This document shows positions 1 through 64,000 of a stretch of 64,000 bases of DNA, piece after piece. Source of the stretch: Enorma massiliensis phI. Lineage in GTDB: Bacteria > Actinomycetota > Coriobacteriia > Coriobacteriales > Coriobacteriaceae. Position 1 is the first letter of the stretch. Each line of letters starts with the position of its first letter. Below the pieces are notes generated by a model. That model did not search any database. It was not told the DNA's origin and was given only the letters and a program-made list of their open reading frames with translations. A program made the position numbers and the translations under genes. The stretch spans positions 146,715 through 210,714 of the forward strand of contig NZ_HE978575.1 in assembly GCF_000311845.1 (NCBI RefSeq). The letters run 5' to 3'.

Positions 1-1
1 G

Positions 2-91
2 GTCGAGCTCACGTTTACGCAGGATAGCTCGGGTGTTTGGTGGATGGACACGGCGTCCGAGGACGACCTGATGGGCACCATGGGCGTGTAG
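2..91 (+). CDS. 3' end of an unrecognised gene
   Basis: The window opens inside a plus-strand reading frame that ends at a TAG at 89-91 (last residues DDLMGTMGV). I do not recognise the protein. The frame stays open after the TAG for 40 more codons to a TAA at 212-214, and an intrinsic terminator starts only 10 bases later. The natural 3' end may therefore be 214, with the TAG being a nonsense mutation, a sequence error or a suppressed codon. The extension contains two cysteines and has codon use like the rest of the window. Only 29 residues upstream of the TAG are visible, so no function can be assigned. Confidence 0.5.
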   Translation, partial: VELTFTQDSSGVWWMDTASEDDLMGTMGV

Positions 92-223
92 CCTGAAGGC
101 GGCGCTGGCGAGGTGCCGATGTGCGATGAGGCGCTTGTGCACGGCAACGCGACGACGAACTGTAACGTGTCGATGCATGGAAACGCGCTGATGCTCGATA
201 GCATGCCGACATAAAACGCGATA

Positions 224-247
224 GGGGCCGGGGTGATTCCCGGCCCC
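224..247 (+). terminator. Intrinsic terminator
   Basis: A 9-bp perfect stem GGGGCCGGG / CCCGGCCCC with a 6-base loop lies just downstream of the TAA at 212-214. The T-tract is weak (TTG). Its position suggests that the transcript of the first gene runs past the TAG at 89-91. Confidence 0.7.
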
Positions 248-482
248 TTGCCGTATCGCGGCCGAAGCATGCAGCTTCGGCTCGGTTTCAGGCTGCTCTC
301 TCGGGTAGGGGCGCGAGTGAATCCGCAGGTGGGAGCCCAGTTGATCCCCATTTTTCGGCGTGATTGCGCGGCATCGAATCAAAGCCGAAAAGTCCGCCTT
401 GCCTTCGCGAGGAGATGGCGGCAGGTGTTTCTCTCGGGGAGCGCCGATTATCGGGCACCGGAGGCATCCAACCCATCGGGAT

Positions 483-625
483 TTCAGCTTTTGGGCACTT
501 GAGGGCGGAGGGCCCGAGTAGTCGCGTCGTGGTCGGGAAGCCACCGGCCGCCTGAGCCGCGCTTTCCCCCTTTCCCTCTCTTGCCTCTACCCGACCGCCG
601 CACGAGGAAGTGTCCCAAAGTTGAA
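483..625. repeat. Inverted-end element, family A, copy 1
   Basis: The stretch 248-671 has no gene. It holds a 143-bp segment whose ends are inverted copies of about TTCAACTTTTGGGCACT (left 483-499, right 609-625). This copy is the most diverged: one substitution on the left, and a lost T plus an added A on the right. Two better copies are at 29092-29222 and 60276-60405. There is no reading frame inside and no evident target-site duplication. Before it, 262-280 holds a small hairpin (CCGAAGC/GCTTCGG). I see nothing else in this gap. Confidence 0.65.
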
Positions 626-671
626 ACCTCGATCGGACGGTTGGCCCTGATGCCTAATAATCAGCTTTTCC

Positions 672-1340
672 CTAGTGAATGCAGGCACCGCGAACGATGC
701 TCACGATGTCTTCGGGCTGTTCGGCAATGAAATCGGCTCCCTCGGCTTCAAGCTCAGCGCGTCCGCGAAAGCCCCAGGTTACCCCCGCTACGGCGAGCCC
801 CGCGTTGTGCCCAGTCTGAACATCGACGTTGCTGTCGCCCACATAGAGCACGTTGGAGGGCTTTACGCCAAGCTGAGCCAGAACATGCAGGGTGACGGGT
901 GCCGCGGGTTTGGGAGGAAACGCTGCGGTGCAACCTTGAACGAGGGAGAACCGGTCTCCGAAGTATCGCTGCACGAGCGGTGCCGCGGCGGCATGGTCTT
1001 TATTGGTGAGCACGGCGAGCGTGACGCCTTCCTCGCGTAGGGCATCGAGCATGGTTGAGATGCCGGGGTAGGGAGCGGTGTGGTCTTCCTTGTGCTCGTC
1101 ATAGTATGAGCGGAATTCGGCGAACGCCTGGCTGAACATGCGCTCGTCTCCCGCATATTCTGCTGGCATGAAGCGTTCGACCAGCTTGAGCATGCCGTTG
1201 CCAACCTTATAGCGGTAGGAGTCGATGGAGAACGTGGGCCACCCATGCTGCTCGCATACATGGTTGCATGCACGGGCGAGGTCTTCGATGGTGTTGAGGA
1301 TCGTTCCGTCTAGGTCGAAGATGACATGGGAAAAGGCCAT
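672..1340 (-). CDS. HAD-superfamily phosphatase, phosphoglycolate phosphatase-like
   Basis: This 222-residue protein is of the length usual for the Gph/PpaX branch of HAD hydrolases. All four HAD motifs are visible: DLDGTILNT near residue 10 (nucleophile Asp and acid/base Asp), LTNKD (motif II), the lysine in FPPKP (motif III), and VGDSNVDVQ (motif IV, metal-binding). A helical cap lies between motifs I and II. The family removes phosphate from small molecules such as 2-phosphoglycolate or pyrophosphate; the exact substrate is not visible. The frame is open upstream through the repeat array, but the ATG at 1340 has a good GGGGAG site and starts at the conserved N-terminus. It lies downstream of hypE, separated from it by array 1. 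Confidence 0.9.
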   Translation of the reverse strand: MAFSHVIFDLDGTILNTIEDLARACNHVCEQHGWPTFSIDSYRYKVGNGMLKLVERFMPAEYAGDERMFSQAFAEFRSYYDEHKEDHTAPYPGISTMLDALREEGVTLAVLTNKDHAAAAPLVQRYFGDRFSLVQGCTAAFPPKPAAPVTLHVLAQLGVKPSNVLYVGDSNVDVQTGHNAGLAVAGVTWGFRGRAELEAEGADFIAEQPEDIVSIVRGACIH

Positions 1341-1413
1341 GGTGCTCCCCAGGTTGCGCGAATAAGCCGCGACCATCCTACCACGGGGTAATCGTTGCTC
1401 ACCGCGCAGTTTC

Positions 1414-1785
1414 ATTCTCGGGCGAGATCCGGACATCTCGCGTGTTGCCGGGCGATATCTGGACGCTGCCGGGCTTGTCGGGCGATATCTGGACGCTGCC
1501 GGGCTTGTCGGGCGATATCTGGACGCTGCCGGGCTTGTCGGGCGACATTTCGCCATCGGAGGGCCCCTGAGCGTACGAAAGTCGCCCGACAACGGTTGCG
1601 GCGTCCGAAAGTTGCCCGGCGGCACAGGCGGAATGTCGCGAGCGTACGAATCTCGCCCGGCAACGCCGACGGCCCCCCCGCGCATGTCCGAAAGCCGCCC
1701 GAAAACGCGGATGGCATGCCAGGCAAGTGTCCAAAGCCGCCCGCCAACGTGGCGCAGGTGCCGGCGTCAGATTCTCGCCCGATGC
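1414..1785. repeat. 30-bp-phased inverted repeat array 1
   Basis: This array fills the gap between hypE and the HAD gene. Left-arm units of the form (G)TTGTCGGGCGATATCTGGAC plus 9-10 variable bases start at 1414, 1444, 1474, 1504 and 1534, exactly 30 bp apart; units 3 and 4 are identical. Right-arm units are the reverse complement and end at 1593, 1623, 1664, 1706, 1748 and 1785, so the spacing loosens to 37-42 bp outward. The innermost left start and innermost right end enclose a 60-bp core (1534-1593). Long open frames cross the array because 30 is a multiple of 3; none has its own ribosome site or any protein resemblance. Confidence 0.9.
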
Positions 1786-1811
1786 GACCACGACGGCCCC
1801 GGCTCCAGCCG

Positions 1812-2834
1812 TTAGCAGATGCGCGGCAGTTGTTCGCCTACGAGCATGTCGAGAATCCGCGTTGATCCCCAAGGGGTACGAACGCGCACGCGCGGGCCGC
1901 TCTCTCCGGCATCGCGCACGCGGCCGATGATGGCGGCATCGGCTCCATAGCGGTTCGCCCGCATGGCTTCGAGCGCCACGGTAGCCTCGTCAGCGGGTAC
2001 GACGGCAACGATCTTGCCTTCGTTTGCCACCTGCAGCGGGTCGTATCCAAGCATCTCACACGCTGCCTGAACTTCGGGCTTAACCGGAATGGCCTCTTCG
2101 TCCACCTCGATCTCGACATTGCTTGCGGCGGCGAACTCGTTAAGCGTGCTCGCAAGACCCCCTCGCGTGGGATCGCGGAAGCAGCGCACATGGGGCGCGG
2201 CGTCGAGCACCGCGGCGATGAGGTGGTTAAGCGGTGCTGCGTCGCTTTCTATGGTGGTAGAGAAGGCGAGGCCCTCGCGCTGGCTCATCACGGCGATGCC
2301 GTGGTCGCCAAGCGTGCCAGAGACAAGAACGACATCGCCCGGCTGGCACGCAGCGCCAGAAAGCGAGCTGCCCTCGGGAACCTCGCCCACGCCCGCCGTG
2401 TTGATGTAGACGCCGTCTGCGCTTCCATGATTCACGACCTTGGTGTCGCCGGTAATGATCGCCACGCCCGCCTCGCGCGCGGTCTCGGCCATGCTTTGGC
2501 AAATGCGGCGCAAGTCGTCGAGAGGAAATCCCTCTTCCAGGATGAATCCGCAGGAGAGATAGCGCACCCGCGCACCCGAGGTGGCAACATCGTTTACCGT
2601 GCCGCACACCGCGAGCCGGCCGATATCGCCGCCGGGGAAGAAATGCGGTGTCACCACGAAGGTGTCGGTCGAGAGCGCGATGCGCCCCGTGCCGGGCAGC
2701 GCGGCTACGCCGGCGTCGTTGCCCGCGTGAAGCTCGGGCGCCTCGAATGCGTCGAGGAAGACCTCATCGATGAGGCGCTTCATCATCTGCCCGCCGGATC
2801 CGTGTCCGAGCTGTACGGTGGAGTCCGAAATCAT
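1812..2834 (-). CDS. hypE: Hydrogenase maturation protein HypE
   Basis: HypE dehydrates the thiocarboxamide made by HypF on its own C-terminal cysteine. The resulting cyanide is passed to the iron of the [NiFe]-hydrogenase active site with HypC and HypD. The 340-residue protein is full length and ends in PRIC, the essential C-terminal cysteine. It has the AIRS/PurM-like ATP-binding fold: GHGSGGQ near residue 11, STDTFVV, GDTKVV and DPTRGGLA. It is the last hyp gene of the minus-strand block. A gap of about 170 bp separates it from hypD; that gap contains a direct doubling (GCCAGTGGTTC) and a loose inverted repeat. Confidence 0.97.
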   Translation of the reverse strand: MISDSTVQLGHGSGGQMMKRLIDEVFLDAFEAPELHAGNDAGVAALPGTGRIALSTDTFVVTPHFFPGGDIGRLAVCGTVNDVATSGARVRYLSCGFILEEGFPLDDLRRICQSMAETAREAGVAIITGDTKVVNHGSADGVYINTAGVGEVPEGSSLSGAACQPGDVVLVSGTLGDHGIAVMSQREGLAFSTTIESDAAPLNHLIAAVLDAAPHVRCFRDPTRGGLASTLNEFAAASNVEIEVDEEAIPVKPEVQAACEMLGYDPLQVANEGKIVAVVPADEATVALEAMRANRYGADAAIIGRVRDAGESGPRVRVRTPWGSTRILDMLVGEQLPRIC

Positions 2835-3004
2835 GATGCCTTCTTTCGATGGCCAGAGTGCTTGGTCGTTTTCGAGATGAGTGTAGTCGAACGCGGCTTG
2901 CCAGTGGTTCGCCAGTGGTTCGCCAACACCCGGCGTTGACGATTCAAACGGTTTGCAGAAGTCCGGTGCTGGCGAACCGCTTGGACGCTATGCACCGCGC
3001 CGCG

Positions 3005-4198
3005 CTAGCGATACCGGAAGTACGCCGCGCAGCTGCCTTCGCTCGAAACCATGCAGGGCCCAACGGGATGTTCCGGCGTGCAGGCGCGCCCGAAGAGCGG
3101 GCACTGGGTGGGCGCGATGACGCCACGGAGCACGTCGCCGCAGCGGCACCCATGCGGTTCCCGGGTGGGCTCGACCTCGACGGCGAACCTGCGTCGCGCA
3201 TCGTAGCGCGCATAATCCTCGCGAATGCGCAGGCCTGAATGTGCAATTTCTCCCATGCCCCGCCATGTTGCGCTGCACGGTTCGAAAACCTTCTCCGCGA
3301 TGCTTCGCGCCACGGGGTTTCCTGCGTCGCGCACGCTTCGGGGGTAGGCGTTTTCCACGGCGGGCGTGCCGGAAATGATCATCTCGACGAGGCGATCGAT
3401 GCCGGTGAGGATATCGACTGGCTCGAACCCCGTCACCACGCCGGGAATGTTGAACTCGCGTGCTATGAACTGGAACGGCGCAAGCCCCGTGATGGTGCAG
3501 ACATGGCCCGGCAATATGAAGCCGTCGATTGTGGTTTCGGGATCGTTTGCGATGGCGCGAAGCGCGGGCGGCGTGGTTTTGTGCACGCAGAACACGGAAA
3601 AGTTCCCAATCCCGCGGGACGCTGCCTCGAGGATGCAGGCAGCGATGGCGGGAGTCGTGGTTTCGAAGCCCACGCCCATGAAGACGACGTTGCGATCGGG
3701 CAGCTCGGTTGCGAGTTCGAGCGCGTCGAGAGGGGAGTAGACAATGCGAACGTCGCGCCCGGCGGATTTCTCTGCGGCGAGCGACGAGGTGCTGCCGGGC
3801 ACGCGCATCATATCGCCGAAGGTGGCTACCGTGATTCCCTCGCTGCGGGCGAGCGCGATGGCATGGTCGATATCGCGGTTCGCGGTCACGCAGACGGGGC
3901 AGCCGGGGCCAGAAAGCAATCGCAGGCCCTCGGGCATAATCGAGCGAAATCCGTAGCGCCCGATGCTCACGGTATGCGTACCGCATACTTCCATGAGGTT
4001 GATACGGCGGTTGCCTACAAGCCGGTGTATGCGGTCGATGAGTTCACGCGCGAGCTTGGGATCGCGGAAGGACGAGAGGTCCATGTCGTGCTGAGCGCTG
4101 TTCGCGGCGGCGGTGGCTGCGGCGGCGGAGTGCCGGCGCGCCGTGGTGTCGATGGAAGCGCCGGCGCTCTGCGCGTTCGTGTGGTCATGCCCCATCAT
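3005..4198 (-). CDS. hypD: Hydrogenase maturation protein HypD
   Basis: HypD is the iron-sulfur scaffold on which, with HypC, the Fe(CN)2CO unit of [NiFe]-hydrogenase is assembled. The conserved motifs are present: MEVCGTHT, SGPGCPVCV, and the C-terminal cysteines around HGCRCGDVLRG and QCPLFGRACTPEHPVGPCM that bind the 4Fe-4S cluster. The ORF is 397 residues. About 38 residues before MDLSSF are extra relative to the family and Ala/His-rich. I chose the upstream ATG because it overlaps the hypC stop by 4 bases (ATGA), which suggests translational coupling. The inner methionine is the alternative start. Confidence 0.96.
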   Translation of the reverse strand: MMGHDHTNAQSAGASIDTTARRHSAAAATAAANSAQHDMDLSSFRDPKLARELIDRIHRLVGNRRINLMEVCGTHTVSIGRYGFRSIMPEGLRLLSGPGCPVCVTANRDIDHAIALARSEGITVATFGDMMRVPGSTSSLAAEKSAGRDVRIVYSPLDALELATELPDRNVVFMGVGFETTTPAIAACILEAASRGIGNFSVFCVHKTTPPALRAIANDPETTIDGFILPGHVCTITGLAPFQFIAREFNIPGVVTGFEPVDILTGIDRLVEMIISGTPAVENAYPRSVRDAGNPVARSIAEKVFEPCSATWRGMGEIAHSGLRIREDYARYDARRRFAVEVEPTREPHGCRCGDVLRGVIAPTQCPLFGRACTPEHPVGPCMVSSEGSCAAYFRYR

Positions 4199-4446
4199 GC
4201 GGATGCCTCGGCGCCGGCGAGGTCCTCTTCGGTGAGCTCATCAAGCTCGCGCACGAGTTCGATGGTGCGGCGGGCCTCTTCGGCGTCGATAACCTCGATA
4301 GCGAAGCCGGCGTGCACGAGTACATAGTCGCCCACCTGGGCCTGCGGCGTGAGCGAGATGGAGATGCGGCGCTGCACGCCGAGCATGTCAATGGTGGCGT
4401 TGGTTCCCTCGATGGCTACGATGGATCCCGGAATGGCAAGGCACAT
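4195..4446 (-). CDS. hypC: Hydrogenase maturation chaperone HypC/HybG
   Basis: This 83-residue protein starts MCLAIPG, the signature of the family. Cys2, exposed after removal of the initiator methionine, binds the iron centre and the hydrogenase large-subunit precursor. The core GDYVLVHAGFAIEVID is typical. The tail is acidic and slightly longer than usual. It overlaps hypD by 4 bases. The open frame continues upstream, but the MCLAIP start is diagnostic. Immediately upstream lies hipA with a palindromic repeat between them, so hypC is detached from hypF by the toxin-antitoxin pair. Confidence 0.96.
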   Translation of the reverse strand: MCLAIPGSIVAIEGTNATIDMLGVQRRISISLTPQAQVGDYVLVHAGFAIEVIDAEEARRTIELVRELDELTEEDLAGAEASA

Positions 4447-4622
4447 AGATTGCCCCTTTGGTCGAGATAGTGGGTGGGAGCTCGTTCGGGTAGATGGTAC
4501 CGCCGCGTTCGCCCGCGGGCAAATGCGGGGCTGGTTTGATGCGGCGAGGCCGTGGGAGTTTCTTGCGCGAGGCCGAACACGGGGCCCGCGATGAGTCGAG
4601 CTCGGTGTTCGAGGCTTTGAGT

Positions 4623-4651
4623 GAATCGTAGACACCGGGTGTCTGCGTTTC
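4623..4651. repeat. ACC-N-GGT palindrome, 29-bp family, copy 1
   Basis: Two 14-base arms (GAATCGTAGACACC and GGTGTCTGCGTTTC) surround one central base, with two mismatches between arms. It lies 15 bp beyond the hipA stop codon. The same palindrome is at 6619-6647 (perfect) and twice at 58795-58856. It could fold as a terminator-like hairpin but lacks a strong T-tract. Confidence 0.8.
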
Positions 4652-4666
4652 ATTCGCCGCGCATCG

Positions 4667-5938
4667 CTACAGCAGCTCAAGCGTGCGCTCGCAGTTCTCG
4701 ATGATGGGCGGCTCAAGGCGCTCTCGCAGTTCGTCCATGCCGGGGATGGCCGCATACTCGTCAAAGATCTCGGCGAGACTGGTGGGTATCTCCTGGGCGA
4801 GGTCCGTCATGAGGGCCCGGCAACTCGCAACCCCGAGGCCGAACTGCTCGAACGGTCCTGACTGCGCATAGCGCTCTAGCGAGCTGGAACCCACGCGCCC
4901 GAAACGATTCTCCCCGCCAATCGCCATGGCGAGCCGCCCGTGCCGCCGCAGCCGGTCATAGGCAAAGCCCGAGGCCACGTCGTACATGCGGGCAAGTGCG
5001 ACGTTATGTTCTGTCCCAAGTAGTAGCGAATAGTTCTTCGCGTGAGCGTCGGTGCCCCCGATAAGATAATTAAAGAACAGCATCAACGTGAATAGCAGCA
5101 TGTTAAGACGCGCTGCCGGGGTAGTTCCCAAAAGGGTGAGAACGTCGTGAACAGCAGGCCCGCCGTCTGCGGTGTATTTCTGGAACGGCATGACCCCAAG
5201 TGCCTGGCAAAGATCTTCTTGATGTGCGCGCAGGATTGTCCCGTCTTCTCCGATAGTGCGGTCGTAGCGTTCGATGATGAGCGCCGGTTCGTCTTCGAAG
5301 AGCCGGTAGTCGACATGTGCCGTGGGCACACCCGCTCGTTCGGCGGTCTTCATACAGACGAATTCGTTCAGTGTTTGTAGCTTAAAGCCCACGACACCGT
5401 TTTTGAAGATGTGCGTTGTGGGGGCCGAGCCGATGCAGGAGCACCACGCGCCATCGCGCAGCCCCAAAGCGAATTTACCTTGGTTCCCTCCGAGCGACCA
5501 GCTTTCCTCCTCGCCAACCCATGTCGCCTCGTCATCCGAGCGTATCGCTTTGAGGCGCAGCGCAATTTCATGGTCGGTCAGCGGGCGGTATTCGCCTGTG
5601 CGGGCGAGTACGTCATCAACGCGCTCCTCTCGGCAGAATTGCACACCGCCTTGGCAATCAAGGCCGATGCAGTCGAGCATGGTGACGGGATTGTTGGGGA
5701 TGATGCCAAAGTCGCGGGCAATGGCCTTGAGCTGATGCTCGCTATCGGGGAGGAGGCCAAACAGGAATGGCAGCAATGCTTGTTGGTGGTATGTGCGGTT
5801 GCAGATGGGCAACGCAAGCGAGAGCGGTGCGCCGTGGTAGCCCTCGTCATATTTGAAATGGACGAGGCCCTGTGCATCCTGCCAGAGCGTCCCAGCGGGG
5901 GTCCCGCAGATGATGGTGCGCAGAGAGAGTTCTGCCAT
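4667..5938 (-). CDS. hipA: HipA-type serine/threonine kinase toxin
   Basis: This 423-residue protein has the HipA layout: an N-terminal subdomain with PFLFGLLPD, then a kinase core with THIFK (ATP contact), NYLIGGTDAHAKNYS (catalytic loop; compare the classical N-x-D-x-H-x-x-N) and YDVASGFAYD (metal-binding segment). In characterised systems HipA phosphorylates glutamyl-tRNA synthetase or related targets and arrests growth until HipB binds it. It follows hipB by 26 bp on the same strand, as expected for a toxin-antitoxin operon. The catalytic residues look intact, so it is probably active. Its position inside a hydrogenase-maturation cluster is unusual. Confidence 0.93.
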   Translation of the reverse strand: MAELSLRTIICGTPAGTLWQDAQGLVHFKYDEGYHGAPLSLALPICNRTYHQQALLPFLFGLLPDSEHQLKAIARDFGIIPNNPVTMLDCIGLDCQGGVQFCREERVDDVLARTGEYRPLTDHEIALRLKAIRSDDEATWVGEEESWSLGGNQGKFALGLRDGAWCSCIGSAPTTHIFKNGVVGFKLQTLNEFVCMKTAERAGVPTAHVDYRLFEDEPALIIERYDRTIGEDGTILRAHQEDLCQALGVMPFQKYTADGGPAVHDVLTLLGTTPAARLNMLLFTLMLFFNYLIGGTDAHAKNYSLLLGTEHNVALARMYDVASGFAYDRLRRHGRLAMAIGGENRFGRVGSSSLERYAQSGPFEQFGLGVASCRALMTDLAQEIPTSLAEIFDEYAAIPGMDELRERLEPPIIENCERTLELL

Positions 5939-5964
5939 GATACCTCCTGCGTGGTGCGGCGGAA

Positions 5965-6459
5965 TTACCTTGCTGTGGCTCCGCTGTTGTCGTGGAAGAT
6001 GTTGGCGATTAGCCTGTCATATGCACTCTGAAAATCAGATAGCCTGAGCTCTGGAGAGCTTTCGGTCCGTTTAGTGCGAGTTGTTGCACGCGCGCCGCGC
6101 CGGCGGCGTTGCGCGGTGGTGCGGGTCGCTGGTGCGGTGTCGGTGCTATCGGAGGCAGCAGAGCCTTCGTTGTGCTCCCACGGGCGCTCTTCCCTGATAT
6201 GTTCGCCGATGGTGAAGAGTTCAAGTCCGAGTGCGTCGTAGACGGCGAGCAGCTTGTCGAGGCGGATGCCGGGGGCATCGCCGAGCTCGAGAGATGCGAG
6301 CAGGCGCTCGGAGACACCGGCGGCCTTTGCGAGCTGTTTGCGCGTGAGGCCCTGCGCCTCGCGTTCGCGACGTGCGTACAGCCCCACCTGCCGGGGAATG
6401 CTGACCGGCTTGATGATGCGGCCGTCCTCGGTCCCGTGCTCTGTAGTGTGGTTCGCCAT
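5965..6459 (-). CDS. hipB: HipB-type antitoxin, Xre-family DNA-binding protein
   Basis: This 164-residue protein carries an Xre helix-turn-helix at about residues 25-80 (GLYARREREAQGLTRKQLAK, then GVSERLLASLELG). A long Ser/Thr/Arg-rich, basic C-terminal extension follows that is absent from the short classical HipB (about 88 residues). The ATG at 6459 has a GGAGG site at good spacing; an upstream in-frame ATG at 6495 lacks one. It should neutralise HipA and repress its own promoter, and two matching palindromes lie directly upstream. The C-terminal tail is unassigned and may contact HipA. Confidence 0.9.
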   Translation of the reverse strand: MANHTTEHGTEDGRIIKPVSIPRQVGLYARREREAQGLTRKQLAKAAGVSERLLASLELGDAPGIRLDKLLAVYDALGLELFTIGEHIREERPWEHNEGSAASDSTDTAPATRTTAQRRRRGARATTRTKRTESSPELRLSDFQSAYDRLIANIFHDNSGATAR

Positions 6460-6505
6460 GCTCGTTCGCCTCCAGTGACGTAAAACGTTGTGCATTCAGT
6501 ATATC

Positions 6506-6545
6506 TGCAAAAGTTTGCATACGGCAGAAACTGCAAAAGTCTGCA
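6506..6545. promoter_or_regulatory. Paired operator of the hipBA promoter
   Basis: Two near-identical palindromes, TGCAAAAGTTTGCA (6506-6519, perfect) and TGCAAAAGTCTGCA (6532-6545, one mismatch), lie 26 bp apart centre to centre, 47-86 bases upstream of the hipB start. A candidate minus-strand -10 box TATACT lies next to the first (about 6498-6503). Paired operators over the promoter are the normal arrangement for HipB autorepression; binding by this HipB is inferred. Confidence 0.8.
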
Positions 6546-6618
6546 TATTATCTTAGCTTCGCAGGCTTTCAGTTAGTTCGAGGCTCGAGTCGGAAAGGCT
6601 GGGCCGATGCCTTTGCGT

Positions 6619-6647
6619 GAAACGCAGACACCCGGTGTCTGCGTTTC
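6619..6647. repeat. ACC-N-GGT palindrome, 29-bp family, copy 2
   Basis: A perfect 14+1+14 palindrome: GAAACGCAGACACC, one C, GGTGTCTGCGTTTC. It lies 58 bp beyond the hypF stop codon, between hypF and the hipBA promoter. Together with copy 1 at 4623-4651 it brackets the hipBA unit. Confidence 0.85.
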
Positions 6648-6705
6648 ATCAAGGTAGCTCTCACGTGCTACGTTGCGGTTTTCGGGACCGCGCGCGGGCG
6701 CGACG

Positions 6706-9393
6706 CTACCGTTCGCAGAGCCGCGCACGGGCGACGGCAGCTTGCCCGAAGGCGATGCAGCCATCGTTTACCGGCACCGCGCTGGGGGCAAGCGGGCGCA
6801 GGCCTTCTGCCCGCAACCGCTGCAGTGCCTCGCCCAAGAGCAGTCGGTTCATGAAAACACCGCCTGAAAGCGCAACATTGCGAATGCCGGAACGGCGCGC
6901 AATCTGGATGGAGGCATCGCAAACAGCTTGCGCAACGGCGAAGTGCACGTCAGCAGCGATGGCTTCGACGGGGCGCCCTGCCATGAGGTCGTCAAGCGCG
7001 GCGCGCGCCATCGGTGTCGGGTCAAGCTCAATAACCTGGTCGATGGCATGTTCGCCAACGCGACTCCTGCGTTGCCGAGTCTGCTCATCCGGCGCGGAAA
7101 CCGGCTGTTCGTGCATGCTAAAGCGATAGCCGAAGCCATCCGCCCTATCGTGGGCGCGCCGCGCGTCATCAGTGCCAAGCGCTCGCCACGCCGCGGCTTC
7201 GAGCATGATGGCTGGCTCGCCCTCGTACGTAGCGTTCAGGCAGATGCCGAGCATGGCCGCCATGGCATCGAGCAGGCGGCCCATGCTGGAGGTCAGCGGG
7301 CTGTTGAGCCCTCGCTCGATCATGGTGGCGGTAACCGCGCGTTCGGCTTCACTGAGGCCCTCGACAAGCATGCGCGCTCCCGGATGGTCGAGCAGCTCGC
7401 AGGAGTGCAGCAGCGAGAACGCATTGCGCCGCGCGTCGCGCACGGATGCCATTCCGGCCGGGAGTCGCCAGGGTTTTAGGTGCGCCATTCGCGTGAAACC
7501 GCTCAGGCTCGCAATCATGACCTCGCCGCCCCATACGGTGCCGTCTGTTCCCGCTCCCGTGCCGTCGAGTGCAATGCCAAGCACCTGCTCCGCGGGGCCG
7601 ATGATGCCGCGCGCGGCCATCTCCGCAATTACCGACGCGATGTGTGCATGGTGGTGCTGCACTTCGATGAGCGGGCGCCCATCCGCAGATGCTTCGGCGC
7701 GCGCCCATTGGCTCGAGAGGTAGGTTGGATGAAGATCGCAGGCGAGCGCATGGGGTTCAAGTTCGAAAAGGTTCGACATGCGATGGCGCGCCTCGTGCCA
7801 GGCGTCGAACGTCTCACCATTCTCAACATCGCCGATGTGCTGGGACACGAAGCACAGTGCGCTGCCGTCGGGCTGTTCGCGCGTGAGGGCGATGGTCGCT
7901 TTTTGCTCGGGGCCGCAGGCGAGGATGCACGGGATGTCGCTACGCGGGCCATCGCTCTGCTGCGCTTCTTCGTTGGGCGCGCAAGGAGGGAGGTCGAGCG
8001 GCTGCGGAGCGTATCCGCGCGCGCGGCGCACGGGCATTGCCTGGCCGTCGATAACGCGTATGACTGAGTCGTCGTACCGGGTGAGAATGGCGCGATTGTT
8101 GCCGAGCAGCGCGTCGGCGAGGCCGCCTTCGACCAAGTGCGCCCAAGCAAGCCCGTCATCGGTTTCGATGGGTTCCTTGCTTACGTTTCCGCTGGTCATG
8201 ACAAGTGCATGCACGCCACGCGCAGTGCAGGCGGCGAGCAGCAGGTGCTGGAGCGGAGTGTACGGGAGCATGATGCCGAGCTCGGGCAGATCGAAGGCGA
8301 CGGATGGCGCAAGCGAGGGACGACTGCTCTCGCTGCTATTGGAGCGGTCGCTCCCGTCACCTTTTGGGCTGTGGTCGCTGCCGCCTTTGCCCTGCTCAGA
8401 GCCCCATTCGCCGTCGCGCTCGTCTTGCTTGCGGCGGCGCAGCAGGACGATGGGCCGGATGGATCCGGTGAGCAGCTCCGCCTCAGCTTCGTCGATCGTG
8501 CAAAGCGCCCGGGCGCCTTCTATGTCGCCGACCATGACGGCGAGCGGTTTGTTCGACCGGCGCTTGCGCCGGCGCAGGTCGCGCACGGCATGCTCATTCG
8601 ACGCGTCGCAGGCAAGATGGAAGCCACCGAGCCCCTTGATGGCGACGATGCCGCCGGCTGCCAGCATCTCGACGCAGCGTTCGATGATGGCATCGCTCTT
8701 CTGGCGTGTGGTGCCCACAGCGGGGGTGATTCTGTCGCGCCGTTCCCACGCATCGGTGCCTGTTTGGACCTTTTCACGCCAAGTGATGTGCGGGCCGCAG
8801 GAGAAACACGCATTGGGCTGCGCATGGAAGCGCCGGTCGGCGGGGCCGGCGTATTCTGCCGCGCATGCGGGGCACATGGGGAATGCATCCATTGATGTGG
8901 CGGGCCGGTCGTAGGGGAGCGAGCGAATGATGGTGAACCGCGGGCCGCAGTTGGTGCAATTGATGAATGGGTAGTGATAGCGCCGGTCGGAGGGGTCAAA
9001 GAGTTCGCGCAGGCAATCGGGGCAGGTGGCGATATCTGGCGAGACGAGCGTGGTGCGCTCCGTTTCATCATCCGATGCGACGATGCGGAAGATAGGTGAG
9101 GGGTCTTCCGGCATCACTCCCTGCGGTGTGTCAGCCCCCGCGTCGTCCGTGCTGCCCGCGTGCTCAACAACCTCGATGCCATCAATCCGTGCTGCCGCCG
9201 GTGCCTCATCGCGCAGCGCGCGCACGAACGCGTCGAGCGCGGGGGCGTTCTCGGCCGATGCCTCGATGTGCACGCCGTCGCCCGCGTTGAGCACCCAGCC
9301 GCTTATCCCGTGCGCCATTGCCGTTCGGTACACGAACGGACGCATACCCACGCCCTGGACGATTCCGGTTATGTGGATGTGAACGTGCTTCAC
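6706..9393 (-). CDS. hypF: Carbamoyltransferase HypF
   Basis: HypF uses carbamoyl phosphate and ATP to carbamoylate the C-terminal cysteine of HypE, the first step of cyanide ligand synthesis for [NiFe]-hydrogenase. The domains run in order: acylphosphatase-like (GIVQGVGMRPF, residues 10-20), two zinc fingers (CPDC...CTNC and CPAC...CFSC, about residues 130-210), YrdC-like (RRRKRRSNKPLAVMV onward), and a Kae1-like C-terminal domain (HHHAHIASV, ALDGTGAGTDGTVWGGE). At 895 residues it is longer than the usual 750-ish. About 45 extra residues, rich in Gly, Ser and charged residues, interrupt the YrdC region. The start follows nikR by 12 bp in the same direction. Confidence 0.97.
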   Translation of the reverse strand: MKHVHIHITGIVQGVGMRPFVYRTAMAHGISGWVLNAGDGVHIEASAENAPALDAFVRALRDEAPAAARIDGIEVVEHAGSTDDAGADTPQGVMPEDPSPIFRIVASDDETERTTLVSPDIATCPDCLRELFDPSDRRYHYPFINCTNCGPRFTIIRSLPYDRPATSMDAFPMCPACAAEYAGPADRRFHAQPNACFSCGPHITWREKVQTGTDAWERRDRITPAVGTTRQKSDAIIERCVEMLAAGGIVAIKGLGGFHLACDASNEHAVRDLRRRKRRSNKPLAVMVGDIEGARALCTIDEAEAELLTGSIRPIVLLRRRKQDERDGEWGSEQGKGGSDHSPKGDGSDRSNSSESSRPSLAPSVAFDLPELGIMLPYTPLQHLLLAACTARGVHALVMTSGNVSKEPIETDDGLAWAHLVEGGLADALLGNNRAILTRYDDSVIRVIDGQAMPVRRARGYAPQPLDLPPCAPNEEAQQSDGPRSDIPCILACGPEQKATIALTREQPDGSALCFVSQHIGDVENGETFDAWHEARHRMSNLFELEPHALACDLHPTYLSSQWARAEASADGRPLIEVQHHHAHIASVIAEMAARGIIGPAEQVLGIALDGTGAGTDGTVWGGEVMIASLSGFTRMAHLKPWRLPAGMASVRDARRNAFSLLHSCELLDHPGARMLVEGLSEAERAVTATMIERGLNSPLTSSMGRLLDAMAAMLGICLNATYEGEPAIMLEAAAWRALGTDDARRAHDRADGFGYRFSMHEQPVSAPDEQTRQRRSRVGEHAIDQVIELDPTPMARAALDDLMAGRPVEAIAADVHFAVAQAVCDASIQIARRSGIRNVALSGGVFMNRLLLGEALQRLRAEGLRPLAPSAVPVNDGCIAFGQAAVARARLCER

Positions 9394-9405
9394 CGGCGAT
9401 CGGTC

Positions 9406-9972
9406 CTACCGCTCCAGGCTCGCACCGGTGGCGGCACAGGTGAGCTCGCCGTGGTGTACGCCGCGCAAGCCCAAAAGCTTATCGGCAAGCTCGTAGACGC
9501 GTGCGCCTTGGCCGCGCACCGCAAGGATTTCCAGGCAGTTGTGGTGGTCCAGGTGCACGTGCATGGTTGAGACAATCTCGGCCGTGTAATCGTGCTGAAT
9601 CTCGTCCAGCTGTCGGGTGAGATCGCCGGTGTGATGGTCGTAGATCATCGTCAACGATCCTATAACCTGCGCCGTTGGTGTCCTCAACTCGTCTTTAACG
9701 AGCGCGGCGCGCATGAGGTCGCGGATTGCCTCGGAGCGGTTGGCTCCGGTGCCGCGGCGTGCAGTCTGCTTGTCAAAAGCGGTGAGCAGGTCTTCTGGCA
9801 CGGCGACCGAGAACCGGACGAGATCGGCCGAGCTGGCGTGCACGGCTGCTCCCGCCTGATCTGATGAGCATGCCTGCCCTGCAAAATCATCACACGCGCT
9901 TGCGCGGGTATGGTCGGCAGGTTCGGCGTTGTTAAAGCGCTCGGTATGGCCCTCGGGGCGCGCGGCGTCCAT
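9406..9972 (-). CDS. nikR: Nickel-responsive regulator NikR
   Basis: NikR is a ribbon-helix-helix repressor that binds DNA when loaded with nickel. The RHH domain is at about residues 50-95 (VRFSVAVPEDLLTAFD, then RGTGANRSEAIRDLMRAAL). The C-terminal ACT-like metal domain has the expected histidines and cysteine (DHHTGDLTRQ, then MHVHLDHHNCLEI). About 48 residues precede the RHH domain, rich in Ala, His, Asp and Cys, and are not part of the family; a shorter start is possible. It begins 2 bases after the stop of the upstream small gene and is followed closely by hypF. Nickel control of this maturation operon is a reasonable inference. Confidence 0.93.
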   Translation of the reverse strand: MDAARPEGHTERFNNAEPADHTRASACDDFAGQACSSDQAGAAVHASSADLVRFSVAVPEDLLTAFDKQTARRGTGANRSEAIRDLMRAALVKDELRTPTAQVIGSLTMIYDHHTGDLTRQLDEIQHDYTAEIVSTMHVHLDHHNCLEILAVRGQGARVYELADKLLGLRGVHHGELTCAATGASLER

Positions 9973-9974
9973 CG

Positions 9975-10223
9975 CTACACCAGCCGGACGGTGCCCACCG
10001 AATTATGGTCGGCTTCGATGGCCTCTTCGTAGCCTTCGAGCGCGGCGCGCGCCTCATCGAGCGACCGCATCGCCTGGGCCAGCTTGGAGCCGATGCGCTC
10101 CATGTCGTATGTCTCGGTTGCATGGAGCAAATCGTGGCTCCAAGACCGAGCGAGCTCGATCGTATTGTCAACCTGCTTCACGCTCATGGCGAGCTGGCTC
10201 ATGTTCATGCCCACATCGTGCAT
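9975..10223 (-). CDS. Unknown small helical protein, first gene of the nikR-hyp operon
   Basis: An 82-residue protein I do not recognise. It is predicted almost wholly helical, with no cysteine and three histidines (residues 2, 30 and 34, plus one near the C-terminus). The start at 10223 is firm: AAGGAGG lies 7 bases upstream, and the frame upstream of that ATG is unlike coding sequence. The stop lies 2 bases before the nikR start, so the two are almost certainly co-transcribed and perhaps translationally coupled. Context suggests a role in nickel handling or hydrogenase assembly, but nothing in the sequence proves it. Confidence 0.8.
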   Translation of the reverse strand: MHDVGMNMSQLAMSVKQVDNTIELARSWSHDLLHATETYDMERIGSKLAQAMRSLDEARAALEGYEEAIEADHNSVGTVRLV

Positions 10224-10285
10224 AGGTCCTCCTTGAGGCCGTGTTCGACCGTAGTTCGCCGTTGGCATCAGGTGCGAATCCCGGT

Positions 10286-10313
10286 ATGAAAAAGCCCCGG
10301 CAACCCGGGGCTT
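10286..10313 (-). terminator. Intrinsic terminator after trxA
   Basis: Stem AAGCCCCGG / CCGGGGCTT with a short loop, followed on the minus strand by a run of five T. It ends the thioredoxin transcript before the nikR-hyp operon. Beyond it, about 10323-10395 contains a two-unit tandem repeat of about 35 bp built on GTTGCGTCCGTAT. Confidence 0.85.
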
Positions 10314-10401
10314 CAGTGTACTACGTTGTCGTTGCGTCCGTATTGCTCGCGTAGGGAGCCGGATCGTTGCGTCCGTATCGCTCGCCTATGGAGCCGTGTC
10401 G

Positions 10402-10722
10402 TTACAGGCTCTTCTCAATTTCGGCGGTGAGGGCGGGCTTGGGCATAGCTCCCACGATGCGGTTGACCTCCTGACCGCCCTTGAGGATCACGAGCGTGGG
10501 GATGGACATGACGCCATATTTCATGGCGATGTCCTGGTTTTCGTCCACGTTGCATTTGCCTATGACGAGACGGCCGTCGAGCTCATCGGCAAGCTGGTCG
10601 ACGATGGGCGAAACCATGCGGCACGGGCCGCACCACGGTGCCCAGAAATCGATGAGAACGGGTAGGTCGTTAGCAAGCAGAGCGTCAAAATTGGAGACAT
10701 TGACCTCGGTAATTGCTGCCAT
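10402..10722 (-). CDS. trxA: Thioredoxin
   Basis: A 106-residue cytoplasmic thioredoxin of standard length. The active site is FWAPWCGPC (redox pair Cys-Gly-Pro-Cys near residue 31), with the conserved cis-proline in SIPTLVI near residue 75 and the buried Asp in VLIDFWAP. It keeps protein thiols reduced and supplies electrons to reductases. GGAGG precedes the ATG. It stands alone, with its own terminator downstream and a candidate minus-strand -10 box (TATAAC, near 10783) upstream. Confidence 0.97.
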
Positions 10723-11087
10723 GGTTCCTCCTTATGTGAGGCGCGCTCAAAGGCGCGGATAAATCGAGACAGTGCGGTTATACCCACCTTAGCGTTCTCG
10801 TTGCAGATGGAGCAGCCTTTTATTGCTCCCCCACGTGCTGGGCGCAGCGCGCGGTCGTTCACGTTGATGCTGTCACCGCTACAATGAGGATGCGCGATGC
10901 TGAGCGCCTGCTCCGTGTGCCCCGCGCCCGCGAGCGATGCGGCTCGTGACACGCGTGTCCACGCGCTCGCGGCGCAGTGCGCGCCCGTGCGCCTGCAAAC
11001 CCGTGTGCTTGCGAGGACACGCGGCGACGATGCGCCGTTGTTTCGCGCGTTTTCAGGTATCGCCCATCCAACGAGGGGGGGGAAACC
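10723..11087. other. Divergent intergenic stretch
   Basis: This 365-base gap lies between trxA (minus) and the next plus-strand gene. It holds the probable trxA promoter near 10783 and several short GC-rich palindromes (for example GTGACACGCGTGTCCAC near 10947). No supported gene is present; the frames that cross it are continuations of the downstream gene without a start signal. Confidence 0.5.
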
Positions 11088-11675
11088 ATGGCTGTCTCGA
11101 ATGCCGATCGAAGGAACGCGCTGCTTGCGGCGGCGCAGCAGGAGCTCGATGCGCTTGCCGCGCGCGGCGTTCGCATGCGGGGGAACGCGTTCTCGGCCAT
11201 AGTCCTGGTGAAGGGCGAGCTCAATGCTAACGAGCTTGCTGGCGGGGAGCTGCTTGCCGGTGCCGATGGCGCGGCGTTAGCGGCTGCGCTCGAGCGCCTT
11301 GGATACGCGCCGGAGGAGTTCTGCGCGCTGTCTGCCGTCGCAGGGCCAGAAGGGGAAGGCGCTGCACCTGAGGCAGCTTCGGGGCGGCCGTTGCCCCCGG
11401 CCTTGTTCCGCGAGGCGCTTGAGGCGCTTGATCCCGAGGCCGTCGTTCTGCTTGATGATACCGCTGCGTCGCTCATGCGCGAGGCATATGCCGAGGAGCT
11501 TGCTCGCATCGAGCAGTTCGACATGGCGATGCTCGCTCCGGGGCTCGTCGCTCATGTTCTTGGAAGGCGCGTGCTTGCCCTCGATGGATTCGAGGCCGCG
11601 CTTGCCGATGGGCGGGCAAAGCAGCGCATGTGGGCCTATCTCAAGCAGCTTTCGCCCCTCGGTGCACCGTACTAA
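11088..11675 (+). CDS. Unknown cytoplasmic protein, 195 residues
   Basis: The ATG at 11088 follows a very strong purine run (GAGGGGGGGG), which fixes the start. The protein is Ala/Leu/Glu-rich, with no signal peptide or membrane segment. Visible segments are an N-terminal helix (ALLAAAQQELDALAAR), a short strand-like stretch FSAIVLVKGEL, a central acidic low-complexity part (about residues 75-100), and a conserved-looking C-terminus (LDDTAASLMREAYAEELARI, then MLAPGLVAHVLGRRVLALDG). I do not recognise a family. It stands alone and is followed by a gene-free region. Confidence 0.75.
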   Translation: MAVSNADRRNALLAAAQQELDALAARGVRMRGNAFSAIVLVKGELNANELAGGELLAGADGAALAAALERLGYAPEEFCALSAVAGPEGEGAAPEAASGRPLPPALFREALEALDPEAVVLLDDTAASLMREAYAEELARIEQFDMAMLAPGLVAHVLGRRVLALDGFEAALADGRAKQRMWAYLKQLSPLGAPY

Positions 11676-11803
11676 TCATGCGGATGAAGTTAAGCAAGTG
11701 ATTTAAGTAAGTGATGTCGGCTTGCGCGCCACTAAGCTCGGGCTGTCAGCTGGATGGCAACCTTCCCTCTCTGTAACTTCTTGGCCTCGTGTCAAAATGC
11801 ATA

Positions 11804-11971
11804 CGATTGGTGGTACTAGAGGGTGCTCGTTGAGCGTTTCGGAGTCGTTGCATCGGTGGAAACGGGCACCTGAACAGCGGGATGACTCTAATATTCGCAG
11901 GAAATACTGCCTTCTGGGTGGTGTGATGCGTTGCGAGGTCGGTTTCAACCGAGCTCATGTACCACCAATCG
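11804..11971. repeat. Inverted-end element, family B, copy 1
   Basis: In the gene-free stretch 11676-12025, a perfect 13-bp inverted pair, CGATTGGTGGTAC (11804-11816) and GTACCACCAATCG (11959-11971), encloses 142 bp. A related pair bounds 25071-25255. The interiors of the two copies do not resemble each other. No gene lies inside. Confidence 0.7.
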
Positions 11972-12025
11972 TGTCTCGATTGCCGCAAGCGTGAACAGTT
12001 GCGCGCTGAGCTCCTCCGCCAAACA

Positions 12026-12048
12026 AAAAACGGGCCCCGAAGGGCCCG
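12026..12048 (-). terminator. Intrinsic terminator of the ferredoxin gene
   Basis: CGGGCCC...GGGCCCG hairpin with a GAA-type tight loop, followed on the minus strand by six T. A strong Rho-independent terminator, 45 bases beyond the ferredoxin stop. Confidence 0.9.
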
Positions 12049-12093
12049 TCTTCATGAGCGAATAGCTCGAGTATGCCGATAAGGCGGTAAAAG

Positions 12094-12279
12094 CTAGTCC
12101 TCGGCGATCTCGGTGATGGCACCGGCGGGGCAGCTCTCCACGCACACGCCGCAGGCGATGCAGGAATCCTCGTCAGTCACGGTAGCAACGTCCTGGAGCT
12201 CCAGAACGCCCTGGGGGCAGTCGTCAACGCAAACGCCGCAAGCGATGCACTCATCGGCTTCAATAACGGGATGGGCCAT
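12094..12279 (-). CDS. 2[4Fe-4S] bacterial ferredoxin
   Basis: A 61-residue clostridial-type ferredoxin. Two cluster motifs are present: CIACGVCVDDCP (residues 12-23) and CIACGVCVESCP (about 40-51). All eight cysteines are present and the internal two-fold repeat is clear. It is a cytoplasmic low-potential electron carrier for anaerobic redox enzymes such as hydrogenase or pyruvate:ferredoxin oxidoreductase. GAGGAGGAATCACT precedes the ATG. It is monocistronic. Confidence 0.97.
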   Translation of the reverse strand: MAHPVIEADECIACGVCVDDCPQGVLELQDVATVTDEDSCIACGVCVESCPAGAITEIAED

Positions 12280-12461
12280 AGTGATTCCTCCTCTTATAGA
12301 TGCTCGATGTGGTTTGGCGAAAGTTCATCGAGACTCTTGTGGCTTAATATACCGCGCGCCCGTCTCATTGCAACCCTCGCCGACCGTCTTTTTCTGCCGT
12401 TCACCGAGTAAGGGGAGGGGAACTTTTTGCGTGCGCGCTGGGCGCCCCGTGAAGGCCTAGC

Positions 12462-12701
12462 GATGCTGGGCGGAATCCGGAAACGCCGCGCGTTGTCGGG
12501 CGGAATCCGGACACGCCTCGCGCTGTCGGGCGATATCTGGACATTGGAATCGTTATCGGGCGACATTCGGACGCTCAGGGCGTTCAGAATGGTGAAATGT
12601 CGCCCGACAATCTCTCCCATGTCCAGAACCCGCCCGGCAATGCCCACAGTGTCCGAAACCCGCCCGAGAATCCCCGCCTTGTCCAGAATCCGCCCGGCAG
12701 C
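12462..12701. repeat. 30-bp-phased inverted repeat array 2, perfectly symmetric
   Basis: This array lies in the divergent gap between ferredoxin and dnaK (12280-13011). Left units start at 12462, 12492, 12522 and 12552; reverse-complement right units end at 12611, 12641, 12671 and 12701. All steps are exactly 30 bp and the whole is symmetric about 12581.5 (4+4 units). Each unit is about 21 conserved bases (GTTRTCGGGCGRNATYYGGAC) plus 9 variable bases. The 60-bp core is 12552-12611. The rest of the gap, 12702-13011, should hold the dnaK promoter. Confidence 0.92.
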
Positions 12702-13011
12702 GCATGCGGGCGGGTATAGAACGCGCTGCACGCAAACCATTTGCGCAGATGCTTTCGACAACGCGCGCGGACGGGCAGGGACCCGCCCTTGTGCCGGCGC
12801 CACGTGCCCATGACTAATGCTGCATATCGCTTGGCGCTCCTACCCTGAGATTACCTATCGTTGCGTGTAATAAGAAATCTTATATGTATTGACTTAGATT
12901 TTGTGAATCGCCGAGTATAACCTGTGCATCAACGGGATATGATAAAGACCGAACGAACAAAAGAGTCGTGTTTCGCATGCGGCGGGACAGCTCAAAAGGA
13001 AAGGAACACTC

Positions 13012-14906
<1,895 letters not shown>

Positions 14907-14907
<1 letters not shown>

Positions 14908-15776
14908 TGTTCGCCAAGAAAGCTCGCACGGAGGCGGCCGCTGCTGCCGCCTCCGATGACTCTGAGGAGAGGGACGTGAAGATTCCCGTAGAAGCAGATG
15001 ACGAGGTCGCGAAGGCCCAGGCTGCATCCGATGAGACCGCTGCCGAGGCCGCTTCGGCAGAGCCCGCCGACCGCGATGACACTCCCGAGCAGGCTGCGGC
15101 ATCGCAGGCAATGACCGAGGAGGAAATGGTCGAGGCTGCCATCCGTGCTGGCGAAGAGGCCGCTGCGAACGACTTCAAGCTCAAGTACGAGCAGGCCCAA
15201 AACGAGCTCGCCGAGGTGCGTAAGAAGCTTGCTGCTGCCGAGGAGACGGCCACAACGGCCGACGCCAAGGTGCGCGAGGCGCAAGATCGCGTGGCTCGCC
15301 TGCAGGCGGATTGGGATAACTACCGCCGCCGTACCGCGAGCGAGCGCTTGGCCGAGAAGAGCCGTGCTACCGAGAAGCTCGTGACGGCGCTGCTGCCCGT
15401 GCTCGACGACATGGAGCGTGCCATCGACCATGCTCGCACGCAGGAGATGGACGAAGCGTTCTCGCAGTTCGTCGATGGTGTGGAGGCCGTGCGCGCCAAG
15501 ATGCTCGACGCGTTTGGCCATGAGGGCGTTGAGGCGATCGACCCCAAGGGCGAGGCGTTCAATCCGCTCGAGCACCAGGCCGTGGGCCGCGTGGAGGATC
15601 CGGAGCAGTACGACGAGACGGTCAACGACGTGTACCAGAAAGGTTACCGCATGGCCGACCGCGTGCTCAGGGCGGCGATGGTGACGGTCACCTATGGTGG
15701 CGAGAAACGCCCCGCGCCGGAACCCGAGGCGAGCGAGGAAGCACCTGACGCAGCTTCCGACGAGGCTGCTGAGTAG
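14907..15776 (+). CDS. grpE: Nucleotide exchange factor GrpE
   Basis: A 289-residue GrpE, longer than usual because of about 95 N-terminal residues that are Ala/Glu/Asp-rich and disordered-looking. The long coiled-coil follows (about 95-150, LKYEQAQNELAEVRKKLAAA), then the core RLQADWDNYRRR and the beta domain with GVEAIDPKGEAFNPLEHQAV. It releases ADP from DnaK. The start overlaps the dnaK stop by one base, so translation is coupled. A C-terminal acidic extension is also present. A strong hairpin follows the stop, so dnaJ may be expressed at a lower level. Confidence 0.97.
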
Positions 15777-15780
15777 TAAC

Positions 15781-15810
15781 CGGGCTCCGAAGCGACAGTT
15801 TCGGGGCCCG
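15781..15810 (+). terminator. Hairpin between grpE and dnaJ
   Basis: CGGGCTCCGAA / TTTCGGGGCCCG stem with a 7-base loop, followed by ATTT. It starts 4 bases after the grpE stop. It may terminate or attenuate the dnaK-grpE message, or protect its 3' end. Confidence 0.7.
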
Positions 15811-15838
15811 ATTTGATAGAGCCATGAAGCCTGGAAAT

Positions 15839-15865
15839 GATAAAACGAACCGGGTTCGTTTTATC
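15839..15865. repeat. ACC-N-GGT palindrome, 27-bp family, copy 1
   Basis: A perfect 13+1+13 palindrome, GATAAAACGAACC, one G, GGTTCGTTTTATC, in the grpE-dnaJ gap 38 bp before the dnaJ start. Related copies are at 51912-51938 and 52016-52042. It could act as a hairpin or as a binding site for a dimeric regulator. Confidence 0.75.
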
Positions 15866-15903
15866 AAGTTTGGGAAGATGAATGACGAAAGGGGGCAAGC
15901 GCC

Positions 15904-16851
15904 ATGGCGCAGAAGACCTTCTACGATGTGCTCGGGGTGAAGCGCGACGCCTCCGAGAAAGAAATCAAGAGCGCATTCCGCAAGCTCGCTCAGAAATACC
16001 ATCCAGATGCAGGTGGCGACGAGAACAAGTTTAAAGAGATCAGCGAGGCGTACGAGACGCTGTCCGATGAGAAGAAGCGCAAAGAGTACGACCAGATGCT
16101 GATGTTCGGCGGCATGCCGGGCGGCGGCGCGGGCGGTGCGTATACCTACACCGGCGGCGCGGGCGCCGGGGGCTGGAGCGACATCTTCAGCAGCATCTTC
16201 AACGGTGACGGTGCCTTTGGTGGCGATTGGGGCCAGGGCTTCGGCGGCATGGGTGGGCGCGCGGCGAACCGCGTGCGCAAGGGCGAAGACCTTACGGTCA
16301 CCATCGATATATCGGCCGAAGACGCGTTCCGCGGCACGTCCCAAACGATCACCTATCGCATCCCCTCGACCGGGGAGCGGCAGACGGTGAGCGTGCCGGT
16401 GCCTGCCGGCGCCGTCGACGGTGGGCGCGTTCGCTTGAAGCGCCGCGGCGAATACGGGGCAAACGGCGGTGAGCGTGGAGACCTGCTAGTGATCACGCAT
16501 GTCGAGCAGCATCCGCTGTTCAAGCGCGATGGCGCAGACGTTACCATGACGCTGCCCGTCTCTGTGTACGAGGCTGCGCTGGGATGCGAGATCGAGGTGC
16601 CGACGCCCGGTGGCGGGACGGTGCGCCTGAAGATTCCGGCGGGCACACAGTCGGGCAAGACCTTCCGCTTCCGCGAGATGGGCGCACCCGATGTGAAGCG
16701 CCGCGGCCGTACCGGTGCGCTGCTGGTAAAGATCGAGGTGCGCACCCCCGATCGCCTGAGCGACGATGAGCGCGCTGCGCTTGAGAAGCTGCGCGACGCC
16801 GACCACCGCGACTACCGTGCGAATGTTGATCGGTATCGCGCTAAGATGTAG
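15904..16851 (+). CDS. dnaJ: J-domain co-chaperone DnaJ lacking the zinc finger
   Basis: A 315-residue protein. The J domain occupies residues 4-68 with the HPD motif (KYHPDAGG) that stimulates DnaK. A Gly-rich linker follows (about 72-115), then the two beta-barrel client-binding domains ([18 protein letters not shown], later [19 protein letters not shown]). The four CXXCXGXG zinc repeats of classical DnaJ are absent, so this is a type-B (CbpA-like) co-chaperone. It sits where dnaJ normally does, before hspR. GAAAGGGGGCAAGCGCC precedes the ATG. Confidence 0.96.
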
Positions 16852-16935
16852 CTAGAACACGTTGCGCGTGCCCCGAAGCTTGTTGTGGGGCGCGCGCAAC
16901 GCATTGGATTCAAAGACCCGGAGGAGTTGAGTGCG

Positions 16936-17349
16936 ATGGCTCAGTCCGATCGAGATAAGCCACTGTACATGATCAGCGTGGCGGCGGAGCTCACGGGCAT
17001 GCACCCGCAGACGCTGCGCGTCTATGAATCCAAGGGGCTTGTGAATCCTAAGCGCTCGGGCGGCAACACGCGCCTGTACTCGCGCGCGGATATCGAGCGG
17101 CTTGAGCTCATCAACCAGCTTACCGACGAGGGCATCAACCTCGCCGGCGTGGTGCGCATCCTCGATATGAAGGAGCGTGCCGAGGAGCGCGAGCGCGAGA
17201 ACGAGAAGCTCCGCAGCCGCGTTCGCGAGCTTGAGGACCAGCTGCACGAGCTTAAGATGCAGAAGAAGATTACCGCGCTGGTGCCGCGCGGCGGCTCGGC
17301 CGATCCCGAACAGGTCCTCAAAGGGCTACTCGGCGGAGGCGGCATCTAG
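16936..17349 (+). CDS. hspR: Heat-shock repressor HspR, MerR family
   Basis: A 137-residue MerR-type regulator. The winged helix-turn-helix (MISVAAELTGMHPQTLRVYE) is followed by GLVNPKRSGGNTRLYS, the HspR signature, and a coiled-coil dimerisation helix (about 80-118, ERERENEKLRSRVRELEDQL). HspR represses the dnaK operon together with DnaK as co-repressor. I chose the ATG at 16936, with GGAGG 11-15 bases upstream. Its 3' end overlaps, in convergent orientation, the tail of a truncated GntR gene by 24 bases. Confidence 0.95.
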   Translation: MAQSDRDKPLYMISVAAELTGMHPQTLRVYESKGLVNPKRSGGNTRLYSRADIERLELINQLTDEGINLAGVVRILDMKERAEERERENEKLRSRVRELEDQLHELKMQKKITALVPRGGSADPEQVLKGLLGGGGI

Positions 17350-17748
17350 GCGCACTGAGGATGGCGCGAATAATAACACCACGTTGATGTCGCGCAGCTC
17401 GCTGCGGTCGCCAACATTGCGCGAGACAGAATATTCGAACGGCGTGCCGTCGTCTAAAAAGCCAACCTGCTCAAGCTCGAGCAGGGGAGAGCCGGCTGCA
17501 ACCTCGAGTCGTTCGGCTTCTTCTTCCGTTGCTGCCACCGCGCGGATGATGTGGTGGAAGCTCGAGATCTTATAGCCAAGCACATCGCGAAGATACGCAT
17601 ATACCGATTGGTATAGCTGGCTCTTCTTTAGTCCTGGTACAAGGTCGAGCGGCATATAGGTGTACTCGATGACGATGGGCAGCCCGTCAAGGCACCGCGT
17701 GCGGCAATGGTGGTAGACAAAATCATCTGGTTGGATGTTGAGGTGACG
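17326..17748 (-). pseudogene. GntR-family regulator remnant, UTRA effector domain only
   Basis: On the minus strand this codes for the C-terminal UTRA domain of a GntR/HutC-type regulator: HLNIQPDDFVYHHCRTRCLD, LPIVIEYTYMP, LLELEQVGFLDDGTPFEYSV and a normal stop. The whole N-terminal winged-helix DNA-binding domain is missing. Upstream of about 17748 the minus-strand frame is only the antisense of a glycosidase. Such regulators sense a phosphorylated sugar and sit next to the sugar operon they control. Here the gene abuts a glycosidase gene that is truncated at the same point, so one deletion probably removed both 5' ends. Confidence 0.85.
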
Positions 17749-18987
17749 CGCGATATCTGGCTCGTGGATGTGCCGGAGGGCGAGGAAAAACTGCAGACCG
17801 TGGGCGGATTGGCGCGGCGCATGGTCGAAGCGGCGGGCATACCCATGGACGTACACCTTGCGCTCGATCGGCGGGAGGCCTTTGCGGGCGCGGACTTTGT
17901 AACTACGCAGTTTCGCGTGGGGCAGCTGGACGCGCGCATCGCCGACGAGCGCATCGCCCTCAAGCACGGGCTCATCGGCCAGGAGACCAACGGAGCGGGC
18001 GGAATGTTCAAGGCGCTCCGCACCATTCCGGTCATTTTCGACATCATCCGCGACATGGAAGAGATCTGCCCCAACGCCTTGCTCATCAACTTCACGAACC
18101 CGGTGGGCATCGTGTCCGAAGCGGTGATGCGCTATACCTCGTGGCAGCGCTATGTGGGCCTGTGCAATTGTCCCATCTCCATGCGCTTTGGCATCGCGCG
18201 CTGGATGGGCATAGACCCGGCGCGCGTACGCATGGAGCTCTCGGGGCTCAACCATCATTTCTTCGTGACGGACGTGTTCATTGACGGCAAGAGCTGCTTC
18301 GACGAGGTGCTTGATCGCTACTGCGAGCTGCCGGTTGAGGAGCTGGGCACCATGAAGAACATCATGGCGATTCCTTGGTCGTCGGCGCTCGTGCGCGGCT
18401 TGCGTGCTGTGCCGGTGAGTTACCTCAACTACTATTTCTCGACGCGTGAGGGGCTCGCGCAGCTCATGGCCGATTACCGGGCTCATGGCGTTCGCGCCGA
18501 GGTGGTCAAGCAGGTGGAGGCAGAGCTGTTCGAGCTTTATCGTGATCCGGAGCTGCACGAGAAGCCGAAGCGATTGGAGGAGCGCGGTGGGGCGCATTAT
18601 TCGGATGCCGCATGCAGCCTGATTGATTCCATCGTGAACGACCGTGGCGACATCCAGTATGTCGACGTGCGCAATGGCGGCGCCGTGAGCAGCCTGCCTG
18701 CGGAGAGCACCATCGAGTGCGCGGCCATGATTACCGCCGATGGGCCCAAGCCCCTGACCGTCGGCGAGCTCTCGCCTGCCATCAATGGCACCATTCAAAC
18801 AGTCAAGTCGTTCGAGCGTTTGGTTGCCGAGGCGGCGGTTACGGGAAATCGCGATTTGCTTGTGGCGGCGCTTGTGGCCAATCCACTGTGCGATTCGGAC
18901 GCAGCTGCGAATGCGGTGATTGATGGGCTGCTCGAAGCCCACAAAGCATATCTGCCGCAGTTTTTCGGACAAAAGTTTGGCGCCTGA
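17749..18987 (+). pseudogene. Family 4 glycosidase, 5'-truncated (6-phospho-beta-glucosidase type)
   Basis: From about 17749 the frame matches GH4 6-phospho-beta-glucosidases: IWLVDVPEGEEKLQTVGGLA, GADFVTTQFRVGQLDARIAD, GQETNGAGG, INFTNPVGIVSEAV, and the metal ligands in LCNCP and LSGLNHH. The N-terminal 35 or so residues are absent, including the NAD-binding loop (normally G-G-G-S-x-Y-T-P). In their place the frame reads about 14 codons of antisense GntR sequence from an ATG at 17707. Without the NAD loop the enzyme should be inactive. The rest of the frame is intact to the stop, so the deletion is recent or the product has another use. Confidence 0.85.
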
Positions 18988-19129
18988 AAGGCGGAGGGAT
19001 GTCGCTTGCGGGCTCGCCCCGTCATAACCTGGGTCCATCAGGTTTCAACATCCGTTCAAGCAAACATAGATGCTCGTGGAGCGGGTACCATGGACCATGA
19101 CCTCGCATTCCGAAGGAAAGGGTTCATGA

Positions 19130-19690
19130 ATGAATATCGACAAAACTGCAACGGCGTTGCTGGTCATCGATGCGATCGAGGCGGTCGGAGACGATTCCAT
19201 CTATGATCCGGATGCCAACGACAAGGCCTATCGCGACAACGTTGCCGCAGTGGTTTCAGCGTGCCACGGGGCAGGCATCCCGGTGATCTATTGCAACGAT
19301 GCTCATGTGCGAGGCATCGATCGAGAGCTCGAGCTCTGGGGCGAGCATGGTGTTGCGGGCGAGGTACGCGTGATTCGCGAGGTTGAACAGGCCGAAGGCG
19401 ACATCACGATTCCGAAGCGCCGCTACTCGGGCTTCTTCCAGACAGACCTCGACCTTACGCTGCGTGAGCTCGGCGCGAAAACCGTTATTGCGGTGGGCGC
19501 CGATACGAACATCTGCGTGCTTCACACGCTCGCTGATGCGTACTTCAACAACTACGCCTCCATTGTGGTCGCGGATGCTACCAAGACCTTCCTTTGCGGC
19601 ACGCAGGAGGGCGCGCTTGAGCATTTCAAGAAATGCTACGGTTCCGAGCTCTGCTCGACGCAGGATTTGGTCGCGGCGCTCGGGGCGTAG
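19130..19690 (+). CDS. Isochorismatase-family cysteine hydrolase
   Basis: A 186-residue protein of the nicotinamidase/isochorismatase fold. The expected triad is visible: Asp in LLVIDAIEAV (near residue 14), Lys in IPKRRYSGFFQTDL (near 96) and Cys in GADTNICVLHTLADA (near 128). Members hydrolyse amides or vinyl ethers; the substrate here is unknown, although nicotinamidase-like or ureidosuccinate-type roles are common. AAGGAAAGGG precedes the ATG. It is monocistronic and lies between the broken glycosidase and a gene-free stretch. Confidence 0.92.
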   Translation: MNIDKTATALLVIDAIEAVGDDSIYDPDANDKAYRDNVAAVVSACHGAGIPVIYCNDAHVRGIDRELELWGEHGVAGEVRVIREVEQAEGDITIPKRRYSGFFQTDLDLTLRELGAKTVIAVGADTNICVLHTLADAYFNNYASIVVADATKTFLCGTQEGALEHFKKCYGSELCSTQDLVAALGA

Positions 19691-19874
19691 CGGCGCTCTC
19701 GCGGCGGGCTAAGCTTGTGGCGGCCCGTTCTGGCGGCGAAGCGAGAAGCAGTTCGCTCTCGCCGGTGGGGCCATTGGCGTGTGGCTGCCTGCACGGACGG
19801 GGCCATTGATGCAAAGCGCGGGCACGTGGCGGGAAATGGGGCCGCCGCGCGCCCGCATATTTTCGTTTTGAATA

Positions 19875-20015
19875 GTTCAACGCTCGAATCAGTATCTTTT
19901 GGGTGGATGCTTGAGAAAACGGAGCTCTTGAACATGCGCGACCTGCAGTTTCTTTTCAGAAACGTAGGGGTCTTTACGAGGGGTCGGTATAAAGGTACTG
20001 ATTCGAGCCTCGAAC
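19875..20015. repeat. Inverted-end element, third type (single copy)
   Basis: In the gene-free stretch 19691-20118, 25-base ends at 19875-19899 and 19991-20015 are inverted copies with 22 of 25 positions matching; the core is CTCGAATCAGTAYCTTT. They enclose 91 bp. The size (141 bp) equals that of the family A elements, but the ends differ. The rest of the gap is GC-rich with no gene seen. Confidence 0.65.
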
Positions 20016-20118
20016 TTCTTTTTCTGCCGCATGTGACGCCTGAAACGTGCAAACGGCGGACCGTTGGACGCGGTTCGGTTGAATGGCGGCGGAGTCCACC
20101 CTACGCCTTCCGTTGTGC

Positions 20119-20922
20119 TTAGGCGAAGAGGCTTGCCGCGGCAAGCGCAACAAGGTAGAGCGCGAGAACTGCGGCGGCAACGGCGTCGCGGCGGGCGAAG
20201 CGCATGACGTGGTAGTGCGTGCGCTCCGGCCCGCCGGTATAGCAGCGGGCGTCCATAGCGCGACCGAGGTTGTCGGCGTGACGCACGGCGCTTGCAAAGA
20301 GGGGCACCAAGAGGGGCACGCAGGCCCGTGCGTAGCTGAGCGCCCCTTTGCCTTCGAGCTGTGCCCCGCGGGCCGTTTGCGCAACGACGATATTCTGAGC
20401 ATCCTGGCTGAGCACCGGTACAAAACGCAGTGCAATCGAGAGGATAAGCGTTGCCTGGCTCACCGGTACGCCGAGCCGCTCGAGCGGAGAGAAAAGGCGC
20501 TCGACGGCGTCGGTGATGGCCATCGGTTGCGTGGTGAGCATGAGCAGCGACCCCATGAGCAGCAGCAACAAAAACCGCAGCGTATAGAAAACCGCCGAGC
20601 TAACTCCTCCGGTGGTAAACGAAAACGGCCCAATGGTTGCAAGCACAGTGCCGGTGTGAACAAAGAACAGGTTGAACAGGGAGGTAATAACGAGAAAGTG
20701 CATGGCAGGCTTGATCTGCGAAAGAACGCGGCCAAGCGGGACCCGGGCAAGTGCCATGGCGAGCACAATGAGCGCGCCCGCGAGCAGCAGCGTGGGAACA
20801 TTCGATACAAAGAGGCAGCTCGCCATGTAGATGATGGCGGCGATGAGCTTGAGGCGCGGGTCGAGGCGGTGGATGGGGGAATCCGCCGAATAATATCTGC
20901 CGATGCTAATGCGGACGGCCAT
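20119..20922 (-). CDS. ecfT: ECF transporter transmembrane subunit EcfT
   Basis: A 267-residue membrane protein with about five to six transmembrane helices and the two Ala-Arg-Gly-type coupling motifs of EcfT (here TARGAQ and AMDARCY). It couples ATP hydrolysis by EcfA to toppling of the substrate-binding S component. The ATG at 20922 has AGGAGG 6-7 bases upstream. Its start overlaps the fused ecfA gene by 17 bases. As the last gene of ribU-ecfA-ecfT it probably serves riboflavin uptake, although group-II modules may share S components. Confidence 0.95.
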   Translation of the reverse strand: MAVRISIGRYYSADSPIHRLDPRLKLIAAIIYMASCLFVSNVPTLLLAGALIVLAMALARVPLGRVLSQIKPAMHFLVITSLFNLFFVHTGTVLATIGPFSFTTGGVSSAVFYTLRFLLLLLMGSLLMLTTQPMAITDAVERLFSPLERLGVPVSQATLILSIALRFVPVLSQDAQNIVVAQTARGAQLEGKGALSYARACVPLLVPLFASAVRHADNLGRAMDARCYTGGPERTHYHVMRFARRDAVAAAVLALYLVALAAASLFA

Positions 20923-22924
20923 GGCGCACCTCCTCGGGGAAAGCACCGCCAAGGTGCTTTGCGAGGCAATCTACGAGCTCATCGAGGGTGAGCGGATTGC
21001 TGCCCAGCGTCACTCCGTGCTCCTCAAGTCGTTGTGAGAAAGCGAGTGCAGCGGGCACGCCGGGCACATGCTTGGCGGCTTGGGCGAACACCTGCCGTGG
21101 CGTGCCAACTGCGGCGAGGTGGCCGTGTTCGAGCGCAACAACGTGGTCTGCGAGTTCGGCCACGTCGTCCATGCTGTGCGTGACGACAAGGATGGTCCGG
21201 CCATCATGCTTGAGCTGTGCGATCAGTTTGCGCATGCGGCGCTGGCCGGCGGGGTCGAGTCCCGCCATGGGCTCGTCGAGCACGAGGATGGGAGTGCACA
21301 TGGCGAGCACGCCGGCGATGGCGACGGCGCGTTGCTGCCCGCCGGAGAGCGCGAAGGGGGAGCGGCCGAGAAGTTCGGGCGTAGCGGCGAGTCCAACAAG
21401 CGCGAGCGCTTCGTTGACGCGATCGGATACTTCGGCATCCGAAAGCGCGAGGTTGCGGGGGCCAAATGCGACGTCGTCAAAGACGGTTTGGGCAAAAAGC
21501 TGGCGCTCAGGCAGTTGCGCCACGTAGCCCACCTGCGATCTGAGCTCGCTGCGGCGCGAAAGGTCGGCGGTGTCGATACCGTTAACGCGCACGGCCCCCA
21601 CGTTGGGCACTTTGAGCGCGCACGCAAGCTCGACGGTGGTCGACTTGCCCGAGCCCGTATGGCCGATGAGTGCGGTAAGGCTACCAGCGGGGACGGTGAA
21701 CGAAACGCTGTCGAGGGCAAGTGGCCCGCACGGATCGTGGGGGGTTGCATGGCGGCCGCGGCGCTTTCGCAGGCGCGCGAGGAGTCCGAGCCGTTTACGA
21801 GCGTTTTGCTCATCTGCGTACGAAAACGTGACGTCACGGAACTCGATAGCTGCCGTTTGAGCTGCGCTCGGGGTTGCTGCCTGCGCCTCCTGCTCACGTT
21901 CGGGCGTGAAGTGCGAATTTTCAGGTGGAAAATCGGAACCAAATGAGCTATTTCCGCCCGAACGTGCGGGCGCTGCCGTGCGATGCGCGCCCGAACGTGT
22001 GGGCATCGTCGGACGAGGTGCGCCTGAACGTGTTGACGTGTTCGCTGTCGCAGCATACGCAATCGTGCGAGCGAGCTCTTCGGCATCGCTCGCTGCGGGG
22101 AGTTCGGGCAGGACGGCCTCCAGCCGGTGGGCGAGCTGCAGGGTAAACGGCGGCTCAAGTCCAAGCGAAAGAATGGCATCACGCTGGGCAAACACCTCCT
22201 CCGGCGTGCCCTCGAGGGCGATGCGCCCTCTGTCCATGACAACAACGCGCCCCGCAATCAGGGCATCGTCCATAAAGTGCGTGATGTGCACGATGGTGAT
22301 GCCCCGCTCATTGAGGTTGCGTGTGATGCGCTGAATGGCGCGTCTGCCCGCAACATCCAGCATGGCGGCCGGTTCATCGAGCACGAGTACGCGGGGATGC
22401 ATGGCAAGCGCGCCCGCGATGGCGATGCGCTGACGCTGACCGCCCGAAAGGTCGGCCGGGTCTGCCTGGGCGTAGTCGAGCATGTCCACCGCCGCCAGCG
22501 CCTCCTCAACGCGCGCGGCGATTCGCGGCTGCGGCACGCCGAGGTTCTCGGGTCCAAAGGCAACGTCGTCTGCAACGACGCTCGTCACCATCTGGTCATC
22601 GGGGTGCTGAAACACCATCGCGACCTGGCGGCGCAGCTCAAGCGTGCGCTCCGGTTGCGCTGCGGTATCGATGCCGCACACGCGAGCCGATCCGTCCGTG
22701 GGCGCGAGCAGTGCATTAATGAGCTGCGCGAGCGTTGATTTACCCGACCCGTTGCTGCCGAGGACGCAGAGATGCTCGCCCGCCGTCACGCTGAGCGTGA
22801 CGCCGCGAAGGGCCTCTTCATCAGCTCCTGCATACGAGAAGTGCACGTTGTGGAGCTCGATGATGGGGTCGGCCTCGGGGTCGGCAGTGGATCCGGCGAT
22901 GGTTGTTGAAGAGTGAGTCTGCAC
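20906..22924 (-). CDS. ecfA: Fused ECF transporter ATPase, EcfA-EcfA'
   Basis: Two complete ABC ATPase domains lie in one 672-residue chain. The first half has Walker A GSNGSGKS, signature LSGGQRQR and Walker B VLVLDEPAA. The second half has Walker A GHTGSGKS, signature LSGGQQRA and Walker B ILVLDEPMA. Most ECF modules encode these as two genes. The linker (about residues 300-370) is low-complexity and contains 11-residue repeats beginning RSGA, encoded by a palindromic repeat. The start is uncertain: GTG at 22924 is chosen; GTG at 23011 is possible. It is the energy-coupling partner of EcfT and the riboflavin S component. Confidence 0.93.
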   Translation of the reverse strand: MQTHSSTTIAGSTADPEADPIIELHNVHFSYAGADEEALRGVTLSVTAGEHLCVLGSNGSGKSTLAQLINALLAPTDGSARVCGIDTAAQPERTLELRRQVAMVFQHPDDQMVTSVVADDVAFGPENLGVPQPRIAARVEEALAAVDMLDYAQADPADLSGGQRQRIAIAGALAMHPRVLVLDEPAAMLDVAGRRAIQRITRNLNERGITIVHITHFMDDALIAGRVVVMDRGRIALEGTPEEVFAQRDAILSLGLEPPFTLQLAHRLEAVLPELPAASDAEELARTIAYAATANTSTRSGAPRPTMPTRSGAHRTAAPARSGGNSSFGSDFPPENSHFTPEREQEAQAATPSAAQTAAIEFRDVTFSYADEQNARKRLGLLARLRKRRGRHATPHDPCGPLALDSVSFTVPAGSLTALIGHTGSGKSTTVELACALKVPNVGAVRVNGIDTADLSRRSELRSQVGYVAQLPERQLFAQTVFDDVAFGPRNLALSDAEVSDRVNEALALVGLAATPELLGRSPFALSGGQQRAVAIAGVLAMCTPILVLDEPMAGLDPAGQRRMRKLIAQLKHDGRTILVVTHSMDDVAELADHVVALEHGHLAAVGTPRQVFAQAAKHVPGVPAALAFSQRLEEHGVTLGSNPLTLDELVDCLAKHLGGAFPEEVRHGRPH
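21896..22033. repeat. Inverted repeat array inside the EcfA linker, 33-bp steps
   Basis: Within the linker of the fused EcfA gene, CACGTTCGGGCG near 21896 faces CGCCCGAACGTG at about 21956-21967. Further right-arm copies end near 22000 and 22033, 33 bp apart. The DNA layout (GGGCG units facing inward, variable bases between) is like the four intergenic arrays, but with a step of 33 rather than 30 bp. It stays in frame and codes for 11-residue repeats. Confidence 0.6.
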
Positions 22925-23035
22925 GATGAAACGCCTGAGCAAAAGGGACGGTAGGGAATGGTCGTATGCGCGCGCTACGTGCGCTATCTCGGGGCGCCGA
23001 GGGCGGGGCACCGAAGTGCGCCGCCCGCCGAGCGT

Positions 23036-23620
23036 CTACGCGGCCGAGGTGTGCGTGGAGCCGCCGTGCCCGGGAGAGCCGGCCTGTTCCCCCAGCACAT
23101 TCATGCAGGGTGCGAGCAGCATCTGGCCGGCCACGACGTTGATAACCATCTTGAGCGTGTTGAAGGGCAGGAGAATCGGCACGATCATGTAGACCACGTC
23201 CTGCATGGTCACGCCTGCGTAGAGCGGCGTCACGAAGAGGTTCGCGACGCAGGCGACCACGATGGAGAGTGCCGCGCCTGCGACCATGCCCGCAAGCGAA
23301 CTCGTGCGCGTGCGGCTGCGCGCGTAGATGAGTGCGGCGGGAATGATGAACGCACAGGTCGAGAGCATGCCCATGGGTGCGCCGAACGGGTCGAGGAAGA
23401 CGCGCGGCACCCACGAGATGATGGCGACCGCAGCGCCCAGCTTGGGCCCGAAGGCGAGCGCCGCGATAAGGCAGACGATACCCGAGGGATCGTACATGAG
23501 CCACGGCGCCGCCGGGAAGATGGGAATCTGCACGAAGCTCAGCACGAGCGACGCGGCGGTGAAAAGGGCCGCAAGGGCGATCTTCTTGGTATTAACGTGT
23601 GTGGTGGATGAGCTGCTCAT
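23036..23620 (-). CDS. ribU: ECF transporter substrate-binding subunit, riboflavin-specific (RibU-like)
   Basis: A 194-residue integral membrane S component with five to six hydrophobic helices (IALAALFTAASLVLSFVQIP first). The motif FPAAPWLMYDPSGI matches RibU, as does the GxxxG-containing region AFGPKLGAAVAIISW. It binds riboflavin and delivers it through EcfT/EcfA. The specificity call rests chiefly on the FMN riboswitch directly upstream. The ATG at 23620 has GGAGG 9 bases upstream; a further in-frame ATG (23644) lies inside the riboswitch and is unlikely. Confidence 0.92.
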   Translation of the reverse strand: MSSSSTTHVNTKKIALAALFTAASLVLSFVQIPIFPAAPWLMYDPSGIVCLIAALAFGPKLGAAVAIISWVPRVFLDPFGAPMGMLSTCAFIIPAALIYARSRTRTSSLAGMVAGAALSIVVACVANLFVTPLYAGVTMQDVVYMIVPILLPFNTLKMVINVVAGQMLLAPCMNVLGEQAGSPGHGGSTHTSAA

Positions 23621-23640
23621 GGCAGTCGCCTCCGTTTCTT

Positions 23641-23798
23641 CCATCCGGACTGTACCGTCGGCCCTGGAATCTCACCAGGTCAGCCGCTTGCGCGGGTCGC
23701 GGGCTTCTGGCGCGCTCTGCCTTGTGCAGACGCGCAGTCCGGCCGGCTTCACGCCGACCTGCCAGTTACCGCCGGTAGGGAATTGCACCCAACCCTGA
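23641..23798 (-). ncRNA. FMN riboswitch (RFN element)
   Basis: On the minus strand the conserved blocks appear in order: GGGTGCAATTCCC, ACCGGCGGT, a variable arm, GCCCGCGACCCGC, GGTGAGATTCC, GCCGACGGTACAGTCCGGAT. The last block is the closing strand, about 20 bases before the ribU start. FMN binding should reduce expression of ribU-ecfA-ecfT, by blocking the ribosome site or by termination; the short distance to GGAGG favours translational control. Confidence 0.97.
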
Positions 23799-23943
23799 AA
23801 CTATGCGGTGCCTACTATACCCGTTTTGCGCGAAATGTCACAGGTTTGCAGCAGGCTGACATTTTTCTTTAAGATTGCGTTAGCACAACGAATGGCAAAC
23901 GAAAGCGCGGCGGCAAATGCCGGATGGAGCTCCGTTGGAATGG

Positions 23944-24912
23944 ATGGTTGACATGCACGAATACAGCGAAGTCAGCGACGATATTATCTGCGCTTTAGGC
24001 GCGGCAGCGGGCGAGGATGCGGTACTCATCGCGGAGCCCATGAGCGCGCATACGACGTTCAAGATCGGCGGGCCGGCCGATGTGGTCGTTGAACCGAGGG
24101 CCATCGAAGGCGTGGTTGGTGCGCTTAATGTGTGCGCCATCGCCGGGGTTCCCGTGACGGTGGTGGGCAACGGCTCCGACCTGCTCGTGAGCGACCGCGG
24201 CATCCGCGGCGTGGTGGTGCTGCTCGGCAAGAATTACAGCAACGTGCGCGTCGAGGGCACGCGCGTGGTGGCGCAGGCGGGCGCGCTCCTGCGCGATGTA
24301 GCGCTTGCGGCGGCAGAAGCGGGCCTTTCGGGCCTTGAGCCGCTTTGGGGCATCCCCGCGAGCGTCGGCGGCGCCTGCCACCAGAATGCGGGCGCCTACG
24401 ACGGCACGACGGGCGAGCTTATTGAGTCGCTCACGGCCTACGTGCCGGGCCGCGATCTTCCCGACGGCAGCCGCGAGAAGGGTGTGGTCAGGACATTCAC
24501 CCGCGATGAGCTGGGATTTGGCTATCGTAAGAGCCGCGTGGCGAGCGAGGGCCTCGTGGTGCTCGAGGCAACGTTCGCCCTCATGCCGGATATGGAAGCG
24601 TCTATTCGCGGACGCATGGACGACTACCAGCGCCGCCGCGAGGAGAAGCAGCCGCTCGAGATGCCCTCGGCGGGCTCCACGTTCAAGCGACCCGAGGGGT
24701 ATTTCGCCGGCAAGCTCATCATGGACGCGGGCCTGCGCGGCGCGCGCGTGGGCGGGGCGCAGGTCTCCGAGAAGCATTGCGGTTTCGTGGTAAACACGGG
24801 GGGCGCCTCAGCAACCGATGTCTCCGCGCTTATCGAGCATATCCAAGATGAGGTGCGCTCACAGTTTGGGGTGGAGCTCGAGCCCGAAGTTCACCGCGTC
24901 GGCGACTGGTAG
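23944..24912 (+). CDS. murB: UDP-N-acetylenolpyruvoylglucosamine reductase MurB
   Basis: MurB performs the NADPH-dependent reduction that yields UDP-MurNAc, the second committed step of peptidoglycan synthesis. FAD-binding motifs are visible: TTFKIGGPADVVVEP, VVGNGSDLLVSD and GIPASVGGACHQNAGAY. The catalytic Ser segment is PSAGSTFKRPEG, and the C-terminal HCGFVVNTGGASATDV is typical. Type-II MurB. The start is not certain: ATG at 23944 (chosen), 23917 or 23953, none with an ideal ribosome site. It stands alone between the riboswitch leader and a repeat-containing gap. Confidence 0.96.
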   Translation: MVDMHEYSEVSDDIICALGAAAGEDAVLIAEPMSAHTTFKIGGPADVVVEPRAIEGVVGALNVCAIAGVPVTVVGNGSDLLVSDRGIRGVVVLLGKNYSNVRVEGTRVVAQAGALLRDVALAAAEAGLSGLEPLWGIPASVGGACHQNAGAYDGTTGELIESLTAYVPGRDLPDGSREKGVVRTFTRDELGFGYRKSRVASEGLVVLEATFALMPDMEASIRGRMDDYQRRREEKQPLEMPSAGSTFKRPEGYFAGKLIMDAGLRGARVGGAQVSEKHCGFVVNTGGASATDVSALIEHIQDEVRSQFGVELEPEVHRVGDW

Positions 24913-25070
24913 CGGCTCATCGAGGCACCCGATCTTGACGCTCAATCGTCGGTAGCCGCACGCGAGGCATGCTCCCTCCTCTTTCGCGGCAACCTCGGGC
25001 ACTTCGACGAGCCGCTTGGGCTGAGGTGCGACACCGTTGTTGCCGCAAGGCTCGTGTCATACGGAGTTCA

Positions 25071-25255
25071 TGGCCAAAAACGTACGACTGGTGGTAAGCG
25101 TCGACCTTTCGATGGCAAGGTTTCGGGGCATCTCGAAGCAAAGGAGTGCCGGCATGGCCGTTTTGCGGCGGCGATGATCTCTATGAGGGGCATTGAGCCC
25201 CGGTTTTCCAGGTGCAGGTCCGCTTCTGCAACCACCAATCGTATTATTTTGGCCA
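25071..25255. repeat. Inverted-end element, family B, copy 2
   Basis: The gap 24913-25470 has no gene. A 185-bp segment begins TGGCCAAAA (25071) and ends TTTTGGCCA (25255). The inverted ends extend 25 bases with four mismatches and include the family B core ACGAYTGGTGGT. Its interior is unrelated to copy 1. The flanks hold nothing recognisable. Confidence 0.7.
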
Positions 25256-25470
25256 AGGGCTCGAATAATCGTGTGTCATCTCGCTGGCGAAACGGCCGGA
25301 AGCCGACAACGCATCGTTGCTGGCCTCAGAGTGATGCAACTGGCCAGGCGTCTTTCATGCGTTCTGGCTGCGTGGGCGCGTTGGCCGAATAACACTCGCC
25401 TTGCGCGTGCGGCGGCGCTATGGTGGATGCGTTGCTGGCATCGCATCGCCTACCCGAGGGGAGCCCTCCC

Positions 25471-26730
25471 ATGACCTATGACCACGTCGCCCAGACCGAC
25501 CCCGAGGTGTTCTCTGCCCTTGCACAAGAGCTTGGCCGTCAGCGGGGCACCATCGAGCTCATCGCATCCGAGAACATCGTCTCTCCCGCTGTCATGGAGG
25601 CCATGGGCAGCGTGCTCACCAACAAGTATGCCGAGGGTTATCCGGGCAAGCGCTATTACGGCGGCTGTGAAAAGGTCGATATTGTCGAGAACCTTGCCCG
25701 CGAACGCGCTTGCGAGCTGTTCAGCTGCAGTTTTGCCAACGTGCAGCCTCACTCTGGTGCTAACGCCAACCTTGCTGCGTACATGGCGCTTATCGAGCCG
25801 GGCGATACGGTTATCGGCATGAGCCTCGACCAGGGCGGGCACCTCACGCATGGCTCGCCGGCGAATTTCTCGGGACGGCTCTACCGTTTCCTGTCCTATG
25901 GGCTCGATCCCGCGACCGAGACCATCGACTACGAAGGCCTCGAGCGCCTGGCGCGCGCTGAGCGACCGAAGCTCATCGTGGGTGGCGCCTCGGCCTATCC
26001 GCGCACTATAGATTTTGAGCGGTTGGCCGCGATTGCTCACGGCGTGGGCGCCAAGCTCATGGTCGATATGGCGCATATCGCAGGCCTTGTTGCCGCCGGC
26101 GCGCATCCAAGCCCCTTCCCCCATGCGGACGTGGTGACCTCGACCACCCATAAGACGCTGCGCGGGCCGCGCGGTGGCCTCATTCTCACGAACGATGGCG
26201 GGCTTGCGCGTGCCATCGACAAGGCGGTGTTTCCTGGAACGCAGGGCGGTCCGCTCATGCACGTGATTGCGGGCAAGGCGGTCGCGTTCGGCGAGGCGCT
26301 GCAGCCGGAATTCCACGCGTATATCGACCACGTGGTCGAGAACGCGGCGTCGCTGGGCGAGGGGCTCGTGGCAGGTGGTCTGCGCCTCGTTTCGGGCGGC
26401 ACGGATAACCACCTGTGCCTTGTGGACCTTACGCCGGCCAGCGTTACCGGCAAAGACGCTGAGCGCCTGCTCGATAGCGTGGGACTTACGGTCAACAAGA
26501 ACGCCATTCCGGGTGAGCCGCGCTCGCCCTTCGTAACGAGCGGCATTCGCGTGGGATCGGCTGCTGCTACCACGCGCGGCTTCACGGCTGAGGAGTTCCG
26601 CGAGATTGGCGAGCTCATCGCGCGCGCAGTCTTCCATGCCGAGGACGAGGCATCCTTGGCCGAGGTTCGCGCCCGCACCGCCGAACTGCTCGAGTGTCAC
26701 CCGCTCTACCCGGGGCTCGTTATGCGATGA
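25471..26730 (+). CDS. glyA: Serine hydroxymethyltransferase
   Basis: A 419-residue PLP enzyme that converts serine and tetrahydrofolate to glycine and methylene-tetrahydrofolate, the main source of one-carbon units. Key segments: [35 protein letters not shown], the PLP lysine in [13 protein letters not shown], and [15 protein letters not shown] near the C-terminus. The open frame begins earlier, but the ATG at 25471 follows GAGGGGAGCCCTCCC and starts where the family starts. It is followed after 137 bp by proC. Confidence 0.98.
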
Positions 26731-26867
26731 ATGGGGAGAAATGCGAGGCAAGTCGACCAGTGCGTTGCCTCGTGAAGCAAATGCACCGGGTATAGTTGTT
26801 TCAATGTAGTTGTTTCAGTGGGAGCGAGGGATAGGCCCTTTGCGCCACAAGGGATATGGAGAAGAAC

Positions 26868-27659
26868 ATGCCAGCAACTGATGATGTAAAAGTCGGTTTC
26901 ATTGGGTTCGGCAACATGGCAAGCGCCATGGCGGATGGTTGGATTGCTTCGGGAGTTGTTCCCGGCGATCGGCTCTATGCGTGCGCGAACCGCTACGAGG
27001 CCCTCTGCGAGCGCACGGAGTCGCGCGGGATGCATGCGTGTGCGTCGGGGGAGGAGCTCGTGCGCGCCGTTGACGTCGTGGTCGTGGCCATCAAGCCGTA
27101 CCTCATCGAAGACGTGCTGCCCGAGCTGGCCGGAGCGCTTGCTAACAAGACGATCATCTCGGTCGCGGCTGGCTGGGACAGTAAGGGCTACGAGCACATC
27201 CTGCCGGGCACGCACCATATCTCGACCGTCCCCAACACCCCCGTTGCCATCTGCGAGGGTGTGATTGCCTGCGAACGCAAGACGACGCTTTCGGGCGAGG
27301 AGGCATTGCTCGTACACGAGCTTCTCGGCGCGCTTGGAACGGTGGTCGAGGTCGATAGCCACCTGCTCTCCATCGCGGGCACGATCGGTGGGTGCTCGCC
27401 TGCGTTCATCGCCATGGTCATCGAGGCGCTCGGCGACGCCGCGGTGAAGTACGGCATCCCGCGCGCCACGGCGTACGAGATGGTAAGCCAGATGGTTGCC
27501 GGAACGGCGAAGCTGCAGCTTGCAACCGGGCAGCATCCGGGCGCCATGAAGGACGCCGTGTGCTCGCCCGGCGGCACGACCATCAAGGGTGTGGCGGCGC
27601 TTGAGGCTGCGGGCATGCGCTCGGCGTTCATCAAGGCAATTGACGCTATCGAGGGCTAG
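26868..27659 (+). CDS. proC: Pyrroline-5-carboxylate reductase
   Basis: A 263-residue enzyme for the last step of proline synthesis, NAD(P)H-dependent. The N-terminal Rossmann loop is VGFIGFGNMASAM; the second domain carries VPNTPVAICEGV, TIGGCSPAFIAMVIEAL and the C-terminal signature CSPGGTTIKGVAALEAAGMR. I chose the ATG at 26868, which has GGAG 7 bases upstream, over the in-frame ATG at 26856. The gene follows glyA in the same direction. Confidence 0.97.
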   Translation: MPATDDVKVGFIGFGNMASAMADGWIASGVVPGDRLYACANRYEALCERTESRGMHACASGEELVRAVDVVVVAIKPYLIEDVLPELAGALANKTIISVAAGWDSKGYEHILPGTHHISTVPNTPVAICEGVIACERKTTLSGEEALLVHELLGALGTVVEVDSHLLSIAGTIGGCSPAFIAMVIEALGDAAVKYGIPRATAYEMVSQMVAGTAKLQLATGQHPGAMKDAVCSPGGTTIKGVAALEAAGMRSAFIKAIDAIEG

Positions 27660-27675
27660 CGGAGTATAGGGCGCG

Positions 27676-27810
27676 GCGCCGTCCGGCTTTCCGCACGGGG
27701 GTGCTGGGGCCGTCTGGTTTGACCGCAGGGCCCGGTGCCGCTCGGCTTCGCCGCAGGTGCCTGCCGCCGCCCGGCTTCGCTGCAAGGGCCCCCGGCACCG
27801 TTTGGCTTTC
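27676..27810. repeat. Degenerate tandem repeat of about 30 bp
   Basis: About five imperfect units built on GCCGYCCGGCTTCGCCGCAGG begin near 27676, 27708, 27736, 27766 and 27796, directly after proC. They are direct repeats only, without an inverted arm, and differ in sequence from the four inverted arrays although the step is similar. Confidence 0.65.
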
Positions 27811-27900
27811 ATTTCCGAGTCTTTACCGCGTTGTGCCCGCAGTAGTGCACAAACCTGATATGCTAGGCGCAATGCAACCGGCTTGCTCAAGGAGGGGCCT

Positions 27901-28860
27901 ATGTTGGGAGAGTTCATCGGCGGCTTTATCGGTCTTGCCGTCATTGTTATCATCGTTGTGGTGCTTCTTGCCGACACCCTGTTCGTGGTCAAGCAGCAGC
28001 ACGCGGTTATCATCGAGCGACTCGGGCGCTTCAACAAGATCGTTGGCTCGGGCCTGCATGCGAAGATCCCCTTCATCGACCGCAAGGCAGCGACGGTAAG
28101 CCTGCGCACCATGAAGAACGGATTCGATATCGATGCCAAGACCGAGGATAACGTTACCATCGGGCTCGAGGTTTCGGCGCAGTACCACGTGAGCTACGAG
28201 ATGGGCGCGGGCCCGGCGGATTCCGGCGTCTACAAGAGCTACTACATGCTGCAGCAGCCGGTCGCCCAGATGCGCGACTTCATTACCGATGCCCTGCGCA
28301 GCTCGATCCCCGTCTATACGCTCGATGAGGTCTTCGCCAAGAAGGACGACATCGCCCAAGACGTGAATGCCACGGTTTCCGAGCAGATGGCCGCCTATGG
28401 CTTCACGCTCGTCTCGACCCTCATCACGCGCATCGCGCTGCCCGCCGAGGTCGAGGATTCCATGAACCAGATCAATGCCGCCCAGCGCACTAAGGCGGCG
28501 GCGCAGGACCTTGCCGAGGCCGATCGCATTCGCCGCGTGACCGAGGCGCGCGCCGAGGCCGAGGCCATGGAGAAGGCCGGCGAGGGCATTGCCAACCAGC
28601 GCAAGGCGATTGCCGTGGGTATCAAGGATTCGCTCGAGAGCATCCAGGAGACGGGCGTCTCCAACAACGAGGCGAACCTGCTCTTTATGTACACGCAGTG
28701 GACCGAGATGATGACCGAGTTCGCGCGCACCGGCAAGAGCTCAACGGTGGTGCTTCCCTCCAACTTCAAGGAGAGCGCAAGCATGTTCGAGCAGATGGTG
28801 GCGGCGGCGGAGACAAACGATGCCGGCAACGTTCCGCCCGCGCCCGTAAAGAAGGACTAG
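27901..28860 (+). CDS. SPFH/band-7 domain membrane protein
   Basis: A 319-residue protein. One N-terminal transmembrane helix (about residues 8-25, GLAVIVIIVVVLLADTLFVV) is followed by an SPFH domain (QQHAVIIERLGRFNKIVGSG onward) and a long Ala/Glu-rich coiled coil (RTKAAAQDLAEADRIRRVTE). It belongs to the stomatin/HflK-like family that forms membrane-associated oligomers. Its partner is usually an NfeD-type protein, which is not present here. CAAGGAGGGGCCT precedes the ATG. It is monocistronic. Confidence 0.93.
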   Translation: MLGEFIGGFIGLAVIVIIVVVLLADTLFVVKQQHAVIIERLGRFNKIVGSGLHAKIPFIDRKAATVSLRTMKNGFDIDAKTEDNVTIGLEVSAQYHVSYEMGAGPADSGVYKSYYMLQQPVAQMRDFITDALRSSIPVYTLDEVFAKKDDIAQDVNATVSEQMAAYGFTLVSTLITRIALPAEVEDSMNQINAAQRTKAAAQDLAEADRIRRVTEARAEAEAMEKAGEGIANQRKAIAVGIKDSLESIQETGVSNNEANLLFMYTQWTEMMTEFARTGKSSTVVLPSNFKESASMFEQMVAAAETNDAGNVPPAPVKKD

Positions 28861-28951
28861 GGGAGCACGCGGCACTAAAACGGCAGCAGTGCCGGAGCGT
28901 GCTTCAAGCAGCCGCTCCGCTCTAGAACGATTCTGATTACACCGTTACGCC

Positions 28952-28988
28952 AGAAGCCGCAGTCACTTTTGTGAGCTGCGGCTTCTTT
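28952..28988. terminator. Bidirectional-looking terminator after the band-7 gene
   Basis: AGAAGCCGCAG / CTGCGGCTTCT, an 11-bp perfect stem with a 13-base loop, followed by TTTG. Its T side serves the plus-strand band-7 gene. Confidence 0.8.
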
Positions 28989-29091
28989 GAGGTCGCGGCG
29001 GTGCCTGTTTGGCAGGTCCAGTCGAAACCGGCTTGTGAAGCGCCATCTTCGGTGGTGCCGGGGTGGCTTCCTTGCCGTGGGCTATCAACTT

Positions 29092-29222
29092 TGCAACTTT
29101 TGGGCACTAGAACGGCCTGCGGCGCAGTAGAAAAACAGCGCGGACGTTTGTGAACTGCGGTTTTGTGCTGTTCATAATGCCGGATAGTTTGGCGCATCCC
29201 CTTCGAGTGCCCAAAAGTTGAA
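29092..29222. repeat. Inverted-end element, family A, copy 2
   Basis: Ends 29092-29108 and 29206-29222 are inverted copies of the 17-base end (16/17 and 17/17 matches to TTCAACTTTTGGGCACT). It lies between two convergent genes (28861-29314). Part of the interior (AGTAGA...CAG...GTGAACTGCGGTTTTGT) resembles the same part of copy 3, including a weak hairpin followed by T residues. Confidence 0.8.
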
Positions 29223-29314
29223 AAATGGTATCGGAGCGATAGAGGCAAGGCGTTCTGAGCAACGAAATCGGTCGGGGCTAGGCTTGAGAGCTGCAGGGCC
29301 GTGCGCATTGGCGC

Positions 29315-29854
29315 CTAGGCCCGCGCGTTGCGTGTGCGAGAGGTCGCTCGGCGCACGATGCGGCCTACCTGCACGCCAACGACGAGCTTGACAATGTCGG
29401 GCACGATGAACGGCAAGACGGCAATGGCGAGTGCCCCGACGATGTCAAGGCCCATGAGCACCATGAGCTGAAGCGTTCCAAGTAGATACGAGATGAGCAA
29501 CATCGACGTGACAGCCAATGCCTCGCGTGCCCGCTCAGGCATGCGCTCTATGCCGAGGATGAGGGCGGCGGAAGCCGTTCCAACGAGGAACCCCCAGAGG
29601 AAGCCGCCCGTAGGGCCAACGAGCGATGCGATGCCGCCCGAAAATCCGGAGAACACGGGCAGTCCGAGCGAGCCGAGTACGAGGTAGAGGGCTACGGTGA
29701 CGACGGCATCGCGGCCGCCGAGCGCGATGGGAAGCATGGCGAGCACGAGTGTCTGCAGGGTGAAGGGAACAGGCCCCAGAGGAATGCTTATCGAGGACGC
29801 GACGGCGAGCAGGGAGATGGAGAGTCCGCAGCGAGCGATACGAAGTGTCGACAT
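29315..29854 (-). CDS. bioY: Biotin transporter substrate-binding subunit BioY
   Basis: A 179-residue membrane protein with about six helices. Conserved BioY features are ISIPLGPVPFTLQTLVLAML near the N-terminus and SGGIASLVGPTGGFLWGF in the middle. It binds biotin and can work alone or with an ECF module; no dedicated bioMN lies beside it, so it may use a shared module. I chose the ATG at 29854 (AGAAAGG upstream) because it starts the first helix; the frame extends further. The 5' neighbour on the same strand ends 20 bp upstream. Confidence 0.94.
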   Translation of the reverse strand: MSTLRIARCGLSISLLAVASSISIPLGPVPFTLQTLVLAMLPIALGGRDAVVTVALYLVLGSLGLPVFSGFSGGIASLVGPTGGFLWGFLVGTASAALILGIERMPERAREALAVTSMLLISYLLGTLQLMVLMGLDIVGALAIAVLPFIVPDIVKLVVGVQVGRIVRRATSRTRNARA

Positions 29855-29874
29855 GCAGTTATAGCCTTTCTGAG

Positions 29875-31092
29875 TTAGCCGATGATCCAGCCCATTTCGC
29901 TCTCCCAAACATCTTGGTCGAGTTCAAGTTCAAGACCGGATCCATCTTGTTGCGCCGTACCCGTGAACTCGAGGTAGGTTGAATATTCCGTGCGGTTAGA
30001 CCCCAGATCAGCCAGGATGTTCTCCAGATCGGCGGCGAGGGCTTCTCGGCTCTCCTCGTCCAGCGTGCCGGTCTCGCGATACGTCTCCCAGATGGAGCTC
30101 GGGGTATTCCAGCGCAGATCGTAGGCGATATCGTCTATCTGCGGCGTTTCGATGCTGTAGTAGACCGTGCAATCGATATCGTAGCCTGCGTCAGAGGTTT
30201 CGGTGTAGGCGTAAGCGATAAGGTCGTTGTACGAGAGGTTTGCAAGCACCCGCTCTGCTACCGCGCGCGCATCGATGCCGGCCTCATCGGGCGTGAGACC
30301 CGAATAGGTTTCGAACGCTTGCGTGAAGGCGTCTTCTGCAATTTGGAGCGTTTCTTCGTTGGTGCCTGCGATTGCGGAATCCAGCCGTTCTTGTGTAAGC
30401 ATCGTCGCAGACTCCTCGGCATCGCTCGCGAGCGTTCCCGTTATCTCGTAATCTGGGGAATCGGTATCGCCGTAGTCGTCGTAGTCGTCGTAGATGTCGG
30501 CATCGCTTGCGGTGCCGCTATCGAAAACCTGGTCGAACAAGTCCCCGGTTACCGCGCTGCAGGCAACGAAAAGAGGCCCGATGGCACCGCTCAGGATGAT
30601 AACGATGACGATGATGTAAATCATGAGCCTGCGAGCGTGGGCACGGTTGCCCGGGCTGGCTTGGCGCGCGGCGGCTCGACGGGCCTCTGCGGTGCGGTGC
30701 CAGGCGTGGCGATCGCGGTGGCTGGAGCGACGCTTCCGGTTCGATGAAGAAGATGGCGTGCCGAGCCAGCTGGATTCATCGGCTGTATCAGGTGCAGTCC
30801 GTTGCGCTGCCGAGGACGTTGCGGATGAGGGTGCCGGGGCGTCCACGGGCCCCTGCGAGGATTCGGTCGGCGGCGTGTACGAGGAGGACCGGTGCTCGGG
30901 CGCGCGATGGCCACGGGATGCCTCCGCACGCGCCCGTTCGAGGCGCCGCTGCAGCTCATGCTTGCGCAGGCGCTCGGAGCCATCGCTCGAATCCGGCGCC
31001 TCGAGGGAGGGCTCATCGGTTGGCATGACCGGATCTGGAGCGTTGAACGGGTCAATCATAGGCTCGTCGGAGGGATGAAGTTTCCAAGCCAT
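29875..31092 (-). CDS. Unknown single-pass membrane protein with disordered N-terminal half
   Basis: About 405 residues. Residues 1-150 are Ser/Pro/Arg/Asp-rich and probably disordered, ending in a basic stretch (RRAAARQASPGNRAHARR). One transmembrane helix (LMIYIIVIVIILSGAIGPLF) lies at about 155-175. An acidic spacer with repeated DD/YDDY residues precedes a mixed C-terminal domain of about 190 residues that should lie outside the cell (MLTQERLDSAIAGTNEETLQ onward). The positive-inside rule fits this. I recognise no family. The start is ambiguous (ATG 31092 or TTG 31104). Confidence 0.8.
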   Translation of the reverse strand: MAWKLHPSDEPMIDPFNAPDPVMPTDEPSLEAPDSSDGSERLRKHELQRRLERARAEASRGHRAPEHRSSSYTPPTESSQGPVDAPAPSSATSSAAQRTAPDTADESSWLGTPSSSSNRKRRSSHRDRHAWHRTAEARRAAARQASPGNRAHARRLMIYIIVIVIILSGAIGPLFVACSAVTGDLFDQVFDSGTASDADIYDDYDDYGDTDSPDYEITGTLASDAEESATMLTQERLDSAIAGTNEETLQIAEDAFTQAFETYSGLTPDEAGIDARAVAERVLANLSYNDLIAYAYTETSDAGYDIDCTVYYSIETPQIDDIAYDLRWNTPSSIWETYRETGTLDEESREALAADLENILADLGSNRTEYSTYLEFTGTAQQDGSGLELELDQDVWESEMGWIIG

Positions 31093-31289
31093 GAGTTCAG
31101 CCAACCTTCCGTTATCGAGTCTGGTGATTCCAGGGCGCGTTGCCTGCCGCTTGCGAACAGGATGGCCGCTCGGCAGGCGGACGGGCGTAGCGGGGCGCGA
31201 GGTGCCGCGAGATGGACTTACTCGGACACTGCCCGGGGCCTGCTAGAACAGGCCGCCTCCGCTACGTGGACGGGCCGCTATCCTGCCTG

Positions 31290-31457
31290 CTAGAACAGGC
31301 TGCTGTCGTCATCCTGCTTGGGGCCGCGATCGACATAGAGCTTGCTCGTGCGCTTCTCAAGCAGGAAGGCGACGATGGCAACGATTACGATGCCGCCGAA
31401 GAACAGTACCGCGAGCCCCTCGCGCGTACCGAACAGGAACGAAAAGATGGTATCCAT
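31290..31457 (-). CDS. Small single-pass membrane protein, 55 residues
   Basis: A short minus-strand gene: ATG at 31457 with GAGAGAG upstream, stop at 31290. The product begins MDTIFSFLFGTREGLAVLFF and has a transmembrane helix at about residues 14-33 (GLAVLFFGGIVIVAIVAFLL). A charged tail follows (EKRTSKLYVDRGPKQDDDSS). The composition and clean start signal support a real gene. Function unknown. Its stop lies inside a small palindrome (GCCTGTTCTAGCAGGC), of which a second copy lies about 45 bp downstream. Confidence 0.75.
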   Translation of the reverse strand: MDTIFSFLFGTREGLAVLFFGGIVIVAIVAFLLEKRTSKLYVDRGPKQDDDSSLF

Positions 31458-31660
31458 GCTGTGCTCTCTCGCATCATCGGTTGGAATGCTGTGCTTACGT
31501 TCGTTTCGGGTGCGAACCCGCCACGAACGGTGTTCAATAAGTATATACTTGCCAAAGCACGGCCGGGCGTTTCAAGCCGAATGCTTACCAAGCCGGTACG
31601 CATGGCGCTGGCGTCGCACGGCATGAAGCACGATAGAGCACGCACGAAACCGGAGGGATC

Positions 31661-32944
31661 ATGCTCGACATCAAATTCGTACGCGAGAACCCCGACGCGG
31701 TGGATGCCGCGATGGCGAATCGCCAGACCTCGTGGGACCGTGAGCATTTCTTCGCGCTCGACGAGGAGCGTCGTTCCGTTATCGCCGAGGTCGAGCAGCT
31801 GCAGGCCACGCGCAACGCCGAGTCCAAAAAGATCGGCGAGCTCATGCGCGAGGGCAAGCGCGACGAGGCAGAGGCGGCCAAAGAGGCTGTGCGCCGCGTG
31901 AACGAGCGGATCGAAGGCCTTGCCAACCGTCGCAGCGCACTCGATTCCGAAGTGGCGGATTTCATGGCGCACCTGCCCAACATTCCCTGCCCCGCTACTC
32001 CCGTGGGTAAGGATGAGAGCGAGAACCCCGAGCGTCGCCGCTGGGGCACCCCGCGCGACTTCGCCGCAGAGGGCTTCGAGGCCAAGCCGCACTGGGATCT
32101 GGGTACCGATCTGGGCATCCTTGATTTCGATCGTGGCTCGAAGCTGTCGGGCGCGCGCTTCACGGTGCTCGCGGGCGCAGGCGCTCGCCTGGATCGCGCA
32201 CTCCAGAACTTCTTCCTGAATACGCACCTCGAGCGCGGGTTCAAGGAGTTCATTCCGCCCGTCATCGTGAACCGCGAGATTATGTACGGCACGGGCCAGC
32301 TGCCCAAGTTCGAGGACGACGCCTATCACACGGGCGAGGACCAGTTCCTCATTCCCACGGCCGAGGTCGCGCTCACCAACCTGCATGCCGGCGAGGTGCT
32401 CGACGCAAAAGAGCTGCCTTTGCGCTACACCGCGGGCACCCCGTGCTTCCGTGAGGAGGCTGGCAGCGCCGGCCGCGATACGCGCGGCATCATTCGCCAG
32501 CACCAGTTCACCAAGGTGGAGATGGTCAAGTTTGCGACGCCCGAGCAGTCTGACGACGAGCTCGAGAGCATGACCGCCGAGGCGGAGTACATCTTGCAGC
32601 AGCTGGGGCTCCCGTACCGTGTGATCAGCCTTTGCACGGGCGACCTGGGCTTCTCCGCTCGCCAAACCTACGATATCGAGGTTTGGCTGCCGAGCTACAA
32701 CAGCTACAAGGAGATTTCGTCGTGCTCCAACTGCGGCGACTTCCAGGCTCGTCGCGCGAACATCAAGTATCGCGATCCCGAGAACTTCAAGGGCACGCGC
32801 TTCGTGCATACGCTGAACGGCTCCGGCCTGCCCACGGGTCGTACGATGGCGGCCATCATGGAAAACTACCAGAATGCCGATGGCTCCATCACGGTGCCCG
32901 AGGTGCTGCGTCCGTATATGGGTGGCATGGAGGTCATCCGCTAG
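31661..32944 (+). CDS. serS: Seryl-tRNA synthetase
   Basis: A 427-residue class II synthetase that charges tRNA-Ser (and tRNA-Sec where present). The N-terminal coiled-coil arm (about residues 30-105) is followed by the catalytic domain with motif 2 ([20 protein letters not shown]) and motif 3 ([19 protein letters not shown]). ACCGGAGGGATC precedes the ATG. No T-box is recognisable in the leader. A GGCCCGC/GCGGGCC hairpin follows the stop. It is monocistronic. Confidence 0.99.
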
Positions 32945-33003
32945 GGAAGCGCTCGGCTAGGGGCTCTGTGCCTCGCGTTGCATCTCAAGGTTGATTCGGT
33001 TTC

Positions 33004-33030
33004 GGCCCGCTCTGCACGTTAGGGCGGGCC
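33004..33030 (+). terminator. Hairpin after serS
   Basis: GGCCCGC / GCGGGCC stem with a 13-base loop, 60 bp beyond serS. No T-tract follows, so it may be a Rho-dependent or 3'-stabilising hairpin. The rest of 33031-33304 holds no supported gene; a TATAAT hexamer near 33273 is a good -10 candidate for the ABC transporter genes. Confidence 0.55.
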
Positions 33031-33304
33031 GCATGCTAAAGAATTCGCTGGTACATGGTTTACCGGTTCTTGTATGGGCGGCTCGCTCATATGGGTGGCG
33101 CGCTCGCGCGGGGTCGGGCCCAAGTTGAAGTAGGCCGTCGCGGCTAAGATGGGGACGCTCAATGCGCCCTGGTCGAGGCTCTGTTTTGAGCCGTTGCGGT
33201 TGATGGGGCGCTCGCTCTGCGCTCGGGGAGAGACGACGCGAACAACCCGCTTCTTTGCTCGATAGGCGAGTATAATCGCGCCAACGATGTCGAGAGGAGC
33301 CAAT

Positions 33305-34261
33305 ATGGTGGTCGATGCGGGCGATAAGGCGGCCGAAGCGGAGGGCGTGGGCGCCCGGTCCGAGGCCTTGGAGCATGGTGATGGCCCACGTGCCGACTAT
33401 GGTCAACGTGCCGATGATGGTCAACGCGCCGAGCTCCCGGTTCTCGATGCGTACGGTCTCTCGTTCGGGTATGGTTCCGAGCGCGTTTGGGATCAGGTTG
33501 ATTTAGCCCTCTATGCTGGGGAGATTGGTTATCTGACCGGTCCGAACGGAGCGGGCAAGACGACGCTGCTCAAGTGCCTGGCGGGATGGATGTCCCCGCG
33601 CTCCGGCCAGATCGATGTGATGGGTGAGCGTTTTACGGGGCGGTCTCGCTCCATCCGCTGGCAAATTGCTTTCGTTGCCGACGTTCCCGCGTTTTATGAG
33701 GACCTGACGGCGCGAGAGCACATCGACTTCGTACTGCGGGCAAACCGTGCGGAACGTGAGGTGGTGGATAGGGCGGAGCGCATGCTGGAAGCGTTCGGCA
33801 TTGCAGAGTTCTGCAATGCCTATCCGTCTGCGTTTTCGCGCGGCATGCGGCAGAAGCTCGCGCTGGTCATCGCACTCATGATGAAGCCGAAGCTCGTGCT
33901 CATGGATGAGCCAACAGGGCCGCTCGACCCCGATGCACGGGTGCTTTTGGGGAAGCTGGTGCAAGAGGCGGCTCGCGACGGGGCGGCCGTGCTCTTGAGC
34001 TGCCATCACGAACTACCTGGAGTCGCTCCGGATGTGGTGTACGACCTGCGCGACGGCCGCCTGCGTGAAGTAGACGCGCATGACAGCGTGGTCGCGGGAG
34101 GAGCCTCAGGCCCGGGCGCGCACGATGCAGGCCCGGTCGAGCTCGGCGCGGGGCCGGACGGTTGCGACGGGGAGCCAGGCACGCGCGACGCGGGGCCGCG
34201 CCCCGGTGGAGTTGCGGGGCCTTGCGCGACTGCTGTGAGCGATGGGGGCTCTCATGCATGA
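33305..34261 (+). CDS. ABC transporter ATP-binding protein
   Basis: A 318-residue ATPase. Walker A is TGPNGAGKTTLLKCL; the signature loop is FSRGMRQK (in place of LSGGQ, as in many ABC-2 exporters); Walker B is KLVLMDEPTGPLDP; and the H-loop is in LLSCHHE. About 40 N-terminal residues precede the domain, and the last 60 are Gly/Ala/Asp-rich and disordered. GAGAGGAGCCAAT precedes the ATG. It overlaps the permease gene by 8 bases and powers it. The substrate is unknown. Confidence 0.9.
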   Translation: MVVDAGDKAAEAEGVGARSEALEHGDGPRADYGQRADDGQRAELPVLDAYGLSFGYGSERVWDQVDLALYAGEIGYLTGPNGAGKTTLLKCLAGWMSPRSGQIDVMGERFTGRSRSIRWQIAFVADVPAFYEDLTAREHIDFVLRANRAEREVVDRAERMLEAFGIAEFCNAYPSAFSRGMRQKLALVIALMMKPKLVLMDEPTGPLDPDARVLLGKLVQEAARDGAAVLLSCHHELPGVAPDVVYDLRDGRLREVDAHDSVVAGGASGPGAHDAGPVELGAGPDGCDGEPGTRDAGPRPGGVAGPCATAVSDGGSHA

Positions 34262-35798
34262 GATATCGCTGTTGGTGTGGCTCAAGGTTCGCCACATACG
34301 AAGTGCCTGCGCTTATTGGGGTTACATGTTTGGCGCGGACATCGAGTCCAAGGCCGATCTCATCGACAAGCTGTACTACCTATATCTCCTCGTGCTGCTT
34401 GGGGCGTGGACGGCGAGCGCCTGGATGTTTGCGGTGTCGAGTGTCGAGGAAGCCTATGTGTTTGGCGGGGCAATTCTGCTTGACATAACGGGAGCGTTGC
34501 TCGTGTTCGCTCTCCTGGCTGTGCTCGTTCGCTCGACGGTCTCGGCGCTCTGGCGTTCTCCGCTGCGCCTTATCAGTCCGGACTTATGGCTTCTGGTCCC
34601 TTATGTTCGCTCCGTCGGGCTCGTTGCCTTGATCGATGCGATGCCGCGGACACTCGCGTTCAGCTTTGCAACCTCGCTTGGTGTTTGGCTCTTGTGTAGC
34701 GGCTGTGCCGCAGCTGGAATGCAGCTCCATGCGCTTGCGCTATCAAGCACCGTGGCTTGCGCCGTTGCAGCGGCTCTTCTGATTGCGCGGGCCGCCGGCT
34801 ATGCCCGCTTAGCTTTCGCAAAGCGCGGGCCCAGGCGAGCGGCTTGGAGCATAGGCGTCCTTGCGTTCGAGATTTTGCTGTGTGCAGGTGCCGCGTTCGC
34901 TGTATCAGGCGCGGGATGGAGGGCTTCTCTCGACGCCTTCAGCGCTGCAAATGGTATGCACGCTGCAGCTCCTGGGGTGGCTGCGGGGGTCTTTGCGCTT
35001 GCGGTTGCTTGCAGCGCTGCTGCGCTTGTGTGCGGGGCAAATCGGGCCGACCTGGCCTGTGCGATCGAGGAGGGGGCAGCGGATGCCGCGCTTTTTGGCG
35101 TGCGACGCCTTGCGTTCCAGGCTCCCGACCAGTATCGCGAGCTGCGCCGTCGTTACCGTATCGCGCGTCGTCGCTTGCGTCCGACGTTTCGTCTTGCGAG
35201 TGGGCCCGCCGCGGCGATTACGCGCGCTGCGCTTTCGCATGCGCGGCAGTTCGAGAGCCTGCTGGGAATCGCTGCCATGGGCGTGCTTATCGTGCCGCTG
35301 AGTGCATGGACGCTTGCCCGCGCGTCCTCGCCTGTTGTGATTGTCGCTTGGGCATACGGCATGTTCATGGCGCTCGCCTCCCTATCTTTCTTGCGCGAGC
35401 TTTCTCTGGCGTTTCGTGAGGATATGCGAGTAACGCTCGTTCGCGATCAGATTCCTCTTTCGAACCTCGTGCTCGCCGTGCTCGACGCCTTGCCGGCGCT
35501 TGGGATACTCGAGGCGTGCTCATTCATTACCATGCTCTCGGTGAATGCATGTGCGCCGGGATCGTTCACGATGATGGAGGTTGCCATTTCCGTCCTCTTG
35601 GGTACGGGATTTTCGCTTGTTGCAGCGCTTGACGGTGTCGAAGTGACCTTCATACGCGTTGGCGTAACCTCCGTGGTTGGGCTCGTGTTGCTGCTCGCCG
35701 CTGCTGGCTTGCTGGCACTCTGGGCCCCCATAGCCGTGATATACGGCCTTGTTGTTGTGGATCTGGCATTCATCGCTCTGCTCGAAAACGGGAAATAG
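34254..35798 (+). CDS. ABC transporter permease-like membrane protein
   Basis: About 514 residues with roughly ten to twelve hydrophobic helices, arranged as two halves around a charged, cytoplasmic loop (YRELRRRYRIARRRLRPTFR at about residue 290). There is no recognisable family signature beyond general ABC-2-type exporter character. The ATG at 34254 follows GGGGG at normal spacing and overlaps the ATPase gene, so the two are translationally coupled. The N-terminal region MHEISLLVWLKVRHIR resembles the amphipathic start of such permeases. Confidence 0.8.
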   Translation: MHEISLLVWLKVRHIRSACAYWGYMFGADIESKADLIDKLYYLYLLVLLGAWTASAWMFAVSSVEEAYVFGGAILLDITGALLVFALLAVLVRSTVSALWRSPLRLISPDLWLLVPYVRSVGLVALIDAMPRTLAFSFATSLGVWLLCSGCAAAGMQLHALALSSTVACAVAAALLIARAAGYARLAFAKRGPRRAAWSIGVLAFEILLCAGAAFAVSGAGWRASLDAFSAANGMHAAAPGVAAGVFALAVACSAAALVCGANRADLACAIEEGAADAALFGVRRLAFQAPDQYRELRRRYRIARRRLRPTFRLASGPAAAITRAALSHARQFESLLGIAAMGVLIVPLSAWTLARASSPVVIVAWAYGMFMALASLSFLRELSLAFREDMRVTLVRDQIPLSNLVLAVLDALPALGILEACSFITMLSVNACAPGSFTMMEVAISVLLGTGFSLVAALDGVEVTFIRVGVTSVVGLVLLLAAAGLLALWAPIAVIYGLVVVDLAFIALLENGK

Positions 35799-36048
35799 CC
35801 TAGATGAGAGCTTCTCAGCCCATCGCCTCCATGAGCTTGGATATCGCTGTGGGGTTTTAGGTTGCTTGTCGTTGAGGGGCTGATTTGGCAGGAGGCCACG
35901 TACGAAAGGCAATAGATAGGTAGCTCATTCGAAGAGTTTTTCCTAGCCGGGCATGCCTAGTAAGAGACGACGCGATTCTTCGATTGCTCGAGGTGTGCCG
36001 GAGGCCCGTCTTCCTATAGCACACCGTGCGGACATCTCCCAAATATAC
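35799..36048. other. Intergenic stretch before the SOS-type boxes
   Basis: The 333 bases between the permease stop and the next start hold no gene. The only clear signals are the paired boxes at 36049-36075 and the promoter elements next to them. Confidence 0.5.
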
Positions 36049-36075
36049 GAACAAAAGTTCCACGAACAAATGTTC
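36049..36075 (+). promoter_or_regulatory. Two tandem SOS (LexA) boxes over a promoter
   Basis: GAACAAAAGTTC (36049-36060) and GAACAAATGTTC (36064-36075) each match the Gram-positive SOS box core GAAC-N4-GTTC, 15 bp apart. A -10 candidate TACAAT (36087-36092) follows, so the second box sits over the -35 region. They lie 57 bases upstream of the only plausible target start (36132). Confidence 0.8.
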
Positions 36076-36131
36076 TTATCAACCCTTACAATGGAGCCAG
36101 GGTAAGGAGCTGGAGAAAGGAGATGGACGCT

Positions 36132-36482
36132 ATGAGGCACGGGGGCAACGATGAGGTTCTGCTGTTCGAAAGCGAAGAAGATGAAGAAGCGCTGCGCATC
36201 TCCTGCAGGGCGACGAAGGAGGGCGGGCTGGTAATTCACCAGATGAGCGAGGGCGAGCTTACGGCGTGGTGCTTCGAGGAGTCTCCGCACGAAGTAGAGG
36301 TGACCGTTTCGCCGCGGGCCATTGCGCCCATGCTGGAGTATCTCCATGCAGAGGACGTGCAGCAACTTAGCAACTTGCTTGCAGCGGCATACAGCGGATA
36401 CGACGCATCTATACGCATCCGTGCCCTCATGCGGCGCTTAGGGGTGGCGTATGAGGTGTCCGAGCGCCCCATCATTCGATAG
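36132..36482 (+). CDS. Unknown small protein with SOS-type promoter
   Basis: A 116-residue acidic protein. The ATG at 36132 lies 9 bases after AAAGGAG; an in-frame ATG at 36123 is too close to that site. It has an acidic N-terminus (LLFESEEDEEALRI), a probable beta-rich middle (LVIHQMSEGELTAWCFEESP, EVEVTVSPRAIAP), and two helices at the C-terminus ending in a basic patch (IRIRALMRRLGVAYEV). There is no signal peptide or membrane segment. I do not recognise a family. The paired GAAC-N4-GTTC boxes upstream suggest DNA-damage induction. Confidence 0.8.
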   Translation: MRHGGNDEVLLFESEEDEEALRISCRATKEGGLVIHQMSEGELTAWCFEESPHEVEVTVSPRAIAPMLEYLHAEDVQQLSNLLAAAYSGYDASIRIRALMRRLGVAYEVSERPIIR

Positions 36483-36654
36483 AAAAGGGGGTGGGCGCGT
36501 GCCGAATATGCGTCGATTCTAATCATCATTGTGGGTTCCGCGTAATCTACCAGCGAATTTCGTACTTTGACAATGCAACATCATGCAGGAGATAACTTTT
36601 TTAAAAAAATCTCTTGACGCACCCGGGGGAGAATGCCATTATAGTTAGCGCGTT

Positions 36655-36731
36655 GCGGCGTTACCTCAGCTGGATAGAGGGTCTGACTACGAATCAGAAC
36701 GTCATAGGTTCGAATCCTATACGCCGCACCA
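36655..36731 (+). tRNA. tRNA-Arg (anticodon ACG)
   Basis: A complete cloverleaf of 77 nt. The acceptor stem GCGGCGT pairs with ACGCCGC, CCA is encoded (36729-36731), the anticodon loop CTACGAA has anticodon ACG, and the T-loop is GGTTCGAATCC. A34 would need editing to inosine by TadA to read CGC/CGA. A strong promoter precedes it: TTGACG (36614-36619), 17 bp, CATTAT (36637-36642). Confidence 0.97.
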
Positions 36732-36741
36732 GTTGAGATTG

Positions 36742-36769
36742 AAGGGCGTTCCTCGGAGCGCCCTTTTCT
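36742..36769 (+). terminator. Terminator of tRNA-Arg
   Basis: AAGGGCG / CGCCCTT stem with a 10-base loop, followed by TTCTG, 10 bases after the tRNA. Confidence 0.9.
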
Positions 36770-36919
36770 GTTAGCGCATACGTTCGGCGGCTTAAACCGA
36801 CCTGATACGAAAACGTCGCATCGCTTCGTGTTCCATATGCTCACAATGAAAGATGACAAGCCATCTTGGGAGGCATCCGTGCCCACGCGCCTTGGTGGCC
36901 GTGAGGCGAGGAGGTTGCC

Positions 36920-39331
36920 ATGGCAGAACAAGCATCGGAGACACAGGTTTACAAGCTTTCTGTCTTGGCACAGCGTCAGCATCTGCCTTCGCTTCCTGGG
37001 CAGGAAGAGGGTACGACGTACGGGGTCGTGTGGAGCTCCTTTCCCATGCCGGCGCACGGATCGTGCTATGTCGTGAAGTTCAACAACGCGCGGAGCATCT
37101 CGTTCCTTGCCTACATCGATGACCAGGGCGCGGTGTTTCCTGTGGATCAGCCCATCACGCTTGCGCCCGCGGCGTGCCCAGATTTCGCCGTTACACCCGA
37201 TGAGCGTGGGTATTCTGGAACGGTGCTCATACGCGGGGAAGGGGCTTCGCTACAACCCTTGAGCAAGTATCGCGGCTCGTTTAAAGGGACCATGCGCGAG
37301 GTGAGCGACTCCGAGACATGGAACACGTCGCGCAGCCTAACGTATCGTCCGTTTATGGCATCGATGTACCTACGGTATTGCGTGTTTGATTCTGAGCGGC
37401 GGAATGTAGGAAAAGGCCCTTCCATCTCTATCGACATGAGGGCATATCCGCTCGACGAGCCCGTTGACATCATGGGGGCCTTTTCCCGGCTGCCCCTTCC
37501 AGATGCCATCGATGCCGTGGTGTATCAGATAGGCGAACACGATCGGTCCTCGGGCATCGAGCGCTTTGCGCGCCGCGTTTTCGGCGAGATTGATGTCGAT
37601 TTCCTCCGGACGCTTATGCAGCGGAGTTCGATTGCGCTCGCGTATATCGAGCGCATGGACGCCTATTACATCAACTTCGATCATACGGCCTTTTCTGCGG
37701 GGGAAGCGGATGCCATCTTTGCGGTTGAGGCGGCTATCAACCGCCTGCATCGCGTGCTGGGAATGCTGGGGTTTGCGCATTGCGCAGCGAGCGCATCACC
37801 CTCGGAAGAAGCTTGTTCCGCTTACGACCAGGCGGCGTTCTCCGGTATTACATCGTGGGTCAAGCGGCTGATGGATGATGCGATTTCTGCAAATGCATGG
37901 ATTCAGCCGGGGCATATCGCCGCGCGGCCTGGAGGGGAATGGGACGTGCGGACGCGCTTCGCCTCTTCGTGCGAGCGCTTGGGGCTCATTGTGCGCCTTG
38001 AGTACGATTACCGCTTCGATAGTGCCGCTCGTGAGCTTCGCGTTCGGTTCGGTGTGCCTCAAGCTTCGAGTATGCCGGCATCACGATTCGATGTGCTCGA
38101 GGGTGCATGGGTGCCCATCGACAACGATGAACGGGCTCGATATGCCACCGAGTACGTCAATCGAATGGTGCTGGTGCTAGCTGCTGCAGCATTTTCGTCG
38201 AGCTTGAGCATGAAGCGGTGTGTGGTAGAGAAGTGGGACGCCCTGCGCGACGCCTCGCTTTCCGTTGCGTTCGACCGTACGGAGTTCACAACGCACCTTA
38301 TGCCGCTTGCAAGTGAGCTCGACGGTGCCCCGCTTTCATGCGAAACGGCAACGGAGCGGTTATCTCGTTCGGTTACTCCCGAACGCATGCAGCGGGATAT
38401 TCCGGCTTCTCTGCAGGCGGCTCCACGTGAGGACGTGCGTCCGTTGCCCCGTGCCCTACAGGATTTGCTGCTCGCCGATTCGATTGACGAGCTCGAGGTC
38501 ATGGAGGCACCGGATGATCCATATATGGCCCGATTTAACGAGCTGCGAGCATCTGCGCCGTCTGACCCTGCTCGCGCGGAGCGGGGTTATACGGAGCTCA
38601 TCGAAGAGCTCGAGGCGCGGTGCGCCGCTGTGGAGTTCATGAGCGACCGACCAATCATCACGCGGTTCTGCGAGAACCATCTCGGGCGCATCCTTCTGCC
38701 CGTGCTCGAAGAAGACCGCTCCGTGCGCATCAGCCGTGCCCCCGATGCCCTGTTCTTCGCTCGGTACGAACTTTGCGACCTGTATATGGGCGCAGGGGCG
38801 TTCGAGCGCGCGCTGCCCGAGGCTAGAAAGCTTCTCGACCTGGCGACGACCTCGATGCAATCATATTCAATGCTGGTGAACGTGCTTGCACGGCTTGAGC
38901 GCTTCCAAGAGGTTATCGACGTGGCCAAGAATGGCTTGCGCGTTGCCTATGATCGAAGCTCCATTGCGTACCTCTTTTATCGTGTTGCTTTCGCCTATTG
39001 GGTGTTGGGGGATCATGAGACGGCAATGGCGTGCTATCGGTTGGTGCCGCGCGATGAACACGTCACTCCCATGGCCGATGAGGAGCTTTCGCAGTTGTTG
39101 GCGGAAATGGGCCGCTCGGAGCGTCCGACGTTGCGCGAGGCGGCAGCTCGGGCCGAGCAGATGGGTGTTCCCGTGCCTCCGAGCCCCGAGACGGCAAGCC
39201 AGGTTGCCGATGCGACGGTGCTTCTTACAGATAACGGCTTTCACTACCTTGCTAGCCGCTGCGTCTACCATATGTGGCGCATCACGGCGCGCGACGAGCT
39301 CAGTGCTGTGCATCGGTCGCTACTGCCGTAG
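36920..39331 (+). CDS. Large unknown protein with C-terminal TPR-like region
   Basis: 803 residues, soluble, with no signal peptide. AGGAGG precedes the ATG. The first 500 residues are mixed alpha/beta without a signature I recognise (for example VVWSSFPMPAHGSCYVVKFN, GEWDVRTRFASSCERLGLIV). From about residue 600 helical pairs resemble tetratricopeptide repeats (ARYELCDLYMGAGAFERALP, then YSMLVNVLARLERFQEVIDV, then YRVAFAYWVLGDHETAMACY). TPR arrays usually bind partner proteins. The gene is monocistronic, preceded by tRNA-Arg and followed by a good terminator. Confidence 0.85.
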   Translation: MAEQASETQVYKLSVLAQRQHLPSLPGQEEGTTYGVVWSSFPMPAHGSCYVVKFNNARSISFLAYIDDQGAVFPVDQPITLAPAACPDFAVTPDERGYSGTVLIRGEGASLQPLSKYRGSFKGTMREVSDSETWNTSRSLTYRPFMASMYLRYCVFDSERRNVGKGPSISIDMRAYPLDEPVDIMGAFSRLPLPDAIDAVVYQIGEHDRSSGIERFARRVFGEIDVDFLRTLMQRSSIALAYIERMDAYYINFDHTAFSAGEADAIFAVEAAINRLHRVLGMLGFAHCAASASPSEEACSAYDQAAFSGITSWVKRLMDDAISANAWIQPGHIAARPGGEWDVRTRFASSCERLGLIVRLEYDYRFDSAARELRVRFGVPQASSMPASRFDVLEGAWVPIDNDERARYATEYVNRMVLVLAAAAFSSSLSMKRCVVEKWDALRDASLSVAFDRTEFTTHLMPLASELDGAPLSCETATERLSRSVTPERMQRDIPASLQAAPREDVRPLPRALQDLLLADSIDELEVMEAPDDPYMARFNELRASAPSDPARAERGYTELIEELEARCAAVEFMSDRPIITRFCENHLGRILLPVLEEDRSVRISRAPDALFFARYELCDLYMGAGAFERALPEARKLLDLATTSMQSYSMLVNVLARLERFQEVIDVAKNGLRVAYDRSSIAYLFYRVAFAYWVLGDHETAMACYRLVPRDEHVTPMADEELSQLLAEMGRSERPTLREAAARAEQMGVPVPPSPETASQVADATVLLTDNGFHYLASRCVYHMWRITARDELSAVHRSLLP

Positions 39332-39381
39332 CGAGTTTAGCCATATTCCAGCGCGCTCGACCCGGCGCGCTCGATAGCAAG

Positions 39382-39418
39382 AAGCCCGGCTCCCAAAGGA
39401 AACCGGGCTTGTCTTGTT
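39382..39418 (+). terminator. Terminator of the TPR-protein gene
   Basis: AAGCCCGG / CCGGGCTT stem with a 13-base loop, followed by GTCTTGTTT. Together with the adjoining tRNA 3' fragment it resembles the terminator + tRNA-Ser 3' end at 39571-39630, suggesting a duplication. Confidence 0.8.
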
Positions 39419-39562
39419 TGGCTGGCGGAGAGCTGGGGATTCGAGGCGATGCTTCGCGCCGCCCGCCGCTGCGGCGCCTGCGGCACCTTGCGCGCTCCGC
39501 TGGAAAACGCCCCGCGTTTCCTCAGCTCCGCGCCCTCTCGGGGTTCGAATCCCCGCATTCGG
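39419..39562. other. tRNA debris: duplicated tRNA-Ser 3' fragment and an isolated T-arm
   Basis: 39419-39444 repeats, base for base, the 3' end of tRNA-Ser(GCT) (acceptor strand, CCA and half of the T-arm, minus strand), then breaks off at TTCGA. At 39538-39555 a perfect T-arm (CGGGG TTCGAAT CCCCG) occurs in the opposite orientation with no tRNA body around it. Between them are about 95 GC-rich bases with no gene. It looks like recombination or inversion within former tRNA genes. Confidence 0.6.
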
Positions 39563-39566
39563 CAGC

Positions 39567-39596
39567 AAAAAGCCCGTATCCCTAGGGACACGGGCT
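39567..39596 (-). terminator. Terminator of tRNA-Ser
   Basis: AGCCCGT / ACGGGCT stem containing a nested CCCTAGGG, followed on the minus strand by five T, directly downstream of the tRNA-Ser 3' end. Confidence 0.85.
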
Positions 39597-39608
39597 CTGC
39601 GATTCGGC

Positions 39609-39699
39609 TGGCGGAGAGCTGGGGATTCGAACCCCAGATTCCCTTGTGGGGAATACTCGCTTAGCAGGCGAGCACCTTCGGCCTCTCGGTCAGCTCTCC
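39609..39699 (-). tRNA. tRNA-Ser (anticodon GCT)
   Basis: A 91-nt class II tRNA with acceptor stem GGAGAGC / GCTCTCC, discriminator G and encoded CCA. The anticodon arm CTCGC-CTGCTAA-GCGAG gives GCT, reading AGC/AGU. The long variable arm is TATTCCCCACAAGGGAAT, and the T-loop is GGGGTTCGAATCCCC. Confidence 0.97.
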
Positions 39700-39808
39700 G
39701 TTAGCAGCTAACTATACTAGCGTATCTTCAGGCCTGAAGACAAGGACGAACTTCAGCCTCTTGAGAATTGCGCAAGAAACGGAATGCGCAGGGGTGCTGT
39801 GTGGCGGT

Positions 39809-40771
39809 CTAGAGGCTTGCGCGCCTGATCACGATATTCTCATGGTGCTCCCGTAGCTTATCCCATGAGAAGAAGGCGACCAGCTCTTCAGCGCTACGCG
39901 GCTTGTCATCGGGGGTGATTCCGGCCAGATGGGCAATCCATCCCAGAAGATGCTCGGCTGTACCGAAGCGCTGGCGAAGCTCTCCCATATCGAGATCGTG
40001 GTCGCGCTTGGCGAGACGCCTTCCGTCTGGCGCAAGCAGAAGAGGAATATGGCCATACCTCGGTTCATCGTATCCGAGCAGACGCTGAAGGTAGATTTGC
40101 CGCGGCGTAGAGCTCAGCAGGTCACATCCGCGAACGATCTCGTTCACTCCCATCGCTGCATCGTCAACCACAACGGCAAGCTGATAGGCGAAGACCCCGT
40201 CGCTGCGCCTGATGAGGAAATCTCCGCACTCCAGCGCGAGGGTCTGCCGTTGCCGTCCGAAGACGCGGTCGGTAAACGAGATGGTTCCTTCGGGTGATTC
40301 GCACACGGGAACTCGAAGGCGCGTTGCGGGCGGCCTTACGGCGCTTCGGGCGGCAACTTCCGCAGGGGTGAGATTCCTGCACGTTCCCGCGTACACGGGG
40401 GTCCCATCGCTCGCATGGGGCGCGCTCGCGGCGTGGAGCTCGGCTCTGGTGCAGAAGCACGGGTAGGTGAGGCCGGCTGCAGCAAGGCGCTCCACCGCAT
40501 TGCGATACAGCTCTTCTCGATCGTGCTGAAAGACGGGCTCGCCTTCCCAATAGAGCCCCAGCCAGCGCAAATCGTCGAGCAGTAGGCTCGTCCAAGGGCC
40601 GCTGCGGGTGCGTTCGTCTAGGTCTTCGATGCGCAGGAGAAGCGTTCCGTTTGCGCTTCTGATGGAAAGCCAGGCGAGCAGCGAGGCATATATATTGCCG
40701 AGGTGCATGCGTCCCGACGGAGTCGGGGCGAAGCGTCCGACGAGTTTGCTTTGTCCGTGTTCGGTATCCAT
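39809..40771 (-). CDS. gluQ: Glutamyl-Q tRNA(Asp) synthetase
   Basis: A 320-residue paralogue of glutamyl-tRNA synthetase that lacks the anticodon-binding domain. It attaches glutamate to queuosine in the anticodon of tRNA-Asp. Visible features: class I motif APTPSGRMHLGN, the zinc site C-F-C with Y and C downstream (PCFCTRAEL, then VYAGTCRNL), GDFLIRRSDGVFAYQLAVVV, and the KMSKS-equivalent RRLAKRDHDLD. The ATG at 40771 has no ribosome site; a TATACT hexamer lies only 9 bases upstream, so the message may be leaderless. The frame extends upstream without support. Confidence 0.94.
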   Translation of the reverse strand: MDTEHGQSKLVGRFAPTPSGRMHLGNIYASLLAWLSIRSANGTLLLRIEDLDERTRSGPWTSLLLDDLRWLGLYWEGEPVFQHDREELYRNAVERLAAAGLTYPCFCTRAELHAASAPHASDGTPVYAGTCRNLTPAEVAARSAVRPPATRLRVPVCESPEGTISFTDRVFGRQRQTLALECGDFLIRRSDGVFAYQLAVVVDDAAMGVNEIVRGCDLLSSTPRQIYLQRLLGYDEPRYGHIPLLLAPDGRRLAKRDHDLDMGELRQRFGTAEHLLGWIAHLAGITPDDKPRSAEELVAFFSWDKLREHHENIVIRRASL

Positions 40772-41134
40772 GCGCACGAGTATACGCGACTGCGGGCGGG
40801 GGCGGGCAGGCGACGTTCCAAAGCCATAAGGGCGCAGATGAGCGCGCAAGGTTCGTGAAGTTCCGCATCCATAAGGGCTGTGACGCTCCATGTCGCAACG
40901 CCCTTGGCATTTGGTGTTCCCCGCATTCACGGGGCGTCGATGTTCCTGCAACCACAAGGGCCCCACACCTTGCGATGCGGGGCCCTTCGGAAAAGGGGGG
41001 CAATGAAAGCTGCCAGACGATGGCATATCACGCGGAGCGCGCGCCTGCTGGCGGTAACGAGCTGCTCCTGCTCGTTCAGGTTCGCACGCCCTGCCCCTTG
41101 AGTCGCGTTCGGGGCAAGGGCGCAACCGGGTGCG
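40772..41134. other. Intergenic stretch with short repeats and a hairpin
   Basis: No gene. Three copies of roughly GTTCC-N5-CCATAAGGGC occur near 40815, 40860 and 40942, and an inverted relative lies near 40905. A perfect GGGCCCC / GGGGCCC hairpin at 40958-40985 probably ends the ferritin transcript, which runs on the minus strand. Confidence 0.55.
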
Positions 41135-41653
41135 CTACAGCGGCAGCGCCGTAAGCTGCGTGTAGACGCGTGCCTGGTACTCGCGATCAAGGTCGTAGAG
41201 GCCCTTGGGATCGCTGCCGAAGAGCTTCATGTTCGTGATCATGTCGCGCGCGTTGGTCTCCTCTTCGCCCTGCTCGGATACGAACCAATCGAGGAACTTC
41301 ATCGTGCGCACATCGTGGACCTCATGAGCCACCTCGTAGCAGTGATGGATGAGGCTCGTCACGTACTCCTCGTGCTCCAGGCCCGCTTCAAGCGGCTCTA
41401 GATCGTTCTGGAACGTCTTGTCCGGCTTGGCGATGGCCTCCATGGTGGGCGTGAAGTCGTTGTCGAGCAGGTACCGGCGGATGGCCATGGCATGGTCCAT
41501 CTCTTCCTTCGCCTGGATTTCGTACCAGTTGGCAAAGCCCTTGAGGCCGCGATCCTCGTAATAATCGGCGAAGGTCAGGTACAGGTAAGCGGAGTAAAGC
41601 TCCTTGTTGATCTGCTCGTTGAGGACCGACGAGACGCTCTCGTTCATGGCCAT
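41135..41653 (-). CDS. ftnA: Ferritin (non-heme, bacterial)
   Basis: A 172-residue four-helix-bundle ferritin of normal length. Ferroxidase ligands are visible: Glu in NEQINKELYSAYLYL, the ExxH of AKEEMDHAMAI, and Glu/Gln in FVSEQGEEETNARD. It stores iron in a 24-mer shell and limits Fenton chemistry. AAAGAGG precedes the ATG at 41653. It is monocistronic. Confidence 0.96.
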   Translation of the reverse strand: MAMNESVSSVLNEQINKELYSAYLYLTFADYYEDRGLKGFANWYEIQAKEEMDHAMAIRRYLLDNDFTPTMEAIAKPDKTFQNDLEPLEAGLEHEEYVTSLIHHCYEVAHEVHDVRTMKFLDWFVSEQGEEETNARDMITNMKLFGSDPKGLYDLDREYQARVYTQLTALPL

Positions 41654-41951
41654 GGCTGCCTCTTTCTGCTCGCCCTGTGGGGAGGGGTACGTATGCTGTC
41701 GCGTAAGATATACCCAAACGGTCGAATCCATACGCGCGCCGCGGTTCCCCTCAACTCCAACACATCTTGGCCCCTGGGGAGCTTTGCGGTTGCCTTGGCC
41801 TGCATGGCAGCGCTCCGTAGCCGGTGCGTACCTGCCTCCTGTCGGCACATGCCAACTCACCAGCGCTTGCCCGCTCGCCGCAGACGGGACGTTTCTGTCC
41901 GGTTGCCTTGCTATACTTTGCCCAACTATAGGACACATGTGGGGCGGTGCC

Positions 41952-44003
41952 ATGGAACCTGTCAACATCATGGTGAAGCGCGAAACTATCGTGAGGTACG
42001 GTGCCGGTCAAGGGCGCGGAGCCGACCGCGGGCGCTGGGCCTGCCGGGGGCGCCGGCGCGGGGCCGGGCAGGGTCACAAGGCGGTAGCGCTTGTTATGAC
42101 GGCGTGCGCAATTATCTGTGCGATCGTTTTGGCGCTCCCAGCACTGGCTTTTGCAGACAGCTATCCTCACGTGCGCATTTCTGCCGACGTGCAGGCCTCG
42201 GGCGATGTGCGCGTGACCGAGACGCGGGTATTCGAGTTTAGCGACGACGGCAACGGCGTCTACTGGAATATTCCGGAATCGTATAACGAGCAGGGCGGTC
42301 TTTCGCGCATTACCGTGACGGATGTTCGCGTTGGCGCAGAGGGTGATGCGCGGGGGACGTCCTTTAGCCAAGTCTCCTCCGCCTCGCTCGGCGATAGCGG
42401 TGTGTATACGGTCGAGCGCAGCGATGGCACGGTCCAGCTTATGGTCTACGAGCCCCATAGCGAAGATGGCGTGCAGCAGGTCACGGTGAGCTACACGCTC
42501 CAAGGGGCGGTGATGGCATGGGCCGATACCGCAGAGCTGTACTGGCAGTTTGTCGGCCCCGATTGGGAGGAGAGCTCGCAGGACGTGATGCTCGTCATCT
42601 CCTTCCCTAACGGCTCGCAGGATGCGGAGCGGGCGGTTCGTGGAGAAAACTTCCGTGCATGGGGGCATGGCCCACTCGACGGCACCGTCGAACCCGATGC
42701 AACGGTGCCCGAGGTTCGCTACAGTGTTCCGGTCGTATCGAGTGGCACCTATGCCGAGGCGCGGGTCGCGTTCCCCCTCGCGTGGGTGCCCGAATTGGTT
42801 GCGAGTGGAACAGGGTCCAGCGAAGAGCGGCTTTCGACCATCGTCTCCGAGGAGGAGGCATGGGCACGGGAGGCCAATGAGCGTCGTGAGCGGCAACGAT
42901 CCGAGCGCATGGTGCAAAGCATCGTGATGGTGGCCGTATCGGGCGCCTTCGCACTGGTGCTCGCGGTCGTCAAGGCGACCCATCGCTCGCCTGTGCCCCA
43001 TTTCGGCGAGACGTACCTTGACGAGCTTCCGAGCCATGATCATCCTGCGGTCATCGCCGCGTTCGATCAGGGAGGGACCGTGAACGAACGGGCCTTCGCT
43101 TCGACGCTTATCAAGCTAACCGCTGAGGGTGCGGTGGGTATCGACGGCCCCGGTTCTCAACCGCCTGCTGCCGAAGGCGGTCCTATCGCGGAAGACGAGC
43201 CCGAGTATGGCGATCGGCCCCCTTCGCGGGCATATGGTCTCAGGCTTCTCGATCCCGCTCGCCGTGAGGAGGCGAGTATCGATGGCGCGGCGCTGCGGCT
43301 CTTCTTCCGTTCCAACCGGCCCGCGGTGAGCTTCGATTCGATGTCCGACTACGCGGGCGATAATCCTGAGCGCTATCGAGAGCTCGTGGACGATTTCACT
43401 GGTGAGGTGGATGCCGCGCTCAGCGAGCGCGGGCTCATCGCATCGACCGGCAAGACCGGATCGGTGGTCTCGCTGGTTGCCGGCGGAGCGATTCTGGTGG
43501 GCGTTCTTGTTGTTGGCGTCGTTGGCGAGCTGTGGATTCCTATGGTCATCTCGGTGGTGCTCACCCTTATCGGCATGGTGCTGGGGTGCACGCTTAAACG
43601 GTTGACACCCGAGGGCGCTGAGCTCCGGGCTCGCTGCGACGCTTTCGTGCGGTGGCTCAAAGAGTATGAGGCGCGCGATTGCGCCGCCCCTTCCGATCCG
43701 GCGCAGTGGGGCGACATCTTGGTCTATGCCGTCGCGCTTGGGCTCGACTCCGAGCTCGTGAGGGACCTTGCTCGGCTCATCCCCTCCGAAGCGGTGGTTG
43801 CCGGCGGATATTACCCCATGTATTGGTGGTACATCCCGCACGGGCGGCACCATACGAGCCCTCTTGACCGTGCAGATACGAATAGCGCCATTAGCCCGGC
43901 GGCGCTTGCAAGCAGCGCGAATAGTTCTGGATCGGGGTTTGGCGGAGGATTTTCGGGCGGCGGCGGAGGCGGCGTTGGCGGCGGCGGAGGCGGCTCGTTC
44001 TAG
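41952..44003 (+). CDS. DUF2207-type membrane protein with Gly-rich tail
   Basis: 683 residues. A basic N-terminus (about residues 1-45) precedes a signal-anchor (VALVMTACAIICAIVLALPA) and an extracellular beta domain (SADVQASGDVRVTETRVFEF, VYWNIP) typical of DUF2207. It continues with a membrane helix near residue 320, a cytoplasmic region, two more helices at about residue 510 (VVSLVAGGAILVGVLVVGVV), and a C-terminal tail of GGGFSGGGGGGVGGGGGGSF. The function of this widespread family is unknown. The start at 41952 is chosen for GGGGCGGTGCC; the long basic N-terminus suggests it could be further downstream. Confidence 0.88.
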   Translation: MEPVNIMVKRETIVRYGAGQGRGADRGRWACRGRRRGAGQGHKAVALVMTACAIICAIVLALPALAFADSYPHVRISADVQASGDVRVTETRVFEFSDDGNGVYWNIPESYNEQGGLSRITVTDVRVGAEGDARGTSFSQVSSASLGDSGVYTVERSDGTVQLMVYEPHSEDGVQQVTVSYTLQGAVMAWADTAELYWQFVGPDWEESSQDVMLVISFPNGSQDAERAVRGENFRAWGHGPLDGTVEPDATVPEVRYSVPVVSSGTYAEARVAFPLAWVPELVASGTGSSEERLSTIVSEEEAWAREANERRERQRSERMVQSIVMVAVSGAFALVLAVVKATHRSPVPHFGETYLDELPSHDHPAVIAAFDQGGTVNERAFASTLIKLTAEGAVGIDGPGSQPPAAEGGPIAEDEPEYGDRPPSRAYGLRLLDPARREEASIDGAALRLFFRSNRPAVSFDSMSDYAGDNPERYRELVDDFTGEVDAALSERGLIASTGKTGSVVSLVAGGAILVGVLVVGVVGELWIPMVISVVLTLIGMVLGCTLKRLTPEGAELRARCDAFVRWLKEYEARDCAAPSDPAQWGDILVYAVALGLDSELVRDLARLIPSEAVVAGGYYPMYWWYIPHGRHHTSPLDRADTNSAISPAALASSANSSGSGFGGGFSGGGGGGVGGGGGGSF

Positions 44004-44211
44004 CGGCGTTACGCGGCTGGCGGTGCTCTGCGGGGTTCCGGCGCTCGGCGGAGAACGGTGCTTTGCTGGGGCGGCACCCTGCGAGAGCGCTGCCTTGCAG
44101 CGGCAGCGGCGTTTCGCGAAGTGTTAGCGCCTTGCGAGGCGGCGATATCTCGTGAGGTCTTGGCGCCCCGTAGCGCGCTTGCCTGTTCTGCCCTCTATCC
44201 GCTGCGCCTGG

Positions 44212-44862
44212 TTAACGGGCGAGGTCTGCGGTATAGAGGTACATCTCGCTGGGGAGCAGTGCCCGTTCGCTTTGTTCTGGTTGGTGCGCGGCGGCTCGCT
44301 TGAGGCCGTGGCGCTCATAGAATTGCCAGGAGCAATCGGTATCGGTGAAGAGATACGCCTGTTCGGCGCCAGCATCTTGGCAGAAGGAGCATGCCGCATC
44401 GAGCAGTACTCTGCCTATCCCTAAGCCGCGGGCCCGGTGGCTCACGGCGAGGAGCGTGACCTGCCCCGCTTGCTCAACGGAGCAGGCGGCGGTCAGCTTT
44501 TCGTTCGCACGTTGCTCGGCTTTGATCGCGGCATCGAATTCACGAACGGCCGCAGGATCGATTCGTGCCATGTCGTGGCGCAGGTTGTTTCCAAGCCGTT
44601 TCCATGCGTCGGCGTCGATGGCGCTATTGCGGGCCTGGCTACCATGGGGAGCCCGAGCGAGCACGATGCCCATGGCTTCGCCGTTTGCCACCGCTACCAG
44701 TGAAAACGTTGAAATGGAGAGACAGTGGGCTAAATCGTAGCGCGCTTCGAGGGTGTTATAGAGCTCGTTGCGGGAACGGTCGTGCCAGATGCGGCGGAGC
44801 ATCTCGGCGATATCTTCAAAATCCTCATTCATGAATGACCGGTATTGAACGTGTGAGACCAC
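44212..44862 (-). CDS. GNAT-family N-acetyltransferase
   Basis: A 216-residue protein. The acetyl-CoA-binding motif is LLAVSHRARGLGIGRVLLDA (R-x-x-G-x-G/A) near residue 130, and the C-terminal FYERHGLKRA is typical. The start is a GTG with AAGGAG 7 bases upstream and gives the usual strand VQYRSFMNEDFEDIAEML. The acetyl acceptor cannot be told from sequence. It is convergent with the preceding gene and divergent from purH. Confidence 0.9.
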   Translation of the reverse strand: MVSHVQYRSFMNEDFEDIAEMLRRIWHDRSRNELYNTLEARYDLAHCLSISTFSLVAVANGEAMGIVLARAPHGSQARNSAIDADAWKRLGNNLRHDMARIDPAAVREFDAAIKAEQRANEKLTAACSVEQAGQVTLLAVSHRARGLGIGRVLLDAACSFCQDAGAEQAYLFTDTDCSWQFYERHGLKRAAAHQPEQSERALLPSEMYLYTADLAR

Positions 44863-45097
44863 GGGTGGCTCCTTCTCTACCTGCCCTGACCTGCGGTTGC
44901 GAAGTGGATACTGGGTCAAGGCGCAGCATATTGATTCATACCCTGCTGTCAGAGGTAGTGTCGCTGCCCGGTTACCCGGCATTTTCTTCAGAACAACGCC
45001 ATATGAGTACGCTAACGTCCGCTCGTTGCGCTACATTATTGGGATATCTACTGTTGCATGGTTGCCTGGGCAATCGGCGCTGCGGCAAGGAGGGCTA

Positions 45098-46732
45098 ATG
45101 GGTTCAGAAGGCAGGATCGAGCGTGCGCTCATCTCGGTGACCGATAAAACGGGCATCGTCGAGTTCGCGCATGCGCTCGTCGAGAACTTCGGCGTCGAGG
45201 TTATCTCGACGGGAGGCACGGCAAAGGTTCTCGAGGAGGCGGGCATCCCCGTTACGCCAATCGAGGAGTTCACCGGGTTCCCCGAGATGATGGACGGGCG
45301 CGTCAAGACGCTGCACCCCAAGGTTCACGGCGGCCTGCTCGCGCGTCGCGATTCCAAGAAGCATATGGCCGAGGCGGAAGAGCACGGCATCCAGATGATC
45401 GACCTCGTCTGCGTGAACCTGTACGAGTTCGAGAAGACCGTCGCCCAGCCCGACGTGACCTTCGAAGATGCCATCGAGCATATCGATATCGGCGGCCCCA
45501 GCATGCTTCGCTCGGCTGCGAAGAACAACGATTCCGTGACCGTGGTATGTGATCCGGCAGATTATGATGCCATCCTCGAGGAGATGCACGTCCATGGTGG
45601 CGCGACCACCAAGAACACGCGCCGTCGCCTTGCAGCGAAGGTTTACACGCGTACGGCTGCGTACGACACGGCCATCTCCATGTGGCTCAACACCTATCTT
45701 GAGCTGCAGGACGAGGCCATCGACCCGGATGATCCGTTCGATATCCCGAGCGTGTTCGGTATGCAGCTTACCAAGGTGCAAGATCTGCGCTATGGCGAGA
45801 ACCCGCATCAGACGGCAGCGGTCTTCCGCTTTGGGAGCGACTTCGAGCAGCTCGGCAGCTCGCCCAATCCGTTGGTGGGCGCTGAGCAGATCCAAGGCAA
45901 GGAGCTCTCGTACAACAACTTCCTCGATGCCGATGCGGCGTGGAACGCGGTGCGCGAGTTCGACGAGCCCGCTGTGGTGATCTTGAAGCATCAGAATCCC
46001 TGCGGCTCCGCTGTTGCCGGTGACGTGACGACCGCATACGATCGCGCGTTTGCGTGCGACCCCAAGAGCGCCTTCGGTGGCATTATCGCCGTGAACCGCG
46101 AGGTGCCGCTTTCGCTCGTCGAGCATTTCGCCGACGTGAACAAGCAGTTCGTCGAGGTGCTCATCGCGCCGAGCTATACCCCCGAGGCGCTTGAGCGCCT
46201 GAGCCGCCGCCAGAACCTGCGCGTGCTCGCCACCGGCGGTGCCGAGGGCCACGCCAAGCTCGAGCTGCGCTCCGTCGACGGCGGTATGCTGGTGCAGTGC
46301 GTGGACACGGTCGATGAGGATCCGTCCGAGTTCACCTGCCCCACCTCGCGTAAGCCGACCGACCAGGAGATGCGCGACCTGCTCTTTGCCTGGAACGTGG
46401 TGAAGACTGTGAAGTCCAACGCCATCCTTGTGGCAAAGGACCAGGCGGGCATCGGCATGGGGCCGGGCCAGCCCAACCGCGTGGATTCGGCGCTCCTCGC
46501 CTGCGAGCGCGCCGAGGACGCCTGCGAGCGCATGGGCGTCGAGCCTACGGGTTTCGTCGCCGCGAGCGACGCCTTCTTCCCGTTCCGCGACAACGTTGAC
46601 GTGCTGGCGGAGCATGGCGTTACCGCGATCATCCAGCCGGGCGGTTCGGTGCGCGACGACGAGTCCATTAAGGCCTGCGACGATCACGACATCGCGATGA
46701 TCTTCACCGGCACTCGCCACTTCCGCCACTAA
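45098..46732 (+). CDS. purH: Bifunctional AICAR formyltransferase / IMP cyclohydrolase
   Basis: A 544-residue enzyme for the last two steps of IMP synthesis. The N-terminal cyclohydrolase domain has VISTGGTAKVLEEAGIPVTP and MMDGRVKTLHPKVHGGLL. The C-terminal transformylase domain has LRYGENPHQTAAVFR, KHQNPCGSA and CDPKSAFGGIIAVNR, and ends in TGTRHFRH. AAGGAGGGCTA precedes the ATG; the open frame starts earlier without signals. It is monocistronic, with a small hairpin (46739-46758) after the stop. Confidence 0.98.
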   Translation: MGSEGRIERALISVTDKTGIVEFAHALVENFGVEVISTGGTAKVLEEAGIPVTPIEEFTGFPEMMDGRVKTLHPKVHGGLLARRDSKKHMAEAEEHGIQMIDLVCVNLYEFEKTVAQPDVTFEDAIEHIDIGGPSMLRSAAKNNDSVTVVCDPADYDAILEEMHVHGGATTKNTRRRLAAKVYTRTAAYDTAISMWLNTYLELQDEAIDPDDPFDIPSVFGMQLTKVQDLRYGENPHQTAAVFRFGSDFEQLGSSPNPLVGAEQIQGKELSYNNFLDADAAWNAVREFDEPAVVILKHQNPCGSAVAGDVTTAYDRAFACDPKSAFGGIIAVNREVPLSLVEHFADVNKQFVEVLIAPSYTPEALERLSRRQNLRVLATGGAEGHAKLELRSVDGGMLVQCVDTVDEDPSEFTCPTSRKPTDQEMRDLLFAWNVVKTVKSNAILVAKDQAGIGMGPGQPNRVDSALLACERAEDACERMGVEPTGFVAASDAFFPFRDNVDVLAEHGVTAIIQPGGSVRDDESIKACDDHDIAMIFTGTRHFRH

Positions 46733-46949
46733 TATGCCAAATGGGGCAGCCCCCAATTTAGCATCTGGACCTCGGGGCTACTCATTGAGGTGATTTGGGC
46801 AAGGGCGCCAGGTTTCTTCATTCCCGCTGGCTTTGGGATAAAGATGCTGGGCCCTTGCCCTTTCCTTTGCGCCATTCGGCAATATGATATGAGACAGTTG
46901 TGCCAGGTTTCTTTGTCTCATTGTGTATGACGAAACGATGCGAGGATGT

Positions 46950-47720
46950 ATGAGCGATACCGCAGAACAGGGATTCCGTCTGGCAGAGCCGGTGCTCGTA
47001 TGCCGATGGCGATTGGCAGGGCGGCACGTGCCCCTGCTCAACCGGCATATGCGTGCGCTCTCCCAGCGAAGCGTGGCGGGAAAGCCGCTCACGACAAACA
47101 TGCTCGGATGGGTCAAGCAGCATATTGAGTGGTCGCTCGCCGAAGACGTGACGGTTGCAGCCGACGGCGTGCTCATGCTCGTCGTAGACGTTGAGGGCCA
47201 GGCGGCCATGAGCTCGGGCGCGTACGAGCCGCTGGCCGATACATCGGCAGGCGCTCTTGCGGCGCGCGCTAGGGAGGCTCGCGGCGAAGCGGCCGAAACC
47301 GGCGTCGCTCCCGAGGTGCTCTGCGCGATGTGCGCCGGAACGCTCACCATAGGGGCTCCCGCCGGGGAGCATCTGTGCGGAGCCATGACCTTCGTGCGCC
47401 AACTCGCCGAAACCAAGGGCCTGGCCGTTGCTTACGAGCCCGACCTTGGCCGTGTGGCGTCTGGGTGCGCGGGTGTGCCTTTCCTTGTTTCCGATGAGCA
47501 CGGTGTAGTTGTAGTGGGTTCGCTGCCCTCGGCTTCTCGAGCTGTATCCGATGCATGTGGTGCGCAAGAAGGGGTGTTGGCGGCCGAGGTTTCAAGCTGT
47601 CGGCCAGTGGACGCTGATGCTTCCGAAGACATGGGGCCGCACGGTGATGCTTCCAGCGATACGGCATATATAGCGTTTTTCGGCGATGCTTTCGAGACCC
47701 TGCGCGACAGGGCTCGCTAA
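46950..47720 (+). CDS. Unknown cytoplasmic protein, 256 residues
   Basis: The ATG at 46950 follows GCGAGGATGT. The N-terminal part (FRLAEPVLVCRWRLAGRHVP, then LLNRHMRALSQRSVAG) and the middle (VAADGVLMLVVDVEGQ, LTIGAPAGEHLCGAMTFVRQ) recall class IV aminotransferase or chorismate-processing folds only vaguely. I would not assign it. The C-terminal 60 residues are Ala/Ser/Asp-rich. The neighbours are purH upstream and a two-component regulator downstream in the same direction, 155 bp apart. Confidence 0.7.
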   Translation: MSDTAEQGFRLAEPVLVCRWRLAGRHVPLLNRHMRALSQRSVAGKPLTTNMLGWVKQHIEWSLAEDVTVAADGVLMLVVDVEGQAAMSSGAYEPLADTSAGALAARAREARGEAAETGVAPEVLCAMCAGTLTIGAPAGEHLCGAMTFVRQLAETKGLAVAYEPDLGRVASGCAGVPFLVSDEHGVVVVGSLPSASRAVSDACGAQEGVLAAEVSSCRPVDADASEDMGPHGDASSDTAYIAFFGDAFETLRDRAR

Positions 47721-47875
47721 GGCGGCCGCGTCCGTGAGCGCACGAAAGGCGGGCGGGTGCAATTCGGCCTTTCGAGGTGCGAGCCCGTGCTTGGGGTTCG
47801 CGCTTGGGGCATAATGGGACAAAGCCGCTCCCGCATCCTGCCGGGGCGAAGGTGCTTGCAGAAAGGTGTGCTCCC

Positions 47876-48541
47876 ATGCCCCTCATCTATGTAGTCGAAG
47901 ACGATGCCTCCATCCGGGGCGAGCTCGTGCAGGTGCTTGAGCGCAACGGCTTCGAGACGGCGTTTTGCGAGACCTTCGAAAACGTTATCGAGGACATTCA
48001 AGCCGCCGGTCCCGATCTCGTGCTGCTCGACCTGACGCTGCCCGGCACCGACGGCCAGTTCGTCTGCCGCGAGCTCCGCGCCGTCTCGGAGGTCCCCATC
48101 ATCGTGCTTACCTCGCGCGTAACCGAGATCGACGAGGTCATGAGCATGACCATGGGCGCAGACGACTTCATTCCCAAGCCCTATAGCTCCCGCGTGCTCG
48201 TGGCGCGCATCCAGGCGCTGCTGCGGCGTGCGACGGGCGCGGCCGACCGCAGCATCCTCGAGCATCATGGCGTCACACTTGACCTCTCGCGTTCCACGGC
48301 AACGGCGGTGGGCGGTACGGTCGAGCTCACCAAGAACGAGATGCGCATCCTCGCGCTGCTCATGCAGCGGGCGGGCACCATCGTCTCGCGCGAGGACATC
48401 ATGCGCGACCTGTGGGATTCGGACGCGTTCATCGACGACAACACGCTTACGGTCAATATCAACCGCCTGCGGGCGACGCTCGCGAAGATCGGCGTCAAAG
48501 ATTATCTGGCCACGCATCGCGGCCGCGGATACTCGGTGTAG
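47876..48541 (+). CDS. OmpR-family response regulator (BceR-like)
   Basis: A 221-residue protein. The receiver domain has the acidic pair in VVEDDAS, the phosphoacceptor Asp in LVLLDLTLPGTDG (near residue 52), Thr in VLTSR, and Lys in IPKPYSS. The C-terminal winged helix carries VELTKNEMRILALLMQRAG and LTVNINRLRATLAKIGV. It pairs with the histidine kinase 9 bp downstream. The sequence style is that of regulators answering cell-wall-active peptides (BceR/GraR), but no BceAB transporter lies nearby. Confidence 0.94.
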   Translation: MPLIYVVEDDASIRGELVQVLERNGFETAFCETFENVIEDIQAAGPDLVLLDLTLPGTDGQFVCRELRAVSEVPIIVLTSRVTEIDEVMSMTMGADDFIPKPYSSRVLVARIQALLRRATGAADRSILEHHGVTLDLSRSTATAVGGTVELTKNEMRILALLMQRAGTIVSREDIMRDLWDSDAFIDDNTLTVNINRLRATLAKIGVKDYLATHRGRGYSV

Positions 48542-48550
48542 GCGGATGCT

Positions 48551-49636
48551 ATGAATCTGCTCGGTTATCTCCGCTCCTGCCTGCCCACCATCGCGCTTGT
48601 CGTTGCGGCGGTCGCGCTCTCGGCGTTCATCCTTGCTGTTTCGGGCGCGGGGCTTGCGGTCATCGTGCTCGTTTCCATCATCTCGTGCCTGGGCTTGGCG
48701 CTCGCGCTCGCCGCAGACTGGGTGCGCAAGCGCCCCTTCTACGACGACCTTGTTTCGTGCGCCGACGACGCACAGCGGCCGCTCTGGCTGTCCGAGGTGG
48801 TCGAGCGTCCCGATTACCTAGAGGGCGCCATCACGTACGATGCCCTGAGCGCCATCTCGAAGGCAGCAAACGACGGGGTGAACGCTTACCGCAGGCAGGC
48901 ATCGGAGTATCGGGAATATATCGAAACCTGGGTCCATGAGGCGAAATCTCCCCTCGCGGCTGCGCACCTCATGCTCGACAATCTGCGAGCCGAGGCTGAT
49001 CACGTCGAATCGGTCGATAAGCTGCGCGCGCTCGACGACGAGCTGTGCCGCGTTGAGGGCTTTATCGAGCAGGCGCTTTTCTACGCTCGCTCCGAAACCG
49101 TTGACCGCGACTACTTGATTCGAAAGTATCGGCTGGGGGACTTGGTTGCCGCGTCGGTAAAGGCGAATGCAGCGACGCTCATCGGCGTGCATATGGCACC
49201 GGTGATGCACGATCTCGACTTCGAGGTGTTCACCGATGAAAAGTGGATTGAGTTTATCTTCGGGCAGGTGATTCAGAACGCGGCCAAATATGCTCGACGG
49301 GACAACCCGCGCCTTGAGTTTAGCGGCGTGCTGCGCGACCGAGGGAACGCGAGCGAGCGCGTTGAGCTCACCGTGCGCGATAACGGTTGCGGGGTAAGCG
49401 CGGCGGACCTTCCCCGTGTTTTTGACAAGGGTTTTACCGGCGAGAATGGCCGCAGTGGCAAGCGCTCAACGGGAATCGGTCTTTACCTGGTAAAACGGTT
49501 GTGCGACAAGATGGGCGTTGGGGTCTTGGCCGATTCGGTGGAGGGTGAGGGCTTCGCGATCACGTTCTCGTTTTCTACGAATAAGTTCCAATATGTCGAT
49601 CGGGGGGGGCAGTCCTCTAGCGCCCCCAACGCCTGA
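48551..49636 (+). CDS. Intramembrane-sensing histidine kinase (BceS-like)
   Basis: 361 residues. Two N-terminal transmembrane helices (about 12-32 and 35-55) are joined by almost no external loop, the layout of intramembrane-sensing kinases that detect stress through a partner ABC transporter. The H-box is ETWVHEAKSPLAAAHLM, the N-box FGQVIQNAAKYAR, and the G-boxes VRDNGCGV and KRSTGIGLYLVK. No transporter gene is adjacent; the partner must lie elsewhere or be absent. Array 3 follows the stop. Confidence 0.93.
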   Translation: MNLLGYLRSCLPTIALVVAAVALSAFILAVSGAGLAVIVLVSIISCLGLALALAADWVRKRPFYDDLVSCADDAQRPLWLSEVVERPDYLEGAITYDALSAISKAANDGVNAYRRQASEYREYIETWVHEAKSPLAAAHLMLDNLRAEADHVESVDKLRALDDELCRVEGFIEQALFYARSETVDRDYLIRKYRLGDLVAASVKANAATLIGVHMAPVMHDLDFEVFTDEKWIEFIFGQVIQNAAKYARRDNPRLEFSGVLRDRGNASERVELTVRDNGCGVSAADLPRVFDKGFTGENGRSGKRSTGIGLYLVKRLCDKMGVGVLADSVEGEGFAITFSFSTNKFQYVDRGGQSSSAPNA

Positions 49637-49831
49637 GATGCGTTCGTTCCAGTAATGGGAATATCTATTTGGTCTGGTGCCGGTAAGCGCATGATGCCCT
49701 CGTGCAATCCTGGGGTTTTGCTGCGTTGATGCCTAGGTGTTTGCCGATGCGTGAAAAAGAAGTTCCCAAAACTGGCATGAACGTCTGTGCCACGGTCCCT
49801 CTTGAGATGGCTCTGCTCCGGTGCCGATGGT

Positions 49832-50131
49832 GTTGCCGGGCAATGCGTGGACGCTGGGTGGTTGTCGGGCGACATTTGGACATCCGATGCGTTCTCGGGC
49901 AGCATCCGGACACCTGAGGGGTTGTCGGGCGACATTTCGCCAGTTTTGAGCCTCGGAGCGTACCGATCTTGCCCGACAACCCATGGGATAGCCGATTGTC
50001 GCCCGAGAACGCCGTGGGGCGTCCGATTGTCGCCCGAGAACGCCCGGGGCGTCCGGATGCTGCCCGAGAACGCAGCAGGCGTCCCAATCTCACCCGAGAA
50101 TGCCCGGGATGTCCGGATGCCGCCCGAGAAC
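49832..50131. repeat. 30-bp-phased inverted repeat array 3
   Basis: Lies in the convergent gap 49637-50285. Left units start at 49832, 49861, 49891 and 49921; reverse-complement right units end at 49980, 50010, 50041, 50071, 50101 and 50131. The conserved unit is about GTTGTCGGGCGACATTTGGAC plus 9 variable bases. The 60-bp core is 49921-49980. Outside the array the gap (49637-49831) shows nothing recognisable. Confidence 0.92.
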
Positions 50132-50209
50132 GCAGTGCCCATGCAAGCAAACGGCTGCGAAGGCGGCGGGGTGGCAACAGAGCGTTTGCCCCCTGTTCGC
50201 TTTACCAAG

Positions 50210-50234
50210 AAAGGCCCAGCAAAGCCGGGCCTTT
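50210..50234 (-). terminator. Terminator of the universal stress protein gene
   Basis: AAAGGCCC / GGGCCTTT stem with a 9-base loop, followed by TCTT on the minus strand. It lies 52 bases past the stop. Confidence 0.85.
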
Positions 50235-50285
50235 CGGGAGTGTTTGAGTGCGAAGCAAGTGCCTCGCCGCCTATGAGGAGCAGCG

Positions 50286-50726
50286 CTACTTCACGACGAG
50301 GATGTCGCAGTCAGAGCTCCTGAGCAGGAACGTCGAGATCGACCCAAGGAGGGCGTACTTGATGGAGGAAAGCCCGCGGGCCCCGCACATGACGAGGTCG
50401 GGCTTTACCGCATCGAGCATTTCGTCCTTGAGCGTCTCGCGGATGCGGCCGGAGCGCACCATGATCTCGACGCTGGGGATATCCGGGTTGGCCTTGGCCT
50501 CCTCGACCGCAACGGCGATGGAGTCCCTGAAGGCAGACTCGAGCCCGTTGATCAGGTCGACGGGGTAAGCGCCGGCAGACTCGAGCGCTGTCGAGTCGAT
50601 AACATGCCCGATGTAGAGCTTCGCTCCGTTATTCGCAGCTACCTTGATGGCGCGCGCGAGCACAAAATCCTGCTGGTCGGTACCGTCGAGTGCGACGAAA
50701 ACCTTGCCATAGCCTTCTTCTACCAT
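50286..50726 (-). CDS. Universal stress protein (UspA family)
   Basis: A 146-residue single-domain Usp. The N-terminal strand KVFVALDGTDQQDFVLARAI and the C-terminal ATP-binding motif VMCGARGLSSIKYALLGSIS (G-x2-G-x9-G-S/T) are present, so it is of the nucleotide-binding type. AAAGGAGGCACACG precedes the ATG at 50726. It is monocistronic and divergent from uppP. The family supports survival in stasis or stress; the specific role is unknown. Confidence 0.93.
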   Translation of the reverse strand: MVEEGYGKVFVALDGTDQQDFVLARAIKVAANNGAKLYIGHVIDSTALESAGAYPVDLINGLESAFRDSIAVAVEEAKANPDIPSVEIMVRSGRIRETLKDEMLDAVKPDLVMCGARGLSSIKYALLGSISTFLLRSSDCDILVVK

Positions 50727-50946
50727 CGTGTGCCTCCTTTTTGCCGAGCACGGCGCAGCGGCTCGGTCTGAGCGCGCTGCTTCGATTTCCGTTATACCCT
50801 GCCCCATGCGCACGGCTCCTTATTATTCTGTGAACGTCGGCGCTTTTTTCGCCTGCGTCGCGCGAGCGGCCCGATAATGGCATGAAGTCATATGCACTTT
50901 TACGGCGCGCCTACCTTGACGCGCTCGCGAACGGTAAGGGGATACG

Positions 50947-51906
50947 TTGGATATCATCGAGCTGCTCAAATCGGCGTTTCTCGGTCTGGTCGAGGGCATC
51001 ACCGAGTGGTTGCCCATCTCTTCGACGGGTCACATGATTCTCGTTGATGAATTCATCAGCCTGAACGTGACGAAAGAGTTCTGGAGCATGTTCCAGGTCG
51101 TTATCCAGCTGGGCGCCATCCTAGCGGTGTGCGTGTACTTCTTCCACCAGCTCAATCCGTTTAGCCCGAGCAAAGGCCCGGAGGGTCGTCGCGCCACCTG
51201 GACGCTGTGGGGGAAGATCATCGTTGCGTGCATTCCTGCCGCGGTGATCGGCATCCTGTTCGACGACTTCATGGAGGAGCATTTCTACAACGCTCCGGTG
51301 GTGGCCGCGGCTCTCATCGTCTACGGCGTTGCGTTCATCGTGATCGAACGGTGGCGCGCTCATAAGCTCGAGGTTCGCGTGGCGGCTGAGGGCGTGCGCC
51401 CGGGTAGCCGCCCGGCAGGGGCTCACTTCGCTCGTCCGGCCGAAGATGCTGAGCCCACGGAAGGCGGCGACTTCGGCTCCATCACGAGGCTCGAGGATCT
51501 GCCGTGGTCTACCGCATTGGGCATCGGCGTGTTCCAGGTGCTTTCGCTCATTCCGGGAACCTCGCGCTCCGGATCGACCATTATTGGCGGCTTGCTGCTG
51601 GGTACGACGCGCTCTGTTGCCGCGGAGTTCACGTTCTTCCTGGCCATTCCGGTCATGTTCGGCGCAAGCGCCCTGCGTCTCGGCAAGTACGTGTTTCTCG
51701 ATGGAGGCACGTTCGGGATGAACGAGATCTCCATCATGGTCGTTGGCTGCGTCGTAGCGTTCCTGGTTTCGCTCGTTGCCATCAAGTGGCTCATGGGATT
51801 CGTGCGGCGCCATACCTTTACCGCCTTCGGCATCTACCGCATCGTGCTGGGCGCGCTCGTGCTTGCGTACTTCTTCGTTATTGGCCCGATGTTCGGTCTC
51901 GTGTAA
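50947..51906 (+). CDS. uppP: Undecaprenyl-diphosphatase UppP (BacA)
   Basis: A 319-residue integral membrane enzyme that removes phosphate from undecaprenyl pyrophosphate, recycling the lipid carrier of cell-wall synthesis; overproduction gives bacitracin resistance. The signatures are VEGITEWLPISSTGHMIL and LIPGTSRSGSTIIGGL. A hydrophilic loop of about 45 residues (REGVRPGS-type, around residues 140-180) is longer than in most homologues. The start is a TTG with AAGGGG upstream; no better ATG exists. Three hairpins follow the stop. Confidence 0.96.
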   Translation: MDIIELLKSAFLGLVEGITEWLPISSTGHMILVDEFISLNVTKEFWSMFQVVIQLGAILAVCVYFFHQLNPFSPSKGPEGRRATWTLWGKIIVACIPAAVIGILFDDFMEEHFYNAPVVAAALIVYGVAFIVIERWRAHKLEVRVAAEGVRPGSRPAGAHFARPAEDAEPTEGGDFGSITRLEDLPWSTALGIGVFQVLSLIPGTSRSGSTIIGGLLLGTTRSVAAEFTFFLAIPVMFGASALRLGKYVFLDGGTFGMNEISIMVVGCVVAFLVSLVAIKWLMGFVRRHTFTAFGIYRIVLGALVLAYFFVIGPMFGLV

Positions 51907-51911
51907 CGTGT

Positions 51912-51938
51912 GATAAAAACTACCCGGTCTGTTTTGTC
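51912..51938. repeat. ACC-N-GGT palindrome, 27-bp family, copy 2
   Basis: GATAAAAACTACC, one C, GGTCTGTTTTGTC; imperfect arms. It starts 5 bases after the uppP stop, with T-rich flanks, so it may serve as the uppP terminator. Confidence 0.7.
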
Positions 51939-51960
51939 ATTTGTCATGTCGTTTCGATGG

Positions 51961-52001
51961 CGGCCGGGCCGGGACGTGCTGAGAGCGTCCCGGCCCGGCC
52001 G
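51961..52001. terminator. 16-bp perfect GC hairpin
   Basis: CGGCCGGGCCGGGACG and its exact reverse complement flank a 9-base loop. It is an exceptionally stable hairpin between the convergent uppP and deoB genes, without a T-tract. It lies between two copies of the 27-bp palindrome. Confidence 0.75.
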
Positions 52002-52015
52002 TGTGCTATGAAAAT

Positions 52016-52042
52016 GATAAAAGCTACCTGGTCTGGTTTATC
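52016..52042. repeat. ACC-N-GGT palindrome, 27-bp family, copy 3
   Basis: GATAAAAGCTACC, one T, GGTCTGGTTTATC. It lies 18 bases past the deoB stop (minus strand) and could terminate the nucleoside operon. Confidence 0.7.
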
Positions 52043-52059
52043 ATTGCTTTCACTATTTG

Positions 52060-53262
52060 CTAGCTCACGAGGTTAAGGAAGCTCTCTCCTTCGCCGTTGC
52101 CCGCGACGCCGAAGTTGTCGAGAACCGTAGCCCCCAGATCCGAACACGTGGAGCGGAGCCCCAGATCGGTGCCATGTGCCGCCATGGAGGGCGACCATGC
52201 GAGCAGCGGCACGAGCTCACGGGTGTGGTCGGTGCCGGTGTATGTGGGGTCGTTGCCGTGGTCCGCGGTAACCATGAGCAGGTCGTCCGGGCGCATGGCG
52301 TCCATCACGCGCGCAAGCCGTTCGTCGAACGCCTCGAGCGCTTCCCCGTCGCCTCGGGCGTTGCGACGATGGCCATAGACGGCGTCGAAGTCCACGAGGT
52401 TGGTGAAGCACAGCCCTCGCCAGTCCTGGCTCATGACCTCGTCCACATGGTCCATGCCGTCCATGTTGCTTTCGTTGTGGTAGGTTCGGTCGAACCCCTG
52501 GCCGCAGAACAGATCCCATGTCTTGCCAACCGAGATGACGTCGTAGCCGGCATCTTGAAGCATGGTAAGCGCCGTGGGGCCCGTGGGCATAAGCCCGTAA
52601 TCGTGACGGTTCGCCGTGCGCTGGAAATCTTCCTTGCAGGTTCCCACGTATGGCCGAGCGATTACACGCCCCATGGTGATCTTGGGTCCGTTGATGAGCG
52701 TGCGGGCGTACTCGCAGATGCGGTACAGCTCGTCGAGCGGGATAACGTCCTCATGCGCCGCAATCTGCAGCACGGAATCGCCCGAGGTGTAGACGATGAG
52801 GTCGCCCGTGCGCAGCTGCTCCTCGCCATAATCGTAGATGACCTGCGTGCCTGAGTACGGTTTATTGCAGAGAATACCGCGGCCGGAGAAGGCGCGGAGC
52901 TTGTCGAGGAGCTCTTCGGGGAATCCTTCGGGGAAGTAATCCACATGGAAGCGAGTGGGCAGGCACATCATCTCCCAGTGGCCGTCGAGCGAATCGTTGC
53001 CCAGGCTTATGACCTGCATGCGGCCGTGCGCGCCACGCGGGGCCTGGGGTGCAGGCACGCCGGCAAGGCCTCCGGGGTGCGTATATGCCACGCCGAGCTG
53101 CGCCATGGTGGGGATGTTGAGCGGGCGGCCCAGCTCTCGCTCGAAGTATTCGGCCATATGCCCGAGGGTGTCGGCGCCAGCGCTCTTATAGCGGTTAGCG
53201 TCGGGGGCGAACCCAACGCCGATAGAATCGATGACGATGACGAGGATGCGCTGGTATCTCAT
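52060..53262 (-). CDS. deoB: Phosphopentomutase
   Basis: A 400-residue alkaline-phosphatase-fold enzyme that interconverts (deoxy)ribose 1- and 5-phosphate. Metal-binding segments are visible: [26 protein letters not shown], and [18 protein letters not shown] near the C-terminus. It is the last gene of the minus-strand nucleoside operon; its start overlaps the deoC stop by 4 bases (ATGA). Confidence 0.97.
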
Positions 53263-53930
53263 TCGTTGACCTCCTCGAGGATGGAGACGGCGGCCGAGAC
53301 GCCCAAACGGGTTGCGCCGGCCTCGATCATGGCTATTGCTGCCTCGAGCGTGCGGATGCCGCCGGAGGCCTTGACGCCCAGCTCTGGTCCAACGGTTTCT
53401 CGCATGAGAGTGATGTCGGCTGTGGTGGCCCCGCCCGTGGAGAAGCCGGTCGAGGTTTTCACGAAGTCGGCGCCGCCGGCAACGGAGAGTTCGCAGGCGC
53501 GGCGCTTCTCCTCGTTGGAGAGCAGGCAGGTCTCGATGATCACCTTGAGAAGCGCGCCCGCTTCATGCGCGGCGTTGGCGACTGCCGAGATGTCGGAGCG
53601 AACGGCATCATCGTTGCCGGCCTTGAGCTCGCCGATGTTGATGACCATGTCGATTTCCTGCGCGCCGTGGGCGGTGGCGTCGCGCGTCTCGGCAACCTTG
53701 GACGCCGTGGAGGTCGCTCCGAGCGGGAAGCCGATGACCGTGCAGGTCTTAACGCCGCTGCCTGCGAGCCCTGCTGCCACCCGAGCGACCCAGTATGGGT
53801 TCACGCATACCGAGGCGGTGCCGAATTGCCGCGCCTCGGCTACAATGCGGTCGATATCGGCTGCCGTTGCCTCCGGTTTGAGCAGCGTGTGGTCCATGTA
53901 TGTGGCGAGCGAGGCGCGGGTGAGGTGCAT
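53259..53930 (-). CDS. deoC: Deoxyribose-phosphate aldolase
   Basis: A 223-residue class I aldolase that splits deoxyribose 5-phosphate to acetaldehyde and glyceraldehyde 3-phosphate. The Schiff-base lysine is in [25 protein letters not shown] and VCVNPYWV are typical. It completes deoxynucleoside catabolism with pdp, deoD and deoB. It is coupled to deoB by a 4-base overlap and follows pdp after about 60 bp. Confidence 0.97.
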
Positions 53931-53989
53931 TGCGGTCCTTTCATTCGGGTGAGGCTATGGTAGCGCGAGATGGCGGCGAGCGGCGTGAA

Positions 53990-55318
53990 TCAGCCGTAGC
54001 GCTCGACGCCTCGTGCGGTCACGCGGGCGAAGAAGAGCGGTTCGGGTTCGGGCTCGTTCTCCTGGAACGTGAGGGCTGCCTGGAACGTGGGGAGCGCGCG
54101 AGACAGGCGCTCCGCATCTGCGGTGTGCAGGACAGCGACCGCCTCGCCCGCTCGCACCGCATCTCCTCGGTTTTTGAGGAGCGTGATACCGGCAAGGTGG
54201 TCGATGGGATCGTCCTTTTTCTCGCGTCCGGCGCCAAGCTCAACGCTCGCCGTACCCACGGCGGTCGTGTCGATTGCGCCGAGATAACCGTCGCAGGGCG
54301 CTTCGACCTCATGGGCGATGGCATCCCTCCCGAAGCGGCTCGTATCCTCGAGATAGCCGACGTCGCCTCCTTGGGCAGCGATTATCTCGCAGAGCTTGCG
54401 GAAGGCGGAGCCGTTGGCAATGGCCTGCTCAGCCAGGGTGCGGCCTTCGTCGATCGTGGACGCACGCTCACCGAGGACGAGCATCTCGGCAGCCAGGGCG
54501 CAGCATTCGTGGGCGAGGTCTTCGGGACCGTGGCCACGCAGGGTCTCGACGACCTCGATGACCTCAAGCGCGTTGCCGATGGCGCGCCCGAGCGGGCGGT
54601 TCATGTTGGTGATGAGCGCCACCGTTTCGCGCCCGGCTTCCTCGCCGATTGAGACCATGGCGCGGGCGAGGTCGATGGCGGCATCGAGGTCTTTCATGAA
54701 CGCGCCCGATCCGGTTTTGACGTCGAGCAGGATGCGGTCGGAGCCGGCAGCGAGCTTCTTGCTCATGATGCTCGATGCGATGAGCGGGATGGAATCGACC
54801 GTGGCCGTGACGTCGCGCAGGGCGTAGATGAGCTTGTCGGCCGGAACGAGGTTTCCCGTCTGCCCGATGATGGCCGCGCCATGCTCGCGCACGATGTGGA
54901 AGAAGAGCTCGCGGTCGATGCCGGTGGTGAGGCCGGGGATGCTTTCGAGTTTATCGAGGGTGCCTCCCGTGTGGCCGAGCCCGCGCCCGCTCATCTTGGC
55001 GACGGGTACGCCGAGCGCGGCGACGATGGGCACGACGGCGAGCGAGGTCTTATCGCCCACGCCACCGGTGGAATGCTTGTCGACCTTGATGCCCTCGAGC
55101 CCGCTCAGGTCCACCACATCGCCCGAATGCTCCATGGCGAGGGTGAGCGCGGCTGTCTCGCGCGCGTCCATGCCGCACAGGAAGATGGCCATGAGGAGTG
55201 CCGACGCCTGATAGTCGGGAATCTCGCCTGCTACATAGCCCTGGACGAAGTAGCTGATTTCCTCGGGGGAGAGCGCGCGGCCGTCGCGCTTGTGCTCGAT
55301 GATGTCGTACATGCGCAT
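53990..55318 (-). CDS. pdp: Pyrimidine-nucleoside phosphorylase
   Basis: A 442-residue enzyme that phosphorolyses thymidine, deoxyuridine and uridine. Key segments are SGLEGIKVDKHSTGGVGDKT, SGRGLGHTGGTLDKLESIPG and DVKTGSGAFMKDL. Length and N-terminus (MRMYDIIEHKRDG) match the Gram-positive Pdp rather than DeoA. AAGGAG precedes the ATG at 55318; the longer open frame upstream overlaps cdd antisense and is not real. Confidence 0.96.
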   Translation of the reverse strand: MRMYDIIEHKRDGRALSPEEISYFVQGYVAGEIPDYQASALLMAIFLCGMDARETAALTLAMEHSGDVVDLSGLEGIKVDKHSTGGVGDKTSLAVVPIVAALGVPVAKMSGRGLGHTGGTLDKLESIPGLTTGIDRELFFHIVREHGAAIIGQTGNLVPADKLIYALRDVTATVDSIPLIASSIMSKKLAAGSDRILLDVKTGSGAFMKDLDAAIDLARAMVSIGEEAGRETVALITNMNRPLGRAIGNALEVIEVVETLRGHGPEDLAHECCALAAEMLVLGERASTIDEGRTLAEQAIANGSAFRKLCEIIAAQGGDVGYLEDTSRFGRDAIAHEVEAPCDGYLGAIDTTAVGTASVELGAGREKKDDPIDHLAGITLLKNRGDAVRAGEAVAVLHTADAERLSRALPTFQAALTFQENEPEPEPLFFARVTARGVERYG

Positions 55319-55359
55319 AGGAGGCTCCTTCTCCGCGCGGCGGGTTTTGGGCGTTTCGG

Positions 55360-55791
55360 TCAGCAGTCGGGCAGGTTGCCGGCGAGGTTTTCCGGGCCGA
55401 AGCCCAGGGGCAGCAGCTCGTCCAGCGTGTAGGACTTCGGTTGGCCGGGGTTGCCAGCGAGGATGATGCGGAAAGCGTTCGGCTGGCAGAATTCCATCAT
55501 CACCTGGCGGCACACGCCGCATGGCGCGCAGGGTGCGGTGGGAGGCTTGCCCGCGGGGCCTCCCACGATGGCGATTGCTGTAAAGTCGCGGTGGCCGTCG
55601 AACACCGCCCGGAGGAACGCCGTGCGCTCCGCGCAGGTTCCCGGAGCATGGGCGGCGTTCTCGACATTGCATCCGCCGTAGACGGAGCCATCGCTGCAGA
55701 GCAGTGCGGCCCCGACCGTAAAATGCGAATACGGCGCATACGCTCGCTCTCGGGCTTCGAGCGCTGCTGCAACTAGTTCGGAATCGGTCAT
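55360..55791 (-). CDS. cdd: Cytidine deaminase
   Basis: A 143-residue tetrameric-type deaminase converting cytidine and deoxycytidine to uridines. The zinc site is HAPGTCAERTAFLRAV (Cys-Ala-Glu) with PCAPCGVCRQVMMEF. The substrate motif YAPYSHFTVGAALL is present. It feeds pdp, 41 bp downstream. The start ATG at 55791 has AAGGGG upstream; an ATG at 55806 is less likely. Confidence 0.97.
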   Translation of the reverse strand: MTDSELVAAALEARERAYAPYSHFTVGAALLCSDGSVYGGCNVENAAHAPGTCAERTAFLRAVFDGHRDFTAIAIVGGPAGKPPTAPCAPCGVCRQVMMEFCQPNAFRIILAGNPGQPKSYTLDELLPLGFGPENLAGNLPDC

Positions 55792-55857
55792 GCTGGTCCC
55801 CTTCATGCGAAGCCGCTCGGGCTTTCAGGGGCGCCGCGCGGCGGGTAGGGCGAAGCG

Positions 55858-56580
55858 TTACGCCTCGGGAGTGGTGAGGGCCAGGGCGACTTCCATCATC
55901 TGGTTGAAGCTCGTCTGGCGCTCATCTGCCGGAAGCCCCTCGCCGGTGAGCGGCTTGTCGGAGATCGTGAGCAGGCACAGCGCCTTCTTGCCCGCGCGTG
56001 CGGCGTTCATGTAGAGCGCGGCTGCCTCCATCTCAACGGCGAGCACGCCCATCTTCTTCCACGCGAGCGCGGCATCGGTGGTCTCTTCGTAGAAGGTGTC
56101 GCTCGAGAGCACGTTGCCCACGCGAATGTTCACGCCCTGCGCGCGAGCGGCGGCAACCGCGCGCTCCAGCAGGTCAAAGCTTGCGATGGGCGCGAAGTCG
56201 CCGGGGAGGTTGAACTGGTGCGCGTACCGCGAGTTGGTGCATGCGCCCTGGGCGGCCACCACGTCGCGCAGCTGCAGGTCGTCGGCGTAGCCGCCGGCGG
56301 AGCCCACACGGATGATGGTGTCGACATCATAGAAGTTGAAGAGCTCGTACGAGTAGATGCCGATGCTCGGTATGCCCATGCCGTGGCCCATTACCGTAAC
56401 GGGATTGCCCTGATAGGTTCCCGTAAAGGCGAGCATGTTGCGCACCTCGTTCACGCAGCGAACATCGTCGAGGTAGGTGTCGGCGATGTACTTTGCGCGC
56501 AGTGGGTCGCCGGGCATGAGTACGGTCTTGGCGATATCGCCCGCGACGGCGCTGTTATGCGGGGTTGGGGTGAGTGGCAT
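55858..56580 (-). CDS. deoD: Purine-nucleoside phosphorylase, DeoD type
   Basis: A 240-residue hexameric phosphorylase acting on purine (deoxy)nucleosides. Typical segments are VLMPGDPLRAKYIADTYLDD, VMGHGMGIPS, IIRVGSAGG and the base-binding ISDKPLTGE (Asp). It is the first gene of deoD-cdd-pdp-deoC-deoB, all on the minus strand. TACGAGGAGGGCCGCT precedes the ATG. The operon turns nucleosides into bases and pentose phosphate for carbon and energy. Confidence 0.96.
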   Translation of the reverse strand: MPLTPTPHNSAVAGDIAKTVLMPGDPLRAKYIADTYLDDVRCVNEVRNMLAFTGTYQGNPVTVMGHGMGIPSIGIYSYELFNFYDVDTIIRVGSAGGYADDLQLRDVVAAQGACTNSRYAHQFNLPGDFAPIASFDLLERAVAAARAQGVNIRVGNVLSSDTFYEETTDAALAWKKMGVLAVEMEAAALYMNAARAGKKALCLLTISDKPLTGEGLPADERQTSFNQMMEVALALTTPEA

Positions 56581-56770
56581 AGCGGCCCTCCTCGTACGTG
56601 AATGGCAGTATCTATGTAACGATAGTGTATCTTCGCAGGGGGCATTCCGAAGTTAGGAAATTATTCGGAACGTGGAAGCATGCGCGCGCACGTGCGGCAG
56701 GCGTGCGTCTTTTGATGCGCTCATCGCGGCATTCTCCTGAGTATCTATAGCGTTGTGGTAATTGCGCTGC

Positions 56771-56979
56771 ATTTGCCGGGCGGCGTCCGGACGCCGCGGG
56801 ATTCTCGGGCGGTTTTCGGACATCGCGAGCGTTCTCGGGCAAGATTCGGACGCTCGGAGGCGTTTGAGCGTCCAAAAGTCGCCCGACAACGCATGATGTG
56901 TCCGGATGTCGCCCGACAACCTTCCAGCGCCCGGATGTTGCCCGCCAACGCGCCGCGTGTTCGAATCGCGCCCGAAAGC
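56771..56979. repeat. 30-bp-phased inverted repeat array 4
   Basis: Lies in the divergent gap 56581-57270. Left units start near 56771, 56801 and 56831; reverse-complement right units end near 56890, 56920, 56949 and 56979. The 60-bp core is 56831-56890, the same geometry as the other three arrays. After it, 57110-57180 has an imperfect tandem duplication around GCGAGCGCATGGAGGAGG. No gene is supported in the gap. Confidence 0.9.
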
Positions 56980-57270
56980 AACAAGCGCTGGGTAGGGCAG
57001 CCGCTTGGTTGCGCCGTCGTTCCGTTTGCGGCTCGTGCCCATCTTGCCGGCAGATAGGGCTATCCTTATTGCCAGAGACCTTATCGCAGATAATCGGCTT
57101 GAGCTTTGAGAAGGCTATGCGAGCGCATGGAGGAGGCCGCTCCGGCGCATGGAGGAGGCTGTGCGAGCGCATGGAAGGTGCCGCACCGGTGCTCGTGTCG
57201 GGTCGGCACCAGCATCCGAGCGCGCCGATGCCAGCGAGTGCGGGCAGCCGTGATGAAGGAGGAAGAGGCT

Positions 57271-58785
57271 ATGGGCAAGGGCACGATCATCAAGGCGGCG
57301 GCGGGGCTTGCCGCTATCGCTACGGGGTCGGTTGCAGGCGTATGCGTGGCACGCGCCTTGAGCATGAAGCCTGCACGGCCGCAAGGGAGTCCGCTCGATG
57401 CGGGCGGTTACCGCGCGGGAGACGATGCGGTTGATCGCTTCCGCGAGCTGCTGCGCATCCCCACAGTTTCGCGCGACGATCCGGAGCTGGTCGACCGCGA
57501 GCCGTTCGAGCGCTGGATCCCTACGCTACAGCGCTTGTATCCGCAGACGTTTTCCGCCTGCGAGCTCACCCGCATCGATGAGTTCGGCATCCTCCTACGC
57601 TGGCCGGGCGAGGACGCATCGCTCGATCCCATCGTGCTCATGGCGCATCACGACGTGGTGCCGGTCGAGGGGCAAACGTGGGAGCACGATCCTTTTGGAG
57701 CCGAGGTCATCGACGGCGAGATCTGGGCGCGCGGTTCCCTGGATACCAAGTGCATCGTGGGCGGCTTTTTCGAGGCGGCGGAGCATCTGATCGGGCGCGG
57801 CTACGTGCCTCCGCGCGACGTGTGGTACTTCTCGTCGAATGCCGAGGAGACGAGCGGGCCGGCCGCGCGCGATGCTGTCGCATGGCTGCGCGATCACGAT
57901 ATCCATCCGTACCTGGTGCTCGACGAGGGCGGAGCGGTCGCCACCGATACGCCGCTTGGCGTGAAGGTGCCGGTCGCCATGGTGGGCGTGTCTGAGAAGG
58001 GTCACGTGGACCTTACGGTGACGGCCACGGCGGATGGCGGGCACGCCTCGACGCCGCAGGCAAACGATGCTCCGCGGCTGCTTGCGCGCGCATGCGAGCG
58101 TATCGGCGCGAACCCGGGCATGCCGTGCTTCACGGAGGCGCTCGATGCCATGCTCGCGGAGCTCGCGAGCCACAGCAGTCTTCTCTACAAGGTCGTGTTC
58201 TCGAACCTCTGGCTTACGCGCCCACTGGTGGCAAAGATTATGGCAGGAATCACCGAGACCGCTGCCATGCTTCGCTCAACCTATGCGCTCACGCAGCTTG
58301 AGGGCTCGCCGGCACACAACGTGCTGCCGCCCGTGGCGCGCGCCAACTTCAACGTGCGCATCGCCCCCTTCGAAACCGTTGCCGATGCCACGGAGCGCGC
58401 CCGCACCCAGGCGCTTGCCGAGGCGGCCGCGTCGGGCGTGGGGGCGTCGCAGGTGACCGTTGAGGTCAACGATTCGGTTCCCTATACCGAGCCCGCGCCG
58501 GTGAGCCCCTTTGGCGACGATCCGGCCTTCGATTATCTGCATCGCTGCGTAAAGGGCGTGTACCCGACGGCCGGGTTCGCGCCGTACGTACAGAGCTCCT
58601 GCAGCGATTCGCGTGAGTTCAATGCGATTTGCGACCGCGTATACCGCTTCTGCGGCTTCGTGTATTCCGGTGAGGCGCGGTCGCTCATCCATACGGCGAA
58701 CGAGCGCATTGGCGTAGACGTGTACAAGAAGGGCATTGAGTTCTACGTCTCGTTCCTCGCCCATCTCGACCAACTCGAAAGCTGA
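57271..58785 (+). CDS. M20-family metallopeptidase with N-terminal membrane anchor
   Basis: 504 residues. An N-terminal hydrophobic helix (about residues 5-25, IKAAAGLAAIATGSVAGVCV) is followed by an M20 carboxypeptidase-like domain. Metal ligands: His in LMAHHDVVPV, Asp in WARGSLDTKCIVGG, and Glu-Glu in SSNAEETSG. The dimerisation insert (GHVDLTVTATADGGHASTPQ) and the C-terminal His ligand (SLIHTANERI) are present. It resembles carboxypeptidase S-type dipeptidases. The ATG at 57271 follows GGAGGAAGAGGCT. Terminator-like palindromes follow. Confidence 0.92.
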   Translation: MGKGTIIKAAAGLAAIATGSVAGVCVARALSMKPARPQGSPLDAGGYRAGDDAVDRFRELLRIPTVSRDDPELVDREPFERWIPTLQRLYPQTFSACELTRIDEFGILLRWPGEDASLDPIVLMAHHDVVPVEGQTWEHDPFGAEVIDGEIWARGSLDTKCIVGGFFEAAEHLIGRGYVPPRDVWYFSSNAEETSGPAARDAVAWLRDHDIHPYLVLDEGGAVATDTPLGVKVPVAMVGVSEKGHVDLTVTATADGGHASTPQANDAPRLLARACERIGANPGMPCFTEALDAMLAELASHSSLLYKVVFSNLWLTRPLVAKIMAGITETAAMLRSTYALTQLEGSPAHNVLPPVARANFNVRIAPFETVADATERARTQALAEAAASGVGASQVTVEVNDSVPYTEPAPVSPFGDDPAFDYLHRCVKGVYPTAGFAPYVQSSCSDSREFNAICDRVYRFCGFVYSGEARSLIHTANERIGVDVYKKGIEFYVSFLAHLDQLES

Positions 58786-58794
58786 CGCCAGAAT

Positions 58795-58856
58795 GAAGCG
58801 CAGACACCGGGTGTTGGCGCTTCATTTGGTTCGTGGACACCGGGTGTCTGTGATTC
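58795..58856. repeat. ACC-N-GGT palindromes, 29-bp family, copies 3 and 4 in tandem
   Basis: Copy 3 spans 58795-58823 (GAAGCGCAGACACC, G, GGTGTTGGCGCTTC) and copy 4 spans 58828-58856 (arms GGTTCGTGGACACC and GGTGTCTGTGATTC). They lie 9 bases after the M20 stop and 34 bases before the next start. Confidence 0.8.
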
Positions 58857-58890
58857 ATCCGGTACGTATCACCAAGGAGAGGGGATAGCC

Positions 58891-60231
58891 ATGGCATCAC
58901 AGGATAAGACGGCGGTGAAGCGCGCCTCAAAGCTCGATTACGCGAGCGTTGCCTTCGCCGCGCTGCCCTTTATGGGCATGATTAGCTTCTGGCAGGTGTT
59001 CGACGGCATCGTGCCGCTCATGCTCACGAATACGTTTAACTTGGACAACGCCGCAACGGGCGTGGTCATGGCGCTCGACAACATCTTCGGTCTCTTCCTG
59101 CTGCCGCTCTTCGGCATCCTTTCGGACCGTTGCGCGAGCAAGCTCGGCCGGCGCACGCCGTTCATCATGGCGGGCTCGGTAGTCGCGGCCATCGCGGTGC
59201 CGCTCATCGCCGTGGCGAACAACATGCGGAGCTTCCCGCTGCTTATTGCCATGATTCTGCTTACGCTGCTTGCCATCTGCTCGTATCGCACCATGACGGT
59301 GGCGGTGGTTGCCGATATCACGCCGCGCCCGCTTCGTACCAAGGCCGATTCCATCGAGAAGATCGTCGGTTACGCGGGCACAGGCGTCATGCTCGTGGCC
59401 ATCACGCTGCTCGTGCCCGACGTCGAGCATCCGGACTATCTGCCGCTCTTCGGCTTGCAGGCAGCGTTCATCTTGGGCTCGGCGCTCCTGTACTTCTGGC
59501 GCATCCGCGAGCCCCAGCTTGTTGAGCGCATGCACGAGAAGAGCCTCGAGATGGGCATCGAGGAGGCCCAGATCGACACCGACGACTCGCCCGAGGCGGG
59601 CGGCAAGCAGCGCATCCAGGACCCGTCGGTGCGCCTCTCCATCGCCATGATCTTGGCCGCGACGTTCTTCTACTACATGAGCTACAACGCCATGACCACG
59701 AACATCTCGCGCTATGCCGACATGTTCTTTGGCATGGCGGGCGGTAGCTATGCCATCATCAACATCGTGACCATCGCGGGCGGACTGCTCTCGTATGTGC
59801 CCATCGCCAACCTGTCGCTCAAATACGGGCGCAAGCGCATGGCGGTCATCACGTCGTTCGTGATGGTGGCGGGCTCGGCGATCATCTGGCTTGCTCCGGG
59901 GTTCTCGCCGGCATTCTACGTGGTGTTCCTGTTCATGGGCGCTGCCCTTGGCGGCGTAGATCTGTGCGTGTATCCCATGCTGCTTGAGCTTTGCGATGCC
60001 AACAGCGTGGGGCGGTATTCTGGCTACTACTACACGGTTTCGATGGCGGCGCAGGTGGTGACGCCAATCCTTTCGGGCGTGGTCATGGACGCCGCCCCCA
60101 CCATGCTCTTCGCCTACATCACGCTCATGGCGGTGTTCATGCTGGTTACGGTGGTCGCGTCGAAGCATGGCGATACGATTCTGATCGACGAGGTTGCTCG
60201 CCGCGAGGAGGCGTACGAAGAACAGCGCTAA
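58891..60231 (+). CDS. MFS transporter, sugar:cation symporter-like
   Basis: A 446-residue protein with about 12 membrane helices. The N-terminal half has FQVFDGIVPLMLTNTF-type residues (here FWQVFDGIVPLMLTNTFNLD), then LFGILSDRCASKLGRRTPFI, the signature loop between helices 2 and 3. Such sequences fall near GPH/SLC45-type sugar transporters; the substrate is not shown. A large cytoplasmic loop (about 205-245) is acidic. AAGGAGAGGGGATAGCC precedes the ATG. Confidence 0.9.
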   Translation: MASQDKTAVKRASKLDYASVAFAALPFMGMISFWQVFDGIVPLMLTNTFNLDNAATGVVMALDNIFGLFLLPLFGILSDRCASKLGRRTPFIMAGSVVAAIAVPLIAVANNMRSFPLLIAMILLTLLAICSYRTMTVAVVADITPRPLRTKADSIEKIVGYAGTGVMLVAITLLVPDVEHPDYLPLFGLQAAFILGSALLYFWRIREPQLVERMHEKSLEMGIEEAQIDTDDSPEAGGKQRIQDPSVRLSIAMILAATFFYYMSYNAMTTNISRYADMFFGMAGGSYAIINIVTIAGGLLSYVPIANLSLKYGRKRMAVITSFVMVAGSAIIWLAPGFSPAFYVVFLFMGAALGGVDLCVYPMLLELCDANSVGRYSGYYYTVSMAAQVVTPILSGVVMDAAPTMLFAYITLMAVFMLVTVVASKHGDTILIDEVARREEAYEEQR

Positions 60232-60275
60232 GAGCGCTTGCAGATGAGAGATTCGCCACGTGTTGGCAATGAGCA

Positions 60276-60405
60276 TTCAACTTTTGGGCACTACAAGCGC
60301 ATCACCCGAAGTAGACCCCAGTTCGCGCCATGCGTGAGCTGGGGTTTTGTCAGCCTGGAACGCCCTTTACTGACGAGGTCGCGCTTGAAGTGCCCAAAAG
60401 TTGAA
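60276..60405. repeat. Inverted-end element, family A, copy 3
   Basis: Both ends (60276-60292 and 60389-60405) match TTCAACTTTTGGGCACT exactly and face inward. The interior holds a terminator-like hairpin, CCCCAGTT...AGCTGGGG followed by TTTTGT (about 60324-60356), which in this orientation would stop the MFS gene transcript. The rest of the gap to pcrA (60406-60682) has no supported gene. Confidence 0.85.
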
Positions 60406-60682
60406 ATCGGGTCGGGCCGGCCCAGCCAATCGAGCGGATTGCCCCCCCGTACGTGAGTTGGAGGCATATCCGCTTGGGCTTGGGGCGCAGGACAAATCCG
60501 CGTGATATCGAGTGAGCGTTTTGCGGTGGCGCGTCGTGTCCGGGCGGGCAGGTATACTATGTTGGCTCCAGAACGGGCGCGACTTCGGTTGTCGCTTTGG
60601 CCGTAGCTGCCATTTCGGTATTGGCCATCGCTTCGGCCTCAGCCGTCGCCCGCGTATCATCGCCGACACGCCGGAGGAACGC

Positions 60683-63193
<2,511 letters not shown>

Positions 63194-63237
63194 GGCACCG
63201 CTGGGGGAGTAGTGCAACCACGGGCCGATCCGAGCAA

Positions 63238-63350
63238 CACTGGCCACGTGGGACGACGCTTGCCAGGTGGGGCTACCCTTGCCAGGTGGGGCGACGCTCG
63301 CCAAGCGAAGCGACGCTGGTCCATTAGGGGAAGCTGTCCCAACTGAGCGA
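63238..63350. repeat. 19-bp degenerate tandem repeat
   Basis: About six units of 18-19 bp with consensus CGCTTGCCAGGTGGGGCGA, starting 45 bases after pcrA. Units 2 and 3 are closest; later ones drift. Direct repeats only. No gene crosses it. Confidence 0.7.
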
Positions 63351-63380
63351 TGCTGTCTGCCGCCCTGCTGCCGCGCTTTG

Positions 63381-63590
63381 CTACGCCGCCGTCGCGTGGT
63401 CTTGGGAAGTACCCGGTGCATAGATGAGCTCAAAGAGCTCATTGAGGTCGATGGGCTCGTCTTGCTGCTCCTTGGCGGAATCCACGGGTTGAGTCTCCGT
63501 GCTCTCCTCATCGGGCGATTCCGCATCGAAGGCAAGGCGGATAAGCTCGTTGATGTTCAAGGACTCTGCGTGGGGCATGACGTTCGACAT
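63381..63590 (-). CDS. Unknown small acidic protein with internal repeat
   Basis: A 69-residue protein starting at the ATG at 63590, with GGGAGG 7 bases upstream. Two similar segments, LNINELIRLAF and IDLNELFELIY, lie near the N-terminus and the middle, joined by an acidic Glu/Ser/Gln linker. It has no cysteines, no signal peptide and no membrane segment. The paired short helices could bind a partner twice. Function unknown. It is convergent with pcrA and divergent from the ROK kinase gene. Confidence 0.7.
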   Translation of the reverse strand: MSNVMPHAESLNINELIRLAFDAESPDEESTETQPVDSAKEQQDEPIDLNELFELIYAPGTSQDHATAA

Positions 63591-63899
63591 GGTGCCTCCC
63601 AACGGTTGTAGATGACCTTATCTTTTCCCGTGTTGGGCTGGGGATTACCGCGCGTTGGCACATGTCACAGGCTGTTATTCAACATGAAACCAACTGTCAA
63701 CATGAGGTCGTGCCGCATTTTATTGCGCGTGGGGGCGTGCGCCTACCGATGCGTGGGGGCTGTTCGCCAAAGTGTGGTGCGCGGCGATAGGGTCCCGCCG
63801 TATACTGTGCGCCCATGCAGGCAGCATGCCGGCCCGCGCCTCGAGACCTCGACGTCTTGCGACGCCGATGCCGGATTCAACGCACGGAAAGGAATCGTC

Positions 63900-64000
63900 A
63901 TGACAGAGTCCCGGAAACTGTACGTAGGCCTCGATGTGGGCGGCACGTCCGTCAAGGTCGGCCTGTTCTTGCAGGACGGCACCTTGGTTGGCAAGGGTAG
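63900..64000 (+). CDS. ROK-family sugar kinase (glucokinase-like), 5' end
   Basis: The window ends 33 codons into this gene. The N-terminus reads MTESRKLYVGLDVGGTSVKV, the phosphate-binding D-x-G-G-T-S of ROK kinases. AAAGGA precedes the ATG, and a TATACT hexamer near 63800 may be its -10 box. The gap 63603-63899 has no gene. Whether it is a glucokinase or another ROK kinase cannot be told here. Confidence 0.85.
   Translation, partial: MTESRKLYVGLDVGGTSVKVGLFLQDGTLVGKG

Follow-up and report, generated by a model that had tools for sequence, protein, structure and literature searches.

A putative LexA-repressed gene for a small acidic protein of an undescribed family in Enorma massiliensis and related Coriobacteriales

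Small SOS-linked proteins of the DinI/RecX class work by attaching to RecA or to a LexA-type repressor. DdrR and GIL01 gp7 belong to the same class of RecA-LexA modulators (PMC11332147, PMC4551915). In Gram-positive bacteria the SOS division inhibitors are commonly encoded next to lexA and span the membrane once, and YneA and ChiZ have a LysM domain as well; these inhibitors share little homology with one another, and SulA is itself poorly conserved (PMC6851548). A search for the SOS regulon of Coriobacteriia turned up no paper in the literature collection used. The gene described here is found in a 64-kb stretch of DNA from Enorma massiliensis, referred to as the window. It encodes a 116-aa protein, and its features are listed in Table 1.

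Table 1. Positions of the features discussed, numbered from the first nucleotide of the window.
Feature	Positions	Strand	Basis or remark
serS, syntenic anchor	31661-32944	+	SOS gene directly 3' of serS in many relatives
TGTC-CGCACGGTGTGC-TATAGG (TGTC-N12-TATAGG)	36013-36034	-	resembles PafBC/RecA-NDp promoter
Distal LexA (SOS) box, GAACAAAAGTTC	36049-36060	+	read directly and by scan; same spacing in L020, L023, L024, L077 and L079
Proximal LexA box, GAACAAATGTTC	36064-36075	+	covers inferred -35 region
Inferred -10 element, TACAAT	36087-36092	+	23 nt after the G of the proximal box; rests on conservation among relatives
Shine-Dalgarno sequence, AAAGGAG	36116-36122	+	read directly; 9-nt spacing to ATG 36132
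ORF of the 116-aa acidic SOS protein	36132-36482 (stop included)	+	ORF, homologues, model pLDDT 89.4, pI 4.8

The window has exactly two GAAC-N4-GTTC sites by pattern scan, and both are ahead of the 116-aa ORF, where an earlier note on this DNA had placed them. Each is a perfect match to the motif. The box starts are 15 bp apart and the pair is 57-83 bp upstream of the ATG at 36132. Shuffled windows have a mean of 0.84 sites, and 22% of shuffles have two anywhere; from the shuffled density we estimate that two boxes within 27 bp before a start codon would occur in less than 0.1% of windows. The -35 hexamer matching the TACAAT element would fall inside the proximal box, in agreement with the overlap with a promoter that the note had proposed. 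In most promoters of the Coriobacteriaceae homologues the last box is 22-24 nt ahead of a TA-NNN-T hexamer, and a second promoter class has a distance of 32-34 nt, approximately one helical turn more. The promoter is not listed by a generic sigma-70 scan, and its -35 is far from consensus. Starting from the in-frame ATG at 36123 instead would lengthen the protein to 119 aa, but this codon abuts the Shine-Dalgarno sequence. The length of 116 residues given in the note holds for the ATG at 36132 and is taken as correct because the Shine-Dalgarno sequence fits this start.

The recA and lexA genes of the organism are at C1:1166024 and C1:1175856. The box GAACAGCTGTTC is 36 bp before the recA start, and the upstream region of lexA has GAACGAGTGTTC and GAACAGTTGTTC together with the near-match GAACAAATGTTT. 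The ruv locus, whose ruvA and ruvB were confirmed by Pfam, has a further box, GAACAGATGTTC, ahead of it. The GAAC-N4-GTTC box is thus the LexA site of this genome, as carried by recA, lexA and the ruv locus. The note had called the two window sites LexA sites and had set the form of the recA and lexA boxes beforehand as a possible refutation; both genes carry GAAC-N4-GTTC. A predicted LexA operator over the promoter, of the form present at the organism's own lexA and recA, places the gene in the predicted LexA regulon, and the 116-aa ORF is almost certainly under LexA control as judged by comparison with relatives.

Genome-wide, there are 25 GAAC-N4-GTTC sites, several of them intragenic and GC-rich; the GC-rich sites are probably background, i.e., chance matches. 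Four AT-rich candidate sites (genome G000, contig C1) are near rpoB (position 666649), between an M18 peptidase gene and a DUF1848 gene (836902), ahead of a transaldolase ORF (937663) and ahead of a small unassigned ORF (475389). A GyrI-like reading of another SOS-boxed ORF, L098:3446-3808, was made by eye and was dropped when Pfam gave no confirmation.

The protein is encoded at 27 loci of named Collinsella and other Coriobacteriaceae with 40-56% identity. Of 67 Coriobacteriaceae genomes 62 have a homologue, and so do many from a second family of the order, by our assignment probably Atopobiaceae; none of the genomes listed for a third family, probably Eggerthellaceae, has one. The homologues usually sit directly 3' of serS. 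In three second-family genomes missed by the profile (G080, G217 and G249) there is a small ORF right after serS with a perfect box and a similar C-terminal half. Three Coriobacteriaceae genomes (G066, G160 and G281) have lexA, and show no box and no recognisable homologue within 1.4 kb after serS. In the window itself an ABC-transporter ATPase gene and a gene for a 518-aa partner (33287-35798) lie between serS and the SOS gene; homologues of these are found at this place in no relative examined. Genome G338 has a short 89-aa homologue (L081:1589-1858) whose 150-bp upstream region lacks an SOS box, and also a second match.

The box is conserved along with the gene. The 150 bp upstream of 30 Coriobacteriaceae genes and 40 second-family genes were compared with base shuffles. 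A perfect box is present in 27 of the 30 and 29 of the 40 regions, with shuffles giving 0 and 0.1, and a box with at most one mismatch in 30 of 30 and 38 of 40, with shuffles giving 1.0 and 1.9; these counts are not independent, as the genes are related. Most members have a single box. In the second family the box is kept while many of the coding sequences have less than 20% identity. It is extremely improbable that the gene lies outside SOS control and that its boxes match by chance. The frequency of two sites in shuffled windows and the many GC-rich genome-wide matches would allow for it, but in 68 of 70 orthologues the gene is preceded by a box with at most one mismatch, set at a fixed distance from the -10, and it is this conservation in orthologues that speaks most strongly against a chance match. 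The predicted regulation by the box is conserved and not fortuitous, and the gene is very probably a genuine, undescribed part of the DNA-damage response across two families.

The window protein is 13 kDa with a pI of 4.8 and a net charge of about -10 at pH 7, and most members are acidic; three divergent members (L077, L079 and L080) are near neutral or basic. AlphaFold2 modeling on 20 orthologues gives, with confidence, a compact alpha/beta fold (mean pLDDT 89.4, pTM 0.81) with the predicted order beta-beta-beta-alpha-beta-alpha-alpha-alpha-beta and no membrane-type or long hydrophobic helix. An alignment of 20 Coriobacteriaceae sequences has a nearly or wholly invariant turn, G41-x-L-T-x-W-C-F-E-E-S-P-H53, which loosens to [FY]-[GED]-x-x-x-H in more divergent members. 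The WCFEESPH patch within it is invariant in most Coriobacteriaceae. Gly41 is the only residue invariant across 46 divergent members. No conserved catalytic set is thus visible, which speaks against a conserved catalytic centre but leaves an enzyme role some probability. Compared with serS, the protein evolves about 14 times as fast (dN of 0.37 between the window and L020, compared with 0.026 for serS of the same pair). The dN/dS ratio of about 0.15 points to purifying selection and is a rough value, with dS near saturation. In Collinsella aerofaciens and close relatives (L031-L040 and L042) the protein is longer at the C-terminus and its last residues are GAA, which recalls a protease tag; most other Collinsella-type proteins end in arginine.

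Searches of Pfam, NCBIfam, PHROGs and PADLOC with the window protein and 46 divergent members gave isolated and inconsistent weak matches only. DUF3110 (0.036-0.064) was rejected as weak and isolated, MTase_II (5.8e-4) as confined to a single member, and no PADLOC match held across members. The SulA family (PF03846) has no match among the 46 members at E<=0.1, the DinI and RecX models have no sequence match, and LysM has none either. Sequence-profile searches of the PDB gave nothing noteworthy. Foldseek against BFVD and PDB gave no E value below 0.08, and VIA-align reached a Z of 5.1 at best, for the SAS-6 head, and of about 4 for Whirly and Pur-alpha, all within the stated noise of the tool; the SulA fold is not among the matches listed by either program. 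Phage, plasmid and viral-contig searches found no homologue. A likeness to a widespread uncharacterised small-protein family was also tried, with a consensus compared with plasmids, and was abandoned as it gave no match. The claim of the earlier note that the product is outside the familiar SOS proteins agrees with the absence of a match in the four family libraries and the PDB. The protein represents an undescribed family, encoded by a lineage-specific SOS gene of the ordinary kind.

The reading that we favor, with a probability of about 45%, is that of a single-gene LexA-repressed unit whose product is a non-catalytic, partner-binding modulator of DNA repair, recombination or replication. 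LexA dimers on both boxes would occlude the -35 region and so shut off the promoter. RecA filaments would trigger LexA cleavage and derepress the unit, upon which the 13-kDa acidic cytosolic protein would be made. The protein may then bind a partner by the patch around the G-x-LT-x-WCFEESPH turn, without catalysis, and the binding would modulate repair, recombination or replication. In this scheme we infer that damage induces the gene, that a partner is bound and what the binding achieves. Our leading guess is DinI/RecX-type tuning of RecA, or a role as LexA/RecA co-factor. A RecX gene adjoins recA in this genome, however, so that at least one other protein is available to tune RecA, and the lack of a significant structural or sequence relative also counts against the favored reading. 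A bolder proposal is that the proteins form a new family with a fold of its own, whose role in two families of Coriobacteriales is to tune the RecA/LexA circuit or the restart of replication, and whose sequence evolves fast while the operator and the place after serS do not change; taken as a whole this is unlikely.

The earlier note had also hinted at division inhibition. Divergent from lexA is a 154-aa ORF (L018:14208-14672 in G000:C1) for a protein that has a hydrophobic segment and, at its C-terminus, a LysM domain (Pfam LysM, 6.5e-11), and the lexA boxes are common to both genes. A pattern scan shows similar ORFs at lexA in several relatives. This YneA/ChiZ-like ORF is likely the SOS division inhibitor of the lineage. 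The hint is weakened by a gene of this type that shares the lexA boxes, and a division role for the 116-aa protein is less likely because such a gene adjoins lexA. The SOS gene is on contig C2 and lexA is on C1, so the two are not adjacent, and the membrane segment and LysM domain of the YneA/ChiZ/SosA type are likewise absent from the protein. A SulA-like inhibitor acting on FtsZ, beside the YneA/ChiZ-like protein or at another stage, is still consistent with the strong LexA control suggested by two boxes and with a small, soluble, fast-evolving and lineage-specific product, as known SOS inhibitors tend to be (PMC6851548). It is nonetheless unlikely, in that the LysM protein encoded at lexA is already built and placed like the Gram-positive inhibitors (PMC6851548) and no member matches Pfam SulA.

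Two other roles were considered. The net charge and low pI of the window protein, similar in most members, and the predicted control by DNA damage would suit an acidic DNA mimic that inhibits a nuclease, restriction enzyme or other DNA-binding protein and shields DNA during repair. This is quite unlikely in view of the near neutral or basic members, the lack of a PADLOC match holding across members and the absence of known mimics from the fold matches. An SOS-induced growth inhibitor or toxin is improbable. Double boxes imply tight repression, which would fit a harmful product, but most members have one box, the unit is without an antitoxin-like partner, and the gene is inherited vertically with serS and is not mobile, with no phage, plasmid or viral-contig homologue. 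A gene retained under putative LexA control across two families, apart from the division checkpoint, offers a concrete handle on what is particular to the damage response of this lineage. Collinsella and its relatives are common in the gut. The analysis also supplies a regulatory annotation for proteins with no credible match in the family libraries.

The minus-strand element upstream of the boxes (Table 1) may be related to a second damage response. The mycobacterial PafBC-type promoter is tTGTCRgtg-8N-TAnnnT, with a spacing equal to that of the window element (PMC5656591). The TGTC-N12-TA layout is present in more than half of the 30 Coriobacteriaceae upstream regions, where its end is 17-18 or 28-31 nt away from the last LexA box, on the upstream side. 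In many relatives a divergent Peptidase_M19 gene starts there; this gene is missing in the window. The element is probably a remnant or the divergent promoter of the absent M19 peptidase gene, and the loss of both the gene and the terminal T of the hexamer suggests a decaying promoter. Two neighbouring WYL-domain genes (G000:C1:94410-95547), the arrangement that PafBC would need, are a possible pafBC pair, and LexA and PafBC damage responses may coexist in this genome. The PafBC-like element is a lead and not a result.

The locus has properties in common with several described systems. With sosA of Staphylococcus, yneA of Bacillus, chiZ and divS it shares a small product, putative LexA repression and poor conservation outside the lineage. 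Those genes commonly encode a single membrane segment and lie beside lexA (PMC6851548), whereas the 116-aa protein is predicted to be soluble and is encoded next to serS, in a genome that also has a YneA/ChiZ-like gene at lexA. SulA is soluble, small and SOS-induced, as the protein is predicted to be, but there is no Pfam SulA match and no SulA fold among the listed structural matches. Although it has no match to the DinI or RecX models, the protein resembles DinI, RecX, DdrR and GIL01 gp7 in being small and apparently SOS-linked.
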